NCBI GenBank assembly: GCA_945946665.1
Contig: CAMEWO010000014.1
Span: 1 to 52,827, forward strand
Direction of reading: 5' to 3'
DNA from: an uncultured Eubacterium sp.
GTDB taxonomy: Bacteria > Bacillota > Clostridia > Lachnospirales > Lachnospiraceae
DNA length: 52,827 nucleotides
Shown: positions 1 through 52,827 of the stretch, in pieces
Layout of the letters: every line of letters begins with the position of its first letter
Numbering within the stretch: position 1 is the first letter of the stretch
Translations under genes and position numbers: made by a program
The notes under the pieces: model-generated
The model's input: only the letters and a program-made list of their open reading frames with translations
What the model was told of the DNA's origin: nothing
The model's database searches: none

Positions 1-1352
1 GTTCAGACGCATCCAACATATCCGGCGGAGTATTAAGCTGGGTTCCAAATATGCTCATATATCTTTTCAGATTCATGTCGGCACTGGGAATTGTCCTTGT
101 AAATGACCCTACCTTTGCCATATTTGCACTTCTGGGTGTGCCTGTAAGTGCACTTATGTCAAAGACGCTGATGAGACGAATGGTTAACAATAACAAGCGG
201 AGTGCTGCATTAAGTGCAAAAACCTCAGGTTTCAACCAGGAGGCTTTCTCCAATATACAAACTGTCAAAGCATTTGACCTGGTAAAACAATACGGACAGC
301 GTCTCCGTGAGATTCAGAAGGAATACCTGGATATGAAGATGGAGTTCAACAGAATGTCCATGGTAACTTCATTTATTCTGTCAACAGTAGGACTTCTTGT
401 TTCCTACAGCTGTTATGGCTGGGGAATATACAGAGTATGGAGCGGTGTTATAAGCTACGGAACCATGACTCTTTTTCTGTCTATGGCAGGACAGCTTACA
501 GGAGCCATGAACTCACTTATATCCCTTGTTCCTTCTGCCATAAGTATGTCTACCTCCATTACCAGGCTTCGTGATATCCTTGATATGCCAAAGGAAGATT
601 ATTCCCATGACAGCGAGGTTCTTGCCCTTAAGGAAGAAAGCTCTAACACCGGAATTAATATTGAGATGAATAACCTTAACTATATATATAAAACAGGCAC
701 CTGTGTATTCAGGAATGCGTGTTTTGAAGCCCATCCAGGCGAGATTGTAGCTCTGGTAGGCCCATCTGGAGAAGGAAAGACCACCATGATAAGAATCCTT
801 CTTTCTCTCCTCGTTACTAATGAAGAGGAAAGCCTTATATACGCCGGTGACAGGACTAAAGCTGTCAGCCTTTCACCATCTACAAGAAAGCTTTTCTCAT
901 ATGTTCCACAGGGAAACACAATGTTTTCCGGCACTATTGCATATAATCTGCGTTCAGTTAAGCCTGATGCCACTGACGAAGAGATTATCGATGTTCTGAA
1001 GCGTGCCTGTGCATGGGAATTTGTCGAGAAGCTTCCTCTACAGATTAATACTGAAATCAAAGAAAGAGGTGGAGGATTCTCAGAGGGTCAGGCCCAGAGA
1101 CTTGCCATTGCAAGAGCGCTTCTGCGCAAAGCTCCTGTCCTGCTTCTTGACGAAGCCACTTCCGCACTGGATGTAGCTACAGAACGCCGGGTTCTGCGCA
1201 ACCTCATGGATGATGACTATCCAAGAACATGTATTGTAACAACACACAGACCTACTGTTCTTAACATTTGCACAAGAGTGTATGCCATTAAGGATAAGCA
1301 GTTCACTGTCCTTAATGATGAAGAGATTAAACATCTTATTGATGAATTCTGA
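1..1352 (+). CDS. ABC exporter, fused membrane and ATPase domains (5' end cut by window)
   Basis: The reading frame is open from base 3, so the gene starts outside the window; the first in-window ATG at 51 is internal. The N-terminal part is the end of an ABC exporter membrane domain with hydrophobic helices. The C-terminal half is a nucleotide-binding domain with Walker A GPSGEGKTT, a variant signature FSEGQAQR in place of LSGGQ, Walker B LLLDEAT and the H-loop TTHR. It would couple ATP hydrolysis to export of a substrate across the inner membrane. The substrate is not visible. The convergent neighbour (1485-1925) carries a Gly-Gly-like N-terminal motif, which makes a peptide or small protein a possible cargo, but that is only inference from proximity. 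Confidence 0.88.
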   Translation, partial: SDASNISGGVLSWVPNMLIYLFRFMSALGIVLVNDPTFAIFALLGVPVSALMSKTLMRRMVNNNKRSAALSAKTSGFNQEAFSNIQTVKAFDLVKQYGQRLREIQKEYLDMKMEFNRMSMVTSFILSTVGLLVSYSCYGWGIYRVWSGVISYGTMTLFLSMAGQLTGAMNSLISLVPSAISMSTSITRLRDILDMPKEDYSHDSEVLALKEESSNTGINIEMNNLNYIYKTGTCVFRNACFEAHPGEIVALVGPSGEGKTTMIRILLSLLVTNEEESLIYAGDRTKAVSLSPSTRKLFSYVPQGNTMFSGTIAYNLRSVKPDATDEEIIDVLKRACAWEFVEKLPLQINTEIKERGGGFSEGQAQRLAIARALLRKAPVLLLDEATSALDVATERRVLRNLMDDDYPRTCIVTTHRPTVLNICTRVYAIKDKQFTVLNDEEIKHLIDEF

Positions 1353-1394
1353 TAATCATATTATGTCAGGAGCTATAACATAATGTATAACAAA

Positions 1395-1440
1395 AAGGAC
1401 TGTATCCCAATGGCTCTTCGCCATTAAGATGACAGTCCTT
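1395..1440. terminator. bidirectional intrinsic terminator
   Basis: The arms AAGGACTGT (1395-1403) and ACAGTCCTT (1432-1440) pair, with an inner ATGG/CCAT extension. An A-run lies on the left and GTTTTC on the right. It sits between the convergent ABC exporter and the 146-aa gene and can serve both. Confidence 0.8.
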
Positions 1441-1484
1441 GTTTTCTGTGTTATATAGCTTCACAACTCATCAGCTACTATTCA

Positions 1485-1925
1485 TTAATCATACTTGCCC
1501 TGAACATTAGTGGCATGCTGGCAGCTCCAGCTGATTCCTGTAATCGCCAGTGCTTTGGTAGTTGCTTCATCAGCACCCTTTGCCCATACCTTGAATGTTA
1601 CGTTATCGCCTGACTTATATCCATTAGCATGAAGTTCTCTTGTAACCACAACAGTATTGCCCGACACCCTACATGGGAACTCTGAACGCGCATCAGTTAA
1701 TGGAGCACTAAATGTAATGACATATGTTACGCCTGTAGATATGTGCTCAACCTGATTAGAATGAGTTGCTCTTATCTCGAATACATTGCTTGAACCATCC
1801 CAGTTCTGAACAGATGAACCGCTTGCAACCCAGCAATCTCCTCCGCCATTGTTACCACTGGCCATATACACATTCTCACTGAATCCCGCTACTACATCTA
1901 ACACGGGTTTTTCATACTTTACCAT
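1485..1925 (-). CDS. uncharacterised 146-aa protein with Gly-rich N-terminal motif
   Basis: I do not recognise an assigned family. The protein starts MVKYEKPVLDVV, then ENVYMASGNNGGGDCW at about residues 18-33, followed by a region of alternating hydrophobic and polar residues that suggests beta structure, and ends with a Cys-containing tail (SWSCQHATNVQGKYD). Three Cys are present. There is no classical signal peptide. A GGGGG ribosome site lies about 8 nt before the ATG at 1925. The N-terminal stretch ending in Gly residues before DCW could be a leader cleaved by an ABC-type peptidase, and an ABC exporter ends convergently 132 bp away. Other possibilities are a cytoplasmic or non-classically secreted small protein. 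The function is unknown. Confidence 0.75.
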   Translation of the reverse strand: MVKYEKPVLDVVAGFSENVYMASGNNGGGDCWVASGSSVQNWDGSSNVFEIRATHSNQVEHISTGVTYVITFSAPLTDARSEFPCRVSGNTVVVTRELHANGYKSGDNVTFKVWAKGADEATTKALAITGISWSCQHATNVQGKYD

Positions 1926-2063
1926 AACTTAATCCCCCTGGATGATAAATAATAAAAACTTTAAAGTAAAACGTGTATGCAAAAATATCTAGTTTTTTCA
2001 CAATTATAATAACACATAATGTTAAAAATGCAATTGTTTTGTAAAATTTTACCTAAAATTTTT

Positions 2064-3401
2064 TTACTTATATTTCTTCTTTCTTTTTTTACTTCTATTG
2101 TATGCGTACACAATAATAAAAATGCTGATTATTGCCAAAGATATAATTAGTATCAACAGAAGCACCTGCATAGAGCTTTCGCCCCTGTTGCTCCAGTCAC
2201 CATCAGCCACATTCCCTGCATTATTAGTTAAAACTATAGCCCCATCCTGTCCATCAGCTGCTTCCTGAGGCAGTCTCAACTTCTCTTCTTCCAGTCTCTT
2301 TGCCTCTATTTCCTTAAGGTCGCCTGCCAGCAATGTATAATTATCATTATAATGATAACCACAAGCTTTACAGGTATATGTTGTATAGCCGTATTCTGTG
2401 TCTGTACTCTCTGTAACATTTTTGGTATAAGAAGGATTTTCACACATATTAGGCAGAAGATTAACTGAATAATCAAATCTCTCATCAGACTGGAAATTGT
2501 CTGTACATCCGTCAATCACGCAGTTGGTGCTTAAAAGTTCTCCCCAATAAGCCCTGCAATAAGCCCTTCGGTCAGTATTGTCCTCAAAGAATGTTATGAA
2601 CCCGTCTACATTACAGTTTAATATTTTTCCTGAGTACTTCTGTCCGTATGGGTAAAACATGTACATTCCTGTAAGTCCGCCATTATGTACATAACCGTGG
2701 TCAGAGTCATAGCCATATACTGTTACATTGCAGTTTTCCATATCAATATACCCTGTAGCATAGGCTCCCCCCATAAACTGCTCATCTTTATTCTGGATAT
2801 CAGTATCTATACAGACAAGGGTTGTCTCAGAATCAGTATTTGTTATGCTTCCTCTTCCATAACCAACAATTCCTCCTACGCCAAACATCTTTGCAGATGT
2901 GGTTATGTCCAGCCTTCCTGTAATTGTACATCCATCAATCACACCACCATCAAGACATCCCGCAACAGTTCCAATAAATGCAGGGTCATCTGTTGTGAGC
3001 GTTGCCCTCACATTAATCAGCTTAAGGTTAGTAACACTGGCTTCTTCTGTTACTATACTAAATAATCCACCAAAGCCTGTATCATATTTTTTATAATTTC
3101 CGTCATAGGAGGTCATTGTCTCCTCTCCCGTTGTACTGTATGTAAGGTTCAGGATAGCATGTCCATTGCCATCAAAATTACCGCTGAATTTAAATGGAAT
3201 CCAGTCCACACCTGTCATATCAATATCCTTGTCAAGCCTGTAATTACCAGAAGGATTGGCTGCTATACCAGCAAGTTCTTCTTTAGATGTAATGCTCATG
3301 GTATCAGTGGCACCATACGCTGTAGTTTTCATTGTGGCAATCCCTGCTATGATAAATATAGCCACAATTCCTGCCATGACCTGGTGTATATATTTTTTCA
3401 T
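2064..3401 (-). CDS. membrane-anchored surface protein with GLUG-like repeats
   Basis: A 445-aa protein. It begins with a signal peptide (positive MKKYIHQ followed by a hydrophobic stretch to about residue 25). The middle has Gly-rich repeats of the kind GGLFSIV, GGIVGYG and GGLTGMY, typical of GLUG/right-handed beta-helix surface proteins. Near the C-terminus is a CKACGYHY motif common in Clostridial surface proteins. It ends with one transmembrane helix (about residues 412-435) and a Lys/Arg-rich tail, so it is likely anchored in the membrane and faces outward. The ATG at 3401 is preferred over the in-frame TTG at 3407 because GGAGG lies 9 nt upstream of it. No enzymatic motif was seen, so adhesion or polysaccharide contact is only a guess. 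Confidence 0.78.
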   Translation of the reverse strand: MKKYIHQVMAGIVAIFIIAGIATMKTTAYGATDTMSITSKEELAGIAANPSGNYRLDKDIDMTGVDWIPFKFSGNFDGNGHAILNLTYSTTGEETMTSYDGNYKKYDTGFGGLFSIVTEEASVTNLKLINVRATLTTDDPAFIGTVAGCLDGGVIDGCTITGRLDITTSAKMFGVGGIVGYGRGSITNTDSETTLVCIDTDIQNKDEQFMGGAYATGYIDMENCNVTVYGYDSDHGYVHNGGLTGMYMFYPYGQKYSGKILNCNVDGFITFFEDNTDRRAYCRAYWGELLSTNCVIDGCTDNFQSDERFDYSVNLLPNMCENPSYTKNVTESTDTEYGYTTYTCKACGYHYNDNYTLLAGDLKEIEAKRLEEEKLRLPQEAADGQDGAIVLTNNAGNVADGDWSNRGESSMQVLLLILIISLAIISIFIIVYAYNRSKKRKKKYK

Positions 3402-3438
3402 TTTCAATTTCCTCCACGACTCTATGAATTTTTACCAT

Positions 3439-3545
3439 ATCACGATTCGCACTTCGTGCTTGACGATTTCTTCGAAATCTATCGTGATCGCCATTCGCCG
3501 CTCGCTATGAACAAGCTACGCTTGCTTCAGCTCGCTAACGCTCAT
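3439..3545. repeat. multi-hairpin palindromic element
   Basis: The 8-bp arms ATCACGAT (3439-3446) and ATCGTGAT (3481-3488) enclose two perfect small hairpins: GCAC-TTC-GTGC (3449-3459) and GATTTC-TTC-GAAATC (3465-3479). To the right are a hairpin CAAGC-TAC-GCTTG (3512-3524) and two copies of CTCGCT. The element fills the gap between the WYL regulator and the surface protein gene and is richer in CG steps than its surroundings. It may be a small mobile palindromic repeat or a structured RNA processed from the minus-strand transcript. Only one copy was seen in this window. Confidence 0.5.
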
Positions 3546-3561
3546 TATATTAAACGTTGAA

Positions 3562-4578
3562 TTAATTATCTGTCTTACTGCTGTCAGGTAATGAATATAT
3601 TCTCTCCAGTCCTGAAATCATATGCTTCATTCTGTCCACAACCTCTGTAGGGCCTTCTATCACTGCCCCGTCTCCCAATGACATTATCCATCCTAAAAAC
3701 TGGTCTGACACTGCCACATCCACGTTAATAACAAAATGTTCTTCATCTTCCCTGACAAATATAGGATCTGTTCCAAATCTGTCAATCACCACACCAGCCA
3801 GAGTGTTTTTGAACTTAATTCTTACATTTACCAGTTCTCCACCAAACATTCCAAACCGCTGCTTGGTGTAACAAGCCATATCAAGCTTCTCGTACAACTC
3901 TCTGCCAACTCTGTCTCTGTTCTCAATTCCAATATGAAGCATTTTATCAACCCTGTAATGCTTCATCTGCCCTGCTTCCTCATCATAGGCTATCATGTAA
4001 TAATTCTCATCATCCCATGTAAGAAGCCATGGACTGACACTGTAAAATTTCCCATCATGCCTCAGCTCCATCTTCTTTTTCACATTCCACTGGAAATACT
4101 GGAATCTGATGGTAGAATTCTCATTAATAGCAGTATATATTAAATCTACATTATACAGAATACTCTCGTTAGCTGCCTTAACCCTGTCAGTCACAACCAC
4201 CTGTCTTGACAGCTTGGAAGCCTCATACCCGCTTGCAAGGCTTTCCAGCTTTTTAATTAATTCTCTGGATTTCTTAGCTGTTATAAATTTTGAAGACTGC
4301 ACCGAATCCACCAGCAGCTTCAACTCTGCCAGTTCAAAATCTCTGCTTACAAGTTTATAATAATAGTTTCTGTAACACTTTTCGCCTACAATGTCATAAC
4401 CAAACTGCTTCAGGCTCTCAATATCACTGTACAGTGACTTGCGCTCTGCACTGATTCCATAAGCATCAAGCTCCTTAAGAAGCTGGGACAGAGTTATTCC
4501 ATGTTCCGAATCTGTCTTTTCTTCCAGAATTTTTACTATGTATAGCATTTTAAGCTTCTGATTTTCGCTTTTTGGCAT
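3562..4578 (-). CDS. WYL-domain transcriptional regulator
   Basis: A 338-aa protein. The N-terminal ~75 residues form a DeoR/HTH_11-type winged helix (LSQLLKELDAYGISAERKSL, then a second DNA-binding segment). The central and C-terminal parts match the WYL ligand-binding domain, including FYSVSPWLLTWDDENYYMIAY, and end in a WCX-like region. Such proteins bind DNA and respond to nucleic acid or nucleotide ligands; many act as transcriptional repressors or activators. GAGGG precedes the ATG. It is the first gene upstream of the surface protein on the same strand, separated by the hairpin element. Its target is not evident. Confidence 0.87.
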   Translation of the reverse strand: MPKSENQKLKMLYIVKILEEKTDSEHGITLSQLLKELDAYGISAERKSLYSDIESLKQFGYDIVGEKCYRNYYYKLVSRDFELAELKLLVDSVQSSKFITAKKSRELIKKLESLASGYEASKLSRQVVVTDRVKAANESILYNVDLIYTAINENSTIRFQYFQWNVKKKMELRHDGKFYSVSPWLLTWDDENYYMIAYDEEAGQMKHYRVDKMLHIGIENRDRVGRELYEKLDMACYTKQRFGMFGGELVNVRIKFKNTLAGVVIDRFGTDPIFVREDEEHFVINVDVAVSDQFLGWIMSLGDGAVIEGPTEVVDRMKHMISGLERIYSLPDSSKTDN

Positions 4579-4766
4579 GTTAACCCTCTTTTCTCGTCAT
4601 GTTGCAGTTCCCGCAATTCTACAAGCATTTGCAATCCGCTGAATAAACAGATATTACGCATAATGTCAGAAGTAATTCTACCACTATCAGTTACAAAAAT
4701 CCATCATATGAGGGGCAAAATATCTTTTGACCCTCATATCATTTATGTTAAAGATTAACAAAAATA

Positions 4767-4795
4767 TTGAATAAAAAACTATAATATTGTAAAAT
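4767..4795 (+). promoter_or_regulatory. sigma-A-type promoter for the chemoreceptor gene
   Basis: A -35 TTGAAT (4767-4772) and a -10 TAAAAT (4790-4795) are separated by 17 bp, about 60 bp upstream of the chosen start codon. It is an AT-rich region, so a chance match is possible. The rest of the 4579-4857 gap shows no gene. Confidence 0.5.
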
Positions 4796-4857
4796 TAATA
4801 CAGTGCAAAATTTTGGTAGTGTACGTCGTGATAAGCACTGCGGATTGGAGGAAGTTG

Positions 4858-6636
4858 ATGAAAGGTAAATCAAAGATTAAAGAACCTATTGACAAAGAGA
4901 TTCTTGAGCAGGAAGTTGAAAAGGTAAAGGCAAAGATTAATGATCCTATGAGAGTCCATTTCTTCAAATCAATAAAAGCCCGGCTGTTATTCTCATCAGT
5001 TCTTGGAGCTTTGCTGGGAATGGTTATAATTGTATTAATTACTCTCAACAGTTCAAGAAGCAGCTCCCTTTCCCTTGTTAAGGATTATCTGTATGATTTA
5101 ACACAGAGCAATGGAAGGATTCTTGAATACCTTATTGAAGATTTTGGAGTCAAGGCACAGTCAAGCGACCACCTTGCCAGGGTATATGAGGATGTTTCCA
5201 TTGAGAATATGTCTTCAAGCTATGCATATGTAGTATCTGCTGACGGTACAATGCTTTACCATCCAACAGCTGATAAGATTGGAAAACCCGTAGAGAACGT
5301 AGTTGTTAAAGATATATGTGAGAAGTTAAGCAAGAACATCACTGTTCAGCCAGCTGTTGTTGAATACGATTTTAAAGGAACAACAAAAGTTGCTTCTTAC
5401 TATGTAACTAATGATAAATCAATGATGTTAATTTTGACAGTAGATCAGGATGACGCATTTGCAGCAACACATAAGATGGTTACAATTGCCAGTGCTGCAG
5501 GTCTGTTCTGTCTCATTCTCTGTGGACTTGTAGGTCTGTTCTTTGCCCACAGAATTGTTAAGCCAATCTTTAAGCTGGCAGGTGTTGTGGGAAGCATATC
5601 AAACCTTGATTTAACAGAGCATCCAGAAGAGGCAGAGCTTGTTAAGAGAACAGATGAAATCGGTTATATGAGTAAGTCAATCAGAGCCATGAGAATTGCT
5701 CTTGCAGATGTGGTTAATAATCTGAAAGAATTAAGCCAGACCCTGTTTGCAGCATCTGACAGCCTCAACAGTAATATTATCAACACCAACACTTCTGTTG
5801 AACAGGTTGAGCAGGCTGTCAATGATATTGCAGCCGGTGCAACATCACAGGCAGGAGATACACAGACTGCAACAGAGAATGTTGTAGACATTGGTCAGAT
5901 GATTTCTGATGCAGGTGTGAGAAGTGAAGGTCTTAAGAAGAGCATGGATGTCATCAAGACTAACAACAATACTATTATCACAACTCTTAAGGAATTAGAT
6001 AGAATTAACACACAGACTAAATCATCTATTAATGATATCTACGAGCAGACTAATATCACTAACCAGTCAGCCCAGAAAATTCGTGAAGTTACAGGAATTA
6101 TCGGTTCAATCGCCGAGGAGACTAACCTTCTATCTCTTAATGCTTCAATTGAAGCCGCAAGGGCTGGTGAAGCTGGAAGAGGCTTTGCAGTTGTAGCTGC
6201 ACAGATTCAGAAGCTTGCAGAACAGTCTAACGAGTCTGCCAAACAGATTGAAGATATCTCTAACCTTCTTATTGATGATTCAGATAAAACTGTTGAGATT
6301 ATGAAACAGGTTAAAGACGTTATCTACAAACAGAGCAGTCATGTAGATGAAATCAGCAAGATATTTAATGTATTTAACAGTGAGCTTGCCAGCGCGTTTG
6401 ATGCAATTGACAATATTAACGGCAGAATTCAGGATATGGATGATTCCAGAGTCAGCGTAGTTGATGTGGTACAGAACCTTACAGCCATTGCTGAAGAGAA
6501 TGCAGCAAGCACACAGCAGACATCTGCTTCAATGACAGAGGTACGTAACATTATAGAAGATATTACTAATAATGTTAACAAGCTTCATGAAATTGCTGAT
6601 ACACTTAACGACGATATCAACAAATTTACGGTATAG
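4858..6636 (+). CDS. methyl-accepting chemotaxis protein
   Basis: A 592-aa chemoreceptor. Domain order: short cytoplasmic N-terminus, TM1 ([19 protein letters not shown]), an extracellular Cache-like sensing region containing [17 protein letters not shown]2 near [18 protein letters not shown], a HAMP linker, and a long signalling coiled coil whose hairpin tip reads [20 protein letters not shown]. It senses an external ligand and controls CheA/CheW. The ATG at 4858 is chosen because GGAGGA lies 5 nt upstream; an in-frame TTG at 4813 has no ribosome site. No che genes are nearby, so it is a stand-alone receptor. The ligand is unknown. Confidence 0.92.
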
Positions 6637-6663
6637 TACTCTGACTTAATATACTAATTAAAC

Positions 6664-6698
6664 AGTGACGCAGCGTTTTGATTTTACGCTGCGTCACT
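6664..6698. terminator. strong bidirectional terminator
   Basis: A perfect 13-bp stem, AGTGACGCAGCGT (6664-6676) with ACGCTGCGTCACT (6686-6698), followed by TTATTTTCTTTT. It separates the convergent chemoreceptor and DegV genes. Confidence 0.9.
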
Positions 6699-6728
6699 TA
6701 TTTTCTTTTGTTATATATTTTTTCTTAC

Positions 6729-7601
6729 TTAAGCCTCATGGCTTTCCTCAGATTCATTCTGTGAAACATATACTACACCGAATCCATTAGGGCCGATATG
6801 AGTTCCTATTGTTGGGCCAATCTCCCTGAACTTAGGATTCTCAATAATAACCCCCTTCTTTCCCAATGCCTGCACAAATCCTACAGCATTTCCCCTGTCA
6901 TAGCTGTACAGAAAATATAATGGATACCTGTCGTCTGGTTTGTCTTCCTCTACCATCCTGGCAACCTGTCTGATTGCATGTCTGATACCAATCTGCTTGC
7001 CACACAACTCCACATTACCATCTTCCTGAAATCTTAAGATAGGCTTAATATTAGCAAGAGTACCAATGCCAGCAACTCCCTTGGATACTCTTCCACCCTT
7101 GCACAGATACTCTAAAGTATCAAGTCCTGCAAATATTCTCACACGCTTCTTTAATGATTCCAGTTCTTTAATTATGTCCTGGGCATTAACACCCTGATTC
7201 CTCATATTTACCGCAGTATCAGTAAGAATACGCATTCCCAGGGATGCCAGCCTGCTGTCTACAATATGAATATTATCATATTCCACCATATCCTTCGCCA
7301 TCATGGCAGTCTGGTATGTTCCACTTAATGCACTGGAAATAAGTATTGCAATTACTGTATTTCCCTTCTCCCTGGCTTCTTTGAATATATCAAGGAAGTC
7401 AGCCGGAGATGGCTGTGATGTCTTAGGAAGATCCTTGCTCTCCATAAGCTTGTCATAGAATTGTTCCTTAGTTATTGTTACTCCGTCAATAAACTGCTCG
7501 TCCCCGAAAGCGATTGACATTGGCACACATCTTATATTTCTTCTCTTAAGCTCTTCCTGTGTATAATCTGCCGCCGAATCAGTGATAATCTGAATTTCCA
7601 T
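6729..7601 (-). CDS. DegV family fatty-acid-binding protein
   Basis: A 290-aa stand-alone DegV protein. It has the N-terminal TDSAADY motif, a TSQPSP segment, the SSALSGTYQTA ligand-binding loop, the LEYLCKGGRVSKG motif and the C-terminal GPNGFGVVYV. The family binds a fatty acid; some members (FakB) present it to the kinase FakA for phosphorylation, but no fakA is in the window. CGGAG precedes the ATG. A second DegV domain, fused to a histidine kinase, occurs at 29279-31960, so the genome uses this fold in at least two contexts. Confidence 0.93.
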   Translation of the reverse strand: MEIQIITDSAADYTQEELKRRNIRCVPMSIAFGDEQFIDGVTITKEQFYDKLMESKDLPKTSQPSPADFLDIFKEAREKGNTVIAILISSALSGTYQTAMMAKDMVEYDNIHIVDSRLASLGMRILTDTAVNMRNQGVNAQDIIKELESLKKRVRIFAGLDTLEYLCKGGRVSKGVAGIGTLANIKPILRFQEDGNVELCGKQIGIRHAIRQVARMVEEDKPDDRYPLYFLYSYDRGNAVGFVQALGKKGVIIENPKFREIGPTIGTHIGPNGFGVVYVSQNESEESHEA

Positions 7602-7835
7602 AATTCTCCGTTCCGTCAGGATTTACCGTTCCCAACTAACATATTATATTATTAAGTAACTATATCCAATTAATTTACAGATGTCAATATTTTCCCACAA
7701 TTTTGAAATAATGTAGCATACAATGAGAAAATCTGGTATCATGAGGAAGAAGTAATTTTTCTTGGAAAAATCAACGGATTCCGAATGGAATGATATGAAT
7801 CACGACGCAAAAGCGTCTGCAGAATGGGGATTATT

Positions 7836-8900
7836 ATGAAAAGAAATGAAATCAGACCAATTACTGAAGATTATCCGATAGACGTAGTAATTACCTGGGT
7901 TGATGGAGATGACCCGGAGTGGAAACAAGAGAAACTAAAGTTTGAGCGCAGTCTCACCGGCGATGCCTTACCTTCCCAGTCAGACTCTTCCGACGACTGT
8001 GACGAGAGATACAGGGACTGGGATATGCTCAAGTACCTGTTCCGCGGCATAGAGAAATTCATGCCCTGGGTACGCACAATTCATTTTGTAACATGCGGAC
8101 AGATTCCTGTATGGATGAATGTTAATCATCCACAGCTTAACCTTGTAAACCACAGGGACTATATGCCCGCAGATTATCTTCCAAGCTATAACTCTAATGC
8201 CATTGAAGTTAATTTCCACCGTATTCCTGGCTTGTCAGAACATTTCATATATTTCAATGACGATATGCTAATAACTGATAAATTAAGCAGAGAAGATTTC
8301 TTCATTGGAGGATACCCTGTAGATATGCTGGCGCTTCAGCCTGTAGTCGCCAATCCTGCCAATGAAGTTATGTCCCACATATACCTTAATAATACCCTGG
8401 TAATTGCCAGACATTTCAAGAAACTTGAGAATATGAAGGCCCATCCTCACAATTATTTTAACAGGTCATACCCTTTAAAATACTATGTTTACAATCATCT
8501 GGAAAAGGTATTCCCCCTGTACTCAGGATTTTACACCGTACATGGTCCTTCTCCCCTCTGCAAGTCCACCTTTGAAGAGCTGTGGAATAAGGAATTCCAT
8601 GTAATGGATTCCACCAGCAGACACCATTTAAGAAGTGGTGATGATATATCCCAATATCTGTTACGGGAGTGGAAAAAACAGAAAGATGAATTCGTATCCG
8701 CAAATGTTGACAAACTTCTGGGATATTACAACATATCAAACAACTACTTGCCAATAGTTAAGGCAATCACATCCCAGAAGCACAAAATGGTTTGCATAAA
8801 CGATGCTAACGAGCCTGTAGAATTTGACAAGATAAAATCAGAAATTGTCTCTGCCTTTCAACAGATTTTCCCTGACAAATCATCTTTTGAGGTGCTGTAG
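7836..8900 (+). CDS. Stealth-family sugar-phosphate transferase
   Basis: A 354-aa protein with the conserved Stealth blocks: CR1 (VITWVDGDDPEWKQEK), CR2 with RYRDWDMLKYLFRGIEKFMPW, the long FIYFNDDMLI segment, and later CR3/CR4-like regions (HGPSPLCKSTFEELW). Family members are hexose- or GlcNAc-1-phosphate transferases that build cell-surface phosphoglycans and capsule. The start at 7836 is preferred over ATG 7824 because GGGGA lies 5 nt before it. A short hairpin GACGC-AAAA-GCGTC precedes the gene. No other capsule genes flank it, so it is an isolated member. The acceptor is unknown. Confidence 0.88.
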   Translation: MKRNEIRPITEDYPIDVVITWVDGDDPEWKQEKLKFERSLTGDALPSQSDSSDDCDERYRDWDMLKYLFRGIEKFMPWVRTIHFVTCGQIPVWMNVNHPQLNLVNHRDYMPADYLPSYNSNAIEVNFHRIPGLSEHFIYFNDDMLITDKLSREDFFIGGYPVDMLALQPVVANPANEVMSHIYLNNTLVIARHFKKLENMKAHPHNYFNRSYPLKYYVYNHLEKVFPLYSGFYTVHGPSPLCKSTFEELWNKEFHVMDSTSRHHLRSGDDISQYLLREWKKQKDEFVSANVDKLLGYYNISNNYLPIVKAITSQKHKMVCINDANEPVEFDKIKSEIVSAFQQIFPDKSSFEVL

Positions 8901-8902
8901 AC

Positions 8903-9850
8903 TCAGTTTGTGTGTTTTGTCAACTTTAACAGCTCCTGATACATAAGGTTAGTTACAGGGAGGGAAAGATTCAGTCTTTCCCCTTCCTTTACAAGATAAC
9001 CGCAGAAGGTTTCCAGTTCTGTAGGTCTTCCTGCCACTACATCTCTCTGAAGGGAGCTTGTGGCATTATCTTTAAATTCGTTATAGAACCTGTATATAAT
9101 AGCCTGGGCATCTTCTTCTTTCACATTGACATGTTTTGCCTTAGCAACACTGAAAGCTTCCCATATCAGGTCTTCATGCTGCTTTGCCTTTACAGGGTCT
9201 GCCCTTAATTGCCCAATGTTGTTGTTATATCTTGCTGTTTCCACATTGTATGCGGCATTAAGTATATATTTTTTCCAGATTTCCCTTTCAATATCGTCTG
9301 CCGCCTGGCAGTCAGCGCCTGCATCATCAAGTAACTTTGCAGCAGCATCAACATCATCATTTACCCTGCTTCCATTTATTCCAATATACATATTGGCAAA
9401 ACTGCCCTGCTGTACAATGCTTCCATCCTCATCTATAAATGATACAATATATATCAGGGAATCCATGACCGTAGCTCCGCTGATACCATACTCCTTAAGG
9501 TATTCCCTTGTCTTATCTCCCGGATCAACCCCATTCATAACAGGAACAATTACCGTTCCTTCTTTTACGCAGTTTGTAAGATCCTTGCACACATCTTTTA
9601 ATGAGTAGTTCTTTACACATATGAATATATAATCCATTTTTTCAAGTTCCAGAGAGCTTTCCACGACCTTAACCGGCTTAATCACACGTTCTCCCCTGTA
9701 CTCTGAATGAAGAATAAGCCCGTCTCTTTCCAGTGTTTCCTTTCTCTTTCCTCTTGCAACAAATGTTACATCATCATACTTATCTGCAAGAAGTCCTCCG
9801 ATGTAACCACCAATTCCACCAATTCCGATAACAGCTATTCTTTTGCTCAT
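8903..9850 (-). CDS. panE: 2-dehydropantoate 2-reductase family protein
   Basis: A 315-aa ketopantoate reductase-like enzyme. The N-terminal Rossmann motif is IAVIGIGGIGGYIGG. FICVKNYSL and VVPVMNGVDP match the ApbA/PanE NADP-binding domain. The C-terminal helical domain has the conserved WKKYILNAAYN segment with the catalytic-type Lys. The expected reaction is NADPH-dependent reduction of 2-dehydropantoate to pantoate in coenzyme A synthesis, but the family contains paralogues of other function and no panBC genes are adjacent. GGAGG followed by ATGATG sets the start at 9850 or 9853. It converges tail to tail with the Stealth gene. Confidence 0.85.
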   Translation of the reverse strand: MSKRIAVIGIGGIGGYIGGLLADKYDDVTFVARGKRKETLERDGLILHSEYRGERVIKPVKVVESSLELEKMDYIFICVKNYSLKDVCKDLTNCVKEGTVIVPVMNGVDPGDKTREYLKEYGISGATVMDSLIYIVSFIDEDGSIVQQGSFANMYIGINGSRVNDDVDAAAKLLDDAGADCQAADDIEREIWKKYILNAAYNVETARYNNNIGQLRADPVKAKQHEDLIWEAFSVAKAKHVNVKEEDAQAIIYRFYNEFKDNATSSLQRDVVAGRPTELETFCGYLVKEGERLNLSLPVTNLMYQELLKLTKHTN

Positions 9851-9905
9851 CATTTCCTCCTTCTGCCCCATAAATTAAAATAATATGAAGCATTACCTTA
9901 TACCG

Positions 9906-10835
9906 TTAAAAACCTATTAATGTAATAATATATGTATACACAGGCAGTGTAATAATACTCAGTAACGTTGTGAACACCACTGCCCCTGATGCAAGTTCCT
10001 CATCATTGTTAAATTTTATTGCAAACATTGTAGTAATAGCAGCACATGGACAGGCTTCAAGTATAAGAGCCACCATAGCCACCATATTTCTTATATTCAA
10101 AACATACATTACCAGAAGACAAACCGCAGGTATAAGTATCATTCTCACTGCGATTATAAGAAGAAGCTTGCTGTTCTTTAACAGTCTCTTCAAATCACTG
10201 GAAGCAATGGTGATACCTATAATCAACATAGATACAGGAGTGTTCATGTCCCCAATCAGTCCAATAGGCTCTGATACCACTGCCGGCAGAGGAATTCTTG
10301 CAAAATACACAATAAGTCCCAGGGCTACCGCAATAATACAAGGACATTTAGCTATGGTAACCAGGGCATTCTTTACCTTAGTTTCTCCAGTTACCACAAC
10401 TATTCCAATAGTCCATACAAATATATTGAACATTGAAAGAAATGCTGTGGCATACAGAAGTCCCTCCTGTCCAAACATTGCCTTTATCAGAGGAAATCCC
10501 ATATATCCAGCATTAGAAAACATACAGGCAAATCTTGTAATCTTCTTACTGTCTGTTTTTATCCGGGATGTCACTGCAAAGGACACAATAAAGCCTATTA
10601 CAAGAAGAAGTGTGCTGTATCCAAATGCCCTGATAAGATTAGCACTCTTCTGTGGGTCATACTCAATAGTATAGGAATCAAACGCCATACAGGATACTAT
10701 TAAGTAAATCAAAATATTAGACAGGGTCTTAGTTCCATCCTTGTTAACCAGCCCTGCCTTATATATACATGCACCTGCAAATATTATTATAAAAAGTTCA
10801 ATAACCTGCTTTACAGCGATTGTTGCGATTTCCAT
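9906..10835 (-). CDS. AEC family transporter
   Basis: A 309-aa integral membrane protein with about ten hydrophobic segments and the two-half layout of the auxin efflux carrier/AEC family, including MFSNAGYMGFPLIKAMFG and a C-terminal ACPCAAITTMFAIKF segment. Bacterial members move organic acids such as malate or other dicarboxylates. AAGGAG precedes the ATG. It lies 55 bp downstream of the next minus-strand ORF's neighbourhood and upstream of the panE-like gene, so the two may be co-transcribed. The substrate is not assignable from sequence. Confidence 0.88.
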   Translation of the reverse strand: MEIATIAVKQVIELFIIIFAGACIYKAGLVNKDGTKTLSNILIYLIVSCMAFDSYTIEYDPQKSANLIRAFGYSTLLLVIGFIVSFAVTSRIKTDSKKITRFACMFSNAGYMGFPLIKAMFGQEGLLYATAFLSMFNIFVWTIGIVVVTGETKVKNALVTIAKCPCIIAVALGLIVYFARIPLPAVVSEPIGLIGDMNTPVSMLIIGITIASSDLKRLLKNSKLLLIIAVRMILIPAVCLLVMYVLNIRNMVAMVALILEACPCAAITTMFAIKFNNDEELASGAVVFTTLLSIITLPVYTYIITLIGF

Positions 10836-10954
10836 GTCTTTCTCCTTTGTCTCCTGTATTCGGCATCTATAACACCTTTAATTCTGGAAGAAGCCTTCAC
10901 GGTGAATTATTGTATCACAGATTCAGAAGAAAAAACATAGATAAATTGTCTTGT

Positions 10955-13339
10955 TTATGCTGTCTTTTCGAAATGATTTTCTACATTTTCCACAATACGT
11001 GACAGTATCCTGAAAAGTGATTCTGCTGCAAATGAGAAAACTACGAAAAGAAGCACGCATATTCTTGACATGCTTTTAATTGCAAAAAGTTCATTAAGCA
11101 CAACAGCACACAATACAAATGCAATCATATTGCATACAAGCACTGTTCCTCTGTATTTGTTAAGAGGCATTGATATCTTAAATAAAATCATAAATCCTAC
11201 AATAGCTAACAACATGGTAGCTGCAGTTGCAATATCCTCAGATGGCAGCCCAAACACCTTGCCGCACACTACCAGTGCCGCAATTGCCAGAGCATCAGTA
11301 AGTCCTGCCGGAAGAGCCTTTAAGAATACATTCTTAAGGAACTTTCCCTCTATCCTGTTGCCGTTGGATTCCATGGCAAGGAAGAATGCCGGAATTCCTA
11401 TATTAAACATACTTATAAGTGATATCTGTGATGGTTCCAGCGGATATGTCACCATAAGCACCGCTGCAAACAGCGACATAAGCAGTGAGAATATATTCTT
11501 TACCAGAAACAGGCTGGCAGAGCGCTGGACATTATTAACCACTCTTCGTCCCTCCATAACCACAGATGGCATATGTGAGAAATCTGAATCTAATAAAACA
11601 ACCTGGGCTGCCTGGGCTGCTGCATCACTTCCTGAACTAAATGCAACACTACAGTCTGCGTCTCTAAGCGCCAGTATATCATTAACTCCATCGCCGGTCA
11701 TTGCCACTGTATGCCCCTGTTTCTTCAAGGAATTCACAATCTGTTTCTTCTGCTTAGGAGTAACACGTCCAAATACAGTATATTTTCTCACCGCTATATC
11801 AATATCAGCTGTATTCTTAAGTTTTCTTGCATCTATATACTTTTCTGCATTCCTGATTCCGGCTTTCGCAGCCACTTCTGAGGCTGTTTCAGGATTATCT
11901 CCTGATATAACCATTACAGACACTCCCTGATTATCAAAATACTGGAATGTTTTCTTTGCCTGTTTTCTAATAGGATTAGTAAGTGTAATGAATCCCAGCG
12001 GGGTAAATTTACCTGTTAATGGCTTTCCATCCACCACTCCATCGTAGGATCCAAATGCCAGAATACGATATCCCTTGGACTGAAGCTCTGACAGCTTATC
12101 ACTGTAATTATCATATGCATCTCCCAGCACAGCATCAGGAGCACCAAGAATATATGAATTTTCCTGATATGTCGCACCACAGTACTTCACTTCAGATGAG
12201 AATGATGTAATCGAATCTGGCTTCCTCATCTTAACATCTGACTTATCTTTAAAGAAAGCTTTAAGAGCTTTCATAGTTATATTGTCAGCAGTCATTGCCA
12301 TGCAGAACTGTGCAAGAGTCTCTGTCCATCCCTTATCAGTAAGATCTTTTCCTTCTTCCGTCAACAGATCCGCTGCCATATCTGAAGCAGATATAATATC
12401 ACTTACAGACATGGTATTCTCTGTGATTGTTCCCGTTTTATCAACACATAGCACATCAACTCTTGCCAGGGTTTCGATACTTTTCATATCATGAAGGAGA
12501 ACGCTCTGCTTTGCCAGCCTCATGGTACTTACCGCAAGGGCAATAGTGGTAAGAAGATATAACCCTTCAGGTATCATACCGATAACGGCTGCCACCATGG
12601 ACACAATACTCTCACTGAAGCTCTCTTTATTGACGAAATATCCCTGGTAAAACAGAATTATACCAATTGGGATAATAACTATTCCCACCCATTTAATAAG
12701 ATTATTAATTGAGCGGATCATCTCTGAAAGTTCCTGCTTCTTTTCAGATTTTGCCTCCAGCGTAAGCCTTGAAATATAAGAATCCTTTCCAACCTTCTCT
12801 ATTACAGCCCTGCATTCACCAGACACAATAAAACTGCCTGATAAAAGTCTGCCATTCTTACCCTTCTCAATCTCGTCGGATTCACCTGTAAGAAGAGATT
12901 CATTAACCTTAACTGAACCACTGATTATAACTGCATCTGCCGGAATCTGGTCTCCTGCTGTAAATATTGCAAGGTCATCTACCACCAGCTGCTCTGACAT
13001 TATCTTTTTCTTCTTGCCATCTCTTATTACTTTTGTATGAGGCGCATTAATAAGATTCATCTTAGCCAGTGTATCTCTGGCTCTTATCTCCTGAATAATT
13101 CCTATCAGTGCATTACCAATTACCACCGGCAAAAATGTAAGGCTTCTGAAAGACCCAGCGACACACACAAGTATCGCCAATATAAGGAAAATCATGTTAA
13201 AATATGTCAGAAGATTCCCCTTAATAATATCCTTATTAGTTTTAGTTCCCGGATCCACCGGCTCATTAACCTGATGATTCTGTATCCTTTCAGATACCTC
13301 CTGGGATGTCAGTCCTGAATATTCACTGATATCTTCCAT
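10955..13339 (-). CDS. cation-transporting P-type ATPase (CtpE-like)
   Basis: A 794-aa P-type ATPase. It has the actuator motif TGES (in NESLLTGESDEIE), the phosphorylation motif DKTGT with the phospho-acceptor Asp at about residue 300, and the hinge motif GDGVND. The order of hydrophobic segments is standard: two pairs before the catalytic domain and a cluster after it. The IPADAVIISGSVKVNES and RRVVNNVQRSASLF segments resemble the CtpE-type HAD-IC subgroup linked to calcium uptake, but ion specificity is inference. An in-frame TTG at 13348 is an alternative start; the ATG at 13339 is preferred. It is distinct from the riboswitch-controlled ATPase at 25760. Confidence 0.9.
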   Translation of the reverse strand: MEDISEYSGLTSQEVSERIQNHQVNEPVDPGTKTNKDIIKGNLLTYFNMIFLILAILVCVAGSFRSLTFLPVVIGNALIGIIQEIRARDTLAKMNLINAPHTKVIRDGKKKKIMSEQLVVDDLAIFTAGDQIPADAVIISGSVKVNESLLTGESDEIEKGKNGRLLSGSFIVSGECRAVIEKVGKDSYISRLTLEAKSEKKQELSEMIRSINNLIKWVGIVIIPIGIILFYQGYFVNKESFSESIVSMVAAVIGMIPEGLYLLTTIALAVSTMRLAKQSVLLHDMKSIETLARVDVLCVDKTGTITENTMSVSDIISASDMAADLLTEEGKDLTDKGWTETLAQFCMAMTADNITMKALKAFFKDKSDVKMRKPDSITSFSSEVKYCGATYQENSYILGAPDAVLGDAYDNYSDKLSELQSKGYRILAFGSYDGVVDGKPLTGKFTPLGFITLTNPIRKQAKKTFQYFDNQGVSVMVISGDNPETASEVAAKAGIRNAEKYIDARKLKNTADIDIAVRKYTVFGRVTPKQKKQIVNSLKKQGHTVAMTGDGVNDILALRDADCSVAFSSGSDAAAQAAQVVLLDSDFSHMPSVVMEGRRVVNNVQRSASLFLVKNIFSLLMSLFAAVLMVTYPLEPSQISLISMFNIGIPAFFLAMESNGNRIEGKFLKNVFLKALPAGLTDALAIAALVVCGKVFGLPSEDIATAATMLLAIVGFMILFKISMPLNKYRGTVLVCNMIAFVLCAVVLNELFAIKSMSRICVLLFVVFSFAAESLFRILSRIVENVENHFEKTA

Positions 13340-13417
13340 AATAATCAAAGCCCTTCCTGCCTGTCATTCCCATAACCTGATGAAGCCTTACTTATACACC
13401 AGTCCTTCAGTTATGTT

Positions 13418-14764
13418 CTATCTTGATTCCCTCGATGTGTATTCTTTTTTGGTAACCAGGCTCTTATATGCAGGTCTGATTATCTTATCTGTCGTTACAA
13501 GCTCCTCCATTCGGTGGGCACTCCATCCGGCAATTCTTGCTATGGCAAACAATGGTGTATACAGTTGTCTTGGAATACCAAGCATTTCATACACAAATCC
13601 GCTGTAGAAGTCCACATTAGGGCTGACCCCTTTATATATCTTACGCTCTCTTGCAATAAGCACAGGAGCAATCTTCTCCACATTATTGTAGAGCAGCATA
13701 TCATCCTGTCTTCCCTTCTCTGCTGCCAGCTGTTCCACAAATCCCTTAAACACTCTTTCTCTTGGATCTGACAGAGAGTAAACGGCATGACCCATTCCAT
13801 ATATCAGACCCTTATGGTCAAATGCCTGCTTGTTAAGGATTTTATCAAGATATGCCTCGATAGCTTCCTCATCAGAGTAATCTGACACATGCTTTTTAAT
13901 GTCGTCCATCATATTCATAACCATCAGATTAGCTCCTCCATGTTTCCTTCCCTTCAGAGAAGACATGGCTGCTGCAATGGCTGCATATGTGTCTGAACCA
14001 GATGAGGTAACAACTCTTGTTGTAAATGTGGAATTGTTACCGCCACCATGCTCCATATGAAGCAGCAGGGCAATATCAAGAACCCTTGCCTCCAATTCAG
14101 TATATCCCATATCAGGTCTTAATAATCTTAAGAAATTCTCAGCAATAGAAGCTGATTTGTCTGGTCTGTGGATATACATACTGTCATCATTCTCATAATG
14201 ATTGTAAGCGTGATATCCATACACAGCCAGCATAGGAAATGTGCTGATTAACTGTATGCACTGTCTTAACACATTATCCAGTGTCAATACATCCCTTCTA
14301 TCATCATATGATGCCAGAGTAAGAATACTTCTGGTCATAGTATTCATAATATCCTCACTTGGTGCTTTCATAATTACATCTCTTGTAAAGTTTGTGGGAA
14401 GGTCCATACATCCTGACAATACACCCTTGAACTCGTCCAGTTCCTGCTGGTTTGGCAGTTCACCAAATAAAAGAAGATAAGCCCCCTCTTCAAATATAAA
14501 TCTTTTACCACTGCCACCCTTAACCAGATCCTTTACATCATATCCTCTGTAAAGAAGTTCTCCGTCACATGGCACCTTATGTCCGTCCACAGTATCAAAG
14601 GCTCTCACTGATGAAATGTTGGTTAGTCCTGTTAAAACACCTTCTCCGTTCTCGTCTCTTAGTCCCTTTTTAACTCCATATTCATCATAGAGTTTTTTAT
14701 CAATCTGGTCATTCTTAATGCAAAGCTGTGCAAGTTTTTCTGTATAGCCGTCGATTTTTTCCAT
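13418..14764 (-). CDS. gltA: citrate synthase
   Basis: A 448-aa protein of the citrate synthase family. The three catalytic regions are visible: the His in LHMEHGGGNNSTF, the His in YGMGHAVYSLSDPRE, and the Asp in SPNVDFYSGFVYEMLGIP. It condenses oxaloacetate with acetyl-CoA to give citrate, feeding glutamate synthesis in an anaerobe with an incomplete TCA cycle. The length and HGGGNN form fit the Clostridial branch. AAAGGCGG precedes the ATG. A structured region with a 12-bp inverted repeat lies 80-150 bp upstream (14844-14916) and may control expression. No aconitase or isocitrate dehydrogenase gene is adjacent. Confidence 0.94.
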   Translation of the reverse strand: MEKIDGYTEKLAQLCIKNDQIDKKLYDEYGVKKGLRDENGEGVLTGLTNISSVRAFDTVDGHKVPCDGELLYRGYDVKDLVKGGSGKRFIFEEGAYLLLFGELPNQQELDEFKGVLSGCMDLPTNFTRDVIMKAPSEDIMNTMTRSILTLASYDDRRDVLTLDNVLRQCIQLISTFPMLAVYGYHAYNHYENDDSMYIHRPDKSASIAENFLRLLRPDMGYTELEARVLDIALLLHMEHGGGNNSTFTTRVVTSSGSDTYAAIAAAMSSLKGRKHGGANLMVMNMMDDIKKHVSDYSDEEAIEAYLDKILNKQAFDHKGLIYGMGHAVYSLSDPRERVFKGFVEQLAAEKGRQDDMLLYNNVEKIAPVLIARERKIYKGVSPNVDFYSGFVYEMLGIPRQLYTPLFAIARIAGWSAHRMEELVTTDKIIRPAYKSLVTKKEYTSRESR

Positions 14765-14843
14765 TTTACCGCCTTTCCAATGGACTTTGCCATTAATCTT
14801 TCTAATCTTATCTTTGCAACCTATATCTATTTTATAACATTTT

Positions 14844-14916
14844 CAGGGTAAGCATGTCAAAATCCCCCACCCCAGACAAAAAATGCCAAGATGCAGTAAC
14901 GGCAATGCTTACCCTG
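14844..14916 (-). promoter_or_regulatory. structured 5' region upstream of citrate synthase
   Basis: The perfect 12-bp arms CAGGGTAAGCAT (14844-14855) and ATGCTTACCCTG (14905-14916) enclose about 49 nt. Read on the minus strand, the interior holds TGCC...GGCA followed by TTTTTT, which looks like a small terminator, and then a G-run (GGGGTGGGGG). This nested arrangement, in the presumed leader of the citrate synthase gene, suggests an RNA switch or an operator. It matches no riboswitch class I know. Confidence 0.5.
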
Positions 14917-14952
14917 ATTTTACGCTAATATTGTTTATAATATTTTAATGAT

Positions 14953-14981
14953 GTGAGTGTCAAAAGCATTTTGCCACTCAC
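14953..14981 (-). terminator. hairpin immediately after the VanY-like gene
   Basis: The stem GTGAGTG/CACTCAC (14953-14959, 14975-14981) continues into CAAAA-GCA-TTTTG. It starts at the stop codon of the VanY-like gene. There is no clean U-tract, so termination may be partial. Confidence 0.6.
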
Positions 14982-15992
14982 TTAATCTGGATATTTGCTT
15001 GTAATCCCAAAGTATTCCTCCAATGACAGCCAATCACCGCCATTGTACAGTTTCTCAGCCAGCTCTGTTCCAACGTAGCGAAGATGCCATGACTCATGCT
15101 GATATCCTGTATATTCGTCCTTTCCCTTAGGAAATCTGATGCAGAACCCATATTTGTAACAGTTGTCATTGACCCACTTCCCTTCAGCTGTATTGGCAAA
15201 TGTATCATCAATGCTGTTTAGGTCAAAGCAGAGTCCTGTCTGGTGCTCAGAGTTACCTGGTCTTGAAGAATAAGTATCAGCCAGAGCCTTTCCATCCTTG
15301 GCAACATAATTGTTATACAGTGTCTTCTGGACCTGGAAAGACCTGTAGCCACTGGATATATACAGATTCAGTTTCTTTGCAGTAGCAGCAGCCTGAAGCT
15401 GTCTCCATGCAGTCATTAAATCCTTATCAAGGCTCTTGGTACTTCTCCCCTCTGTTACCGGAACTTCCGGATTAGTTGGAATAAAATCCTCTGGCAATTG
15501 GTATGTCTTATTGGCAATCAGCACACCATCCACATAGGTAACTCCATCTACTTCCTCTATAGTATATCCTTTTTCTGTTGTTCCAATCACCTTGTGGAGT
15601 TTTCCGTCTTCGCCTGTATATTCTTTTTCCTGTACGGAATTACCGCTGTTATTCTGTCCATTATCCTGATTATTATTCTGACCATCACTCTGGGACTGGT
15701 TTCCCTGTCCATTCTGATTTTCAGGCTGGCTGGCTGCAGGTGTTGTAGCATTGTCTGTCTGTTGTTTTTTATCATTACCACAGCTTTTTATTAATACTGA
15801 AATAAGAATTACTATTAATAGTACCAGTATTGATGATACAGCCATAAGCTGCTGTCTTTTCCTTCTCATTTCTCTCTGTTTTCTTGACATTCTCTTTGGT
15901 CCCGGTCTGCCGCCCAAAGATCCTGCCTGAATGCCTGATGGCCTGTTCCCTGATGACCTTGACTGGCTGACGTTTTTTCTGCTGTCTCCCAT
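14982..15992 (-). CDS. VanY-like D-alanyl-D-alanine carboxypeptidase (M15 family)
   Basis: A 336-aa membrane-anchored protein. A basic, Arg/Lys-rich cytoplasmic N-terminus precedes one TM helix (about residues 50-68, LMAVSSILVLLIVILISVLI). A low-complexity Asn/Gln/Ser/Gly linker follows. The C-terminal catalytic domain has the M15B signatures SSGYRS, SRPGNSEHQTGLCFDL and HESWHLRYVG, which contain the zinc-binding His and Asp residues. It would trim the terminal D-Ala from peptidoglycan stem peptides outside the membrane. The ribosome site GGAGG is 12 nt from the ATG, slightly long. No vancomycin resistance genes are adjacent, so a housekeeping role is likelier. Confidence 0.92.
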   Translation of the reverse strand: MGDSRKNVSQSRSSGNRPSGIQAGSLGGRPGPKRMSRKQREMRRKRQQLMAVSSILVLLIVILISVLIKSCGNDKKQQTDNATTPAASQPENQNGQGNQSQSDGQNNNQDNGQNNSGNSVQEKEYTGEDGKLHKVIGTTEKGYTIEEVDGVTYVDGVLIANKTYQLPEDFIPTNPEVPVTEGRSTKSLDKDLMTAWRQLQAAATAKKLNLYISSGYRSFQVQKTLYNNYVAKDGKALADTYSSRPGNSEHQTGLCFDLNSIDDTFANTAEGKWVNDNCYKYGFCIRFPKGKDEYTGYQHESWHLRYVGTELAEKLYNGGDWLSLEEYFGITSKYPD

Positions 15993-16048
15993 TTTAAAAT
16001 GATACCTCCATATAAGTTAATCACTCTTATGGTTCATTGTATCATAAA

Positions 16049-17071
16049 TCACAGAAGTTTTTCCAGTTCTTTCAGCTTCTTTCTGGCTTCTGGTGAAACA
16101 TATCTGGGTACCTGTATCTGGACTGTAACATACTGGTCTCCCCTTATGCTGTTATTTTTCATGGAAGGTGCTCCTTTACCTCGTAGACGAATCTTACTTC
16201 CAGATTGGATTCCCTCCTTTATCTTACAACTCACATCACCTGTCACTGTGTGTACAATAGCTTCTCCTCCAAGCACTGCTGTAGTATATGGAATATTAAT
16301 GGTAGTGTATATATCAAGGCCTTTACGGTCAAATCCCGGCTTTTTCTCCACATTGATGTTAAGGAAAAGGTCCCCTGCATTGCCACTTCCAGATGACCTT
16401 CCTCCCTGGCCTTTAAGCCTTACCTTGCTGCCTGTATCCACACCTGCAGGGATATGCACTCTTAAGGACTGGGTCTTACCAGTTTCATCCTGAAGAGTAA
16501 TATTCTTATCACAGCCTGTCACAGCCTCATCAAAACTTATTGTAATATCAGCCTGGGCATCTGCTCCCTTCCTGCCTGCTCCATTAAAGCCTCCCCTGCC
16601 GGTTCTGCCAGAACCACCAAATCCGGAGCTACCAAATCCTGAGCCTCCAAAGCCTGAACCGCCAAAACCAGAACCGCCAAAGCCTGAACCAGCACCTCCA
16701 AAGCCGCCAAATATATTATCAAATATATCACCGAAATCCTCTGCGCCAGTGCCATCAAAGTGGAATTCATAGGTACCATTTCCGTTACCCATCCCACCGC
16801 CATATTTTTCGTATTCCTCAGCTTTCTTAGGGTCAAAGCCCTCCTGAAATGCCATATAGCCATATTTGTCATACAGCTTACGTTTTTCGGGGTCACCTAT
16901 AATAGCATAGCTTTCATTAATTTCCTTAAATTTTTCTTCAGCCTGGGGATTCCCGGCATTAGTATCAGGATGGTATTTCTTTGCCAGCTTTCGATAAGCC
17001 TTCTTTATGGTGCTTTCATCTGCATCTTTTGCAACTCCAAGTATCTCATAACAATCTTTTCTTGCAGGCAT
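16049..17071 (-). CDS. DnaJ/CbpA-type Hsp40 co-chaperone
   Basis: A 340-aa Hsp40. The J domain (residues 1-70) has YEILGV and the essential HPD in KKYHPDTN. A long Gly/Phe-rich linker follows, with GFGGSG repeated several times. The two beta-sandwich C-terminal domains come next (VTGCDKNITL onward). The Cys-rich zinc finger of canonical DnaJ is absent, so this is a type II (CbpA-like) protein. It stimulates DnaK ATPase and delivers clients. The ATG at 17071 follows GGAGGTGA; an upstream in-frame ATT-GTT-ATG context makes the earlier start unlikely. It is the second gene of a heat-shock operon with hsp20, presumably under CIRCE control. Confidence 0.92.
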   Translation of the reverse strand: MPARKDCYEILGVAKDADESTIKKAYRKLAKKYHPDTNAGNPQAEEKFKEINESYAIIGDPEKRKLYDKYGYMAFQEGFDPKKAEEYEKYGGGMGNGNGTYEFHFDGTGAEDFGDIFDNIFGGFGGAGSGFGGSGFGGSGFGGSGFGSSGFGGSGRTGRGGFNGAGRKGADAQADITISFDEAVTGCDKNITLQDETGKTQSLRVHIPAGVDTGSKVRLKGQGGRSSGSGNAGDLFLNINVEKKPGFDRKGLDIYTTINIPYTTAVLGGEAIVHTVTGDVSCKIKEGIQSGSKIRLRGKGAPSMKNNSIRGDQYVTVQIQVPRYVSPEARKKLKELEKLL

Positions 17072-17097
17072 AACAATCACCTCCCTTTCAGATTAAA

Positions 17098-17135
17098 ACT
17101 GGCTGCCGCACTAATATTGGTGTGCGGCAGCCAGT
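17098..17135. terminator. hairpin between hsp20 and dnaJ
   Basis: Near-perfect arms ACTGGCTGCCGCA and TGCGGCAGCCAGT pair around an 11- to 12-nt loop. On the minus strand the hairpin is followed only by TTTTAATC, so it is a weak terminator or an RNA processing/stability element. It would lower dnaJ expression relative to hsp20. Confidence 0.65.
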
Positions 17136-17153
17136 AATCTAAATAACCTGTTA

Positions 17154-17576
17154 TCAGTCAATTGATATAAACTTATTCTCTTTTGCTCTTGCTGTCTTAT
17201 CAATCTTAGGAACAATAAATGTAAGAACTCCATTCTCAAATTTTGCTTTGATATCCTGCTGGGTAATTTCCTCCCCAACATAGAAACTCCTGCTGCATCC
17301 ACCTGAATAACGTTCCCTGCAAAGATATTTTACATTCTTGTCTGTTTCATCCTCAGCATTTGTAGCTGTAATTACCAGATATCCGTCCTTAAGTTCACCC
17401 TTTACATTCTCTTTCTTAAATCCTGGAAGATTAATGATAATCTCATACTCTGTGTCTGATTCCTTAATATCTGTCTGCATCAGCCCTGTTGTATTGCTCT
17501 TGGTTCTGTATGAGTCTGATGGAACTGAGAAAAAGTTATCCAATAAAGAATTATCAAAAAAATTAGTCATTAACAT
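17154..17576 (-). CDS. Hsp20/alpha-crystallin small heat-shock protein
   Basis: A 140-aa small heat-shock protein. The alpha-crystallin core spans about residues 38-135: IKESDTEYEIIINLPGFKKENV, then the GVLTF-type motif (FENGVLTFIVPK) before a short tail. It binds unfolding proteins without ATP and hands them to DnaK/DnaJ. AGGAG precedes the ATG by 9 nt. It is the first gene of the CIRCE-controlled transcript, followed by the DnaJ-like gene after an 80-bp gap with a hairpin. Confidence 0.94.
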   Translation of the reverse strand: MLMTNFFDNSLLDNFFSVPSDSYRTKSNTTGLMQTDIKESDTEYEIIINLPGFKKENVKGELKDGYLVITATNAEDETDKNVKYLCRERYSGGCSRSFYVGEEITQQDIKAKFENGVLTFIVPKIDKTARAKENKFISID

Positions 17577-17637
17577 AAGTCATATCTCCTTTCATTCTTC
17601 CACATTCAATGTGGTCCATATCTTATTTACAAGTGTA

Positions 17638-17666
17638 GTTATATCACTTCTGTTAGCACTCGTCAA
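17638..17666 (-). promoter_or_regulatory. promoter of hsp20-dnaJ
   Basis: On the minus strand, -35 TTGACG (17661-17666) and -10 TATAAC (17638-17643) are spaced by exactly 17 bp. The -35 lies inside the CIRCE operator, so bound HrcA would block RNA polymerase. Confidence 0.8.
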
Positions 17667-17679
17667 TAGCGAGTGCTAA
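17653..17679. promoter_or_regulatory. CIRCE operator (HrcA binding site)
   Basis: A perfect match to the CIRCE consensus: TTAGCACTC (17653-17661), nine bases, GAGTGCTAA (17671-17679). HrcA binds this inverted repeat and represses class I heat-shock genes. Its position over the -35 region of the hsp20 promoter makes HrcA control of this operon very likely. Confidence 0.95.
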
Positions 17680-17819
17680 TAAAAATTATAAAATAAATAT
17701 AAAGTAACGGATTTGCCATATATTAAGGCTGAAATACCACTTCAACCCATGGACTTTACTCCGTCACTTTATATCCACTTAGTATATTCACTTAATAAAA
17801 TAATATTCAAAACCGCTGA

Positions 17820-18398
17820 TTATGCTGCATTAACCTGTACATGCTGGGCATAGTCACCGCCTACCAGCAGGTTAAATATATATGTTACAATAGCAAAGAT
17901 ATATGCACAGTCTATCTGGCAACATGGAATCTCTTTCAGATACATATCATGGAGTTCCATAATCCTTGCAAATATATCATTAACTTCATTCAAAGTTTCA
18001 CCACTTATGTTATTATGCATAGCCTCCTCAAGTTCCTCATGAAGACGCATCTCATATTCTCTGTGTTCCCCAATGGTTCCCTTGAAATGGCTGTTATGTG
18101 CATAAGTAAATGAATCTGCTGAATAATGAAGAAGCATTCCAACATGGATGTACTTCATAATGCTGTTAGCCTTGTCACTATTAACAGACTCAACAAGACG
18201 CTTCATATAATCCATGGAATTCTCGTAATTATGTCCTCTTAACTTCTGTCCGCCATCGCTTCTTCTAAAATATGTATATACAGTAATATCAGGAATGACA
18301 CTACCAATAACCAGCGCCCATCTGTGTCTGAACTTAAGCTTACAGTTAAGGGATTCTACAAGGTACTGAGACACATTCTTGTGGTCTTTAAATTTCAT
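17820..18398 (-). CDS. zinc-dependent phospholipase C family protein
   Basis: A 192-aa protein with the spaced His/Asp residues of the zinc-dependent phospholipase C/D-like fold: FRHRWALVIGSVIPDI near the N-terminus, MLLHYSADSFTYAHN in the middle, then EHREYEMRLHEELEE. No signal peptide is visible, so it may be cytoplasmic rather than a secreted toxin-like enzyme. It is preceded by AAAGGAAG. The gap to hsp20 (17577-17819) holds the CIRCE promoter and no gene. The substrate is unknown. Confidence 0.75.
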   Translation of the reverse strand: MKFKDHKNVSQYLVESLNCKLKFRHRWALVIGSVIPDITVYTYFRRSDGGQKLRGHNYENSMDYMKRLVESVNSDKANSIMKYIHVGMLLHYSADSFTYAHNSHFKGTIGEHREYEMRLHEELEEAMHNNISGETLNEVNDIFARIMELHDMYLKEIPCCQIDCAYIFAIVTYIFNLLVGGDYAQHVQVNAA

Positions 18399-18478
18399 TG
18401 ATGAAGCTTCCTTTCAAATTTTCTCAAGAATGATTATAGCATATATTTTAAATGATTCAACGGAAATATTTGTAAATG

Positions 18479-19165
18479 CTATGCTTTTTTAATTCTCATA
18501 GATTTAAGATACACCTTCTGCTGTGGAGTAATACGATAGCTTTCCACCGCTTTCTGTATGGTTTTGTTATGAACCCATGGTGTAAGTTTCCTGTCCTCAA
18601 TATAATCTATTGTGCTGCCCCACTGCTTTGCCAGTGCTGTGGCAAAATACCATGCCACCATCATATTAACATAATACTCCTCAGACTTAACACCTGCTGC
18701 CATAGCAAGATACCTCTTATCAAAATGTTCATCGAGAAACAATCTCATAAGTACCCCTACAGCATACCTTACAGTGTAAGTCCTGTCTGACTTAATCCAG
18801 ACTTTCACCTCTGTCATCAGTTTGTCCAGATTCTTCTTAAAACAGTCAGGAACTCCTGAATCGCACACTGCCCAGTTATCAACATAGGGAAGGAATTCAT
18901 TTATATATTTTATGCAGGTATCATAATCCTTTATGTTACATAAAAGTATCATGTGGAGAGCATTTTCCTCATAATATGTATGTGGCAGTTCAGTAATAAA
19001 CTTCTCCCACTCCCCCGTTTTATATAGTGTCCTGGCATATTTTCTGATTTCAGGAATTCTTACTCCAATAACTGATTCCTTAGGAACTCCCGGCAGAAGA
19101 CTGCTGTTGAAATCCCTGTATTCCAGATCCTGCATATCCATAAGACTTTTCTGAATATCTGTCAT
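18479..19165 (-). CDS. DNA alkylation repair protein (AlkD-like)
   Basis: A 228-aa all-helical HEAT-like protein of the DNA alkylation repair family. Recognisable segments are GVRIPEIRKYAR, NWAVCDSGVPDCF and YYVNMMVAWYFATAL. AlkD-type glycosylases excise bulky or positively charged alkylated bases. The ATG at 19165 overlaps the TGA of the upstream 77-aa gene in an ATGA, which fixes this start over an earlier ATG at 19186 and implies translational coupling. Confidence 0.87.
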   Translation of the reverse strand: MTDIQKSLMDMQDLEYRDFNSSLLPGVPKESVIGVRIPEIRKYARTLYKTGEWEKFITELPHTYYEENALHMILLCNIKDYDTCIKYINEFLPYVDNWAVCDSGVPDCFKKNLDKLMTEVKVWIKSDRTYTVRYAVGVLMRLFLDEHFDKRYLAMAAGVKSEEYYVNMMVAWYFATALAKQWGSTIDYIEDRKLTPWVHNKTIQKAVESYRITPQQKVYLKSMRIKKA

Positions 19166-19395
19166 CTTCTGTTCCCCATTGCGCATCCCATGCCCTCATC
19201 ATCAGGAATCTCAGTTACGTATCTGGCATTGTATTCAGCATTAATCTGGGATATTTCCTTTTTCCCATCAATATAGTCCTTGTAGAAAATGAGAGGGTCA
19301 ATGCCACAGTTTTCACAGCCCTCATCCTCTTCCCACTGTTTAACAAGTGCTATTCTCTCACTTACAGTTGTATCTTTAATCAAATATCCTGACAT
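19162..19395 (-). CDS. small conserved-looking hypothetical protein
   Basis: A 77-aa acidic protein, not recognised. It starts MSGYLIKDTTVSERIALVKQ and contains a CENCG motif (DEGCENCGIDPLIFYKDY). GGAG precedes the ATG at 19395; the open frame extends further upstream without a ribosome site. Its stop overlaps the start of the AlkD-like gene (ATGA), so the two are co-translated. The paired Cys may bind a metal, but this is a guess. Confidence 0.72.
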   Translation of the reverse strand: MSGYLIKDTTVSERIALVKQWEEDEGCENCGIDPLIFYKDYIDGKKEISQINAEYNARYVTEIPDDEGMGCAMGNRR

Positions 19396-19510
19396 GATAA
19401 TCTCCATTCCGCAGACGTTTTTGTACCGGCTGACATTCACTTGATATACAAATTACTCCGTTGCAACGCAACTCACGCAATTTCCACTTCTATATCATAA
19501 TATAATAATT

Positions 19511-19614
19511 CCCCTGAAGTATCAAGAAAATAGCAAATGGCTGTATGCCATAACTGCGTCTATAACACCCGCAGTCCACAACATACAGCCACATGCAATC
19601 CCTGGCTTCAGGGG
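19511..19614. other. long nested inverted repeat between L25 and the 77-aa gene
   Basis: Three nested stems: CCCCTGAAG (19511-19519) with CTTCAGGGG (19606-19614); TGGCTGTATG (19538-19547) with CATACAGCCA (19582-19591); ACTGCG (19553-19558) with CGCAGT (19570-19575). The internal loops are of similar size on both sides. It lies downstream of the L25 gene and upstream of the 77-aa gene. It could be a large terminator-like structure or a noncoding RNA; there is no U-tract. Confidence 0.5.
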
Positions 19615-19629
19615 ATATATGTGTAAAAC

Positions 19630-20220
19630 TTACTTAGCTTCTTCCTCGGCTTCTTCGCCATCGGCAGCATCATCAGCACCTGTGTTCTTAGAAGCAACAA
19701 CACTGACAATAACTTTATCAGGGTTTGTAAGTACATCTATGTTAGGATTCTTGGCAATATCCAGATCCTTAACCCTTATAACATCTCCCAGTCTCAACTT
19801 ACCTGCGTCAATAACAATCTTATCAACAAGATATGCTGGAAGTGCCTTATACGATATCTCCTCAAGGAGTTCCTCAAGCACACCTTCCGTTACAGCTTCC
19901 TTGTTCTGAAGCACAATCTCGGCTGTTGAATGTACTTCCTCATTGCTTACCAGAGCCTGAAATTCAATATCATTAATCTCCTTTGCAAATGGTCCATAAT
20001 CAATTTCCTTAATCAGCACATCATACTTAGTTCCTGCCACATCAAGGTTAATTCTGCTGCCTTTCTCATTCCTGCGGAGAATGTCGCTGACATCCTTCTT
20101 TGTCATCTTAACCAGAATGGAGCCGTCAATCTCTCTGCCGAAGAGGTTACCGGTTACATATCCTTCTCTTCTTAAAGCTTTAACTTTCTTATCTCTTAAT
20201 TCTGCTTTTAAAGTATCCAT
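19630..20220 (-). CDS. rplY: 50S ribosomal protein L25 (CTC type)
   Basis: A 196-aa protein of the L25/TL5/CTC family. The N-terminal 5S-rRNA-binding domain includes RDKKVKALRREGYVTGNLFG; the C-terminal domain has SYKALPAYLVDKIVIDAGKLRLGD and an acidic Ala/Glu-rich tail. The long form with a second domain is typical of Firmicutes general stress protein CTC. GGAGGAATAGTCAA precedes the ATG. The upstream gap (20221-20478) contains an 8-bp palindrome GTGATCAC and AT-rich sequence but no gene. Confidence 0.93.
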   Translation of the reverse strand: MDTLKAELRDKKVKALRREGYVTGNLFGREIDGSILVKMTKKDVSDILRRNEKGSRINLDVAGTKYDVLIKEIDYGPFAKEINDIEFQALVSNEEVHSTAEIVLQNKEAVTEGVLEELLEEISYKALPAYLVDKIVIDAGKLRLGDVIRVKDLDIAKNPNIDVLTNPDKVIVSVVASKNTGADDAADGEEAEEEAK

Positions 20221-20478
20221 TTGACTATTCCTCCAAAACGATTAAAAATATAATATCGCCTTGTGATCACGAGGTACTTTTTGACGTCACCTGTGTTTTA
20301 GTCCCTTTTTTATCAAAAGTCAAGCTATATATTTTAATATAATTATAAACTTTTTATAAACTCATTTGGCAAATTTCATATTGAAAATATGCTATAAATG
20401 TGTAATGATAGAATTAGTTGGGCAACATATGAGTAAACCGTAGTTTTATCTGTCATGTCATGGGGGGGGACAAATACA

Positions 20479-20997
20479 TTGATTAAGCCTAAGAATATTC
20501 CAACATCCGAAGAAATTAACCAGATGGTATCTACTGTTGTAGAAGAATTGAATATAACTACACGTTTTCTGGAAACAAAAGAATATATGCAGCATGGACA
20601 TATCAGCGTGTATGAACACTGTATTGAAGTAGCTTATACCAGCTGCTACCTTGCTGCCAGATTTAAGATTGATGTGGATTACTGGTCAATGATTCGTGGT
20701 GCCCTTCTTCATGATTATTTTCTCTATGACTGGCATATTGCAGGAGATAATTCCCACCATTTTCACGGATTTACCCACCCAAAGAGAGCATTTTTAAATG
20801 CCCTCCATGATGTGGATTTGAATTTTGTAGAATGTAATATTATATTAAGACATATGTTTCCTCTTACCTTCGTGCCACCTATGAGACGTGAGGCCTGGCT
20901 TGTATGCCTTGCCGACAAGATATGTGCCACTAAGGAAACTTTACACTTCACACACACAGACGCTGCAGTAAAGTACGGCAGCGTCAGGGAATCATAA
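20479..20997 (+). CDS. HD-domain phosphohydrolase
   Basis: A protein of about 172 aa with the HD superfamily pattern: His in SVYEHCIEVAY, the HD pair in GALLHDYFLYDWHI, and HGFTHPKRAF followed by a conserved Asp (VCLADKICATKE). It probably hydrolyses a nucleotide or other phosphoester. The start is uncertain: TTG at 20479 follows an 8-G ribosome site by 8 nt, while ATG at 20455 lies before that G-run and lacks a site. A GACGCTGC/GCAGCGTC hairpin lies in the last codons (20959-20985) and may aid termination between this gene and its convergent neighbour. Confidence 0.82.
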   Translation: MIKPKNIPTSEEINQMVSTVVEELNITTRFLETKEYMQHGHISVYEHCIEVAYTSCYLAARFKIDVDYWSMIRGALLHDYFLYDWHIAGDNSHHFHGFTHPKRAFLNALHDVDLNFVECNIILRHMFPLTFVPPMRREAWLVCLADKICATKETLHFTHTDAAVKYGSVRES

Positions 20998-21006
20998 AAC
21001 AATTTG

Positions 21007-21702
21007 TTATTTCCATGGTTTGGCACCATTAAGCCATCCCCTGCTTTCCCAGTATTCTTTCTCAGATGGGTCTGCTCCCCAGTCTGCCTTTTGCATTCCA
21101 CCCATCATCCAGAAAAGGAACCTGGTTTTAATGCCAACTCTCACCGCCTTTTCCCTAGATAGCTTTGCAGCCAGTTTTTTCATATCTTTATTAATCTTTG
21201 CTCTCTTCTTTTCAGGCGTGGTTTCCCAGTTCATGGCATTAACACTTATTCCATATGTAGTCACTTCAGGAATTCCCCAATTTGTCAGAACATTCCCAAC
21301 CAGCTTTGCTGCCTTTCCCGCACCGGCACCTGCCGCAGTTGAAATAACCACAGCACGTTTTGAAAACATTTCAGCATAGGGCTTATGTGACAACCAGTTA
21401 GTAAAAAACAGGTCAAGAAATGCTTTCATAGGTGCACTTGGCATCATACAGTAATTTGGCGTTGTCAGTATAAGAAGGTCTGCTTCTAACAGGGCATCAT
21501 CAAGCTTTTTCTTCTCACTCCAGAATGGACATCTGTCTCTACCCTTAAGGCAGCTGTAGCACCCTGTGCAAAAATGATTCAAATCCCGTGGTAGAAAGAA
21601 TTCTTTCACATCCTTTTCGCATGTCATGTTCTGTAGCAATATATTAGCCACATTCCATGTATTTCCTTTATGGTTTTGTCCGTTTATTACAACTATTTTC
21701 AT
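21007..21702 (-). CDS. flavodoxin-like NAD(P)H-dependent oxidoreductase
   Basis: A protein of about 231 aa with a flavodoxin fold. It begins KIVVINGQNHKGNTW (phosphate-binding loop), has the Cys-rich FCTGCYSCLKGRDRCPFW segment and the LLILTTPNYCMMPSAPMKAFLD flavin-contact loop. A C-terminal extension beyond the usual 200 aa carries WMMGGMQKADWG. The likely role is FMN-dependent electron transfer. It follows the DUF5131-like gene with 36 bp between them, so the two may share a transcript. Either ATG 21708 or 21702 is possible. Confidence 0.85.
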   Translation of the reverse strand: MKIVVINGQNHKGNTWNVANILLQNMTCEKDVKEFFLPRDLNHFCTGCYSCLKGRDRCPFWSEKKKLDDALLEADLLILTTPNYCMMPSAPMKAFLDLFFTNWLSHKPYAEMFSKRAVVISTAAGAGAGKAAKLVGNVLTNWGIPEVTTYGISVNAMNWETTPEKKRAKINKDMKKLAAKLSREKAVRVGIKTRFLFWMMGGMQKADWGADPSEKEYWESRGWLNGAKPWK

Positions 21703-21738
21703 GTTCATTTTCCTTCTTCCCTTTAGAATACCAATATG

Positions 21739-22461
21739 TTATTCCAGTAAACCAGCCCTGTAGTCTATTCCAGCCTTCCTTGCCTGGCTGCATAAATCCT
21801 TTGTCTGCATCTTATACTGCTTCCCATCTTTTATGAAGTGGGTTCCACACTGCCTGAATTCAAATGAGACATTTTTGCGGATACACTGCTCCCTGATATC
21901 AAGAATCCATGAATAATCCAGCGGTCTTGCAAAACGGTCTGATTCTCCGCCTGCAACAACAAGTTCAATGTTATCCAGATATGGTTCTATATTGATTGGC
22001 TCAAGTAATGGCTGTACTGTTATACACCTGTGTTTTATTGGCAGCTTACTGAATATTCCAAGCCTATAGTCCGCATTTTTCTGATTCTCAATAGTACAGC
22101 AGACAACTACATTACCATATCCGTCATTCCAGTCCTTTGGAATACAATCCATAAATCTTTCAATTCGTTTTGTAAGAAATAAAAAATTACAGTCCTGCCG
22201 TTCTTTAATCATCTGCCAGCACTCATTACGCCATTCATCTGCTTCTTCAATTAAAAAATCGGTAGAGAAACAGGTATAAACTAATCCTGGTTTCATCTTA
22301 TAGTTTCCGTTTTTTAGGCGTACCACCGGCTTATTATAATCTTTTGTTTTTTCAATTTTTCCTGTATCAATGCCACGCTTCGCATCACCTTTATGTATAT
22401 AGCAATGCAAACAGCCCTCACTGCACTTTTTACAGCCTCTCCATGGATTCCATGTAGCCAT
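21739..22461 (-). CDS. phage Gp37/Gp68-like (DUF5131) family protein
   Basis: A 240-aa protein starting MATWNPWRGCKKCSEGCLHC. The N-terminal Cys cluster (CKKCSEGCLHCYIHK) and the later FLTKRIERF, VVCCTIENQKNADYR and LVVAGGESDRFARPLDY segments match the Gp37/Gp68 family, which is found in phages and bacterial chromosomes and resembles radical-SAM-like or metal-binding proteins. Its function is not established. AAGGAG sits 9 nt before this ATG, excluding a 22-codon upstream extension. No other phage genes were seen nearby. Confidence 0.82.
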   Translation of the reverse strand: MATWNPWRGCKKCSEGCLHCYIHKGDAKRGIDTGKIEKTKDYNKPVVRLKNGNYKMKPGLVYTCFSTDFLIEEADEWRNECWQMIKERQDCNFLFLTKRIERFMDCIPKDWNDGYGNVVVCCTIENQKNADYRLGIFSKLPIKHRCITVQPLLEPINIEPYLDNIELVVAGGESDRFARPLDYSWILDIREQCIRKNVSFEFRQCGTHFIKDGKQYKMQTKDLCSQARKAGIDYRAGLLE

Positions 22462-22574
22462 ACATTTGCGCTCCTTAATGAAAAATCTCATTTCTCCAAT
22501 CTTTCCATCCAAATCATACCATACCATAAAAAAATAATATACCCCGTAAATGAGGAATTTCCTACAAAGTAAGA

Positions 22575-22604
22575 AAAAAAGCGGGAAAATCTTCCCGCTT
22601 TTTA
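22575..22604. terminator. bidirectional intrinsic terminator
   Basis: A-run, then AGCGGGAA-AATC-TTCCCGCT, then a T-run. It lies downstream of the GntR-type gene, which reads toward it, and upstream of the DUF5131 gene. Confidence 0.9.
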
Positions 22605-22628
22605 TCAGTCCATATGCTTCCAGAGTAT

Positions 22629-23306
22629 TTATAACTTACTTTCCGCAAAATCATAATGTTCATTTATATATTTTAAACATTCATCCTTATCTTTCTTAAT
22701 GATACATTCATAGATTTTACTATGAATCTCCAGAAACCTCTTTGTTGTCTCCATGTCAGCAGACTCAATGACCCTGGACATTGAGTCTTGATAAACCTGG
22801 GCTATCGCCTCCATAACTGTAATAAATAAATGATTATGTGTTGCATGAATCAACGCTACATGAAATTCCTGATCCAGCAAAAGAAATTGTTCTCCAGATG
22901 CAGATTCCATATTATCTATAATTTTCTTTACACATTCCTTATCATCATCATCAAAACCATTCATAAAAACATGCTCAATTACGGCCCTTGACATAGTCCT
23001 GCGAAAATCCAGAATATCCTTCATTGATATGCTTCCCAACGCAAGCATTACTGAAACAATACTGCTGATTGTTCTCTCGGAATTCTTTGCGATATAATTG
23101 CCAGAACCATGTCTGCTTTCAATCAAACCCATTCCACGCATTATGCTGATGGCTTCCCTTGTGGAATTCCTTCCTATTCCAAGCTGTTCTGCAATATCTC
23201 TTTCAGAAGGAATCTTGCTTCCGACAATGAGTCTTCCGTCTTTTATCATCTGAAATATATAATCAATCACTTTTTGATATTCCATTGTTGTGCTTTTTAG
23301 TATCAT
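22629..23306 (-). CDS. GntR/FadR-family transcriptional regulator
   Basis: A protein of about 225 aa. The N-terminal winged helix has the GntR signature (KIPSERDIAEQLGIGRNSTREA) and the conserved HGSGNYI wing. The C-terminal helical domain (from about residue 95) matches the FCD ligand-binding domain, with spaced His/Asp residues such as DQEFHVALIHATHN and EIHSKIYECI. FCD members sense carboxylates such as lactate or pyruvate. It is the last gene after lrgA-lrgB, which encode a putative pyruvate/acetate-related transport system, so regulation of that operon by a small organic acid is a reasonable inference. Confidence 0.88.
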   Translation of the reverse strand: MILKSTTMEYQKVIDYIFQMIKDGRLIVGSKIPSERDIAEQLGIGRNSTREAISIMRGMGLIESRHGSGNYIAKNSERTISSIVSVMLALGSISMKDILDFRRTMSRAVIEHVFMNGFDDDDKECVKKIIDNMESASGEQFLLLDQEFHVALIHATHNHLFITVMEAIAQVYQDSMSRVIESADMETTKRFLEIHSKIYECIIKKDKDECLKYINEHYDFAESKL

Positions 23307-23384
23307 ACCACTCTCCATTCTGCATCTTTTGCTGACGGCATATATTACAATAATTGGATTTTTCTGCTGTCCTGTGCACTATGC

Positions 23385-24077
23385 TCACATAAAACCAGCA
23401 AATACTGATGACAGTGCTACTGTCAGTATTCCGGAAACTGCAATGGCAAGACCGCTCATGGCGCCCTCAACTTCTCCTATCTCAATGGCTTTTGCCGTAC
23501 CTATAGCATGAGAAGATGCCCCAAAGGCAAGTCCTTTTGATATGGGTTCAGTAATCCTGAACAATTTGCAGACCAGCTCTCCGAACATATTTCCAAGCAC
23601 ACCGGTAATAATAATAACTGCAACGGTAATGGTAACATATCCACCTAATTCTTCTGAAACACCCATACCTATTGCTGTAGTAATTGATTTAGGAAGAAGT
23701 GTCACATACTCTTCATGTGAAAGTCCGCATAACTTAGATAATACAAATACCGTTGTCAGACTCGTAACCGTACCAGCCAAAAGGCCAAACAAAACTGCCC
23801 TGTAATTCTGTTTTAGCAATTCAAATTCTTCATACAGAGGAATTGCAAGGCAGACTGTTGCTGGCGTAAGTAACCAGCTTAAATACTTTGCGCCTTCACT
23901 GTATGTATTATAATCGATTTTTCCAATAAAAAGAACAATAATAGAAATCACAATAGATATCAGAAGCGGATTGAAAATACCAAGGTTAAATTTCTTTTTT
24001 AACGCAACTCCGATTAAATATGAAATTATACTAAGAGCAACTCCTGCGAACATGGAAGTTTGAAAAAAATCGTTCAT
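23385..24077 (-). CDS. lrgB: LrgB family membrane protein
   Basis: A 230-aa polytopic membrane protein of the LrgB/CidB/YohK family, with about seven hydrophobic segments. Characteristic segments are LLPKSITTAIGMGVSEELGG and GLAFGASSHAIGTAKAIEIGE. LrgAB-type pairs were first described as holin-like modulators of autolysis; in Bacillus subtilis and Streptococcus mutans homologues transport pyruvate. The start overlaps the lrgA stop in an ATGA, showing translational coupling. Confidence 0.92.
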   Translation of the reverse strand: MNDFFQTSMFAGVALSIISYLIGVALKKKFNLGIFNPLLISIVISIIVLFIGKIDYNTYSEGAKYLSWLLTPATVCLAIPLYEEFELLKQNYRAVLFGLLAGTVTSLTTVFVLSKLCGLSHEEYVTLLPKSITTAIGMGVSEELGGYVTITVAVIIITGVLGNMFGELVCKLFRITEPISKGLAFGASSHAIGTAKAIEIGEVEGAMSGLAIAVSGILTVALSSVFAGFM

Positions 24078-24433
24078 TTCTCATTTCCCTTTGATTTTCT
24101 GATAATGGTTTGGGACACCAGTCCTGTTGATGCCATAACAGTTATAATGGTAACAACTGTTATGACACTTACCGGCACTATAATGGATTTTAATGTTTCC
24201 CAGCTTGTCATTAATCCCACACCTGCAGGAATAAACATTAATGGCATAATCTCAATCAAAAACATTCCTGTTTCCTTTACTGCTTCAATTTTTATCACTC
24301 CAGTCATTAGTCCAGAAAAAAGCAGTACCATTCCGTAGATACTTGCAGGAATGGGAAGGGGAAGTATATATTTTAACAATTCTCCTGCTAATGACAGTAC
24401 AAGAATAACTATACACTGTTTTATATATTTCAT
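24074..24433 (-). CDS. lrgA: LrgA/CidA family membrane protein
   Basis: A 119-aa protein with four hydrophobic segments in the CidA/LrgA arrangement. The signature is LPLPIPASIYGMVLLFSGLMTG, followed by MPLMFIPAGVGLMTSWE. It is the small partner of the LrgB protein and overlaps its start codon. AGAGGC precedes the ATG. A 21-codon ORF with a strong ribosome site lies 46 bp upstream on the same strand. Confidence 0.92.
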   Translation of the reverse strand: MKYIKQCIVILVLSLAGELLKYILPLPIPASIYGMVLLFSGLMTGVIKIEAVKETGMFLIEIMPLMFIPAGVGLMTSWETLKSIIVPVSVITVVTIITVMASTGLVSQTIIRKSKGNEK

Positions 24434-24479
24434 CTTAAGCCTCTTTTTTATTTTATAGTATAGTTTTTATCATCTCTGA

Positions 24480-24545
24480 TTATATGCTTGTATTTGCTAA
24501 TTTCTGTACAGCTTCAATATTAGGTAACTTAATAATTTCGTTCAT
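24480..24545 (-). CDS. possible 21-aa leader peptide upstream of lrgA
   Basis: ATG at 24545 follows GGAGG by 10 nt and encodes MNEIIKLPNIEAVQKLANTS plus Ile, then TAA. It precedes lrgA by 46 bp with no terminator between them. It could be a regulatory leader peptide or the residual N-terminus of a longer gene lost by deletion. No characteristic run of one amino acid is seen. The remainder of 24434-24735 holds this ORF and one terminator. Confidence 0.4.
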   Translation of the reverse strand: MNEIIKLPNIEAVQKLANTSI

Positions 24546-24627
24546 AATTATTCAACCTCCTTATAATAAAACAGCTGAAACACGTGCATATCCCGCACAT
24601 AACCATACGATGCGAGGTACAGAAAAC

Positions 24628-24663
24628 AATAACTGGTAGTACCACTTGGTACTGCCAGTTATT
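24628..24663 (-). terminator. terminator after the flavodoxin-like gene
   Basis: AATAACTGG-x-AGTACC pairs with GGTACT-x-CCAGTTATT around a short loop; on the minus strand it is followed by GTTTTCTG. It separates the 24736 gene from the lrgAB transcript. Confidence 0.7.
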
Positions 24664-24735
24664 ATATTCATATAAACTATATTTGTCAATTATTTTTTCA
24701 AATTATTCTTTCTGCATACTGGGCGCACATACAAT

Positions 24736-25356
24736 TTATCTGATAAAATTAGTCTTTACATCTGTCTCAGCCTGTGGAAGTTCTATGCCGGCTGCCTTTC
24801 CTGCTTCAATGCACTTTAACAGCCATGCCATATTCCTTGCAAGATTTCTCATAGTCTGCATTCCTTCTCCATCCTGCTCTGCCTCCCCTGGCACCCTGCC
24901 ATGAACCACATCCCAGTATGTTGAAGAGACAATAGGCATCTGGGCAATTCCAAAATATTTGTTAAGCGCATCTACTGATGCTGTTGTTCCTGCTCTTCTT
25001 GCAACGGCAACTGCTGCCCCTGGCTTGTGTTCCATATATTTTCTTCCACAGCAGAATACTCTGTCAAGAAATGACATGATTCTTCCACTTGGATGAGCAT
25101 AGTATACAGGTGTTCCAACTATAAGTCCGTCTGCCTCTTTCAGCTTTCCCACAAATTCATTTACCTTGTCATCGTCATATACACAGCCCTTATCACTGCA
25201 CTGTCCACAGCCAGCACAGTCACGTACAGCATCATTTCCCATCTGGAAAATCTCATAATCAATTCCTTCCTGATTGAGTTGTTTTCCCACTGCCTCAAGA
25301 ATTGCATTAGTATTGCCATTTGCCTTTAAACTTCCATTCAACATTAAAACCTTCAT
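24736..25356 (-). CDS. flavodoxin family NAD(P)H-dependent oxidoreductase
   Basis: A 206-aa protein with a flavodoxin-like fold. It begins KVLMLNGSLKANGNTNAIL (FMN phosphate loop), has the CAGCGQCSDKGC Cys cluster and the GLIVGTPVYYAHPSGRIMSFLDR segment typical of iron-sulfur flavoprotein-like or NADPH-dependent FMN reductases, and a C-terminal Cys-containing helix. ATG 25356 follows AGGAGG by 7 nt, excluding a GTG one codon earlier. It diverges from the riboswitch-controlled ATPase transcript. The physiological partner is unknown. Confidence 0.9.
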   Translation of the reverse strand: MKVLMLNGSLKANGNTNAILEAVGKQLNQEGIDYEIFQMGNDAVRDCAGCGQCSDKGCVYDDDKVNEFVGKLKEADGLIVGTPVYYAHPSGRIMSFLDRVFCCGRKYMEHKPGAAVAVARRAGTTASVDALNKYFGIAQMPIVSSTYWDVVHGRVPGEAEQDGEGMQTMRNLARNMAWLLKCIEAGKAAGIELPQAETDVKTNFIR

Positions 25357-25502
25357 CACATATCCTCCTGATTTTAATCTGAGTCCTTTTATTAAATTCT
25401 CAATTTTTCATAGGTCCCTGGACGCTATCTTTTTTCTGTGTATACAATATCATAACCACTTATTTTTTTCAAATTTTCACATATCTTATATTAAATATTC
25501 TG

Positions 25503-25530
25503 TTGACATATCCCTGTCACTCTGATAAAC
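25503..25530 (+). promoter_or_regulatory. probable promoter of the riboswitch-ATPase transcript
   Basis: A consensus -35 TTGACA (25503-25508) is followed after 15-17 bp by an A/T-rich -10-like sequence (within GATAAACT, 25524-25531). It lies about 25 bp upstream of the aptamer. The -10 is not a clean match. Confidence 0.5.
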
Positions 25531-25552
25531 TTGCACATACAAAAAGAATATT

Positions 25553-25688
25553 TGCAAAGGGGAGTAATCCAAATGCACTGTCAACATACGCGGCGTTTTA
25601 CGCTTGGTGGTGCATACCTTTATGGTGATGAGACTTTATGCAGAAAGACATTTTATTAGTGTTTTTCTGCATAGGGTCTCATTTTTTA
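25553..25688 (+). promoter_or_regulatory. yybP-ykoY (Mn2+) riboswitch with terminator platform
   Basis: The aptamer shows the conserved pieces of the yybP-ykoY class: AAAGGGGAGTA (25556-25566), GTCAACATACG (25580-25590), and GGTGCATACCTTT (25609-25621), with P1 formed by AAAGG and CCTTT. Immediately downstream is a long hairpin: ATGAGA (25628-25633) and TATGCAGAAA (25637-25646) pair with TTTCTGCATA (25664-25673) and TCTCAT (25676-25681), followed by a T-tract. Known members bind Mn2+ and switch on Mn2+ exporters or P-type ATPases. Mn2+ binding would disrupt this terminator and allow expression. Confidence 0.88.
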
Positions 25689-25721
25689 TTCCCACAACAG
25701 TCAACCAGGAAAGGAGGCAGT

Positions 25722-25763
25722 GTGAAAATCAACCCACACGTATTTTCACACAAACAATTATGA
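25722..25763 (+). CDS. 13-aa leader ORF coupled to the ATPase
   Basis: A GTG start at 25722 lies just after the strong site GGAAAGGAGG and encodes MKINPHVFSHKQL. Its TGA stop overlaps the ATG of the ATPase gene in an ATGA. The ATPase has no ribosome site of its own, so translation probably reaches it by coupling from this leader. Whether the peptide has its own role is unknown. Confidence 0.6.
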   Translation: MKINPHVFSHKQL

Positions 25764-28384
25764 CATGGTATGAATTATCAAAACAAAATGTTCTTAAAGA
25801 ACTGGACACCAGAATGGACGGACTTACATATGAAGAGGCTTCAGACCGCCTGAAACGCTATGGTGAAAACCAACTGACGGATGGAAAACGCCCCGGCCCA
25901 TTAAAGGTTTTCCTGTCACAGTTTGCAGACCTGATGGTTATTATTCTTATGGTTGCAGCTGTAATCAGTATGTTTACAAAAGACCTGGAAAGTACCTTAG
26001 TAATTATTGCTGTACTCATACTTAACGCTGTTCTGGGAACTGTACAGCATATGAAAGCAGAAAAATCCCTTGATTCACTTAAATCTCTTTCCTCTCCCGT
26101 GGCAAAAGTTATCCGTCAGGGACAGAAGATTGAAATTCCTTCAAGAGAAGTTGTTCCCGGGGATATTGTAATTCTTGAAGCAGGTGACATGGTTGTTGCG
26201 GATGGCAGAATTATAGAGAATTACTCTCTGCAGGTAAATGAAAGTTCTCTTACTGGAGAATCAACCAATATTGACAAAAAAGACATGGAATTAGACAGGG
26301 ATACCCCTCTGGCAGACAGATTAAATATGGTATACTCCGGAAGTCTTGTAACATACGGAAGGGCTGTGGCAGTTATCACAGAAACAGGCATGAATACTGA
26401 AATTGGCAAGATTGCCACCCTTATGAACAACACTAAGGAAAAGAAAACACCTTTGCAGATAAGCCTGGACAAATTCAGCAAAATTCTCGCCATTGGAATA
26501 ATAATAATAAGCTTTATTGTATTTATTCTTGGTGTTTACAGAGGCATGAATTTCCTTGACTCACTGCTGTTTTCAGTTGCTCTTGCCGTAGCAGCTATTC
26601 CAGAAGCATTAAGTTCCATAGTCACTATTGTCCAGGCAATGGGCACCCAGCGTATGGCAAAGGAAATGGCTGTTATCAAAGATCTCTGTGCAGTTGAATC
26701 CTTAGGCTGTGTATCGGTAATCTGCTCTGACAAGACAGGAACCCTCACCCAGAATAAAATGACTGTCCAGGATATATATACTGGCGGAGAAGTACTTAAA
26801 CCATCCGAACTTAATCTACAGTGCCAGCTTCACAGGTATCTCCTTTACAATGCAGTTCTTACTAATGATTCCTCTATAGTGGATGGCAACGGCATCGGCG
26901 ACCCTACAGAATACGCCCTTCTGGAGATGTACCGTGACATTGAAACTAACAATAAAACAGCAGATATATCTATAACAGAAGACCAGATGAGAAACATTTT
27001 AAGCAGAATCGAAGAAGTTCCATTTGATTCAGACAGAAAACTAATGAGCACCAAGCACCTCATTCATGGTGTTCCTACCATATTCACAAAAGGTGCACCA
27101 GATGTTTTGCTTGAGCGCTGTGATTATGTAAGGCTTAAAGATGGTATATTCCCTATGAATGAAGATTTTCGGAAAAATATACTTAAACAGAATCAGGATT
27201 TCTCAGAAAACGGTCTCCGGGTGCTGGCTTTTGCATATAAAGAATCGGACGAAGAACTTACTAAGGAAACAGAATATGGCTATACATTCTTAGGTCTTAT
27301 ATCTGAAATGGACCCTCCAAGACCAGAGTCCATTAAAGCTGTCAGTGACGCAAAGAAAGCCGGAATCCGTACAGTAATGATTACCGGAGACCACAAAGTA
27401 ACAGCCCGTGCAATTGCAGAGAAAATAGGTATATATACTCAGGGAGATTTAACTGTCACTGGTCAGGAGCTGGATGCAATGAGTGATAATGAACTGGATG
27501 AAAACATTGAAAGAATATCCGTCTATGCCCGTGTCTCTCCTGAAAATAAAATCCGGATTGTAGATGCATGGCAGAGAAAGGGCAGAATTGTATCCATGAC
27601 AGGTGATGGCGTTAATGATGCTCCTGCATTGAAGAAAGCGGACATCGGTGTTGCCATGGGAATAACAGGAACAGAAGTTTCCAAGGATGCCGCTTCCATG
27701 ATTCTGTCTGACGACAATTTTGCCACCATCATCAAGGCTGTTTCCAACGGAAGAACTGTGTATAATAATATTAAAAATGCGGTGATTTACCTTCTTTCGG
27801 GTAATTTCTCCGCAATAATTACAGTAATCTACGCCTCCCTGATGGCTCTGCCTGTGCCATTTCAGGCTGTACAGCTTCTGTTCATTAATCTTGTTACCGA
27901 TTCTCTTCCAGCTCTTGCCATAGGCATGGAGCCAGGTGCTAAAGATGTTCTTGATAAAAAGCCAAGAAATCCTAAACAGGGTATCCTGGATAAGAAGTTT
28001 GTAACACTTATGGTTTCCCAGGGTGTACTTATTGCATTGTCCGTAATTACTGCATTCATGTCGGGACTTTCTGTAAGTCCTGAAGCTGCGTCAACCATGG
28101 CATTTGCAACGCTGACTCTTGCAAGACTTCTCCATGGATTTAACTGCAGAGGCGAACACAGTATATTAACATTAGGCTTTAAAAATAATATGTACAGCCT
28201 GGGCGCATTTGTTCTGGGATTAATATTAGTTGCAGCAGTACTTTTCCTTCCACCAGTTGCAGGGTTATTCTCAGTTGTATCCCTCACTGCCGGACAGTAC
28301 ATCTCAATCCTCCTGCTTGCACTAATTCCTACAGCAATAATACAGCTTATAAAAATAATCGCCGAAAGACTTGCTATAAAATAG
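25760..28384 (+). CDS. Mn2+/Ca2+-type P-type ATPase
   Basis: An 874-aa P2-type ATPase. It has an N-terminal cation-ATPase domain (TWYELSKQNVLKELD), the actuator TGES near residue 165, the phosphorylation motif SDKTGTLTQNKM with Asp about 324, KGAPDVLLERC for ATP binding, GDGVNDAPALKKADIG near 615, and a C-terminal cluster of TM helices. PMCA/SERCA-like bacterial enzymes export Ca2+ or Mn2+; the upstream Mn2+ riboswitch argues for Mn2+. An upstream open frame back to 25604 runs through the riboswitch terminator and is not coding. The start at 25760 overlaps the 13-codon leader. Confidence 0.93.
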   Translation: MTWYELSKQNVLKELDTRMDGLTYEEASDRLKRYGENQLTDGKRPGPLKVFLSQFADLMVIILMVAAVISMFTKDLESTLVIIAVLILNAVLGTVQHMKAEKSLDSLKSLSSPVAKVIRQGQKIEIPSREVVPGDIVILEAGDMVVADGRIIENYSLQVNESSLTGESTNIDKKDMELDRDTPLADRLNMVYSGSLVTYGRAVAVITETGMNTEIGKIATLMNNTKEKKTPLQISLDKFSKILAIGIIIISFIVFILGVYRGMNFLDSLLFSVALAVAAIPEALSSIVTIVQAMGTQRMAKEMAVIKDLCAVESLGCVSVICSDKTGTLTQNKMTVQDIYTGGEVLKPSELNLQCQLHRYLLYNAVLTNDSSIVDGNGIGDPTEYALLEMYRDIETNNKTADISITEDQMRNILSRIEEVPFDSDRKLMSTKHLIHGVPTIFTKGAPDVLLERCDYVRLKDGIFPMNEDFRKNILKQNQDFSENGLRVLAFAYKESDEELTKETEYGYTFLGLISEMDPPRPESIKAVSDAKKAGIRTVMITGDHKVTARAIAEKIGIYTQGDLTVTGQELDAMSDNELDENIERISVYARVSPENKIRIVDAWQRKGRIVSMTGDGVNDAPALKKADIGVAMGITGTEVSKDAASMILSDDNFATIIKAVSNGRTVYNNIKNAVIYLLSGNFSAIITVIYASLMALPVPFQAVQLLFINLVTDSLPALAIGMEPGAKDVLDKKPRNPKQGILDKKFVTLMVSQGVLIALSVITAFMSGLSVSPEAASTMAFATLTLARLLHGFNCRGEHSILTLGFKNNMYSLGAFVLGLILVAAVLFLPPVAGLFSVVSLTAGQYISILLLALIPTAIIQLIKIIAERLAIK

Positions 28385-28395
28385 CCCATAAAAAA

Positions 28396-28434
28396 TGTAG
28401 CAGCATGACATATGTATGTGTCATGGCTGCTACA
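28396..28434. terminator. intrinsic terminator
   Basis: TGTAGCAGCATGACA (28396-28410) pairs with TGTCATGGCTGCTACA (28419-28434, one bulge), followed by ACTTTTATA. It lies between the convergent ATPase and hemerythrin genes. Confidence 0.85.
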
Positions 28435-28456
28435 ACTTTTATATAATTTATTATTA

Positions 28457-29260
28457 TCACTTAGTCGGAATTCTCTTGTCCATCTTCAAGATGTGTGTTG
28501 ACAGCCAGTTAAGGAGATACTCTACCAGATCATTAAGATATTCCTGCTGGTTGTCATCCATGTTGTCATAGTTAATGCCGTTTAGTTTATCCACGAAAGC
28601 CATATGGGCTGCTTTCTGGGCTTCCAGCCCCTCATAACCGATAGACTCCATATATTCTTCCTCATCACCGAAATGCTTCACTGTATAATCCTTAAGTTCA
28701 CCAATAATTTCCATGATGCGGTCATATTTGTCGTGGACAAACTCTTCGTTAATAGTATCATTAGTCTGCCTTATTATATCAAACAATACCCTATGTTCCT
28801 CATCTACCAGTTCAATTCCAGTAAGATACTTATCTGTAAATGCAAATGGTTCTCCCTCACTCTTATTAATATTGTGGGAAATCATAATATCGCTTCCTAA
28901 TATATGGGAATACAGCCATTTTGCAAGGTAAAGAAGAAGTTCCTCAACCTTTTGCCTTGCATTCTCCTCTGTAAGCTGTGATTCATCATGGCTGTCCATA
29001 TACGCCCTGAACTGGTCATGCTCTCTTCTCTGTCTGTCAAGTTCAGCATCACCTATTTTTTCCATTATCTCTTCTTCGTCTGCGAAGTGCTTCACAGCAT
29101 ATTCCTTTAACTGAACCACCATATTCTTAGCCACTGCAAGAACAACCTTATCCTCACCGTGAATCATGTCTATACCCTCATTAATCATGGCAAAAAGCCT
29201 GCGGTGCTCATTATCAATTATTTCAATGCCTGTAAGGCAGTCATCAGTAAACTGGTACAT
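28457..29260 (-). CDS. tandem bacteriohemerythrin
   Basis: A 267-aa protein with two hemerythrin domains of about 130 residues. Each has GIE(I/L)-x-D-x-EHR near its start, KH-F-x-DEEE in the middle and a late His (RREHDQFR; KAAHMAFV). These provide the di-iron ligands that bind O2 reversibly. In an anaerobe such proteins sense or scavenge oxygen. GGAGG precedes the ATG. It is the last gene, 18 bp after the kinase-DegV gene, in a three-gene signalling operon, which hints at oxygen or redox input to the two kinases. Confidence 0.93.
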   Translation of the reverse strand: MYQFTDDCLTGIEIIDNEHRRLFAMINEGIDMIHGEDKVVLAVAKNMVVQLKEYAVKHFADEEEIMEKIGDAELDRQRREHDQFRAYMDSHDESQLTEENARQKVEELLLYLAKWLYSHILGSDIMISHNINKSEGEPFAFTDKYLTGIELVDEEHRVLFDIIRQTNDTINEEFVHDKYDRIMEIIGELKDYTVKHFGDEEEYMESIGYEGLEAQKAAHMAFVDKLNGINYDNMDDNQQEYLNDLVEYLLNWLSTHILKMDKRIPTK

Positions 29261-29278
29261 AAAAAACCTCCATCCTGC

Positions 29279-31960
29279 TTATTTATCCAGCATATATATT
29301 AATCCAAAGGTTCCAGGACCACAGTTAATTGAAATGGCTGGTGAAGCCTTCTGATACACAATAGTCCTGAACGGCACTTTCTTCCTGATCTCTTCTTCTA
29401 TTGCTGTCAATTCATCCTTAGTTAATCCTGCATAAGCAATGAATAAAAGTCCTCTATTGGCCTTACGCATATCTCTGACTGTTGAATTAATGTATTGTTT
29501 CCAGGTATTATTCCTTGTTCCGATTTTTATCTGTCCAACTGTCATACTGCTGTTCTTTAATATAAGAACAGGATGAAGAAGAAGTGTTTTACATATTTTA
29601 TTTATCCATGAAGATAATCTTCCTGACCTTGCCAGATATTCTGTACTGTCAAGAATAAAGCTTGTCTTAACGTATGATTTAATACTCTCTATCTTCTTAA
29701 CTATATCATCAACTGACATACCAGAAGCTGCATACTCTGCTGCACGGAGCACAACAAATCCCATACCACAGCTAAGATGTCCCGAATCCACCACCCTTAC
29801 ATTCTCAAATGTCTTGGATGCCTCCAGCGCATTAGCATATCCCTTGCTGACTTTATTTGCCATGGTTATATGAATAATATACTGTGCTTTTGTGAGCTGA
29901 TTTGCAAAAAAGCCCTCATATTCAGCTACCGTTGGCGACTCTGAGCTGGCCTTTCTTCCCTCTGTACTGATGTAAGACAGGATTCCGTCTGTCTCAGCTT
30001 CAATTCCATCCATAAAGTATCCGCCCTCTGTATGTACCCGATAAGGCATTTCCTCAACCTGAGCCTTTTCCAACATACTCTTAGGAAGGTCACATACGCT
30101 GTCAGTACATATCATAACAGACATTTTCCTGTTATGACCAAGAACTGGTGATTCCACCTTAACCTCAAAGTTGTCTAAGTTAGTCATGCTTACCAGTTCT
30201 TTAGGTAAATGTGTTAACACTTCTCTCTCCAGCTGAACTCCACTGACAGGCTTTAACAGATAGCCATCAAAACCTTCTCTTCTATATAATTCCTGATTCT
30301 CACTGCCTGCATTTGCTGTAAGTGCCACAATCGGAACATCAGCATTAAGTCCACCAGTCTGATTTCGGATTGCATGCAGACACTCTATTCCATCCATTCC
30401 AGGCATAAGATGATCCATGAATATTACATTATATCTGTTCTGAAGTGTCTTTCTTAAACATTCCTGACCACTTGATGCCGTGTCTATCTTAACCTTGGTA
30501 TCTCTTAAAAGTTTTGCTGCAACCATCAGATTAGTATCATTATCATCCACAATAAGTACATGAGCTTCAGGCGCTTCAAAGCTTTGTTTATAATGACTCC
30601 TCTGGTTCATTGAATGTCTTTCTTCCAGATTAATATCACCAATCTCATTCTCTGAAGAAATCTTCTGTGGAATAGTAATTACAAATGTAGAACCCTTTGT
30701 ATACACACTGTTTACTGTAATCTCACCATGCATAAGTTCCACAAGCTGCTTCACTATAGACAAGCCAAGACCTGTTCCTTCAATATAACGGTTATTCTGT
30801 TCATCAACTCTCTTGAACACACTAAACAGATGAGGAATACTTTCTTTCTTAATTCCAATACCAGTATCTGATACAGAATAGATTATCTGCACTTCTCCAT
30901 TTTCAACCTTCTTACATTCAATTGATAATGTAACAGACCCCTCAGATGTATATTTAACGGCATTATTTAACACATTAATTAAAATCTGCTTGATTCTTAC
31001 CTCATCACCATACAACTGGGCAGGCATAGTCTTATCAACATCAACATGAAATTCAAGGCCCTTATCCTTAGCACGTGTCCATATCATATTGACAATGTCA
31101 GACAGCATGTCTCCAACATCATATACAACGGGAACAACATTCATCTTTCCCGATTCAATCTTAGACATATCCAGAATATCATTAATAAGAGAGAGAAGCA
31201 TCTTACTTGCTCCCTGGATATTAATTGCATCTGCTGCAACCTCATCTGATACATCTTCTCTTAGAATCATCTCATTCAAACCAATAATAGCATTAATTGG
31301 TGTCCTGATTTCATGGCTCATGCTTGAGAAGAAATGATTCTGCATTTTATTCAATTCTTCAATTTCTTTTTTCTGCTTCTTGGCAGTCTCATTCTCTGAA
31401 TGATATATATAACTCTGATATAGAATCATGCCACATATCATAATCGAAATTATGATATATGAATAAAATGAATCCATGAATACCACTTCAGAATCACCAT
31501 GACTAATTAAATCAGGATAACATAATTCAATGTAGTAACATACACACAGAAGAAGAAAATCACAAACTAATAATACATACTTTGTTTTGCCTTCCACAAC
31601 AAGACACACAAAGACCATAACAGCCAGAAACCATATTTGTGAACCACCATCAGTTCCATCACAGATAAGAAAATTTAATGGCAGAACAAGAAAAATCATA
31701 ATGGCACATATAATAGATGCTCCCAACTGTATCTTATTTCTCGTAACAGAGAAATATCCCAGTACCACAAATGCTATCAATCCAATAACACCTGCAATTA
31801 CATTATCTATGCTGGTTCCTATAAACATCCCGGATATTATTGAAAGAGATAATCCAGAAATTCCAAGCACTAATACCAGACGGAACAAACGCTCCTGACG
31901 TCCCAGATTCTTATCCTTTAAGTAATGAATAAGATTATTCATATTATTATTCAGACTCAT
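29279..31960 (-). CDS. hybrid histidine kinase fused to a C-terminal DegV domain
   Basis: An 893-aa protein. Order: N-terminal hydrophobic region with about six TM helices (residues 25-190); HisKA with SSMSHEIRTPINAIIG and phospho-acceptor His 216; HATPase with SDTGIGIKKES and GTGLGLSIVKQL; a receiver domain with IVDDND, phospho-acceptor Asp 516 in FMDHLMPGMDG and the LLKPVSG Lys; then from about residue 613 a full-length DegV domain starting SVMICTDSVCDLP and ending GPGTFGLIYML. In the DegV part, the usual SGTY loop is changed to SKGY. The start shares one base with the upstream kinase stop (TGATG). A lipid-binding domain as the output or modulator of a phosphorelay is unusual. Confidence 0.92.
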   Translation of the reverse strand: MSLNNNMNNLIHYLKDKNLGRQERLFRLVLVLGISGLSLSIISGMFIGTSIDNVIAGVIGLIAFVVLGYFSVTRNKIQLGASIICAIMIFLVLPLNFLICDGTDGGSQIWFLAVMVFVCLVVEGKTKYVLLVCDFLLLCVCYYIELCYPDLISHGDSEVVFMDSFYSYIIISIMICGMILYQSYIYHSENETAKKQKKEIEELNKMQNHFFSSMSHEIRTPINAIIGLNEMILREDVSDEVAADAINIQGASKMLLSLINDILDMSKIESGKMNVVPVVYDVGDMLSDIVNMIWTRAKDKGLEFHVDVDKTMPAQLYGDEVRIKQILINVLNNAVKYTSEGSVTLSIECKKVENGEVQIIYSVSDTGIGIKKESIPHLFSVFKRVDEQNNRYIEGTGLGLSIVKQLVELMHGEITVNSVYTKGSTFVITIPQKISSENEIGDINLEERHSMNQRSHYKQSFEAPEAHVLIVDDNDTNLMVAAKLLRDTKVKIDTASSGQECLRKTLQNRYNVIFMDHLMPGMDGIECLHAIRNQTGGLNADVPIVALTANAGSENQELYRREGFDGYLLKPVSGVQLEREVLTHLPKELVSMTNLDNFEVKVESPVLGHNRKMSVMICTDSVCDLPKSMLEKAQVEEMPYRVHTEGGYFMDGIEAETDGILSYISTEGRKASSESPTVAEYEGFFANQLTKAQYIIHITMANKVSKGYANALEASKTFENVRVVDSGHLSCGMGFVVLRAAEYAASGMSVDDIVKKIESIKSYVKTSFILDSTEYLARSGRLSSWINKICKTLLLHPVLILKNSSMTVGQIKIGTRNNTWKQYINSTVRDMRKANRGLLFIAYAGLTKDELTAIEEEIRKKVPFRTIVYQKASPAISINCGPGTFGLIYMLDK

Positions 31961-34806
31961 CAGAACTCACCGCCTTCCATATGGCTAATTAAAGCTGATA
32001 CCTTCTTAGATGCCGACACGAATTCATAATCATCAACATCTTTTCTTATATCCTTAAGGAACTCTCCAACAGATACTCCTGGATACACTTCTCCATCCAT
32101 CGATGAAACAATTTCAAGTGATTTTTCCTCCAGGAAATAATCAAGACTATCCTTTAAATCCTTAAGCTGGCTAATAAGTTCTTCCTTACTTATCTTTCGT
32201 TCCTCTTTCGCTTCTTCCTTCTGCTGTCCATTATTTACACTTATTTCCAACGCCTCACATATACTTGTGACTATGTTACCGTATTGCATCATAAGTTCTT
32301 CATGATGTGCTGTTATGTAATCCAGATTATCAGCTTTTGCTGCTGCCTCAGCCTGTTTTGCATTATCTGACAACGAATTTGCTCCAATCATCTTGGCTGT
32401 GCTCTTTAACGCATGAACCACGATACCATAATTTTTCATGTCTTTCTTTTCAAAGAAGTTCCCCAGCTCTGATTCTTTACTATTCGCGCCATCAACAAAG
32501 CTTGTCAGCAGTTCTATATAAAAATCCTTGTCTCCGTTACAATAACCTATACCAGAATTAGTGTTAATTCCAGCTTTTTCAAGTTGTATCATCATAGAAT
32601 TGTCTTGTACTGAATTGTCCTGTACTAATTCGTCTTTTACTGAATTACCAGGTTCCGAATCTTCCTGTTCGGTACACTTTTCTACAGTTTCAGCAATTAT
32701 ATCAGCTTTTTTATTCTTATCAACATATTTATAACTAGATTTAGGCAGTGATTTTTTTAATACACGCTCCAGTTCCGTCAGTTCAACAGGTTTAGAAATG
32801 AATTCGTCAAAACCTTCCTGTAAGAACATATCCCTTGCACCACTTACTGCATTAGCTGTAAATGCAATGATTATGCACTCTTTGCTGCTCTTTCTATTCA
32901 ATCTTCGAATTTCTTTCAGTGTTTCAATTCCGTCCATCTCAGGCATCATGTGATCAAGTAAAATCAGGTCATAATCTTCTTTTCCACACATGCTAATCGC
33001 TTTTCTTCCACTTTCTGCTGTGGATACGTCCATCTGGTAATCCTTTAAAATACCTCTGGTAACCATAAGGTTCATAGGCTCATCATCAACGACCAGCACC
33101 TTTAAACCTGGACATATCATAGATACGCCTTCTCTTGAACCCTCTCCATTAGCTCCAGAATTAAGTATATTAACCACTGGCAAAGCATAGAACGGCTTTT
33201 TAATAAGGGTAACACTACTTCCCTGTGGAAGGATTTCATCATCATCTGATATAACAACCACTCTCATGTTATGGTCAATGCTCTCGATGTAGGATTTATT
33301 TTCCTCATATTCCTCTTTTCCAAGAAAAAGATGAGTAATCTTATACATAGACATAAACCTTTTCATCTCTTCACTGTTATATATCCTGTATAACGTAATA
33401 CCAAGTCCTCCAACCAGATGAGAAATCATCTGATCATAGAAGCTTCTGACCTCTGGCACCTTATATTTTTCTGCTTTCAGATAGCAAGCCAGACACAATT
33501 CATCCCGTTTATCAACTGCCAGAGAAGGAGCCTCATTTGCTACCTTCTGAGGTATACTGACAGACACTGTTGTTCCTATACCCACAGTGCTTTCAATCTG
33601 AATAAATCCTTCCATTGCAGATACCATTCCACATACTATGGACAAACCAAGGCCAAGTCCTCCAGCTTTTCTGTTTCTTCCACCACTGGACTGGTAAAAC
33701 TTATCCTTAATTCTTACAAGCTCTTCTTCCGCAATTCCTATTCCGGTATCTCTCACCTGGATACACAGATTAACACCGTATTCTTTATGTATGGTATATA
33801 CTCTTACATATACTCCACCCTTTTTAGTGAACTTTATTCCATTGTCTATAAGATGCTTTAATATCTTCTTAATCTTCTTCTCATCACCAAGAAGAACTGA
33901 TGGTATTCCCGCATCAATATCAAATATAAGCTCTGGAGCATCATCTTTGTTACTCATACGTCTTGATACTATAATATCATTAATAACAGATGATAGTATG
34001 TATTCATTCTCGCTGACTATTAATCTTCCCGTGTCTGTTTCCGTGTAGTCAAGAATATCCTCAATCTGGTCAAACAATCTGTATCCGGCCTGCTGAATTG
34101 ACAGAATCTTACTTTTCTTTTCTTCGTCTGTCTCATTTTTAATCATGACAGCTGTTATACCAGTAACTGCATTGATTGGTGTACGAAGCTCATGGGAAAC
34201 ATTTGCAAGGAAATCTTCTGTTCTACGGTTTGCCTCTTCCAATTCCTTAATTCTTTTTTCTGTATTTCCCCTTTCATTATTGCGCATATTTAGCATAGCT
34301 TCCATCAGATAATCAGCCAGAAATACAATAACCATATGCAGACAAATTCTGCTTATTACAAGAGAGGATAATTCTATGGAATTACCTAATACGAATAACA
34401 AATCATATATCAGGGTCATATAATACGTTGCTGCACATAGCCTGATAAAAACCTTCTTCTCGGCAAATGAAAACAATATAATAATGACAATCATTAATCC
34501 AACTAAGTCAAACACACTTGTCTCATGAATTCCGTAAAAGAAACATGTCAGCATAGCAAAAGTGAAGTATATCCACATTCTTGCTGCTGCCTGGATTTTT
34601 TCACCAATATGAATCCCCCAGCACACTGCAAGTGCTATAATCATTAATACAATAGCACTTCTGTCCCATCCCATAAGAGAACTCTCACCTATAAGTGCCA
34701 CTGTAAGAAATGTATAGACAAGTAATATCAACAGATGAGTTGACCTCTGCTTTTCATTTTCGTACATATATTTTACCCGCTTTTGTATCCTTTCCTGTAA
34801 ATTCAT
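31960..34806 (-). CDS. hybrid histidine kinase with receiver and Hpt domains
   Basis: A 948-aa protein. Order: about six TM helices (residues 20-165); HisKA with FLANVSHELRTPINAVTG and His 205; HATPase with RDTGIGIAEEE and GLGLGLSIVCGM; a degenerate receiver (about 425-545) that keeps a LIKKPF loop but lacks a clear acceptor Asp; a receiver (about 560-685) with LVVDDEP, Asp 618 in LLDHMMPEMDG and ISKPVEL; an Hpt domain with VVHALKSTAK, His 798. It can run a His-Asp-His relay by itself. No DNA-binding response regulator is adjacent. It is first in the operon, with no strong ribosome site before the ATG at 34806. Confidence 0.9.
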   Translation of the reverse strand: MNLQERIQKRVKYMYENEKQRSTHLLILLVYTFLTVALIGESSLMGWDRSAIVLMIIALAVCWGIHIGEKIQAAARMWIYFTFAMLTCFFYGIHETSVFDLVGLMIVIIILFSFAEKKVFIRLCAATYYMTLIYDLLFVLGNSIELSSLVISRICLHMVIVFLADYLMEAMLNMRNNERGNTEKRIKELEEANRRTEDFLANVSHELRTPINAVTGITAVMIKNETDEEKKSKILSIQQAGYRLFDQIEDILDYTETDTGRLIVSENEYILSSVINDIIVSRRMSNKDDAPELIFDIDAGIPSVLLGDEKKIKKILKHLIDNGIKFTKKGGVYVRVYTIHKEYGVNLCIQVRDTGIGIAEEELVRIKDKFYQSSGGRNRKAGGLGLGLSIVCGMVSAMEGFIQIESTVGIGTTVSVSIPQKVANEAPSLAVDKRDELCLACYLKAEKYKVPEVRSFYDQMISHLVGGLGITLYRIYNSEEMKRFMSMYKITHLFLGKEEYEENKSYIESIDHNMRVVVISDDDEILPQGSSVTLIKKPFYALPVVNILNSGANGEGSREGVSMICPGLKVLVVDDEPMNLMVTRGILKDYQMDVSTAESGRKAISMCGKEDYDLILLDHMMPEMDGIETLKEIRRLNRKSSKECIIIAFTANAVSGARDMFLQEGFDEFISKPVELTELERVLKKSLPKSSYKYVDKNKKADIIAETVEKCTEQEDSEPGNSVKDELVQDNSVQDNSMMIQLEKAGINTNSGIGYCNGDKDFYIELLTSFVDGANSKESELGNFFEKKDMKNYGIVVHALKSTAKMIGANSLSDNAKQAEAAAKADNLDYITAHHEELMMQYGNIVTSICEALEISVNNGQQKEEAKEERKISKEELISQLKDLKDSLDYFLEEKSLEIVSSMDGEVYPGVSVGEFLKDIRKDVDDYEFVSASKKVSALISHMEGGEF

Positions 34807-34893
34807 ATGTTAACTGATGCTTCTGACGCTGAAATAATTAATTATTCTACATACTGATTATAGTTTATCATTCATATTAATAATCCGCAACAT

Positions 34894-35787
34894 CTAGAAA
34901 AACTTTTTCTTTTTAAAATATATTATCTCGATAACAACTATTACAACTGCGGCAATTATTACAGTAATATATCCGTATTTCCACTGAAGTTCAGGCATAT
35001 AGGCAAAATTCATTCCATACCATCCGGTAAGCAGTGTAAGAGGAAGAAATAATGTGGTAACCACAGTAAGCATGCACATAATCTTATTCTGCTGTGCATC
35101 CTGCTGTGACTGGTATAGCTCACGAAGCTGGGTAACATTCTCTCTTAATAAATGAACATGATTCTGTAATCTTTCTGTACGCCGTGAATATCTGTCCCAC
35201 TGTTCAGAATTCCCCACTGATGTTATGAATTCATGGGACTGTATCTTATCTCCCACAGAGGAGAGCTGTTCATAATATGCATTAAGTTCAGACAGCTTCT
35301 GGCGGTATCTTGTGAGATGGGAGAAGAAATTCTTAGCATGTCCGCTGTTAAGTCCGTCTTCCATATCCTCCATCTCTTTTTCCAGATGTGAAAGATACAG
35401 AATATCATTTTCAATCATCTGTTCAAGAATTTGCAGAAGAATTTCATCAGGAGTATTAACATCCCGCATTTTTTCTGCCTGCTTTGCAATCCACTGCTTG
35501 ATGTCTCCCGTATCTTCAATAAGATATATTGACTCCCTCGTCATATAGAAACCAAATGAAAACTGAGGCTGTCTCTGTTCACTTTTCTGTGGCACACGGA
35601 TTGTCCCCCAGATACAGTCCTTATATGCTTCTACCTTGCAATAACGGATAGACCCCATACTGTGAATTATCTCATTATGATGTAAAAACTTTTCTTTCTG
35701 GTTCTGGAATTCATCCACATCCATAACAACCAGATTTATTTTGTTATTTTTCACGGCAATACCCCATTTCAACATTTTTTGTAACAT
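34894..35787 (-). CDS. corA: CorA-family divalent cation transporter
   Basis: A 297-aa protein. The long N-terminal cytoplasmic part is helical and charged; the C-terminus has two TM helices with the GMN signature (LTGWYGMNFAYMPELQW) and the lysine-rich end KKKKFF. CorA proteins form pentameric Mg2+ channels. The start is set at 35787, where AAGGA lies 6 nt upstream and the MATE stop codon is 8 bp away; the longer open frame further upstream only reads the MATE gene in another frame. Confidence 0.9.
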   Translation of the reverse strand: MLQKMLKWGIAVKNNKINLVVMDVDEFQNQKEKFLHHNEIIHSMGSIRYCKVEAYKDCIWGTIRVPQKSEQRQPQFSFGFYMTRESIYLIEDTGDIKQWIAKQAEKMRDVNTPDEILLQILEQMIENDILYLSHLEKEMEDMEDGLNSGHAKNFFSHLTRYRQKLSELNAYYEQLSSVGDKIQSHEFITSVGNSEQWDRYSRRTERLQNHVHLLRENVTQLRELYQSQQDAQQNKIMCMLTVVTTLFLPLTLLTGWYGMNFAYMPELQWKYGYITVIIAAVVIVVIEIIYFKKKKFF

Positions 35788-35795
35788 TAATTTCC

Positions 35796-37181
35796 TTAAG
35801 TCGTTTGCGCTTCTTTTTCCTTTATCTGTCCGTAAACCTTTCTGCGCACAAAATAGAAACATATTACCTGCATCACAATTGTAAATAGCCATGACGCCGG
35901 GTATGAAAAGAACAGAAACCTGAGTGAACGATAGTATGGAAACAGCATATATATCCAAACAATTCTTGTTCCCACAGTTCCAATAATTGATAGAATCATA
36001 GGAACTCCAGAATGTCCCATTCCTCTCATTGCCCCTGGAAATAAATCCATCAGACCACATAGAAAATACGTGGCAGTTGTATACAGCAGTATTTCCATTC
36101 CGCAGACAATAACCTCCGGGTCTGAAGTGTATATGTGGAGCAGGTTCTTTCCAAATATGCATGCACTTCCTCCCAGCAGCAGGGTAACAGTAATTGATAA
36201 TATTATGCAGTCAATAAGCACCTTATCCATTCGTTTCCACTTCTTAACGCCATAATTCTGGCTGGTAAAGCTCATGCATGTCTGAGAAATGGAATTTACT
36301 GATACATACAGGAATCCAAATATATTGTTGGCAGCCGTGTATCCTGCCATGGCAATCTGTCCGAAAGAATTGACAGATGACTGCAGCAGTACATTTGAAA
36401 ATGAAATGACTGTACTCTGGATTCCTGCTGGAATTCCAACCTGAAAAATCTGTTTAAGATATACACCCTTAATCATTAATTTAGAAAAACGAATCTGGTA
36501 ACAACCTTTTGAACGGTACAGACAGTTAAGAACCAGAACGCATGAAATCATCTGTGAAAACACTGTAGCAATGGCAACTCCTGCCACTCCAAGGGCAAAT
36601 ACTATCACAAGAAACAGATTTAATCCCGCATTAATCACTCCAGAAATAATAAGAAAATATAGAGGCCGCCTTGTATCCCCCACGGCACGAAGAATGGATG
36701 CACCATAATTGTACACCATAAAAAATGGCATACCCAGAAAATAAATCCGCATATACAGTGCAGACTGGCCAATTACATCATCTGGTGTCTCCATCAGTTC
36801 CAGTGCCCCTCTGGAGAATACATTTCCCACAACTGCCATAACCACACCGCTTATCAGAGCAAATGTTACAGCTGTATGTACTATCTGGGATACTTCGCTC
36901 TCCTTTCCCGAAGCATAAAAACGTGCCACCAGAACATTAGCACCTAAGGACACTCCCATAAAGAAATTAATAAACATATTGATAAGTGCTGTAGTAGAGC
37001 CAACTGCTGCCAATGCCTGGCTTCCCGTAAATCTTCCCACTACAACAAGATCCACTGCGTTAAACAAAAGCTGTAATATTCCAGACAGCATTAGCGGCAG
37101 TGAAAAAGTTATCAGCTTGTCCATAATGGAACCATTACACATATCTATCTCATATTTACTTCTCTGTGATACTGAATTCAT
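35796..37181 (-). CDS. MATE family efflux transporter
   Basis: A 461-aa protein with about twelve TM helices in two homologous halves. Segments such as ITFSLPLMLSGILQLLFNAVD, FTGSQALAAVGSTTAL and AGYTAANNIFGF match the MATE family, which extrudes cationic drugs or metabolites using H+ or Na+. GGATTAGT precedes the ATG. It is followed after 8 bp by corA and is probably co-transcribed with it. The substrate is unknown. Its upstream gap to 37318 is AT-rich and shows no gene. Confidence 0.92.
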   Translation of the reverse strand: MNSVSQRSKYEIDMCNGSIMDKLITFSLPLMLSGILQLLFNAVDLVVVGRFTGSQALAAVGSTTALINMFINFFMGVSLGANVLVARFYASGKESEVSQIVHTAVTFALISGVVMAVVGNVFSRGALELMETPDDVIGQSALYMRIYFLGMPFFMVYNYGASILRAVGDTRRPLYFLIISGVINAGLNLFLVIVFALGVAGVAIATVFSQMISCVLVLNCLYRSKGCYQIRFSKLMIKGVYLKQIFQVGIPAGIQSTVISFSNVLLQSSVNSFGQIAMAGYTAANNIFGFLYVSVNSISQTCMSFTSQNYGVKKWKRMDKVLIDCIILSITVTLLLGGSACIFGKNLLHIYTSDPEVIVCGMEILLYTTATYFLCGLMDLFPGAMRGMGHSGVPMILSIIGTVGTRIVWIYMLFPYYRSLRFLFFSYPASWLFTIVMQVICFYFVRRKVYGQIKEKEAQTT

Positions 37182-37318
37182 ACTAATCCTTCACCTGGTT
37201 TCTTCCTATATCGTTTAACAGCATTATACTACCTCAGTTTAAACAATTTAACAATATAACTATTTCTTTTTTTATTAATATTCCTATATGTATCACAAAA
37301 AATGCTTTTATAAATGTA

Positions 37319-37347
37319 TTGACATTCTAATATCAAAATGATATCAT
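37319..37347 (+). promoter_or_regulatory. promoter of the SPFH-RHH operon with palindromic -10
   Basis: -35 TTGACA (37319-37324) and -10 TATCAT (37342-37347) are 17 bp apart. A perfect 12-bp palindrome AATGATATCATT (37337-37348) covers the -10, flanked by further ATATCA copies. This is a good operator candidate, for example for the ribbon-helix-helix protein encoded two genes downstream. Confidence 0.65.
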
Positions 37348-37444
37348 TCAAATATCAACAATTGCATGTATATTTTTATTCATGCAAATCATACATTTTT
37401 ACATAGTCTGATGTGTAATTAACATCAGTGAAATGGAGGAAATT

Positions 37445-38455
37445 ATGGAAGAGAAAGTATTAAACAACAAGAAAAATGGCATGCCTGTCATGCTGCTGAC
37501 AATTCTATTATACGCTGCAGATGTTGTGGCATTCATCTTTGCCGTTGAAACTGTCACCATACCATTGATTGTAATCACCTCAATCTGGTTATGCTTAGGA
37601 TGGATTCCACTGCTTGGATTAAGAATATTAAAACCACAGGAAGCACTGGTTCTCACACTGTTCGGTAAGTATATCGGAACACTTAAGAATGAAGGATTTT
37701 ACTGGGTAAATCCATTCTGTTCCAGTGTTAACCCTGCTGCCAAGACAAAGCTCAACCAGAGTGGTGATGTAAACGGCGGTGCCAAGAATTCATTATACAT
37801 CGCATCCACAGGTGCTGCTGCCACTTCAACAAGCACTGTAAGCAACAAGATATCACTTAAGATTATGACTTTAAATAACAACCGCCAGAAAATCAACGAT
37901 TGTCTGGGTAACCCTGTAGAAATCGGAATTGCAGTTATGTGGCGTGTTGTAGATACTGCAAAAGCTGTATTTAATGTAGATAACTACAAAGAATACCTTT
38001 CACTGCAGTGCGACAGTGCACTCCGTAACATAGTCCGCATATATCCTTATGATGTGTCACCCGACGTTGATACAACCGGTGACGGCGTAGCTGATGAAGG
38101 AAGTCTCCGTGGTTCCAGCGAAATCGTTGCAGAACGTATCCGCCAGGAGATTCAGGAAAAAGTATCACAGGCCGGTCTGGAAATCATCGAAGCAAGAATT
38201 ACTTACCTTGCCTATGCACCAGAAATTGCCGCAGTTATGCTTCAGAGACAGCAGGCTTCTGCAATTATTGATGCCAGAAAGATGATTGTTGATGGTGCTG
38301 TTGGTATGGTTGAGATGGCTCTTGACCGACTTAGCGAGAATAATGTGGTCGAACTTGATGAGGAGAGAAAGGCAGCCATGGTATCTAACCTCCTGGTAGT
38401 CCTGTGTGGCAACCACGACGCACAGCCTGTAGTTAATTCCGGCAGTCTGTACTAA
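37445..38455 (+). CDS. SPFH/band 7 domain protein
   Basis: A 336-aa protein. Two hydrophobic segments lie at about residues 12-50, then an SPFH domain begins with LKPQEALVLTLFGKYIGTL. The C-terminal part has the charged EIVAERIRQEIQEKVSQAGLE helix typical of stomatin/flotillin-like proteins. An inserted DVDTTGDGVADE loop resembles a calcium-binding repeat. It probably scaffolds membrane microdomains. The start at 37445 follows GGAGG; the ATG at 37433 belongs to that site. It is followed by a small RHH gene after 26 bp. Confidence 0.88.
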   Translation: MEEKVLNNKKNGMPVMLLTILLYAADVVAFIFAVETVTIPLIVITSIWLCLGWIPLLGLRILKPQEALVLTLFGKYIGTLKNEGFYWVNPFCSSVNPAAKTKLNQSGDVNGGAKNSLYIASTGAAATSTSTVSNKISLKIMTLNNNRQKINDCLGNPVEIGIAVMWRVVDTAKAVFNVDNYKEYLSLQCDSALRNIVRIYPYDVSPDVDTTGDGVADEGSLRGSSEIVAERIRQEIQEKVSQAGLEIIEARITYLAYAPEIAAVMLQRQQASAIIDARKMIVDGAVGMVEMALDRLSENNVVELDEERKAAMVSNLLVVLCGNHDAQPVVNSGSLY

Positions 38456-38481
38456 TGTAATATTACACAGGAGAGAGTTTT

Positions 38482-38682
38482 ATGGCAGATAACAGCAAAA
38501 AACAGATTCCACTCAGGCTGTCAGCAAAGCTGTATGACCAGATTGCAGCCTGGGCAGAAGACGATTTCCGCTCCGTGAACGGACAAATTGAATACCTTCT
38601 ATCCGAGTGTGTACGCCAGCGGAAGAAAAACGGGAAGTATGTTCCTGAGAAGCTGGACGAACCACCAAAACTGGATATATAA
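38482..38682 (+). CDS. Arc-like ribbon-helix-helix protein
   Basis: A 66-aa protein. QIPLRLSAKLYDQIAAWAED-x-FRSVNGQIEYLL is the strand-helix-helix of the Arc/MetJ fold. The tail is charged. It likely dimerises and binds operator DNA. It shares an operon with the SPFH gene, and the palindrome over the operon's -10 region is a plausible target. No toxin partner is present. Confidence 0.85.
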   Translation: MADNSKKQIPLRLSAKLYDQIAAWAEDDFRSVNGQIEYLLSECVRQRKKNGKYVPEKLDEPPKLDI

Positions 38683-38738
38683 CAAAACGCCTGATGAAAG
38701 ATACGTATCACGTAATTCTTTCATCGGGCGTATTTGTT
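38681..38738. terminator. long terminator after the RHH gene
   Basis: The arms AACAAAACGCCTGATGAAAGA (38681-38701; only its last 20 bases pair cleanly) and TCTTTCATC...GTATTTGTT (38717-38738) pair with a few mismatches and are flanked by AT-rich sequence. It starts on the stop codon of the RHH gene. Confidence 0.75.
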
Positions 38739-38787
38739 CTTACTTAAATATTATTTTCAAACATTATTAAATATCAGATAAATTGCA

Positions 38788-39294
38788 TTAACAAGGCTGT
38801 AAGATACTCTTTCCATCAAGAATGGCTTCGACAAGCTTCTCTCCTTCGTACCTTAATTTTAATGAGAAGAAATCTTCTCTTTCCTCAAGCAGATGGAAGA
38901 ATATCTTATCTCCCTCCCATATAGGCAAGTCATAAACCTTTGATTTTTCCACCCAGCACAACTCGCCCTCATCGCACTCTGCTATGATTCCAGAGAACCT
39001 GTCAGCTGTGAAAAGATGCATATATTCCGTATCCCACCTGTCTGATATGAAAGTGACAATTCCCCTGAATCTGTAGGAAATAAGCTGTAATCCAGTCTCC
39101 TCCCGAACTTCCCGGAGCAGACATTCCTCTGGAGATTCATCTTCTTCAAAGTGTCCCCCGATTCCAACCCATTTATCTTTGTTCACATCATTTTCTTTCT
39201 TCACCCTGTGAAGCATAAGATATTTATCATCCTCTTCAATATAGCACAGGGTGGTGAGATATCTATATGTTTTTCCATTCACTTTCACTGACAT
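38788..39294 (-). CDS. NUDIX hydrolase (MutT-like)
   Basis: A 168-aa protein with the complete Nudix box GGHFEEDESPEECLLREV followed by REETGL, which binds Mg2+ for pyrophosphate hydrolysis. The beginning MSVKVNGKTYRYLTTLCYIE and the LHRVKKENDVNKDKW segment fit 8-oxo-dGTP diphosphatase-type MutT proteins that cleanse the nucleotide pool. An in-frame ATG at 39312 is less likely; AAAGGAC lies before the chosen ATG. It is a single-gene unit. Confidence 0.9.
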   Translation of the reverse strand: MSVKVNGKTYRYLTTLCYIEEDDKYLMLHRVKKENDVNKDKWVGIGGHFEEDESPEECLLREVREETGLQLISYRFRGIVTFISDRWDTEYMHLFTADRFSGIIAECDEGELCWVEKSKVYDLPIWEGDKIFFHLLEEREDFFSLKLRYEGEKLVEAILDGKSILQPC

Positions 39295-39442
39295 AGGCTT
39301 TTGTCCTTTCATGGTTACACCATTATCATATCGAATTTAATTTAAACTACAAATGCATCATCGTCAACAGTGATTTGCTTTAATTCTTGAAATTCCTTTC
39401 TTCAGCGTATTCCATAGAATTGTTAGCCAACAAACTATGTAG

Positions 39443-40036
39443 TTATTTTATACCTGCTTTTTTCATTATTTCATCTACTGTTTCCAGAGGTGTATTACTC
39501 CATGGATATGGTGCATCTCCAAACCCGGCTGAAGTAAGGAAATCTTTCTGTCCATCTGTAAGGAGCTGCTTATAGATTTTGTTGACCTGTGTAAGCCATG
39601 ATATTACACCTTTCTTCTCTTCACTGCCCATAGCATTAAGCCACGAAGCTGTCACATCATTAATCTCAGCTGTAGTAAGAGTAGTTCCTACTCCCCAGTT
39701 TAACAGTGAAACTGCATCAGAGATGGCAGTATTAGAGCTGTCTGTAAGATTCTTGGAATGTTTATTAATTTCATCCAATATACCCTTTAATTCATTAATG
39801 GAAGCTGTCTTAAAATCCAACTGGAAAGATGAAGAATCATTTGATGCTGGAGTTGATGACTCCGTAGCTTCAACCGTCTTCTTAACAGTTGACGTTGTCT
39901 GTTCTGTTGTACTTCCTGCAGCTATAGAAACTGTAGTGGTTTCCTGTATCGTCTTGTTTGCTGTTTTTTCCTGCTTTCCACATCCAAATATAAGGCAGAG
40001 TGTTGCTGCCATAATACATAACTTTATCTTTTTCAT
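39443..40036 (-). CDS. putative lipoprotein
   Basis: A 197-aa protein with a lipoprotein signal: MKKIKLCIMAATLCLIFGC, lipobox LIFGC. A Thr/Ser-rich linker follows (TTTVSIAAGSTTEQTTST). The remainder is helical and I cannot assign it to a family; the last segment SAGFGDAPYPWSN is notable. AGGAGG precedes the ATG at 40036. The open frame extends to 40165 through what looks like an alpha/beta hydrolase remnant, which should be excluded. Confidence 0.8.
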   Translation of the reverse strand: MKKIKLCIMAATLCLIFGCGKQEKTANKTIQETTTVSIAAGSTTEQTTSTVKKTVEATESSTPASNDSSSFQLDFKTASINELKGILDEINKHSKNLTDSSNTAISDAVSLLNWGVGTTLTTAEINDVTASWLNAMGSEEKKGVISWLTQVNKIYKQLLTDGQKDFLTSAGFGDAPYPWSNTPLETVDEIMKKAGIK

Positions 40037-40039
40037 AAA

Positions 40040-40180
40040 AATAAACCTCCTGTTCTTTTTTATAGGCGTTTGCGAAACTCCACAAGCCACAATTACTTCT
40101 CCATGCCCCTCCATCAAATGTCCGCCACTTTCAAAGGAAACAAATGTGAATTCATTGTTCTGCAAATGCTTCCTTATATC
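40040..40180 (-). pseudogene. remnant of an alpha/beta hydrolase C-terminus
   Basis: One minus-strand frame encodes FTFVSFESGGHLMEGHGEVI, which resembles the last strand and catalytic-His loop of alpha/beta hydrolases (GGH near the end). It has no start or upstream body, and its 5' part overlaps the end of the 40152-40652 gene in another frame. It appears to be debris of a gene lost by deletion. Only a short match, so tentative. Confidence 0.4.
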
Positions 40181-40652
40181 GGGGAATCACCACCTTCCAA
40201 AATATCACGCAGTTTATTACCAACAACACTCCGAAGAAAGATCTTGCCAGCCACTCGGGAAGCAAAAGCGCAATCCCGTTCATATCACCGCCGCCGAAAA
40301 ATCCGCACAATATGCTCAAATACAGCGGATCAAGCAGCAGCATGGCAATTGTAATATAATACATGCATGCTTTGAAGATTTTAGATTTGACCTTACAGAT
40401 TTGAGCTGATGTCAATGTCAGCACATAAGCTGTTATCATTGTCGCCCCAACACCAACGCTGCAAAATATGCCAAGCCCTGTGTCACTCATTCGTTCCTCA
40501 TATATTCCAATCTGCATACCGATTCCCATAAAGTTAATCTGACGGAATACCCCGGTAGAAAGTGCATAAATCAGATGCGCTCCTTCATGAACAGCATAAT
40601 AAGCAAGCACCGCTGAAAACAACCCTATATATTGTCGCATACGTTTCTTCAT
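40152..40652 (-). CDS. membrane protein with HExxH-like motif
   Basis: A 166-aa protein with about four or five TM helices. YYAVHEGAHLIYALSTG contains HEGAH, an HExxH zinc-metallopeptidase-type motif at the membrane, as in M50/DUF3267-like proteins. A second conserved segment is LLLDPLYLSILCGFFGGGDMNG. The ATG at 40652 follows AAGGA. It lies 22 bp after the GNAT gene and is probably in its operon. Protease activity is inference; it may be a site-2-type protease or a non-catalytic relative. Confidence 0.75.
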   Translation of the reverse strand: MKKRMRQYIGLFSAVLAYYAVHEGAHLIYALSTGVFRQINFMGIGMQIGIYEERMSDTGLGIFCSVGVGATMITAYVLTLTSAQICKVKSKIFKACMYYITIAMLLLDPLYLSILCGFFGGGDMNGIALLLPEWLARSFFGVLLVINCVIFWKVVIPRYKEAFAEQ

Positions 40653-40674
40653 AATGTATCCTTCGCCTCCAATG

Positions 40675-41343
40675 TTATTTCTGCTTGCGGTCTCCTCGTT
40701 GCTCCAAAAGTTTTTTGCGTTCTTTTTTAGCAGAGGAATCAAGTGCAACACCAATACTTAATCCAAAACAAAGTCCCAAAGATACGCCAATTCCGATACT
40801 GTCAAAAGATGTCCCGAGAGCAGTACCAATGCTGATTCCAAAGAGCATATAAATTGCCATCCAGTTTGGAAGTGGTTTCTCCAAAACATAACGTGGACCT
40901 TCCTGACCTTCTCCATCCGGCACAAATCCACATTTCTCGAGCATACGCTGGGCAGCTCTGTTCTCCGGTTCTGTCTCTGCTTCGATAAATACAACATCCC
41001 CATTGCCAAAAGCCCACTGTGTCATGGCTTGAACTGCTTCTGTAGTATAGCCGTTTCCCTCTTGATCCGGTAGAATACCATACCTTATTTCAACAACATT
41101 GTCTTTGGCTGGTCCCTTAAAGCTGAGATTGCCAATGTATGTATCATCATTTTTCAACGTAATCTTCCAAGGTGCGTACCATATTCTATTTTCAGGATCA
41201 CGCTTGCTCCCAGACAGCATTTCGCGGTAAGCAGTACGCAGTTCATCCGAGCCAGATGCTTCAATTAGATTTTCAATTTCTTCATCAGACATTGGCTGAA
41301 TTATCATTCTTTTGGTTTTAACACATATTTCCTTTTTCTTCAT
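40675..41343 (-). CDS. GNAT acetyltransferase with C-terminal glycine-zipper membrane segment
   Basis: A 222-aa protein. The N-terminal 155 residues form a GNAT domain of the RimJ/RimL type, with EIRYGILPDQEGNGYTTEAVQAM for acetyl-CoA binding and NRAAQRMLEKCGF. After it comes a hydrophobic, Gly-rich part with repeats such as GIGVSLGLCFGLSIGVAL that should insert into membranes, then a basic tail. The combination is less usual than a soluble GNAT. GAGGAGG precedes the ATG. It lies between tetR and the HExxH membrane protein. The acetylated substrate is unknown. Confidence 0.87.
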   Translation of the reverse strand: MKKKEICVKTKRMIIQPMSDEEIENLIEASGSDELRTAYREMLSGSKRDPENRIWYAPWKITLKNDDTYIGNLSFKGPAKDNVVEIRYGILPDQEGNGYTTEAVQAMTQWAFGNGDVVFIEAETEPENRAAQRMLEKCGFVPDGEGQEGPRYVLEKPLPNWMAIYMLFGISIGTALGTSFDSIGIGVSLGLCFGLSIGVALDSSAKKERKKLLEQRGDRKQK

Positions 41344-41455
41344 GGCTCATAACCTCCTCACATCTTAACAATCTTTCGAATCGTATTTGTAGTCCTTATT
41401 GTCAGCTTACTGCTGATCATTCATCTGTTAGTTAGTTATGACTTGATTCGTCAAC

Positions 41456-42052
41456 TCACTTCATTCCATAGATTTCAACAAAATGCGACAGATGCACACC
41501 TATCTGCGTCCACATTTCATCTGTCCTGTCAGGTTCACGGTCTGCAATCTCTATCATCACTGTTACCGGTGCTACAATTTCTAAAGCAAGCAGATTGGCA
41601 TCAAACCTACGAATCAGATTCTTTTCCATCATTTTTTCTAACATCAGAGCATACATTTCCTGATTTCCGGTCAGCTGGTGCTTTGATGTAAGTGCCGCAA
41701 TCTTTTCATTTCTATACTGCTCCTTCGCACAAAATCTTCTGACCTTTTGTATCTGCGGATCCTTCATTGTGAATCCAACTCGTCTCAGACAATCTTCCTT
41801 GAATTCATCCAGTGATTCCGGAATCTTATCCAAATGAGCGCTATTTCCGAAATTCTCGTCATATTTATGTTCCATCATGGCAATCAGGGAATCGAGAATA
41901 TCTTCCTTTCCCTTATAATGTGCGTATATGGATGGACCTTTTATTCCCACAGCTTCTGCAATTAAATCAATGGATGTCTGGTCATATCCCTTTTCAGAAA
42001 ATAAATCAAGCGCTGCTAAAAGTATTCTGTCCTTTGTTTTTATCCTTTCCAT
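41456..42052 (-). CDS. TetR/AcrR-family regulator
   Basis: A 198-aa protein. The N-terminal HTH reads ILLAALDLFSEKGYDQTSID followed by LIAEAVGIKGPSIYAHYKGK, which is a textbook TetR DNA-binding domain. The C-terminal helical region would bind a ligand. GGAG lies 8 nt before the ATG at 42052. Two near-identical operator-like sequences overlap its promoter, so it is probably autoregulated. It heads the group GNAT, HExxH membrane protein and lipoprotein on the minus strand. Confidence 0.92.
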   Translation of the reverse strand: MERIKTKDRILLAALDLFSEKGYDQTSIDLIAEAVGIKGPSIYAHYKGKEDILDSLIAMMEHKYDENFGNSAHLDKIPESLDEFKEDCLRRVGFTMKDPQIQKVRRFCAKEQYRNEKIAALTSKHQLTGNQEMYALMLEKMMEKNLIRRFDANLLALEIVAPVTVMIEIADREPDRTDEMWTQIGVHLSHFVEIYGMK

Positions 42053-42077
42053 TTCGTTTTCTCCAATCCTCATGCAC

Positions 42078-42120
42078 CCTAATATCCGTTAGGGATATTA
42101 TACCTAGTATTCGTTAGGGA
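42078..42120. promoter_or_regulatory. duplicated TetR operator
   Basis: Two 18-bp near-copies, CCTAATATCCGTTAGGGA (42078-42095) and CCTAGTATTCGTTAGGGA (42103-42120), each an imperfect CCTAA/TTAGG palindrome, set 25 bp apart. One fills the spacer between -35 and -10 and the other lies just downstream of the -10. This arrangement is that of a repressor site. Confidence 0.75.
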
Positions 42121-42125
42121 GTCAA
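42097..42125 (-). promoter_or_regulatory. promoter of the tetR operon
   Basis: On the minus strand -35 TTGACT (42120-42125) and a perfect -10 TATAAT (42097-42102) are separated by 17 bp. The spacer is exactly the second operator copy. Confidence 0.85.
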
Positions 42126-42142
42126 GATGCCATAAAAAATAA

Positions 42143-42177
42143 AGTCACTCTTTCACTTCTCAGTTAAAAGAATGACT
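42143..42177 (-). terminator. terminator of the prohibitin gene
   Basis: AGTCATTCTTT pairs with AAAGAGTGACT and is followed by TTATTTTTT on the minus strand. It ends transcription before the tetR promoter. Confidence 0.85.
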
Positions 42178-42213
42178 CTACTTCATCACATATTATTATA
42201 AATTAATTACGGA

Positions 42214-43086
42214 TTATTCACTCAGATAGCTTGATACATCAAACACGTTAGAGCTGTTTCCGACAACCTTTGGCAACTCTCCGTTCCACTTGTCAATCAT
42301 GTTCTTCTGTAAGATGTCGTCACTGATAGATTCTGTTAATATCGTATTCGCTTTAGCTATACCTTCAGCTTCTGCAATCTTACGCTTAGCTTCCTGCTCA
42401 ACTTCTAAATTAAGCTTCTCCTGTTCAGTTTTAGCTCTTTCAAGATTCTGCTCTGCAATTACCTTCTGCTCAATTGAATCATTAAATTCATCAGAAAATG
42501 TAAGATTCTCAATAGCTGTATCTACAACCTCAATATCATATTTAGATAATACACTCTCCAGTTCCTTCTCAATAGCTGCAGCAACCTCTGAACGGCTTGA
42601 CACTAACTCTGTGGCAGCATACTTGGCTAATACTGATTTAACTGTATTGTTGGTCTGTGCCACAATAACAGTATCCTCATACTCTTTTCCAATTGTTTTG
42701 TATATTTCGGACGCATTCTTCTTGCTAATCTGATAATTAAGAGTGAACTTGGTATATACATCCTGCATATCAGATGTTGTTCCAGACATCTCGCTTGATA
42801 TCTTCTGAATCCTGTTATCCATATTGACAACCTGTTTCCATGGTGCTGTAAAATGAATTCCGGCATCATAGGTCTGTGGTTCCACAGTTCCAAATACTGT
42901 TACAACACCTGTATGTCCTGTTGGTACAGTTTTAATGCATCCAGTTAATGCAATAACAATTCCAATCACTGAAATAATCTGTTTTGCATTAACACGCCAC
43001 TTAGTACCAATGCCCTGTTCCCTTTTAAATCCCAGTGCAAAGAATGTAATTATAAATATAATTACTCCCACAACAAATAATCCCAT
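42214..43086 (-). CDS. prohibitin/SPFH family protein
   Basis: A 290-aa protein with two N-terminal hydrophobic segments (residues 1-18 and 37-55), then an SPFH domain: VPTGHTGVVTVFGTVEPQTY, APWKQVVNMDNRIQKI, IENLTFSDEFNDSIEQK. A long Glu/Lys/Ala-rich coiled coil (about 205-255) follows. Prohibitin-type proteins form large ring-like membrane scaffolds. It is distinct from the SPFH protein at 37445. No strong ribosome site precedes the ATG. The 43087-43322 stretch upstream is AT-rich and shows no gene. Confidence 0.88.
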   Translation of the reverse strand: MGLFVVGVIIFIITFFALGFKREQGIGTKWRVNAKQIISVIGIVIALTGCIKTVPTGHTGVVTVFGTVEPQTYDAGIHFTAPWKQVVNMDNRIQKISSEMSGTTSDMQDVYTKFTLNYQISKKNASEIYKTIGKEYEDTVIVAQTNNTVKSVLAKYAATELVSSRSEVAAAIEKELESVLSKYDIEVVDTAIENLTFSDEFNDSIEQKVIAEQNLERAKTEQEKLNLEVEQEAKRKIAEAEGIAKANTILTESISDDILQKNMIDKWNGELPKVVGNSSNVFDVSSYLSE

Positions 43087-43322
43087 AAAAACTACAGTAT
43101 AACTCTATCATCCCATGAAAGGATAATATCATATACCTCTCCCTTCTTTGTAAAAATATACTACACGCAATTACATAACATGCCACAATTAAGCACTATA
43201 AATATGTATAACTTTGTTTCTTTCATATGTAAAGCACTTATTTCGACAATATTGTACAACCTTGCCTATACTTAGTCAAATATTACCTTTTCCCAAATAT
43301 CTATAATTCTTAACAGGTATAC

Positions 43323-43796
43323 TAATTCAGTAGTAGAAATTCTTTAAGGTTACTTAACCCTCTGTAAAATCAAGATTATTGTCTTATCTACGATAGTAGA
43401 AATTCTTTAAGGTTACTTAACCTATAAGAAATTCAGAAGAACACCAGAAATCTACAATAGTAGAAATTCTTTAAGGTTACTTAACTTGCTGCGAGCATGG
43501 TCTGTGTCTGAATCTACAATAGTAGAAATTCTTTAAGGTTACTTAACGCAAAGCAGTTAGGAAATGAGATTAAATCTACAATAGTAGAAATTCTTTAAGG
43601 TTACTTGACAATGTAGATAATGTAGATAATTCTGTAGATCTACAATAGTAGAAATTCTTTAAGGTTACTTAACTATGCCATCTATTTCGGTAGATTGGAT
43701 CTACGATAGTAGAAATTCTTTAAGGTTACTTAACAAATTGTTAAGAGAAATTATGGAACTATCTACGATAGTAGAAATTCTTTAAGGTTACTTAAC
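43323..43796 (-). CRISPR. type V-A CRISPR array, 8 repeats and 7 spacers
   Basis: 36-bp repeats start on the plus strand at 43323, 43386, 43450, 43512, 43574, 43638, 43699 and 43761; spacers are 27, 28, 26, 26, 28, 25 and 26 bp. On the minus strand the repeat starts GTTAAGTAAC and ends in the Cas12a handle AATTTCTACTATTGTAGAT. The array is thus in the cas orientation with the leader at the cas2 side. The repeat at 43323 is degenerate at its 3' end and cannot form the handle stem, marking the trailer. Loop variants (ATC instead of ATT) occur in the repeats at 43386, 43699 and 43761; 43574 has one change near its 5' end. Confidence 0.97.
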
Positions 43797-43922
43797 TCCT
43801 AGCTCGTCAATTTATACAAAAAGCTTGTAAATAGCCTTGAAAATAATCATATTTTTTGTAACTTTTGCACATAGTATGTTAAGTAACTTCCTAAAAATCA
43901 TATATTAAAGCCCAGGTTTGCA
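43797..43922 (-). promoter_or_regulatory. array leader
   Basis: An AT-rich 126-bp stretch between cas2 and the first repeat. It has a TATAAA-like -10 close to the array but no clear -35. It contains GTTAAGTAAC (43878-43887), the first ten bases of the repeat in inverted orientation. Confidence 0.6.
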
Positions 43923-44198
43923 TTATGTTATGATCAAAAAATCCTTTTCATCATTCTTTGCATACCCAAACCTTAACACTTCACAACTTGATGATAGTTT
44001 GAATATAATTACACTATCCTCCTGCCCAAAACTCTTCTCATATTTATTCTTTAAATCATTAACAATATTATCAACTATTCTTGGGCTGTTGTCAATTTCA
44101 AAAACAGAATACTGCAATCTATGTCCAAACCGTGATAAATACTTAGAAAATCTTGTTCTTAACTTATCATTAGAAATATCATAACTTACTATTATCAA
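43923..44198 (-). CDS. cas2: CRISPR-associated endoribonuclease-like Cas2
   Basis: A 91-aa protein with the ferredoxin-like Cas2 fold. IIVSYDISNDKLRTRFSKYL contains the conserved Asp 7; LQYSVFEI is the typical second strand. With Cas1 it forms the spacer integration complex. The start is TTG at 44198, with AGGAGA 6 nt upstream; an ATG at 44203 is followed at once by a stop. It is full length while its partners cas4 and cas1 are broken, so it probably lacks function in acquisition. Confidence 0.88.
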   Translation of the reverse strand: MIIVSYDISNDKLRTRFSKYLSRFGHRLQYSVFEIDNSPRIVDNIVNDLKNKYEKSFGQEDSVIIFKLSSSCEVLRFGYAKNDEKDFLIIT

Positions 44199-44209
44199 TT
44201 CATGTCTCC

Positions 44210-44484
44210 TTAGTGAAGTAAAAAAGTTGGTATATCCTCAACACTCTTCATTTTCATAAAATATCTGTAGTATCGTTGCACATATAAGAAAATATCATCT
44301 TTATATTCAAGAATTGCACTCATTAAAAAAGGTAATCTAATGGTGCATCCAGAGCTTGTGCCATTTCATCCAGCATGGATATTCCATCTTTTATATTGTC
44401 ATTCTTTTTTCTGATATTTCTTAAAGTCTGAGCCTGATTCCTTATCTTGTTTTGTTCTATTTTCCTACCAATATCAGTTTCTGC
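44210..44484 (-). pseudogene. cas1: cas1 remnant (tentative)
   Basis: The segment from 44484 to 44323 encodes GRKIEQNKIRNQAQTLRNIR and a helical continuation ending DAPLDYLF, which resembles the central helix region of Cas1 (AKIxNQ-type). A following 37-aa ORF (44210-44323, TAATG overlap, MSAILEYKDDIFLYVQRYYR) sits where a Cas1 C-terminus should be. The catalytic Glu/His regions are missing. A full cas1 is about 1 kb, so most has been deleted. Assignment rests on weak similarity and position between cas4 and cas2. Confidence 0.5.
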
Positions 44485-44804
44485 ATACTCATATATACAC
44501 TTTTTGCATTTTAGTGCATTGGTCTGATGATAATTTTCCAAATTAAACACTCTCATTTCATTTACAAGATTTTCAAATTTAGAATTCATTTCCTGATTCT
44601 GCTCTGGCAAATCAATTATGTATTTCTTGTTATCATCAATGCTCCTGATTTCCATATGCCTAACTCATGTGCTTTTGTTCCATCAATCTGATACGAAGAC
44701 TGATACATAAGAACGTCCTCACTTCCATATAACTTATGAAAGTATATGGAAGCAGGGCAAAAAATAAAATCATTCAAATTGGAAATTATAATAATATCAT
44801 CCAT
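44484..44804 (-). pseudogene. cas4: internally deleted, frameshifted cas4
   Basis: The ATG at 44804 directly follows the cas12a stop and encodes a Cas4 N-terminus, IIIISNLNDFIFCPASIYFH with the first cluster Cys, up to GTKAHE (about residue 49). The frame then breaks. In the next frame come RSIDDNKKYIIDLPEQ and LKCKKCIYE, which match the Cas4 C-terminus with its Cys motif. About 100 residues containing the RecB-type nuclease core are missing, and the C-terminal part runs on into the cas1-like segment. This is a deletion fusion and should be inactive. Confidence 0.75.
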
Positions 44805-47800
44805 CTACATATACCTTTTATTTTGGATAAAATCAAACCAATCTTCATTCCTTATCTTTAACACATCTCTATCAAACTTTTCATCAGTCCAGTTTTCTTT
44901 AATCTTCATCACCTCATACAAACCTTTAAGAGCAATACAATATGCACCATTAGCATCTGCATTGCAAGGCAGTGACCCTTCTTTTCCCTTATAATTATCA
45001 GAATCGTAAAAAGCATTATCCTTGTTCAAAACAGGGGAAATCAGCCTGTCATATTCATCATTTAATTTTTCTTCTTCAATCTCACTAAGGCTGTTTCTCA
45101 TCTGAACAGTATATTTGAATATTGACACAATTTCAGACAGCAAATGTTCATTTTCATCCATGGATTCAATATCAATCTTCAGATTATGACCATCATTATA
45201 TGCGATTTTTTTGTTATTAAATGCATCAGCTAATCGTTTTGTCAAGTTTATTTCCTCTGACTCACTTGTAAACCTTCCATTAGAAAATTTTCTATTCAAT
45301 CTGACTCCATTTGTGTACACATCCCACTTAGTTTTTGGCAATGTAACCTTATGCGTATCAAAATCATTATAATCAAATGAGAACTTGAACATCTGTCTCT
45401 CATCATCATATTTTATTTCATCAAATTTCATTAAGAATTCTTTTTTATTTGTAATGCTATTAAAATTAAAAGCATTAATAAATCCTGTTTCCGGGTCAAT
45501 CTTTGACGTATATGCTGCTGGAACATAGAAAATAAAACCACACTGTCTTCCAACATCCTTGAGACTTTCAGGAATATACGTCAATTGATATCCTCTGAGA
45601 AGCCCTCCATTCTCGTCAACAGGAAAATCTTTTGAAACAAGATAATTCAATTTACTTATAAGCATTGTTTCAAACTTTTGGTACACCTGTCTTTCAACTT
45701 TAAATCTTCCCCTCTTAAATCCATAATTCAAATCTTCCATGGCAATAATAGCATTGTATTCTCTCATTAAATCTGTAATCTCATGTATTACTGATGAAAG
45801 ATATCCCTCTTTCAACTCCTTTATTCTACCTATTTCTTTCCAGTTCTTTCTGGCATAATCTCTTGTTTTTTCTCTATCCTTTAATTTCTCTTTATAATTA
45901 TATCCTTTCACAACATTAAACGATTTCTGCTTTATAATATTTCCATGAGAATCAATTACCGAAACATACAACAGATTTCTTTCACCTCTGTCAATTCCAA
46001 TGACATGGATATCTTCTTTCTCAGAAATATACTTTAATACCATATCATTAAGATTCTTTCTTGAATCTGCTTTAAAATTAATCGTAATAGGGAGATGTAT
46101 AAAGAACTTATCCACCGTATATCTGTAGTCCTTTATAATTTCTTTCTGAACATTCTTCGTTTCTATCTTTCCGGTATTAATTAATTTCTCTGCTTCAGGC
46201 GAGAGTTCTGTGCCATTATTGTAATGATTATATATACTAATATATATATCATCTGGAATAGGCATACGTATTTCTAAACCATTTTCATCTGTTTCAGTGA
46301 TTGTCTTATTAACAAGGCAAGAACCTTTTTCATGTATAACAGGACATTTAATACTTGATTTTCTAAAGAATAATTCAGCCTCACCATTAAGCTTTAATAC
46401 AATATCTTTCAGATTTTCTTCACTGAACAGATTCTTAAGATACATCGTGTGAAGATTAGCCTTTCCAGTGCTCTTTTCTGAAAAGTCCTTATTGTATATC
46501 TGGAAAAGATATATCTGACCATCTTCATCAAGCCTGTTTATATCTTCTTCACTGATATATGTCCAGCTGATTTTATATCCCTGTTTTTCAACCTCCCTGT
46601 AAAATTCACTTATATCGTTATAACTACTTGTATCAGAGAAAATAAAGCCAAAATTTTTCCATTCAGGGTGAATGTTTATACACGCCTTAAAATAATCTAT
46701 TAAATCTCTGCAAAACTTTATGTCAAAATTACTATTTGACTTAATATGTTTTCCTTCCTTATATCCTTCCAATAAATAATTTGATGGACTATATGTTTCA
46801 ACTCCTTTTTTAGAAGAGATAAAAACTTTGGGTAGCATTTTATTTGCTCCTGGCAAAAGATTGTATACCATTTTCTTATAATCAGTATTACTGCCGCAGT
46901 TTACATTCCCCGCTATTATCGTTTTATCAGGTTTATCCTTTGTATTAAATATTGCAAGATAATACTTGCCATCTCTTAATAACAGAATCGCATTATTATC
47001 AAATTCCTTACTCTGAGACCACCCATTAGCCAAGGTCGGACTCTTAAAATTAAGTTTTATCTTCTCTGTGCTGAAAGGTTTCTGTGTGACATAATTTCTC
47101 ACCTTATTATACAATGACACAATATCCTCTAATTCATCGTAGATATTATTAACTTCTGAATAAAAGTTCACATCACAATCTAAACTTTCTTCAACCATAA
47201 ATGTCTTTAACCAGTGAAAAATATTTAAGCACTTATCAAGAACACCTTTTATCTCGGTTGATTTCTTTTCATCTTCAATAAGATTAACACCAGAATTATA
47301 TTCTAAACAGCTAATAGGCTCTGATACAATATCAACTATGTCCGTTATATATTTTGAAGATTTAATTATTTTATTATCTTTATTGGATTCCTGTCCATAC
47401 TCACTTATTAAATCATCAATGTCTTCTAAACTCTTATATTTATCGTTATTTACAGCTTTTCTGACTTTTTCATCCTTCGCCTTTCCCTTTCCAGGTATAT
47501 TTTCCTTATAGAATTCTGTCAGACAATTCTTTATAACATCCCATTTACCTGATATACATATTGACAAGCTTTCATAGTATTTTCCGGATATGTATATTCT
47601 GCTTAAATCATATTCACCCACAGACTCACCAAGTAATTTTAATCTTGCAAATATATCTTTACTATTTACGTTAGATATAAATGCATTAACCGTTTTATAG
47701 ACTTCTTCATCATTCTCATACATTAAAGGTATTTCAAACGAAGATTCAGCTTTAGCCAGAATCTGTTTGTGGAGTTTCCGCATTCGGAACAGATTAATAT

Positions 47801-48629
47801 TACTCTTTGTCTGCTGACAGTATAAATTCATATGAGAATTAACAATACCACTCACTCTATTAAAATAATCTATACTCCCCTGTGTCAAAAACATCCCATA
47901 AAAATCAGGGCTATACATCTGTTCCAGTCTCCAGCTTGAAAATTCCTGCTTATTTTCCTCTTCAATTAATTCAATCTCCTGACTTGCATATTTCTTTATG
48001 TTTCTAAAACAACAAAGATTCTGCAAGAATATAGTGGCATTTTCATTAGCAACTCTAAAACAAATAGAAGAAGATATTTCATCATTAGAAAAAATATTCT
48101 TCCTATTGTTAAAATAATCTGTAAAGGATGTACTAAATCTATTAAAAAGATTTACTGTTTCCAACTTATCTTGCTTTTCCTGTTCACTATAATCAACATT
48201 ATTATTTATAAACTTTGGAAGCAAATCTGAAATTATCTCTGCACAAAATAGTTTCTTAAAATCTTTATCATCTGAAAGATATCCATATATCTGCTTTCTT
48301 ATTAAGCTTTGCTCATCCTCCAGTAACTTTTTATTATCCTTTGAAGAATCCTTCTGACATTTCTCCATTGCAACGAACAATTCATCCCATTTGATATCTC
48401 TTACGTTTGATAATTTACTTTCAATATATGCCCGATAATAATCATCCATTATTTCTTTTAATTCCTGACGTTTCTCTGCCCTTAACTCATCCTCTGTAAT
48501 AACGCCATTATCTTCTATATGGCGTCTGGTTGCAGCTGTTGGAACTAACTCGTTCCTGATTGTCTTTGATAACGAAGAAATCCCAATAAACTCTTCGTAT
48601 ACGTTGCTTTTCTTTTCACGTTCTTGCAT
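44805..48629 (-). CDS. cas12a: CRISPR-associated endonuclease Cas12a (Cpf1)
   Basis: A 1274-aa effector, full length for the family. It resembles the Eubacterium eligens enzyme throughout (for example LANGWSQSKEFDNNA, YLAIFNTKDKPDK, NLLPGANKMLPK). The RuvC triad is intact: Asp 880 in IGIDRGERNLLY, Glu 965 in AIIAMEDLNYGFKRGR, Asp 1225 in NADANGAYC. The Nuc-domain Arg 1178 (QMRNS) is present. It processes its own crRNA and cuts T-rich-PAM DNA. GGGAG precedes the ATG. It has its own promoter, separate from the mini-array upstream. Nothing suggests inactivation. Confidence 0.98.
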   Translation of the reverse strand: MQEREKKSNVYEEFIGISSLSKTIRNELVPTAATRRHIEDNGVITEDELRAEKRQELKEIMDDYYRAYIESKLSNVRDIKWDELFVAMEKCQKDSSKDNKKLLEDEQSLIRKQIYGYLSDDKDFKKLFCAEIISDLLPKFINNNVDYSEQEKQDKLETVNLFNRFSTSFTDYFNNRKNIFSNDEISSSICFRVANENATIFLQNLCCFRNIKKYASQEIELIEEENKQEFSSWRLEQMYSPDFYGMFLTQGSIDYFNRVSGIVNSHMNLYCQQTKSNINLFRMRKLHKQILAKAESSFEIPLMYENDEEVYKTVNAFISNVNSKDIFARLKLLGESVGEYDLSRIYISGKYYESLSICISGKWDVIKNCLTEFYKENIPGKGKAKDEKVRKAVNNDKYKSLEDIDDLISEYGQESNKDNKIIKSSKYITDIVDIVSEPISCLEYNSGVNLIEDEKKSTEIKGVLDKCLNIFHWLKTFMVEESLDCDVNFYSEVNNIYDELEDIVSLYNKVRNYVTQKPFSTEKIKLNFKSPTLANGWSQSKEFDNNAILLLRDGKYYLAIFNTKDKPDKTIIAGNVNCGSNTDYKKMVYNLLPGANKMLPKVFISSKKGVETYSPSNYLLEGYKEGKHIKSNSNFDIKFCRDLIDYFKACINIHPEWKNFGFIFSDTSSYNDISEFYREVEKQGYKISWTYISEEDINRLDEDGQIYLFQIYNKDFSEKSTGKANLHTMYLKNLFSEENLKDIVLKLNGEAELFFRKSSIKCPVIHEKGSCLVNKTITETDENGLEIRMPIPDDIYISIYNHYNNGTELSPEAEKLINTGKIETKNVQKEIIKDYRYTVDKFFIHLPITINFKADSRKNLNDMVLKYISEKEDIHVIGIDRGERNLLYVSVIDSHGNIIKQKSFNVVKGYNYKEKLKDREKTRDYARKNWKEIGRIKELKEGYLSSVIHEITDLMREYNAIIAMEDLNYGFKRGRFKVERQVYQKFETMLISKLNYLVSKDFPVDENGGLLRGYQLTYIPESLKDVGRQCGFIFYVPAAYTSKIDPETGFINAFNFNSITNKKEFLMKFDEIKYDDERQMFKFSFDYNDFDTHKVTLPKTKWDVYTNGVRLNRKFSNGRFTSESEEINLTKRLADAFNNKKIAYNDGHNLKIDIESMDENEHLLSEIVSIFKYTVQMRNSLSEIEEEKLNDEYDRLISPVLNKDNAFYDSDNYKGKEGSLPCNADANGAYCIALKGLYEVMKIKENWTDEKFDRDVLKIRNEDWFDFIQNKRYM

Positions 48630-48678
48630 TGTTGTAATCTCCCTTCTTCTACGATGTTAAAATATATATTCTAAACAG

Positions 48679-48707
48679 ATTATATACCTGCAGATTATTT
48701 TTGTAAA
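48679..48707 (-). promoter_or_regulatory. cas12a promoter
   Basis: On the minus strand -35 TTTACA (48702-48707) and perfect -10 TATAAT (48679-48684) are 17 bp apart, giving a 5' leader of about 40 nt before cas12a. Confidence 0.85.
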
Positions 48708-48749
48708 TCTATTTTTATGAAGAATTGTTATGCTTTATTCTTCTATGAT

Positions 48750-48780
48750 AAAAAAATAACGCATAAATGCGTTATCTTTT
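48750..48780 (-). terminator. terminator between the mini-array and cas12a
   Basis: ATAACGCA-TTTA-TGCGTTAT followed by T7 on the minus strand, with A-rich sequence on the other side. It ends the mini-array transcript 16 nt after its last repeat and before the cas12a promoter. Confidence 0.9.
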
Positions 48781-48795
48781 AACAAAAATTCTTCA

Positions 48796-48894
48796 ATCTA
48801 CAATAGTAGAAATTCTTTAAGGTTACTTAACATAACCGATTTCATTTAGCCATTGGCGATCTACAATAGTAGAAATTCTTTAAGGTTACTTTTT
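48796..48894 (-). CRISPR. single-spacer mini-array upstream of cas12a
   Basis: Two repeats flank one 27-bp spacer (48832-48858). The repeat at 48796-48831 is identical to the main-array consensus. The repeat at 48859-48894 matches except for its last three plus-strand bases (AAC replaced by TTT), which is its 5' end in the transcript. Both keep the complete Cas12a handle. A consensus promoter abuts the outer repeat and a terminator follows the inner one, so the unit looks like a self-contained gene for one crRNA. No leader is present. Confidence 0.93.
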
Positions 48895-48895
48895 T

Positions 48896-48924
48896 ATTAT
48901 ATTTAATAACCAACTTTCCGTCAA
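48896..48924 (-). promoter_or_regulatory. promoter of the mini-array
   Basis: On the minus strand -35 TTGACG (48919-48924) and perfect -10 TATAAT (48896-48901) with a 17-bp spacer. Transcription should start near 48889, a few bases inside the first repeat and upstream of the Cas12a processing site. The adjoining gap to metI shows no gene. Confidence 0.88.
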
Positions 48925-49010
48925 CCTGTCCTTACATAACAACCCAATTTCCCATGCACACTACATTATAGAATAAGATTTACAGCAACATAACGTATGC
49001 TTTGTCGCCT

Positions 49011-49721
49011 CTAATTCTTCAACCTCTTATCCATCTTCACAGCCAGATGTGTTCCGATTGACTGGAATACCTGCACCATAATGATAAGCAGAATTACTGC
49101 TATGAGCATGATTAGATACTGGTAACGGTAGTATCCGTAGTTGATTGCAATCTTGCCAAGACCTCCGCCGCCAATAATTCCGCTCATAGCTGAATATCCA
49201 AGAATTGTGGTAATTGCTATGGTAATGTTGTTAACCAGGGACGGAAAACTTTCCGGGAGCATAACCTTCACTATAATCTGCAATGGCGTTGCACCCATAC
49301 TTTTAGCTGTCTCTATAATATTAGGATCAACCTCCCTAAGACTTCCCTCCACAAGTCTTGCCACGAATGGAAATGCAGCAATAACCAGGGGTACAATAGA
49401 AGCCACTGTACCTACAGAAGTTCCCACAATAAGCCTTGTAAGGGGAATTACCACAATTACAAGTATAAGAAATGGAATTGAACGAAGCAGGTTAATTACG
49501 ATATCAAGTATATTAAGGATTGGTTTAGGAAGTTTGAATACACCATTCTTTCCCCCTGCTACAATAAGCACGCCAAGAGGAAGTCCGATAATTACAGAAA
49601 ATAATGTTGCTATAACAGTAACATACAGTGTTTCCCATATAGCTAATGGGAATTCATTCTGTAAGATTCTTAACATTGTCTCCGTTTTCTCAGGATCAAA
49701 TAATTTACTTAATAGAATCAT
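49011..49721 (-). CDS. metI: methionine ABC transporter permease MetI
   Basis: A 236-aa permease with about five or six TM helices. It contains the EAA-type loop (ETAKSMGATPLQIIVKVMLPE) that contacts the ATPase, and LLRSIPFLILV and GYSAMSGIIGGGGLGKIAI, both typical of MetI. It forms the channel for D/L-methionine with MetN and MetQ. The ATG overlaps the metN stop in an ATGA. It is the last gene of the operon; no clear terminator follows. Confidence 0.95.
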   Translation of the reverse strand: MILLSKLFDPEKTETMLRILQNEFPLAIWETLYVTVIATLFSVIIGLPLGVLIVAGGKNGVFKLPKPILNILDIVINLLRSIPFLILVIVVIPLTRLIVGTSVGTVASIVPLVIAAFPFVARLVEGSLREVDPNIIETAKSMGATPLQIIVKVMLPESFPSLVNNITIAITTILGYSAMSGIIGGGGLGKIAINYGYYRYQYLIMLIAVILLIIMVQVFQSIGTHLAVKMDKRLKN

Positions 49722-50725
49722 CCTTTACTTACCTCCTGTGCAATAACATTTTCAAGCTGTGAAAGATAATTAAGAGCCTCATTTACAGTTTCATCCTTAT
49801 CCTCTATTCCAAGGAGCATATTGCCATATGCCTTATCTCCAATACTCTTGGTTGATGCAGACAGAATACTTGCAGCAATTCCTTTCTTCATTGCCATCTC
49901 AGCAATAATTGGTGTACTTGTAGCATTTGCGCCATTGAATACCACCCGGATTTTTCTGAAACTATTATTATCTGCTGCATTTTCAAAGAATTCATCTGGA
50001 AATACAAGTCTCTTGGCAGCCCTTGATTTAGGTGCAGAGAACACTTCACTCACAATTCCTTCCTCTGCCACCTGTCCATCATCAAGAATCGCCACACGGT
50101 TACATATTTCCTCCACAACACTCATCTGATGTGTAATGACAATAACTGTGATTCCCAGTTTTCTGTTAATATCCCTGATAAGCTCTAATATTGAATGGGT
50201 TGTCTGTGGGTCAAGGGCACTGGTTGCCTCATCGCAGAGAAGCACTTTAGGATGTGTAGCAAGAGCCCTGGCAATGGCAACACGCTGGCGCTGTCCACCG
50301 GAAAGCTGTGCGGGATACGCCTTTGCTTTTTCCTTAAGTCCTACAGTCTCAAGCAGTTCCAGGGCGCGCTTCTGTGCCTCATGCTTATTTACTCCGGCAA
50401 GCTCAAGAGGGAAACACACATTCTTAAGGCAGTTACGCTGCATCAGCAGATTGCAGCTCTGAAAAATCATTGTGATATTACGGCGTTCTTCCCGGAGCTG
50501 TTTCTCGCTTAATGCTCCCATGTCAGTTCCATTTATTACAACAGTTCCACTGCTTGGACGTTCAATCATATTGATACATCTTACAAGTGTACTTTTACCG
50601 GCACCACTCATTCCAATAATTCCGTATATCTCCCCGTCATTAATTGTCAGCGAAATATCCTTTAATGCATCCACAGTACCATCTGCAATCTCAAAGGATT
50701 TGCAGAGATTCTTAATCTCAATCAT
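49718..50725 (-). CDS. metN: methionine ABC transporter ATP-binding protein MetN
   Basis: A 335-aa ATPase: Walker A GMSGAGKST, signature LSGGQRQRV, Walker B VLLCDEATSALDP, H-loop VITHQ. The C-terminal extension (from about residue 255) is the NIL/C2 regulatory domain that binds methionine and inhibits transport when the cell is replete. It therefore belongs to MetN rather than to other importers. GGAG precedes the ATG. Confidence 0.96.
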   Translation of the reverse strand: MIEIKNLCKSFEIADGTVDALKDISLTINDGEIYGIIGMSGAGKSTLVRCINMIERPSSGTVVINGTDMGALSEKQLREERRNITMIFQSCNLLMQRNCLKNVCFPLELAGVNKHEAQKRALELLETVGLKEKAKAYPAQLSGGQRQRVAIARALATHPKVLLCDEATSALDPQTTHSILELIRDINRKLGITVIVITHQMSVVEEICNRVAILDDGQVAEEGIVSEVFSAPKSRAAKRLVFPDEFFENAADNNSFRKIRVVFNGANATSTPIIAEMAMKKGIAASILSASTKSIGDKAYGNMLLGIEDKDETVNEALNYLSQLENVIAQEVSKG

Positions 50726-50789
50726 ACTAAAATCTCCATTTCAAGACAGCTTTTTACAAATATGTATCTTTAAACACCATTATACACCA

Positions 50790-50831
50790 TTCTGGCTACC
50801 TGGGGAATTATCTTCTTCCAAGTAGCCAGAA
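50790..50831. other. hairpin between metQ and metN
   Basis: TTCTGGCTAC (50790-50799) pairs with GTAGCCAGAA (50822-50831). There is no U-tract, so it may stabilise the metQ mRNA or reduce read-through into metN; binding protein is usually needed in excess. Confidence 0.6.
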
Positions 50832-50895
50832 CACCTTAATAAGATATTACACTATATTACTCATATTTGTCGAGATACAATTATTAGCAAAATGA

Positions 50896-51753
50896 TTACT
50901 TTACAGCATCAAGTGATGTCTGCTTTCCACCATACACACCCATTGGCTCAACATGGATTGTTGCAACTGAAACAACCTTAGTGCCATTCTCCTTGTTAAA
51001 GTCATCAAGATATGGCTTATGCTGGAAATAGTTTGCATCAACCTCGCCACTGTCAACAACCTTGTTAGGCTGTACATAATCTGAGAATTCCTTAACATCA
51101 AGAGTAATACCCTTCTGTGAAAGAATATCCTTGGCAATTGCAAGAATCTCAGCATGTGGTGTAGGTGAGGCTGCAACTGTTATCTTGGTACCCTTAAGGC
51201 CGTCGTAATTAACTGACTTATCGTATCCGTCTCCTGGATTATCAACAGTACTTACAACTGCACCATTGTACTTACTTGTAATATAATCAGCTACCTTCTT
51301 ACTCTCTAATGCTGCAACCAGAGCTTTAATCTTATCTGAATTCTCATTGCCAGACTTAACTGCAAGAATGTTGCCATATGCTGACGATGATCCTTCAATG
51401 GCAAGTGAGCCCTTTATTGGATCAAGCCCTGCTCCAATAGCATAGTTTGAATTGATAACTGCATAATCAACATCCTTAAGTGTGTTAGGAATCTGTGCTG
51501 CCTCAACTTCCTTGAACTCTATGTTCTTAGGATTCTCCTTGATATCTCCTACCGTTGCTGTAATACCAACTCCATCCTTTAACTTGATAATTCCGTTGTC
51601 CTGAAGAAGTAAAAGTGCTCTTGCCTCATTAGTTGTATCGTTAGGTACCGCAATTACAATTTTCTTAGAATTTCCACCGCATCCCACAAGTGATGCTGCT
51701 GATAAAACTGCTGTTAACAAAAGTGTTGCTGATTTAAATAACTTATTTTTCAT
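50896..51753 (-). CDS. metQ: methionine-binding lipoprotein MetQ
   Basis: A 285-aa NlpA/MetQ lipoprotein. The signal peptide ends in lipobox SLVGC (Cys about 25). The mature part has the family segments VDYAVINSNYAIGAGLDP, GNILAVKSGNE and DANYFQHKPYLDDFN. It captures methionine outside the membrane for MetNI. AGGAGG precedes the ATG. The 204-bp upstream gap has no S-box or T-box that I can see; a partial dyad, CTATAGC/GCCTATA, lies at 51889-51911. Confidence 0.95.
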   Translation of the reverse strand: MKNKLFKSATLLLTAVLSAASLVGCGGNSKKIVIAVPNDTTNEARALLLLQDNGIIKLKDGVGITATVGDIKENPKNIEFKEVEAAQIPNTLKDVDYAVINSNYAIGAGLDPIKGSLAIEGSSSAYGNILAVKSGNENSDKIKALVAALESKKVADYITSKYNGAVVSTVDNPGDGYDKSVNYDGLKGTKITVAASPTPHAEILAIAKDILSQKGITLDVKEFSDYVQPNKVVDSGEVDANYFQHKPYLDDFNKENGTKVVSVATIHVEPMGVYGGKQTSLDAVK

Positions 51754-51957
51754 ATTCTCATATCCTCCTTAATTATGACATAACACTGACACAATTCTTT
51801 TGTATTTTTAATAATGCCGTGTTGTATCTGTTGTGATTATTGTTTTATCATAACATTTCCCGAAAGTAAAATATGAAAACCTTATATCTGGCTATAGCTT
51901 TTGCCTATACCTATCCATATTCATCCATGGTGTGCCTAAACAACACATATCATTGCC

Positions 51958-52500
51958 CTACTTAAAGTCATACCTCACTATCTCACAGTTCTTTACTCCA
52001 AATGCTGCATACTCCTCATTGGTCATGTCTGTGAAATATGACTGTACAACTCTTGCAATTCCATTGTGTGCCACAAGAATATATGTCTTAATGTCAGATT
52101 CCGCTTTGATATCATCCAGGAGGTTATATATTCTCTGTGCCAGCCTTAAAGTAGACTCTCCGCCCTCATGACTGCATGCAAAAAACTCCTTAGCTTTCTT
52201 AAAATCTGCTCCATCCCTTGGGGTAGATTCCCATTTGCCAAAATTCTGTTCAATAAGCCTTGGCTCCATTCTGGCTGGAATTCCTGTAATCTCAGAAATA
52301 TGCCTTGCTGTTTCAGCCGCCCGTATCAAAGGAGAATACAGAATCTCATCTGCCTTAATTCCTTCCTCCATAATCTTCTTTCCTGTGTCTATGGCCTGCT
52401 GGTGTCCTAATTCAGTAAGTTCAATATCTGTGGCTCCACATATTTTATTTTCCACATTCCACACAGTCTGCCCATGCCTTACAAAATAAAAATGTCCCAT
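51958..52500 (-). CDS. histidine phosphatase family protein
   Basis: A 180-aa phosphoglycerate mutase-like protein. The phospho-accepting RHG is in FYFVRHGQTVWN; the later LIRAAETARHI, GGESTLRLAQR and VAHNGIARVV carry the other active-site Arg, Glu and His. It probably dephosphorylates a small molecule; family members include cobalamin and phosphosugar phosphatases. GAGGATATT precedes the ATG. It lies upstream of metQ with a 200-bp gap and is a separate unit. Confidence 0.9.
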   Translation of the reverse strand: MGHFYFVRHGQTVWNVENKICGATDIELTELGHQQAIDTGKKIMEEGIKADEILYSPLIRAAETARHISEITGIPARMEPRLIEQNFGKWESTPRDGADFKKAKEFFACSHEGGESTLRLAQRIYNLLDDIKAESDIKTYILVAHNGIARVVQSYFTDMTNEEYAAFGVKNCEIVRYDFK

Positions 52501-52524
52501 AATATCCTCATTTCCAGTTATATA

Positions 52525-52779
52525 TTACATTACTTTTAACAATTGTATTAAAGTATGTTCTTTTTCTGTTCCTGATTTTACTTCTTTCACATCGAATCTT
52601 TTAAATCCATTTTCACATTCATAAAAATGCAATAATTTATCATTATTTTCTGATTCAAGAAAAATAACCATACCACCCGCCATATACTGTAATTCTTTAA
52701 TCTTATTAATAGCAAGTTCAAGTAGCTGTTCCCCCGTTATTTTATCATTAATTCCATCTCTGTAGTTTTTCCGGTAGTG
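52525..52779 (-). pseudogene. truncated GNAT acetyltransferase
   Basis: The frame YRKNYRDGINDKITGEQLLE, then KELQYMAGGMVIFLESEN and LHFYECENGF, ending LIQLLKVM, matches the C-terminal half of a GNAT acetyltransferase. The upstream codons hit a TGA at 52780-52782, with no start codon. The N-terminal half is missing. A short palindrome, TGTCA-GAGT-TGACA, lies at the break. Either a deletion or an insertion to the right truncated the gene; the window ends 48 bp further on. Confidence 0.6.
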
Positions 52780-52827
52780 TCAACTCTGACACCCCTTTTC
52801 TTTTTATAAACTATTATATTTCAAGGA

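What the first reader, a model, noticed from the sequence alone, without database searches (positions are those of the whole stretch)
48750..48924. Promoter-abutting single-spacer crRNA gene upstream of cas12a
Directly visible: a consensus promoter (TTGACG, 17 bp, TATAAT), then a repeat whose first bases merge with the promoter, one 27-bp spacer, a second perfect repeat, and 16 nt later an intrinsic terminator. cas12a then has its own promoter. There is no leader, so new spacers could not be added here in the usual way. Known precedents are Cas-regulating RNAs (CreR) and scaRNA, which are crRNA-like RNAs guiding Cas effectors to host promoters. By inference this unit encodes one constitutive guide, perhaps to autoregulate cas12a or a host gene. 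A partial spacer match to the cas12a promoter was looked for by eye and not found, so the target is elsewhere.
Basis: partly seen in the sequence, partly recalled or inferred. Interest (0 to 1): 0.88.

Follow-up and report, generated by a model that had tools for sequence, protein, structure and literature searches.

The report
Cas12a self-repression guide RNA gene
Just upstream of a Cas12a gene in a gut-type bacterium lies a small RNA gene whose short guide matches the DNA at the Cas12a gene's own promoter, so it probably lets Cas12a turn down its own production, and unlike the relatives examined it also carries one extra ordinary CRISPR memory unit.

Summary
The anatomy is real: promoter TTGACG-17-TATAAT, repeat R1, 27-bp spacer S1, repeat R2, 16 nt, terminator, then cas12a with its own promoter. 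A Cas12a crRNA has its handle 5' of its guide, so R2 also makes a guide, from the 16 nt before the terminator. It begins TGAAGAATT and matches the cas12a promoter region exactly for 9 nt beside a TTTA PAM (48714-48726). S1 has no TTTV-flanked match of 6 nt or more in the window. Ten V-A loci, this one included, have an isolated handle upstream of cas12a; 8 of 10 guides match their own upstream region for 8 or more nt beside TTTV, against 0 of 90 cross-pairings. In four Lachnospiraceae, four of the nine seed bases vary, yet each guide matches its own target 9 of 9. This is a CreR-type autorepressor, a kind reported for type V-A. New is an extra 63-bp repeat-spacer unit between the creR promoter and the creR repeat, seen in 1 of the 10 units and absent from the same-genus one. 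S1 looks like ordinary memory of unknown target. cas4 and cas1 are gutted, so the locus probably no longer adapts. Expression and repression are inferred, not shown.

The parts
48896..48924 (-). creR promoter, TTGACG-17-TATAAT
   Evidence: TTGACGG and TATAATAAAA shared with the same-genus unit of G001
48859..48894 (-). Repeat R1: 33 of 36 nt of the array repeat (first GTT reads AAA); handle of the S1 crRNA
48832..48858 (-). Spacer S1, 27 nt, immune-type; target not found
48796..48831 (-). Repeat R2, identical to the full 36-nt array repeat; handle of the CreR guide
48780..48795 (-). CreR guide, seed TGAAGAATT (48795-48787), runs into the terminator
48750..48779 (-). Intrinsic terminator, hairpin plus T run
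   Evidence: homologous to the G001 terminator
48714..48726 (+). Predicted CreR target: PAM TTTA (48714-48717) and 9-nt seed match TGAAGAATT (48718-48726), six bases upstream of the cas12a -35 box
   Evidence: the matching stretch covaries with the guide in three relatives
48679..48707 (-). cas12a promoter, TTTACA-17-TATAAT
44805..48629 (-). cas12a, 1274 aa; REC1, REC2, PI, RuvC and NUC domains
44219..44804 (-). Remnants of cas4 and cas1 (large parts missing)
   Evidence: the yardstick genes of L087 are Cas4 and Cas1
43923..44198 (-). cas2, full length
43312..43796 (-). Main CRISPR array: 8 repeats (the last degenerate), 7 spacers

Best explanation
48750-48924 is a creR-type gene: a small transcript from its own promoter that Cas12a uses as guide against the cas12a promoter. 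The RNA holds two handles. The second (R2) carries a short guide, TGAAGAATT plus a mismatched tail, that pairs for 9 nt with the DNA just upstream of the cas12a -35 box beside a TTTA PAM. Such short pairing should let Cas12a bind but not cut, so Cas12a would hinder RNA polymerase and lower its own production; array crRNAs that compete for Cas12a would lift the block. The first handle (R1) carries a normal 27-nt spacer, S1, probably ordinary immune memory, which entered between the creR promoter and the creR repeat. Shown: anatomy, seed match, the same architecture in relatives, guide-target covariation, and the 63-bp difference from the same-genus relative. Inferred: transcription, processing, binding, repression and the origin of S1.
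For: The R2 guide matches 9 nt beside TTTA in the 480-nt region around the start of cas12a (450 upstream, 30 inside; the unit itself left out); 1 of 400 shuffles of its first 12 nt did as well, while S1 matches 2 nt and the seven array spacers 1-4 nt. It is the only TTTV site of 7 nt or more for this guide in the 52.8-kb window. Isolated handles in the same place and orientation in nine other V-A loci; 8 of all 10 guides match their own upstream region for 8 or more nt beside TTTV, against 0 of 90 cross-pairings. In four Lachnospiraceae each guide matches its own target 9 of 9 and the others' 5 to 8 of 9. Promoter, guide tail and terminator are homologous to the same-genus G001 unit. CreR in type V-A: section 9 of PMC12737573 and one passage of PMC13131331.
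Against: No expression data. Genome-wide a TTTV + 9-nt match is not rare: 2 found, 1.5 to 3.0 expected, so the evidence is the position and the covariation, not uniqueness. The other site, inside a parE-like toxin gene, matches the guide for 11 nt, longer than the cas12a site. Two of the ten units (L046, L080) have only a 4- or 5-nt uninterrupted match. Of 95 upstream regions read, 85 show no such unit. In this locus the target lies upstream of the -35 box, not on it. The ten units were picked by their handle, but matches in the window and several others had been seen before the test was written.
Confidence: 0.85

Rival explanations
1. A small ordinary CRISPR array with one immune spacer; the match after R2 is chance.
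For: R2 is a perfect full-length repeat and the 63-bp period fits the main array (61-64). TTTV + 9-nt matches are expected 1.5 to 3.0 times per genome.
Against: The trailer after R2 and the promoter are homologous to the single-handle unit of G001; seed covariation in four species; 8 of 10 against 0 of 90.
Confidence: 0.08
2. S1 is the regulatory guide, aimed at another host gene.
For: Intact 10- and 11-nt S1 seeds exist at C5:79264 and C22:7074; TTTV + 10-nt seed with up to 2 mismatches gave 33 sites against 17 for the reversed control, an excess that I did not run down (six of the 33 were looked at).
Against: Neither intact seed stands beside TTTV (GTTC, TCTG); no genome site other than the spacer itself matches S1 within 3 mismatches.
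Confidence: 0.03
3. A relic: the unit once repressed cas12a but is no longer used, in a system that is decaying.
For: cas4 and cas1 are gutted.
Against: cas12a is a full 1274-aa frame with its domains; the 9-nt match is exact; R2 is perfect.
Confidence: 0.04

Closest known systems
CreR (Cas-regulating RNA) of type V-A systems
   Same: crRNA-like gene beside cas12a, short partial match to the cas12a promoter region beside a PAM, predicted autorepression (PMC12737573 section 9; PMC13131331 passage). The primary paper (Liu et al. 2023, Cell Host and Microbe) is recalled, not read.
   Different: One extra canonical repeat plus 27-nt spacer sits between promoter and CreR handle, so one transcript would give an immune-type crRNA and the CreR. 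The CreR handle lies about 80 nt after the -10 box and would need cutting by Cas12a, whereas in 6 of the 9 relatives a TATAAT lies 6-11 nt before AATTTCTAC (by eye).
CreA of CreTA / CrePA modules
   Same: crRNA-like guide with partial match to a nearby promoter (PMC12737573 passages).
   Different: The best-placed target is the cas gene itself. No toxin gene was identified next to the unit; a second, 11-nt match lies in a parE-like gene on another contig.
scaRNA / long tracrRNA autoregulation of Cas9 (recalled)
   Same: Small RNA guides its Cas nuclease to promoters without cutting.
   Different: The effector is Cas12a, which needs no tracrRNA (recalled); the RNA here is a repeat-guide.

Membership tests
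CreR, type V-A | Repeat-derived handle in a separate small unit at the cas locus | tested here: met
CreR, type V-A | Guide partly complementary to the cas promoter region, next to a PAM | tested here: met
   9 nt beside TTTA, six bases upstream of the -35 box
CreR, type V-A | Guide and promoter kept matched in evolution | tested here: met
   four Lachnospiraceae, own target 9 of 9, others' 5-8 of 9
CreR, type V-A | Match too short for cutting | tested here: met
   9 nt then a mismatch; the length needed for cutting is recalled
CreR, type V-A | RNA is made and bound by Cas12a | not testable with these tools
   needs RNA data
CreR, type V-A | Represses cas12a; relieved by competing crRNAs or anti-CRISPRs | not testable with these tools
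   needs reporter tests
CRISPR array (R1-S1-R2) | Two near-identical repeats with a spacer of array length | tested here: met
CRISPR array (R1-S1-R2) | Spacer matches a mobile element | tested here: inconclusive
   no convincing match
scaRNA | Works with Cas9 | tested here: not met
   the effector here is Cas12a

The most novel reading that the evidence does not exclude
The creR gene served as an integration site: a spacer was added between its promoter and its repeat, making a single transcript that yields an immune crRNA and the self-repressor in fixed proportion. The CreR can then be released only by Cas12a cutting, so repression becomes tied to Cas12a activity and to the S1 crRNA that competes with it. 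A further, weaker thought: the same guide also has an 11-nt TTTG-flanked match inside a parE-like toxin gene elsewhere in the genome, which would make it a distant CreA-like antitoxin; chance alone gives 0.14 to 0.25 such sites.
Probability: 0.35. Interest if true: 0.62.

Novelty: new variant of a known kind. Interest (0 to 1): 0.5.

Why it matters
It puts a Lachnospiraceae Cas12a under predicted RNA-guided self-repression, gives a natural series of guide-target pairs that changed together, and shows a case where a regulatory guide gene and an immune repeat-spacer unit share one transcript. That makes it testable whether creR genes can take up spacers and how a built-in competitor changes the feedback. 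It also warns readers of small Cas12a arrays that the trailer after the last repeat can be a working guide.

Tried and rejected
S1 as regulatory guide: rejected. S1 against viruses: exact 20-mer, TTTV + 16-mer and 19-mer in viral contigs, 0 hits each; blastn in phages, only a 20-nt, 95% match to two records of Leptospira phage LE3 at E 4, taken as chance; up to 3 mismatches in 397 family and 22 genus genomes, only the window itself. Two of seven array spacers tried in viral contigs as 20-mers, 0 hits; five not tried.

Rows dropped before the 10-unit test: of 15 loci with a hairpin in the looser scan, L047 (an array at its contig end), L105 (opposite orientation), and L077, L015 and L019 (TTTAC stems not like a repeat; L015 and L019 gave best matches of 1 nt, L077 was not tested). 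L051 has a handle 1,030 nt upstream and was left out, as were handles more than 1,500 nt upstream in L037, L049 and L069. A wider look in the order, class and phylum gave six new upstream regions (L120, L121, L122, L127, L131, L132), none with a hairpin, so the 8 of 10 has no independent replicate. Only the best 80 of 315 relatives were held.

cas4/cas1/cas2 yardsticks were taken from L026, L087, L045 and L054; only L087 and L045 gave matches, L026 and L054 none.

A look-up of the same-genus genome by a recalled accession failed. Searches for a V-A CreR carrying an extra spacer in print: whose listings showed none; most subscription papers are not in that library.

Full report
Observation. R2 is identical to the 36-nt repeat of the main array at 43312-43796; R1 differs only in its first three bases. 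With up to 2 mismatches the handle occurs only in these two places of the genome.

The guide that was missed. Cas12a crRNAs carry the handle 5' of the guide (recalled knowledge of the family). R1 therefore makes S1, and R2 makes a guide from the 16 nt before the terminator. This guide begins TGAAGAATT. The same nine bases stand beside a TTTA at 48714-48726, six bases upstream of the cas12a -35 box. In a 480-nt region (450 upstream of the start codon, 30 inside) this is the best TTTV-anchored match; 1 of 400 shuffles of the guide's first 12 bases did as well. S1 scores 2 nt there and the seven array spacers 1 to 4 nt. In the whole window the R2 guide has one TTTV site of 7 nt or more, this one, and S1 has none of 6 nt or more.

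Genome-wide the match is not unique. TTTV-TGAAGAATT occurs twice in 2.45 Mb, and a Markov estimate from the window's composition expects 1.5 to 3.0. The other site, C11:71021, matches the guide for 11 nt beside TTTG and lies inside a 100-aa frame of the ParE toxin family, behind a 96-aa frame that may be its antitoxin (judged by eye). For 11 nt chance expects 0.14 to 0.25 sites, so I take it as chance but not as excluded. The case for the cas12a site therefore rests on its position and on the relatives.

Relatives. Cas12a was sought in the genus (2 of 22 genomes), the family (9 of 397), the order (7 of 392), the class (2 of 371) and the phylum (4 of 378); the sets overlap, each count includes the window's own genome, and G337 and G1097 are weak hits with stops inside. 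In genome contigs the best 80 of 315 relatives were kept. Among 95 upstream regions read (at least two duplicates), ten including the window have an isolated handle of the repeat type in the right orientation, 108-219 nt upstream of the match start: window (R2), G001 (same genus), G062, L026 (Lachnospiraceae bacterium GAM79), L017, L045 and L046 (Eggerthellaceae and Coriobacteriia MAGs), L078 (Paludibacteraceae MAG), L080 and L081 (Campylobacteraceae MAGs). Longest TTTV-anchored matches of each guide to its own upstream region, in that order: 9, 9, 9, 9, 15, 8, 4, 11, 5, 9 nt. So 8 of 10 reach 8 nt; 0 of 90 cross-pairings do (largest 7). The two misses, L046 and L080, have interrupted matches beside TTTA. 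The ten are not all independent: I grouped window, G001, G062 and L026, and the pairs L045/L046 and L080/L081; the 74 cross-pairings between groups also gave at most 7. Many of the matches had been seen before the test was written.

Covariation. In the four Lachnospiraceae the seeds are TGAAGAATT (window), TAAAGTGAT (G001), TAAAGTTAT (G062) and TAAAGCTGT (L026). Each matches its own target 9 of 9 and the others' targets 5 to 8 of 9. The variable bases (positions 2, 6, 7, 8) have changed on both sides together, which drift alone would hardly do. At position 10 guide and target differ in all four, so the match stays short.

What is different here. The window's promoter (TTGACGG...TATAATAAAA), the guide tail and the terminator (TTTGTTAAAAG-TAACGCAT...GCGTTATTTTTTTA) align with the single-handle unit of G001; the window holds one extra repeat plus spacer, 63 bp, between the promoter and the creR repeat. 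None of the other nine units shows a second handle in the stretch scanned (one search prints all ten). The period of 63 bp fits the main array (61-64). This is what one spacer-addition event would leave, but exchange with the main array would leave much the same, and the first three bases of R1 (AAA, not GTT) fit neither perfectly. R2 has a full-length repeat whereas the relatives keep little more than the handle half, which also speaks for exchange with array sequence. In 6 of the 9 relatives a TATAAT lies 6-11 nt before AATTTCTAC (by eye), so that the transcript may start as a nearly ready handle; here the CreR handle lies about 80 nt downstream of the -10 box and would need cutting by Cas12a.

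State of the system. cas12a is a full frame with REC1, REC2, PI, RuvC and NUC domains and scores 1357 bits against the Cas12a family model (cut-off 300); its best-scoring solved relative is 8qwd (molecule ReChb), with Cas12a/Cpf1 entries following. Against L087, whose genes are Cas4 and Cas1 of the type V models, cas4 of the window matches residues 1-47 and 119-179 of 185 and cas1 residues 102-151 and 285-319 of 322; cas2 is whole, 58% to that of L045. [quoted passage not shown] Other Cas1 genes of the genome were not searched for.

Comparison with what is known. CreR in type V-A is described in section 9 of PMC12737573 and a passage of PMC13131331: a crRNA-like RNA that with Cas12a represses the cas promoter; the first adds relief by competing crRNAs or anti-CRISPRs. 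The primary paper is recalled only. The window fits every CreR feature that I could test by sequence. I file it as a CreR-type gene, new variant, with expression and repression untested.

Two genomes that the tool calls same family have contigs of the same lengths and match positions as named Lachnospiraceae records (G210/L040, G023/L087), which puts the window in Lachnospiraceae. The G001 contig length (2,144,190) is the one I recall for Lachnospira (Eubacterium) eligens ATCC 27750, which would make the genus Lachnospira; could not confirm it.

Noticed in passing
44219-44804: cas4 and cas1 reduced to remnants while cas2 and cas12a stay whole: a V-A locus that has probably lost adaptation.
   Followed up: partly
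L118 1501-1515 (G000 contig C11, from 71021): The CreR guide also matches 11 nt beside TTTG inside a ParE-family toxin gene of a likely toxin-antitoxin pair; 0.14-0.25 such sites expected by chance.
   Followed up: partly
L017, about 190 to 100 nt upstream of cas12a: An isolated handle whose guide matches its own cas12a upstream region for 15 nt beside TTTA, the longest of the ten.
   Followed up: partly
L012 (G001): A second, broken cas12a piece (57 residues, 65% identical, one stop) downstream of the whole cas12a in the same-genus genome.
   Followed up: no
L047 1-160: A Campylobacter MAG contig with CRISPR repeats ending directly before cas12a.
   Followed up: no
43878-43887: Inverted copy of the first 10 bases of the repeat (GTTACTTAAC on the minus strand) between cas2 and the main array, seen by eye.
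   Followed up: no
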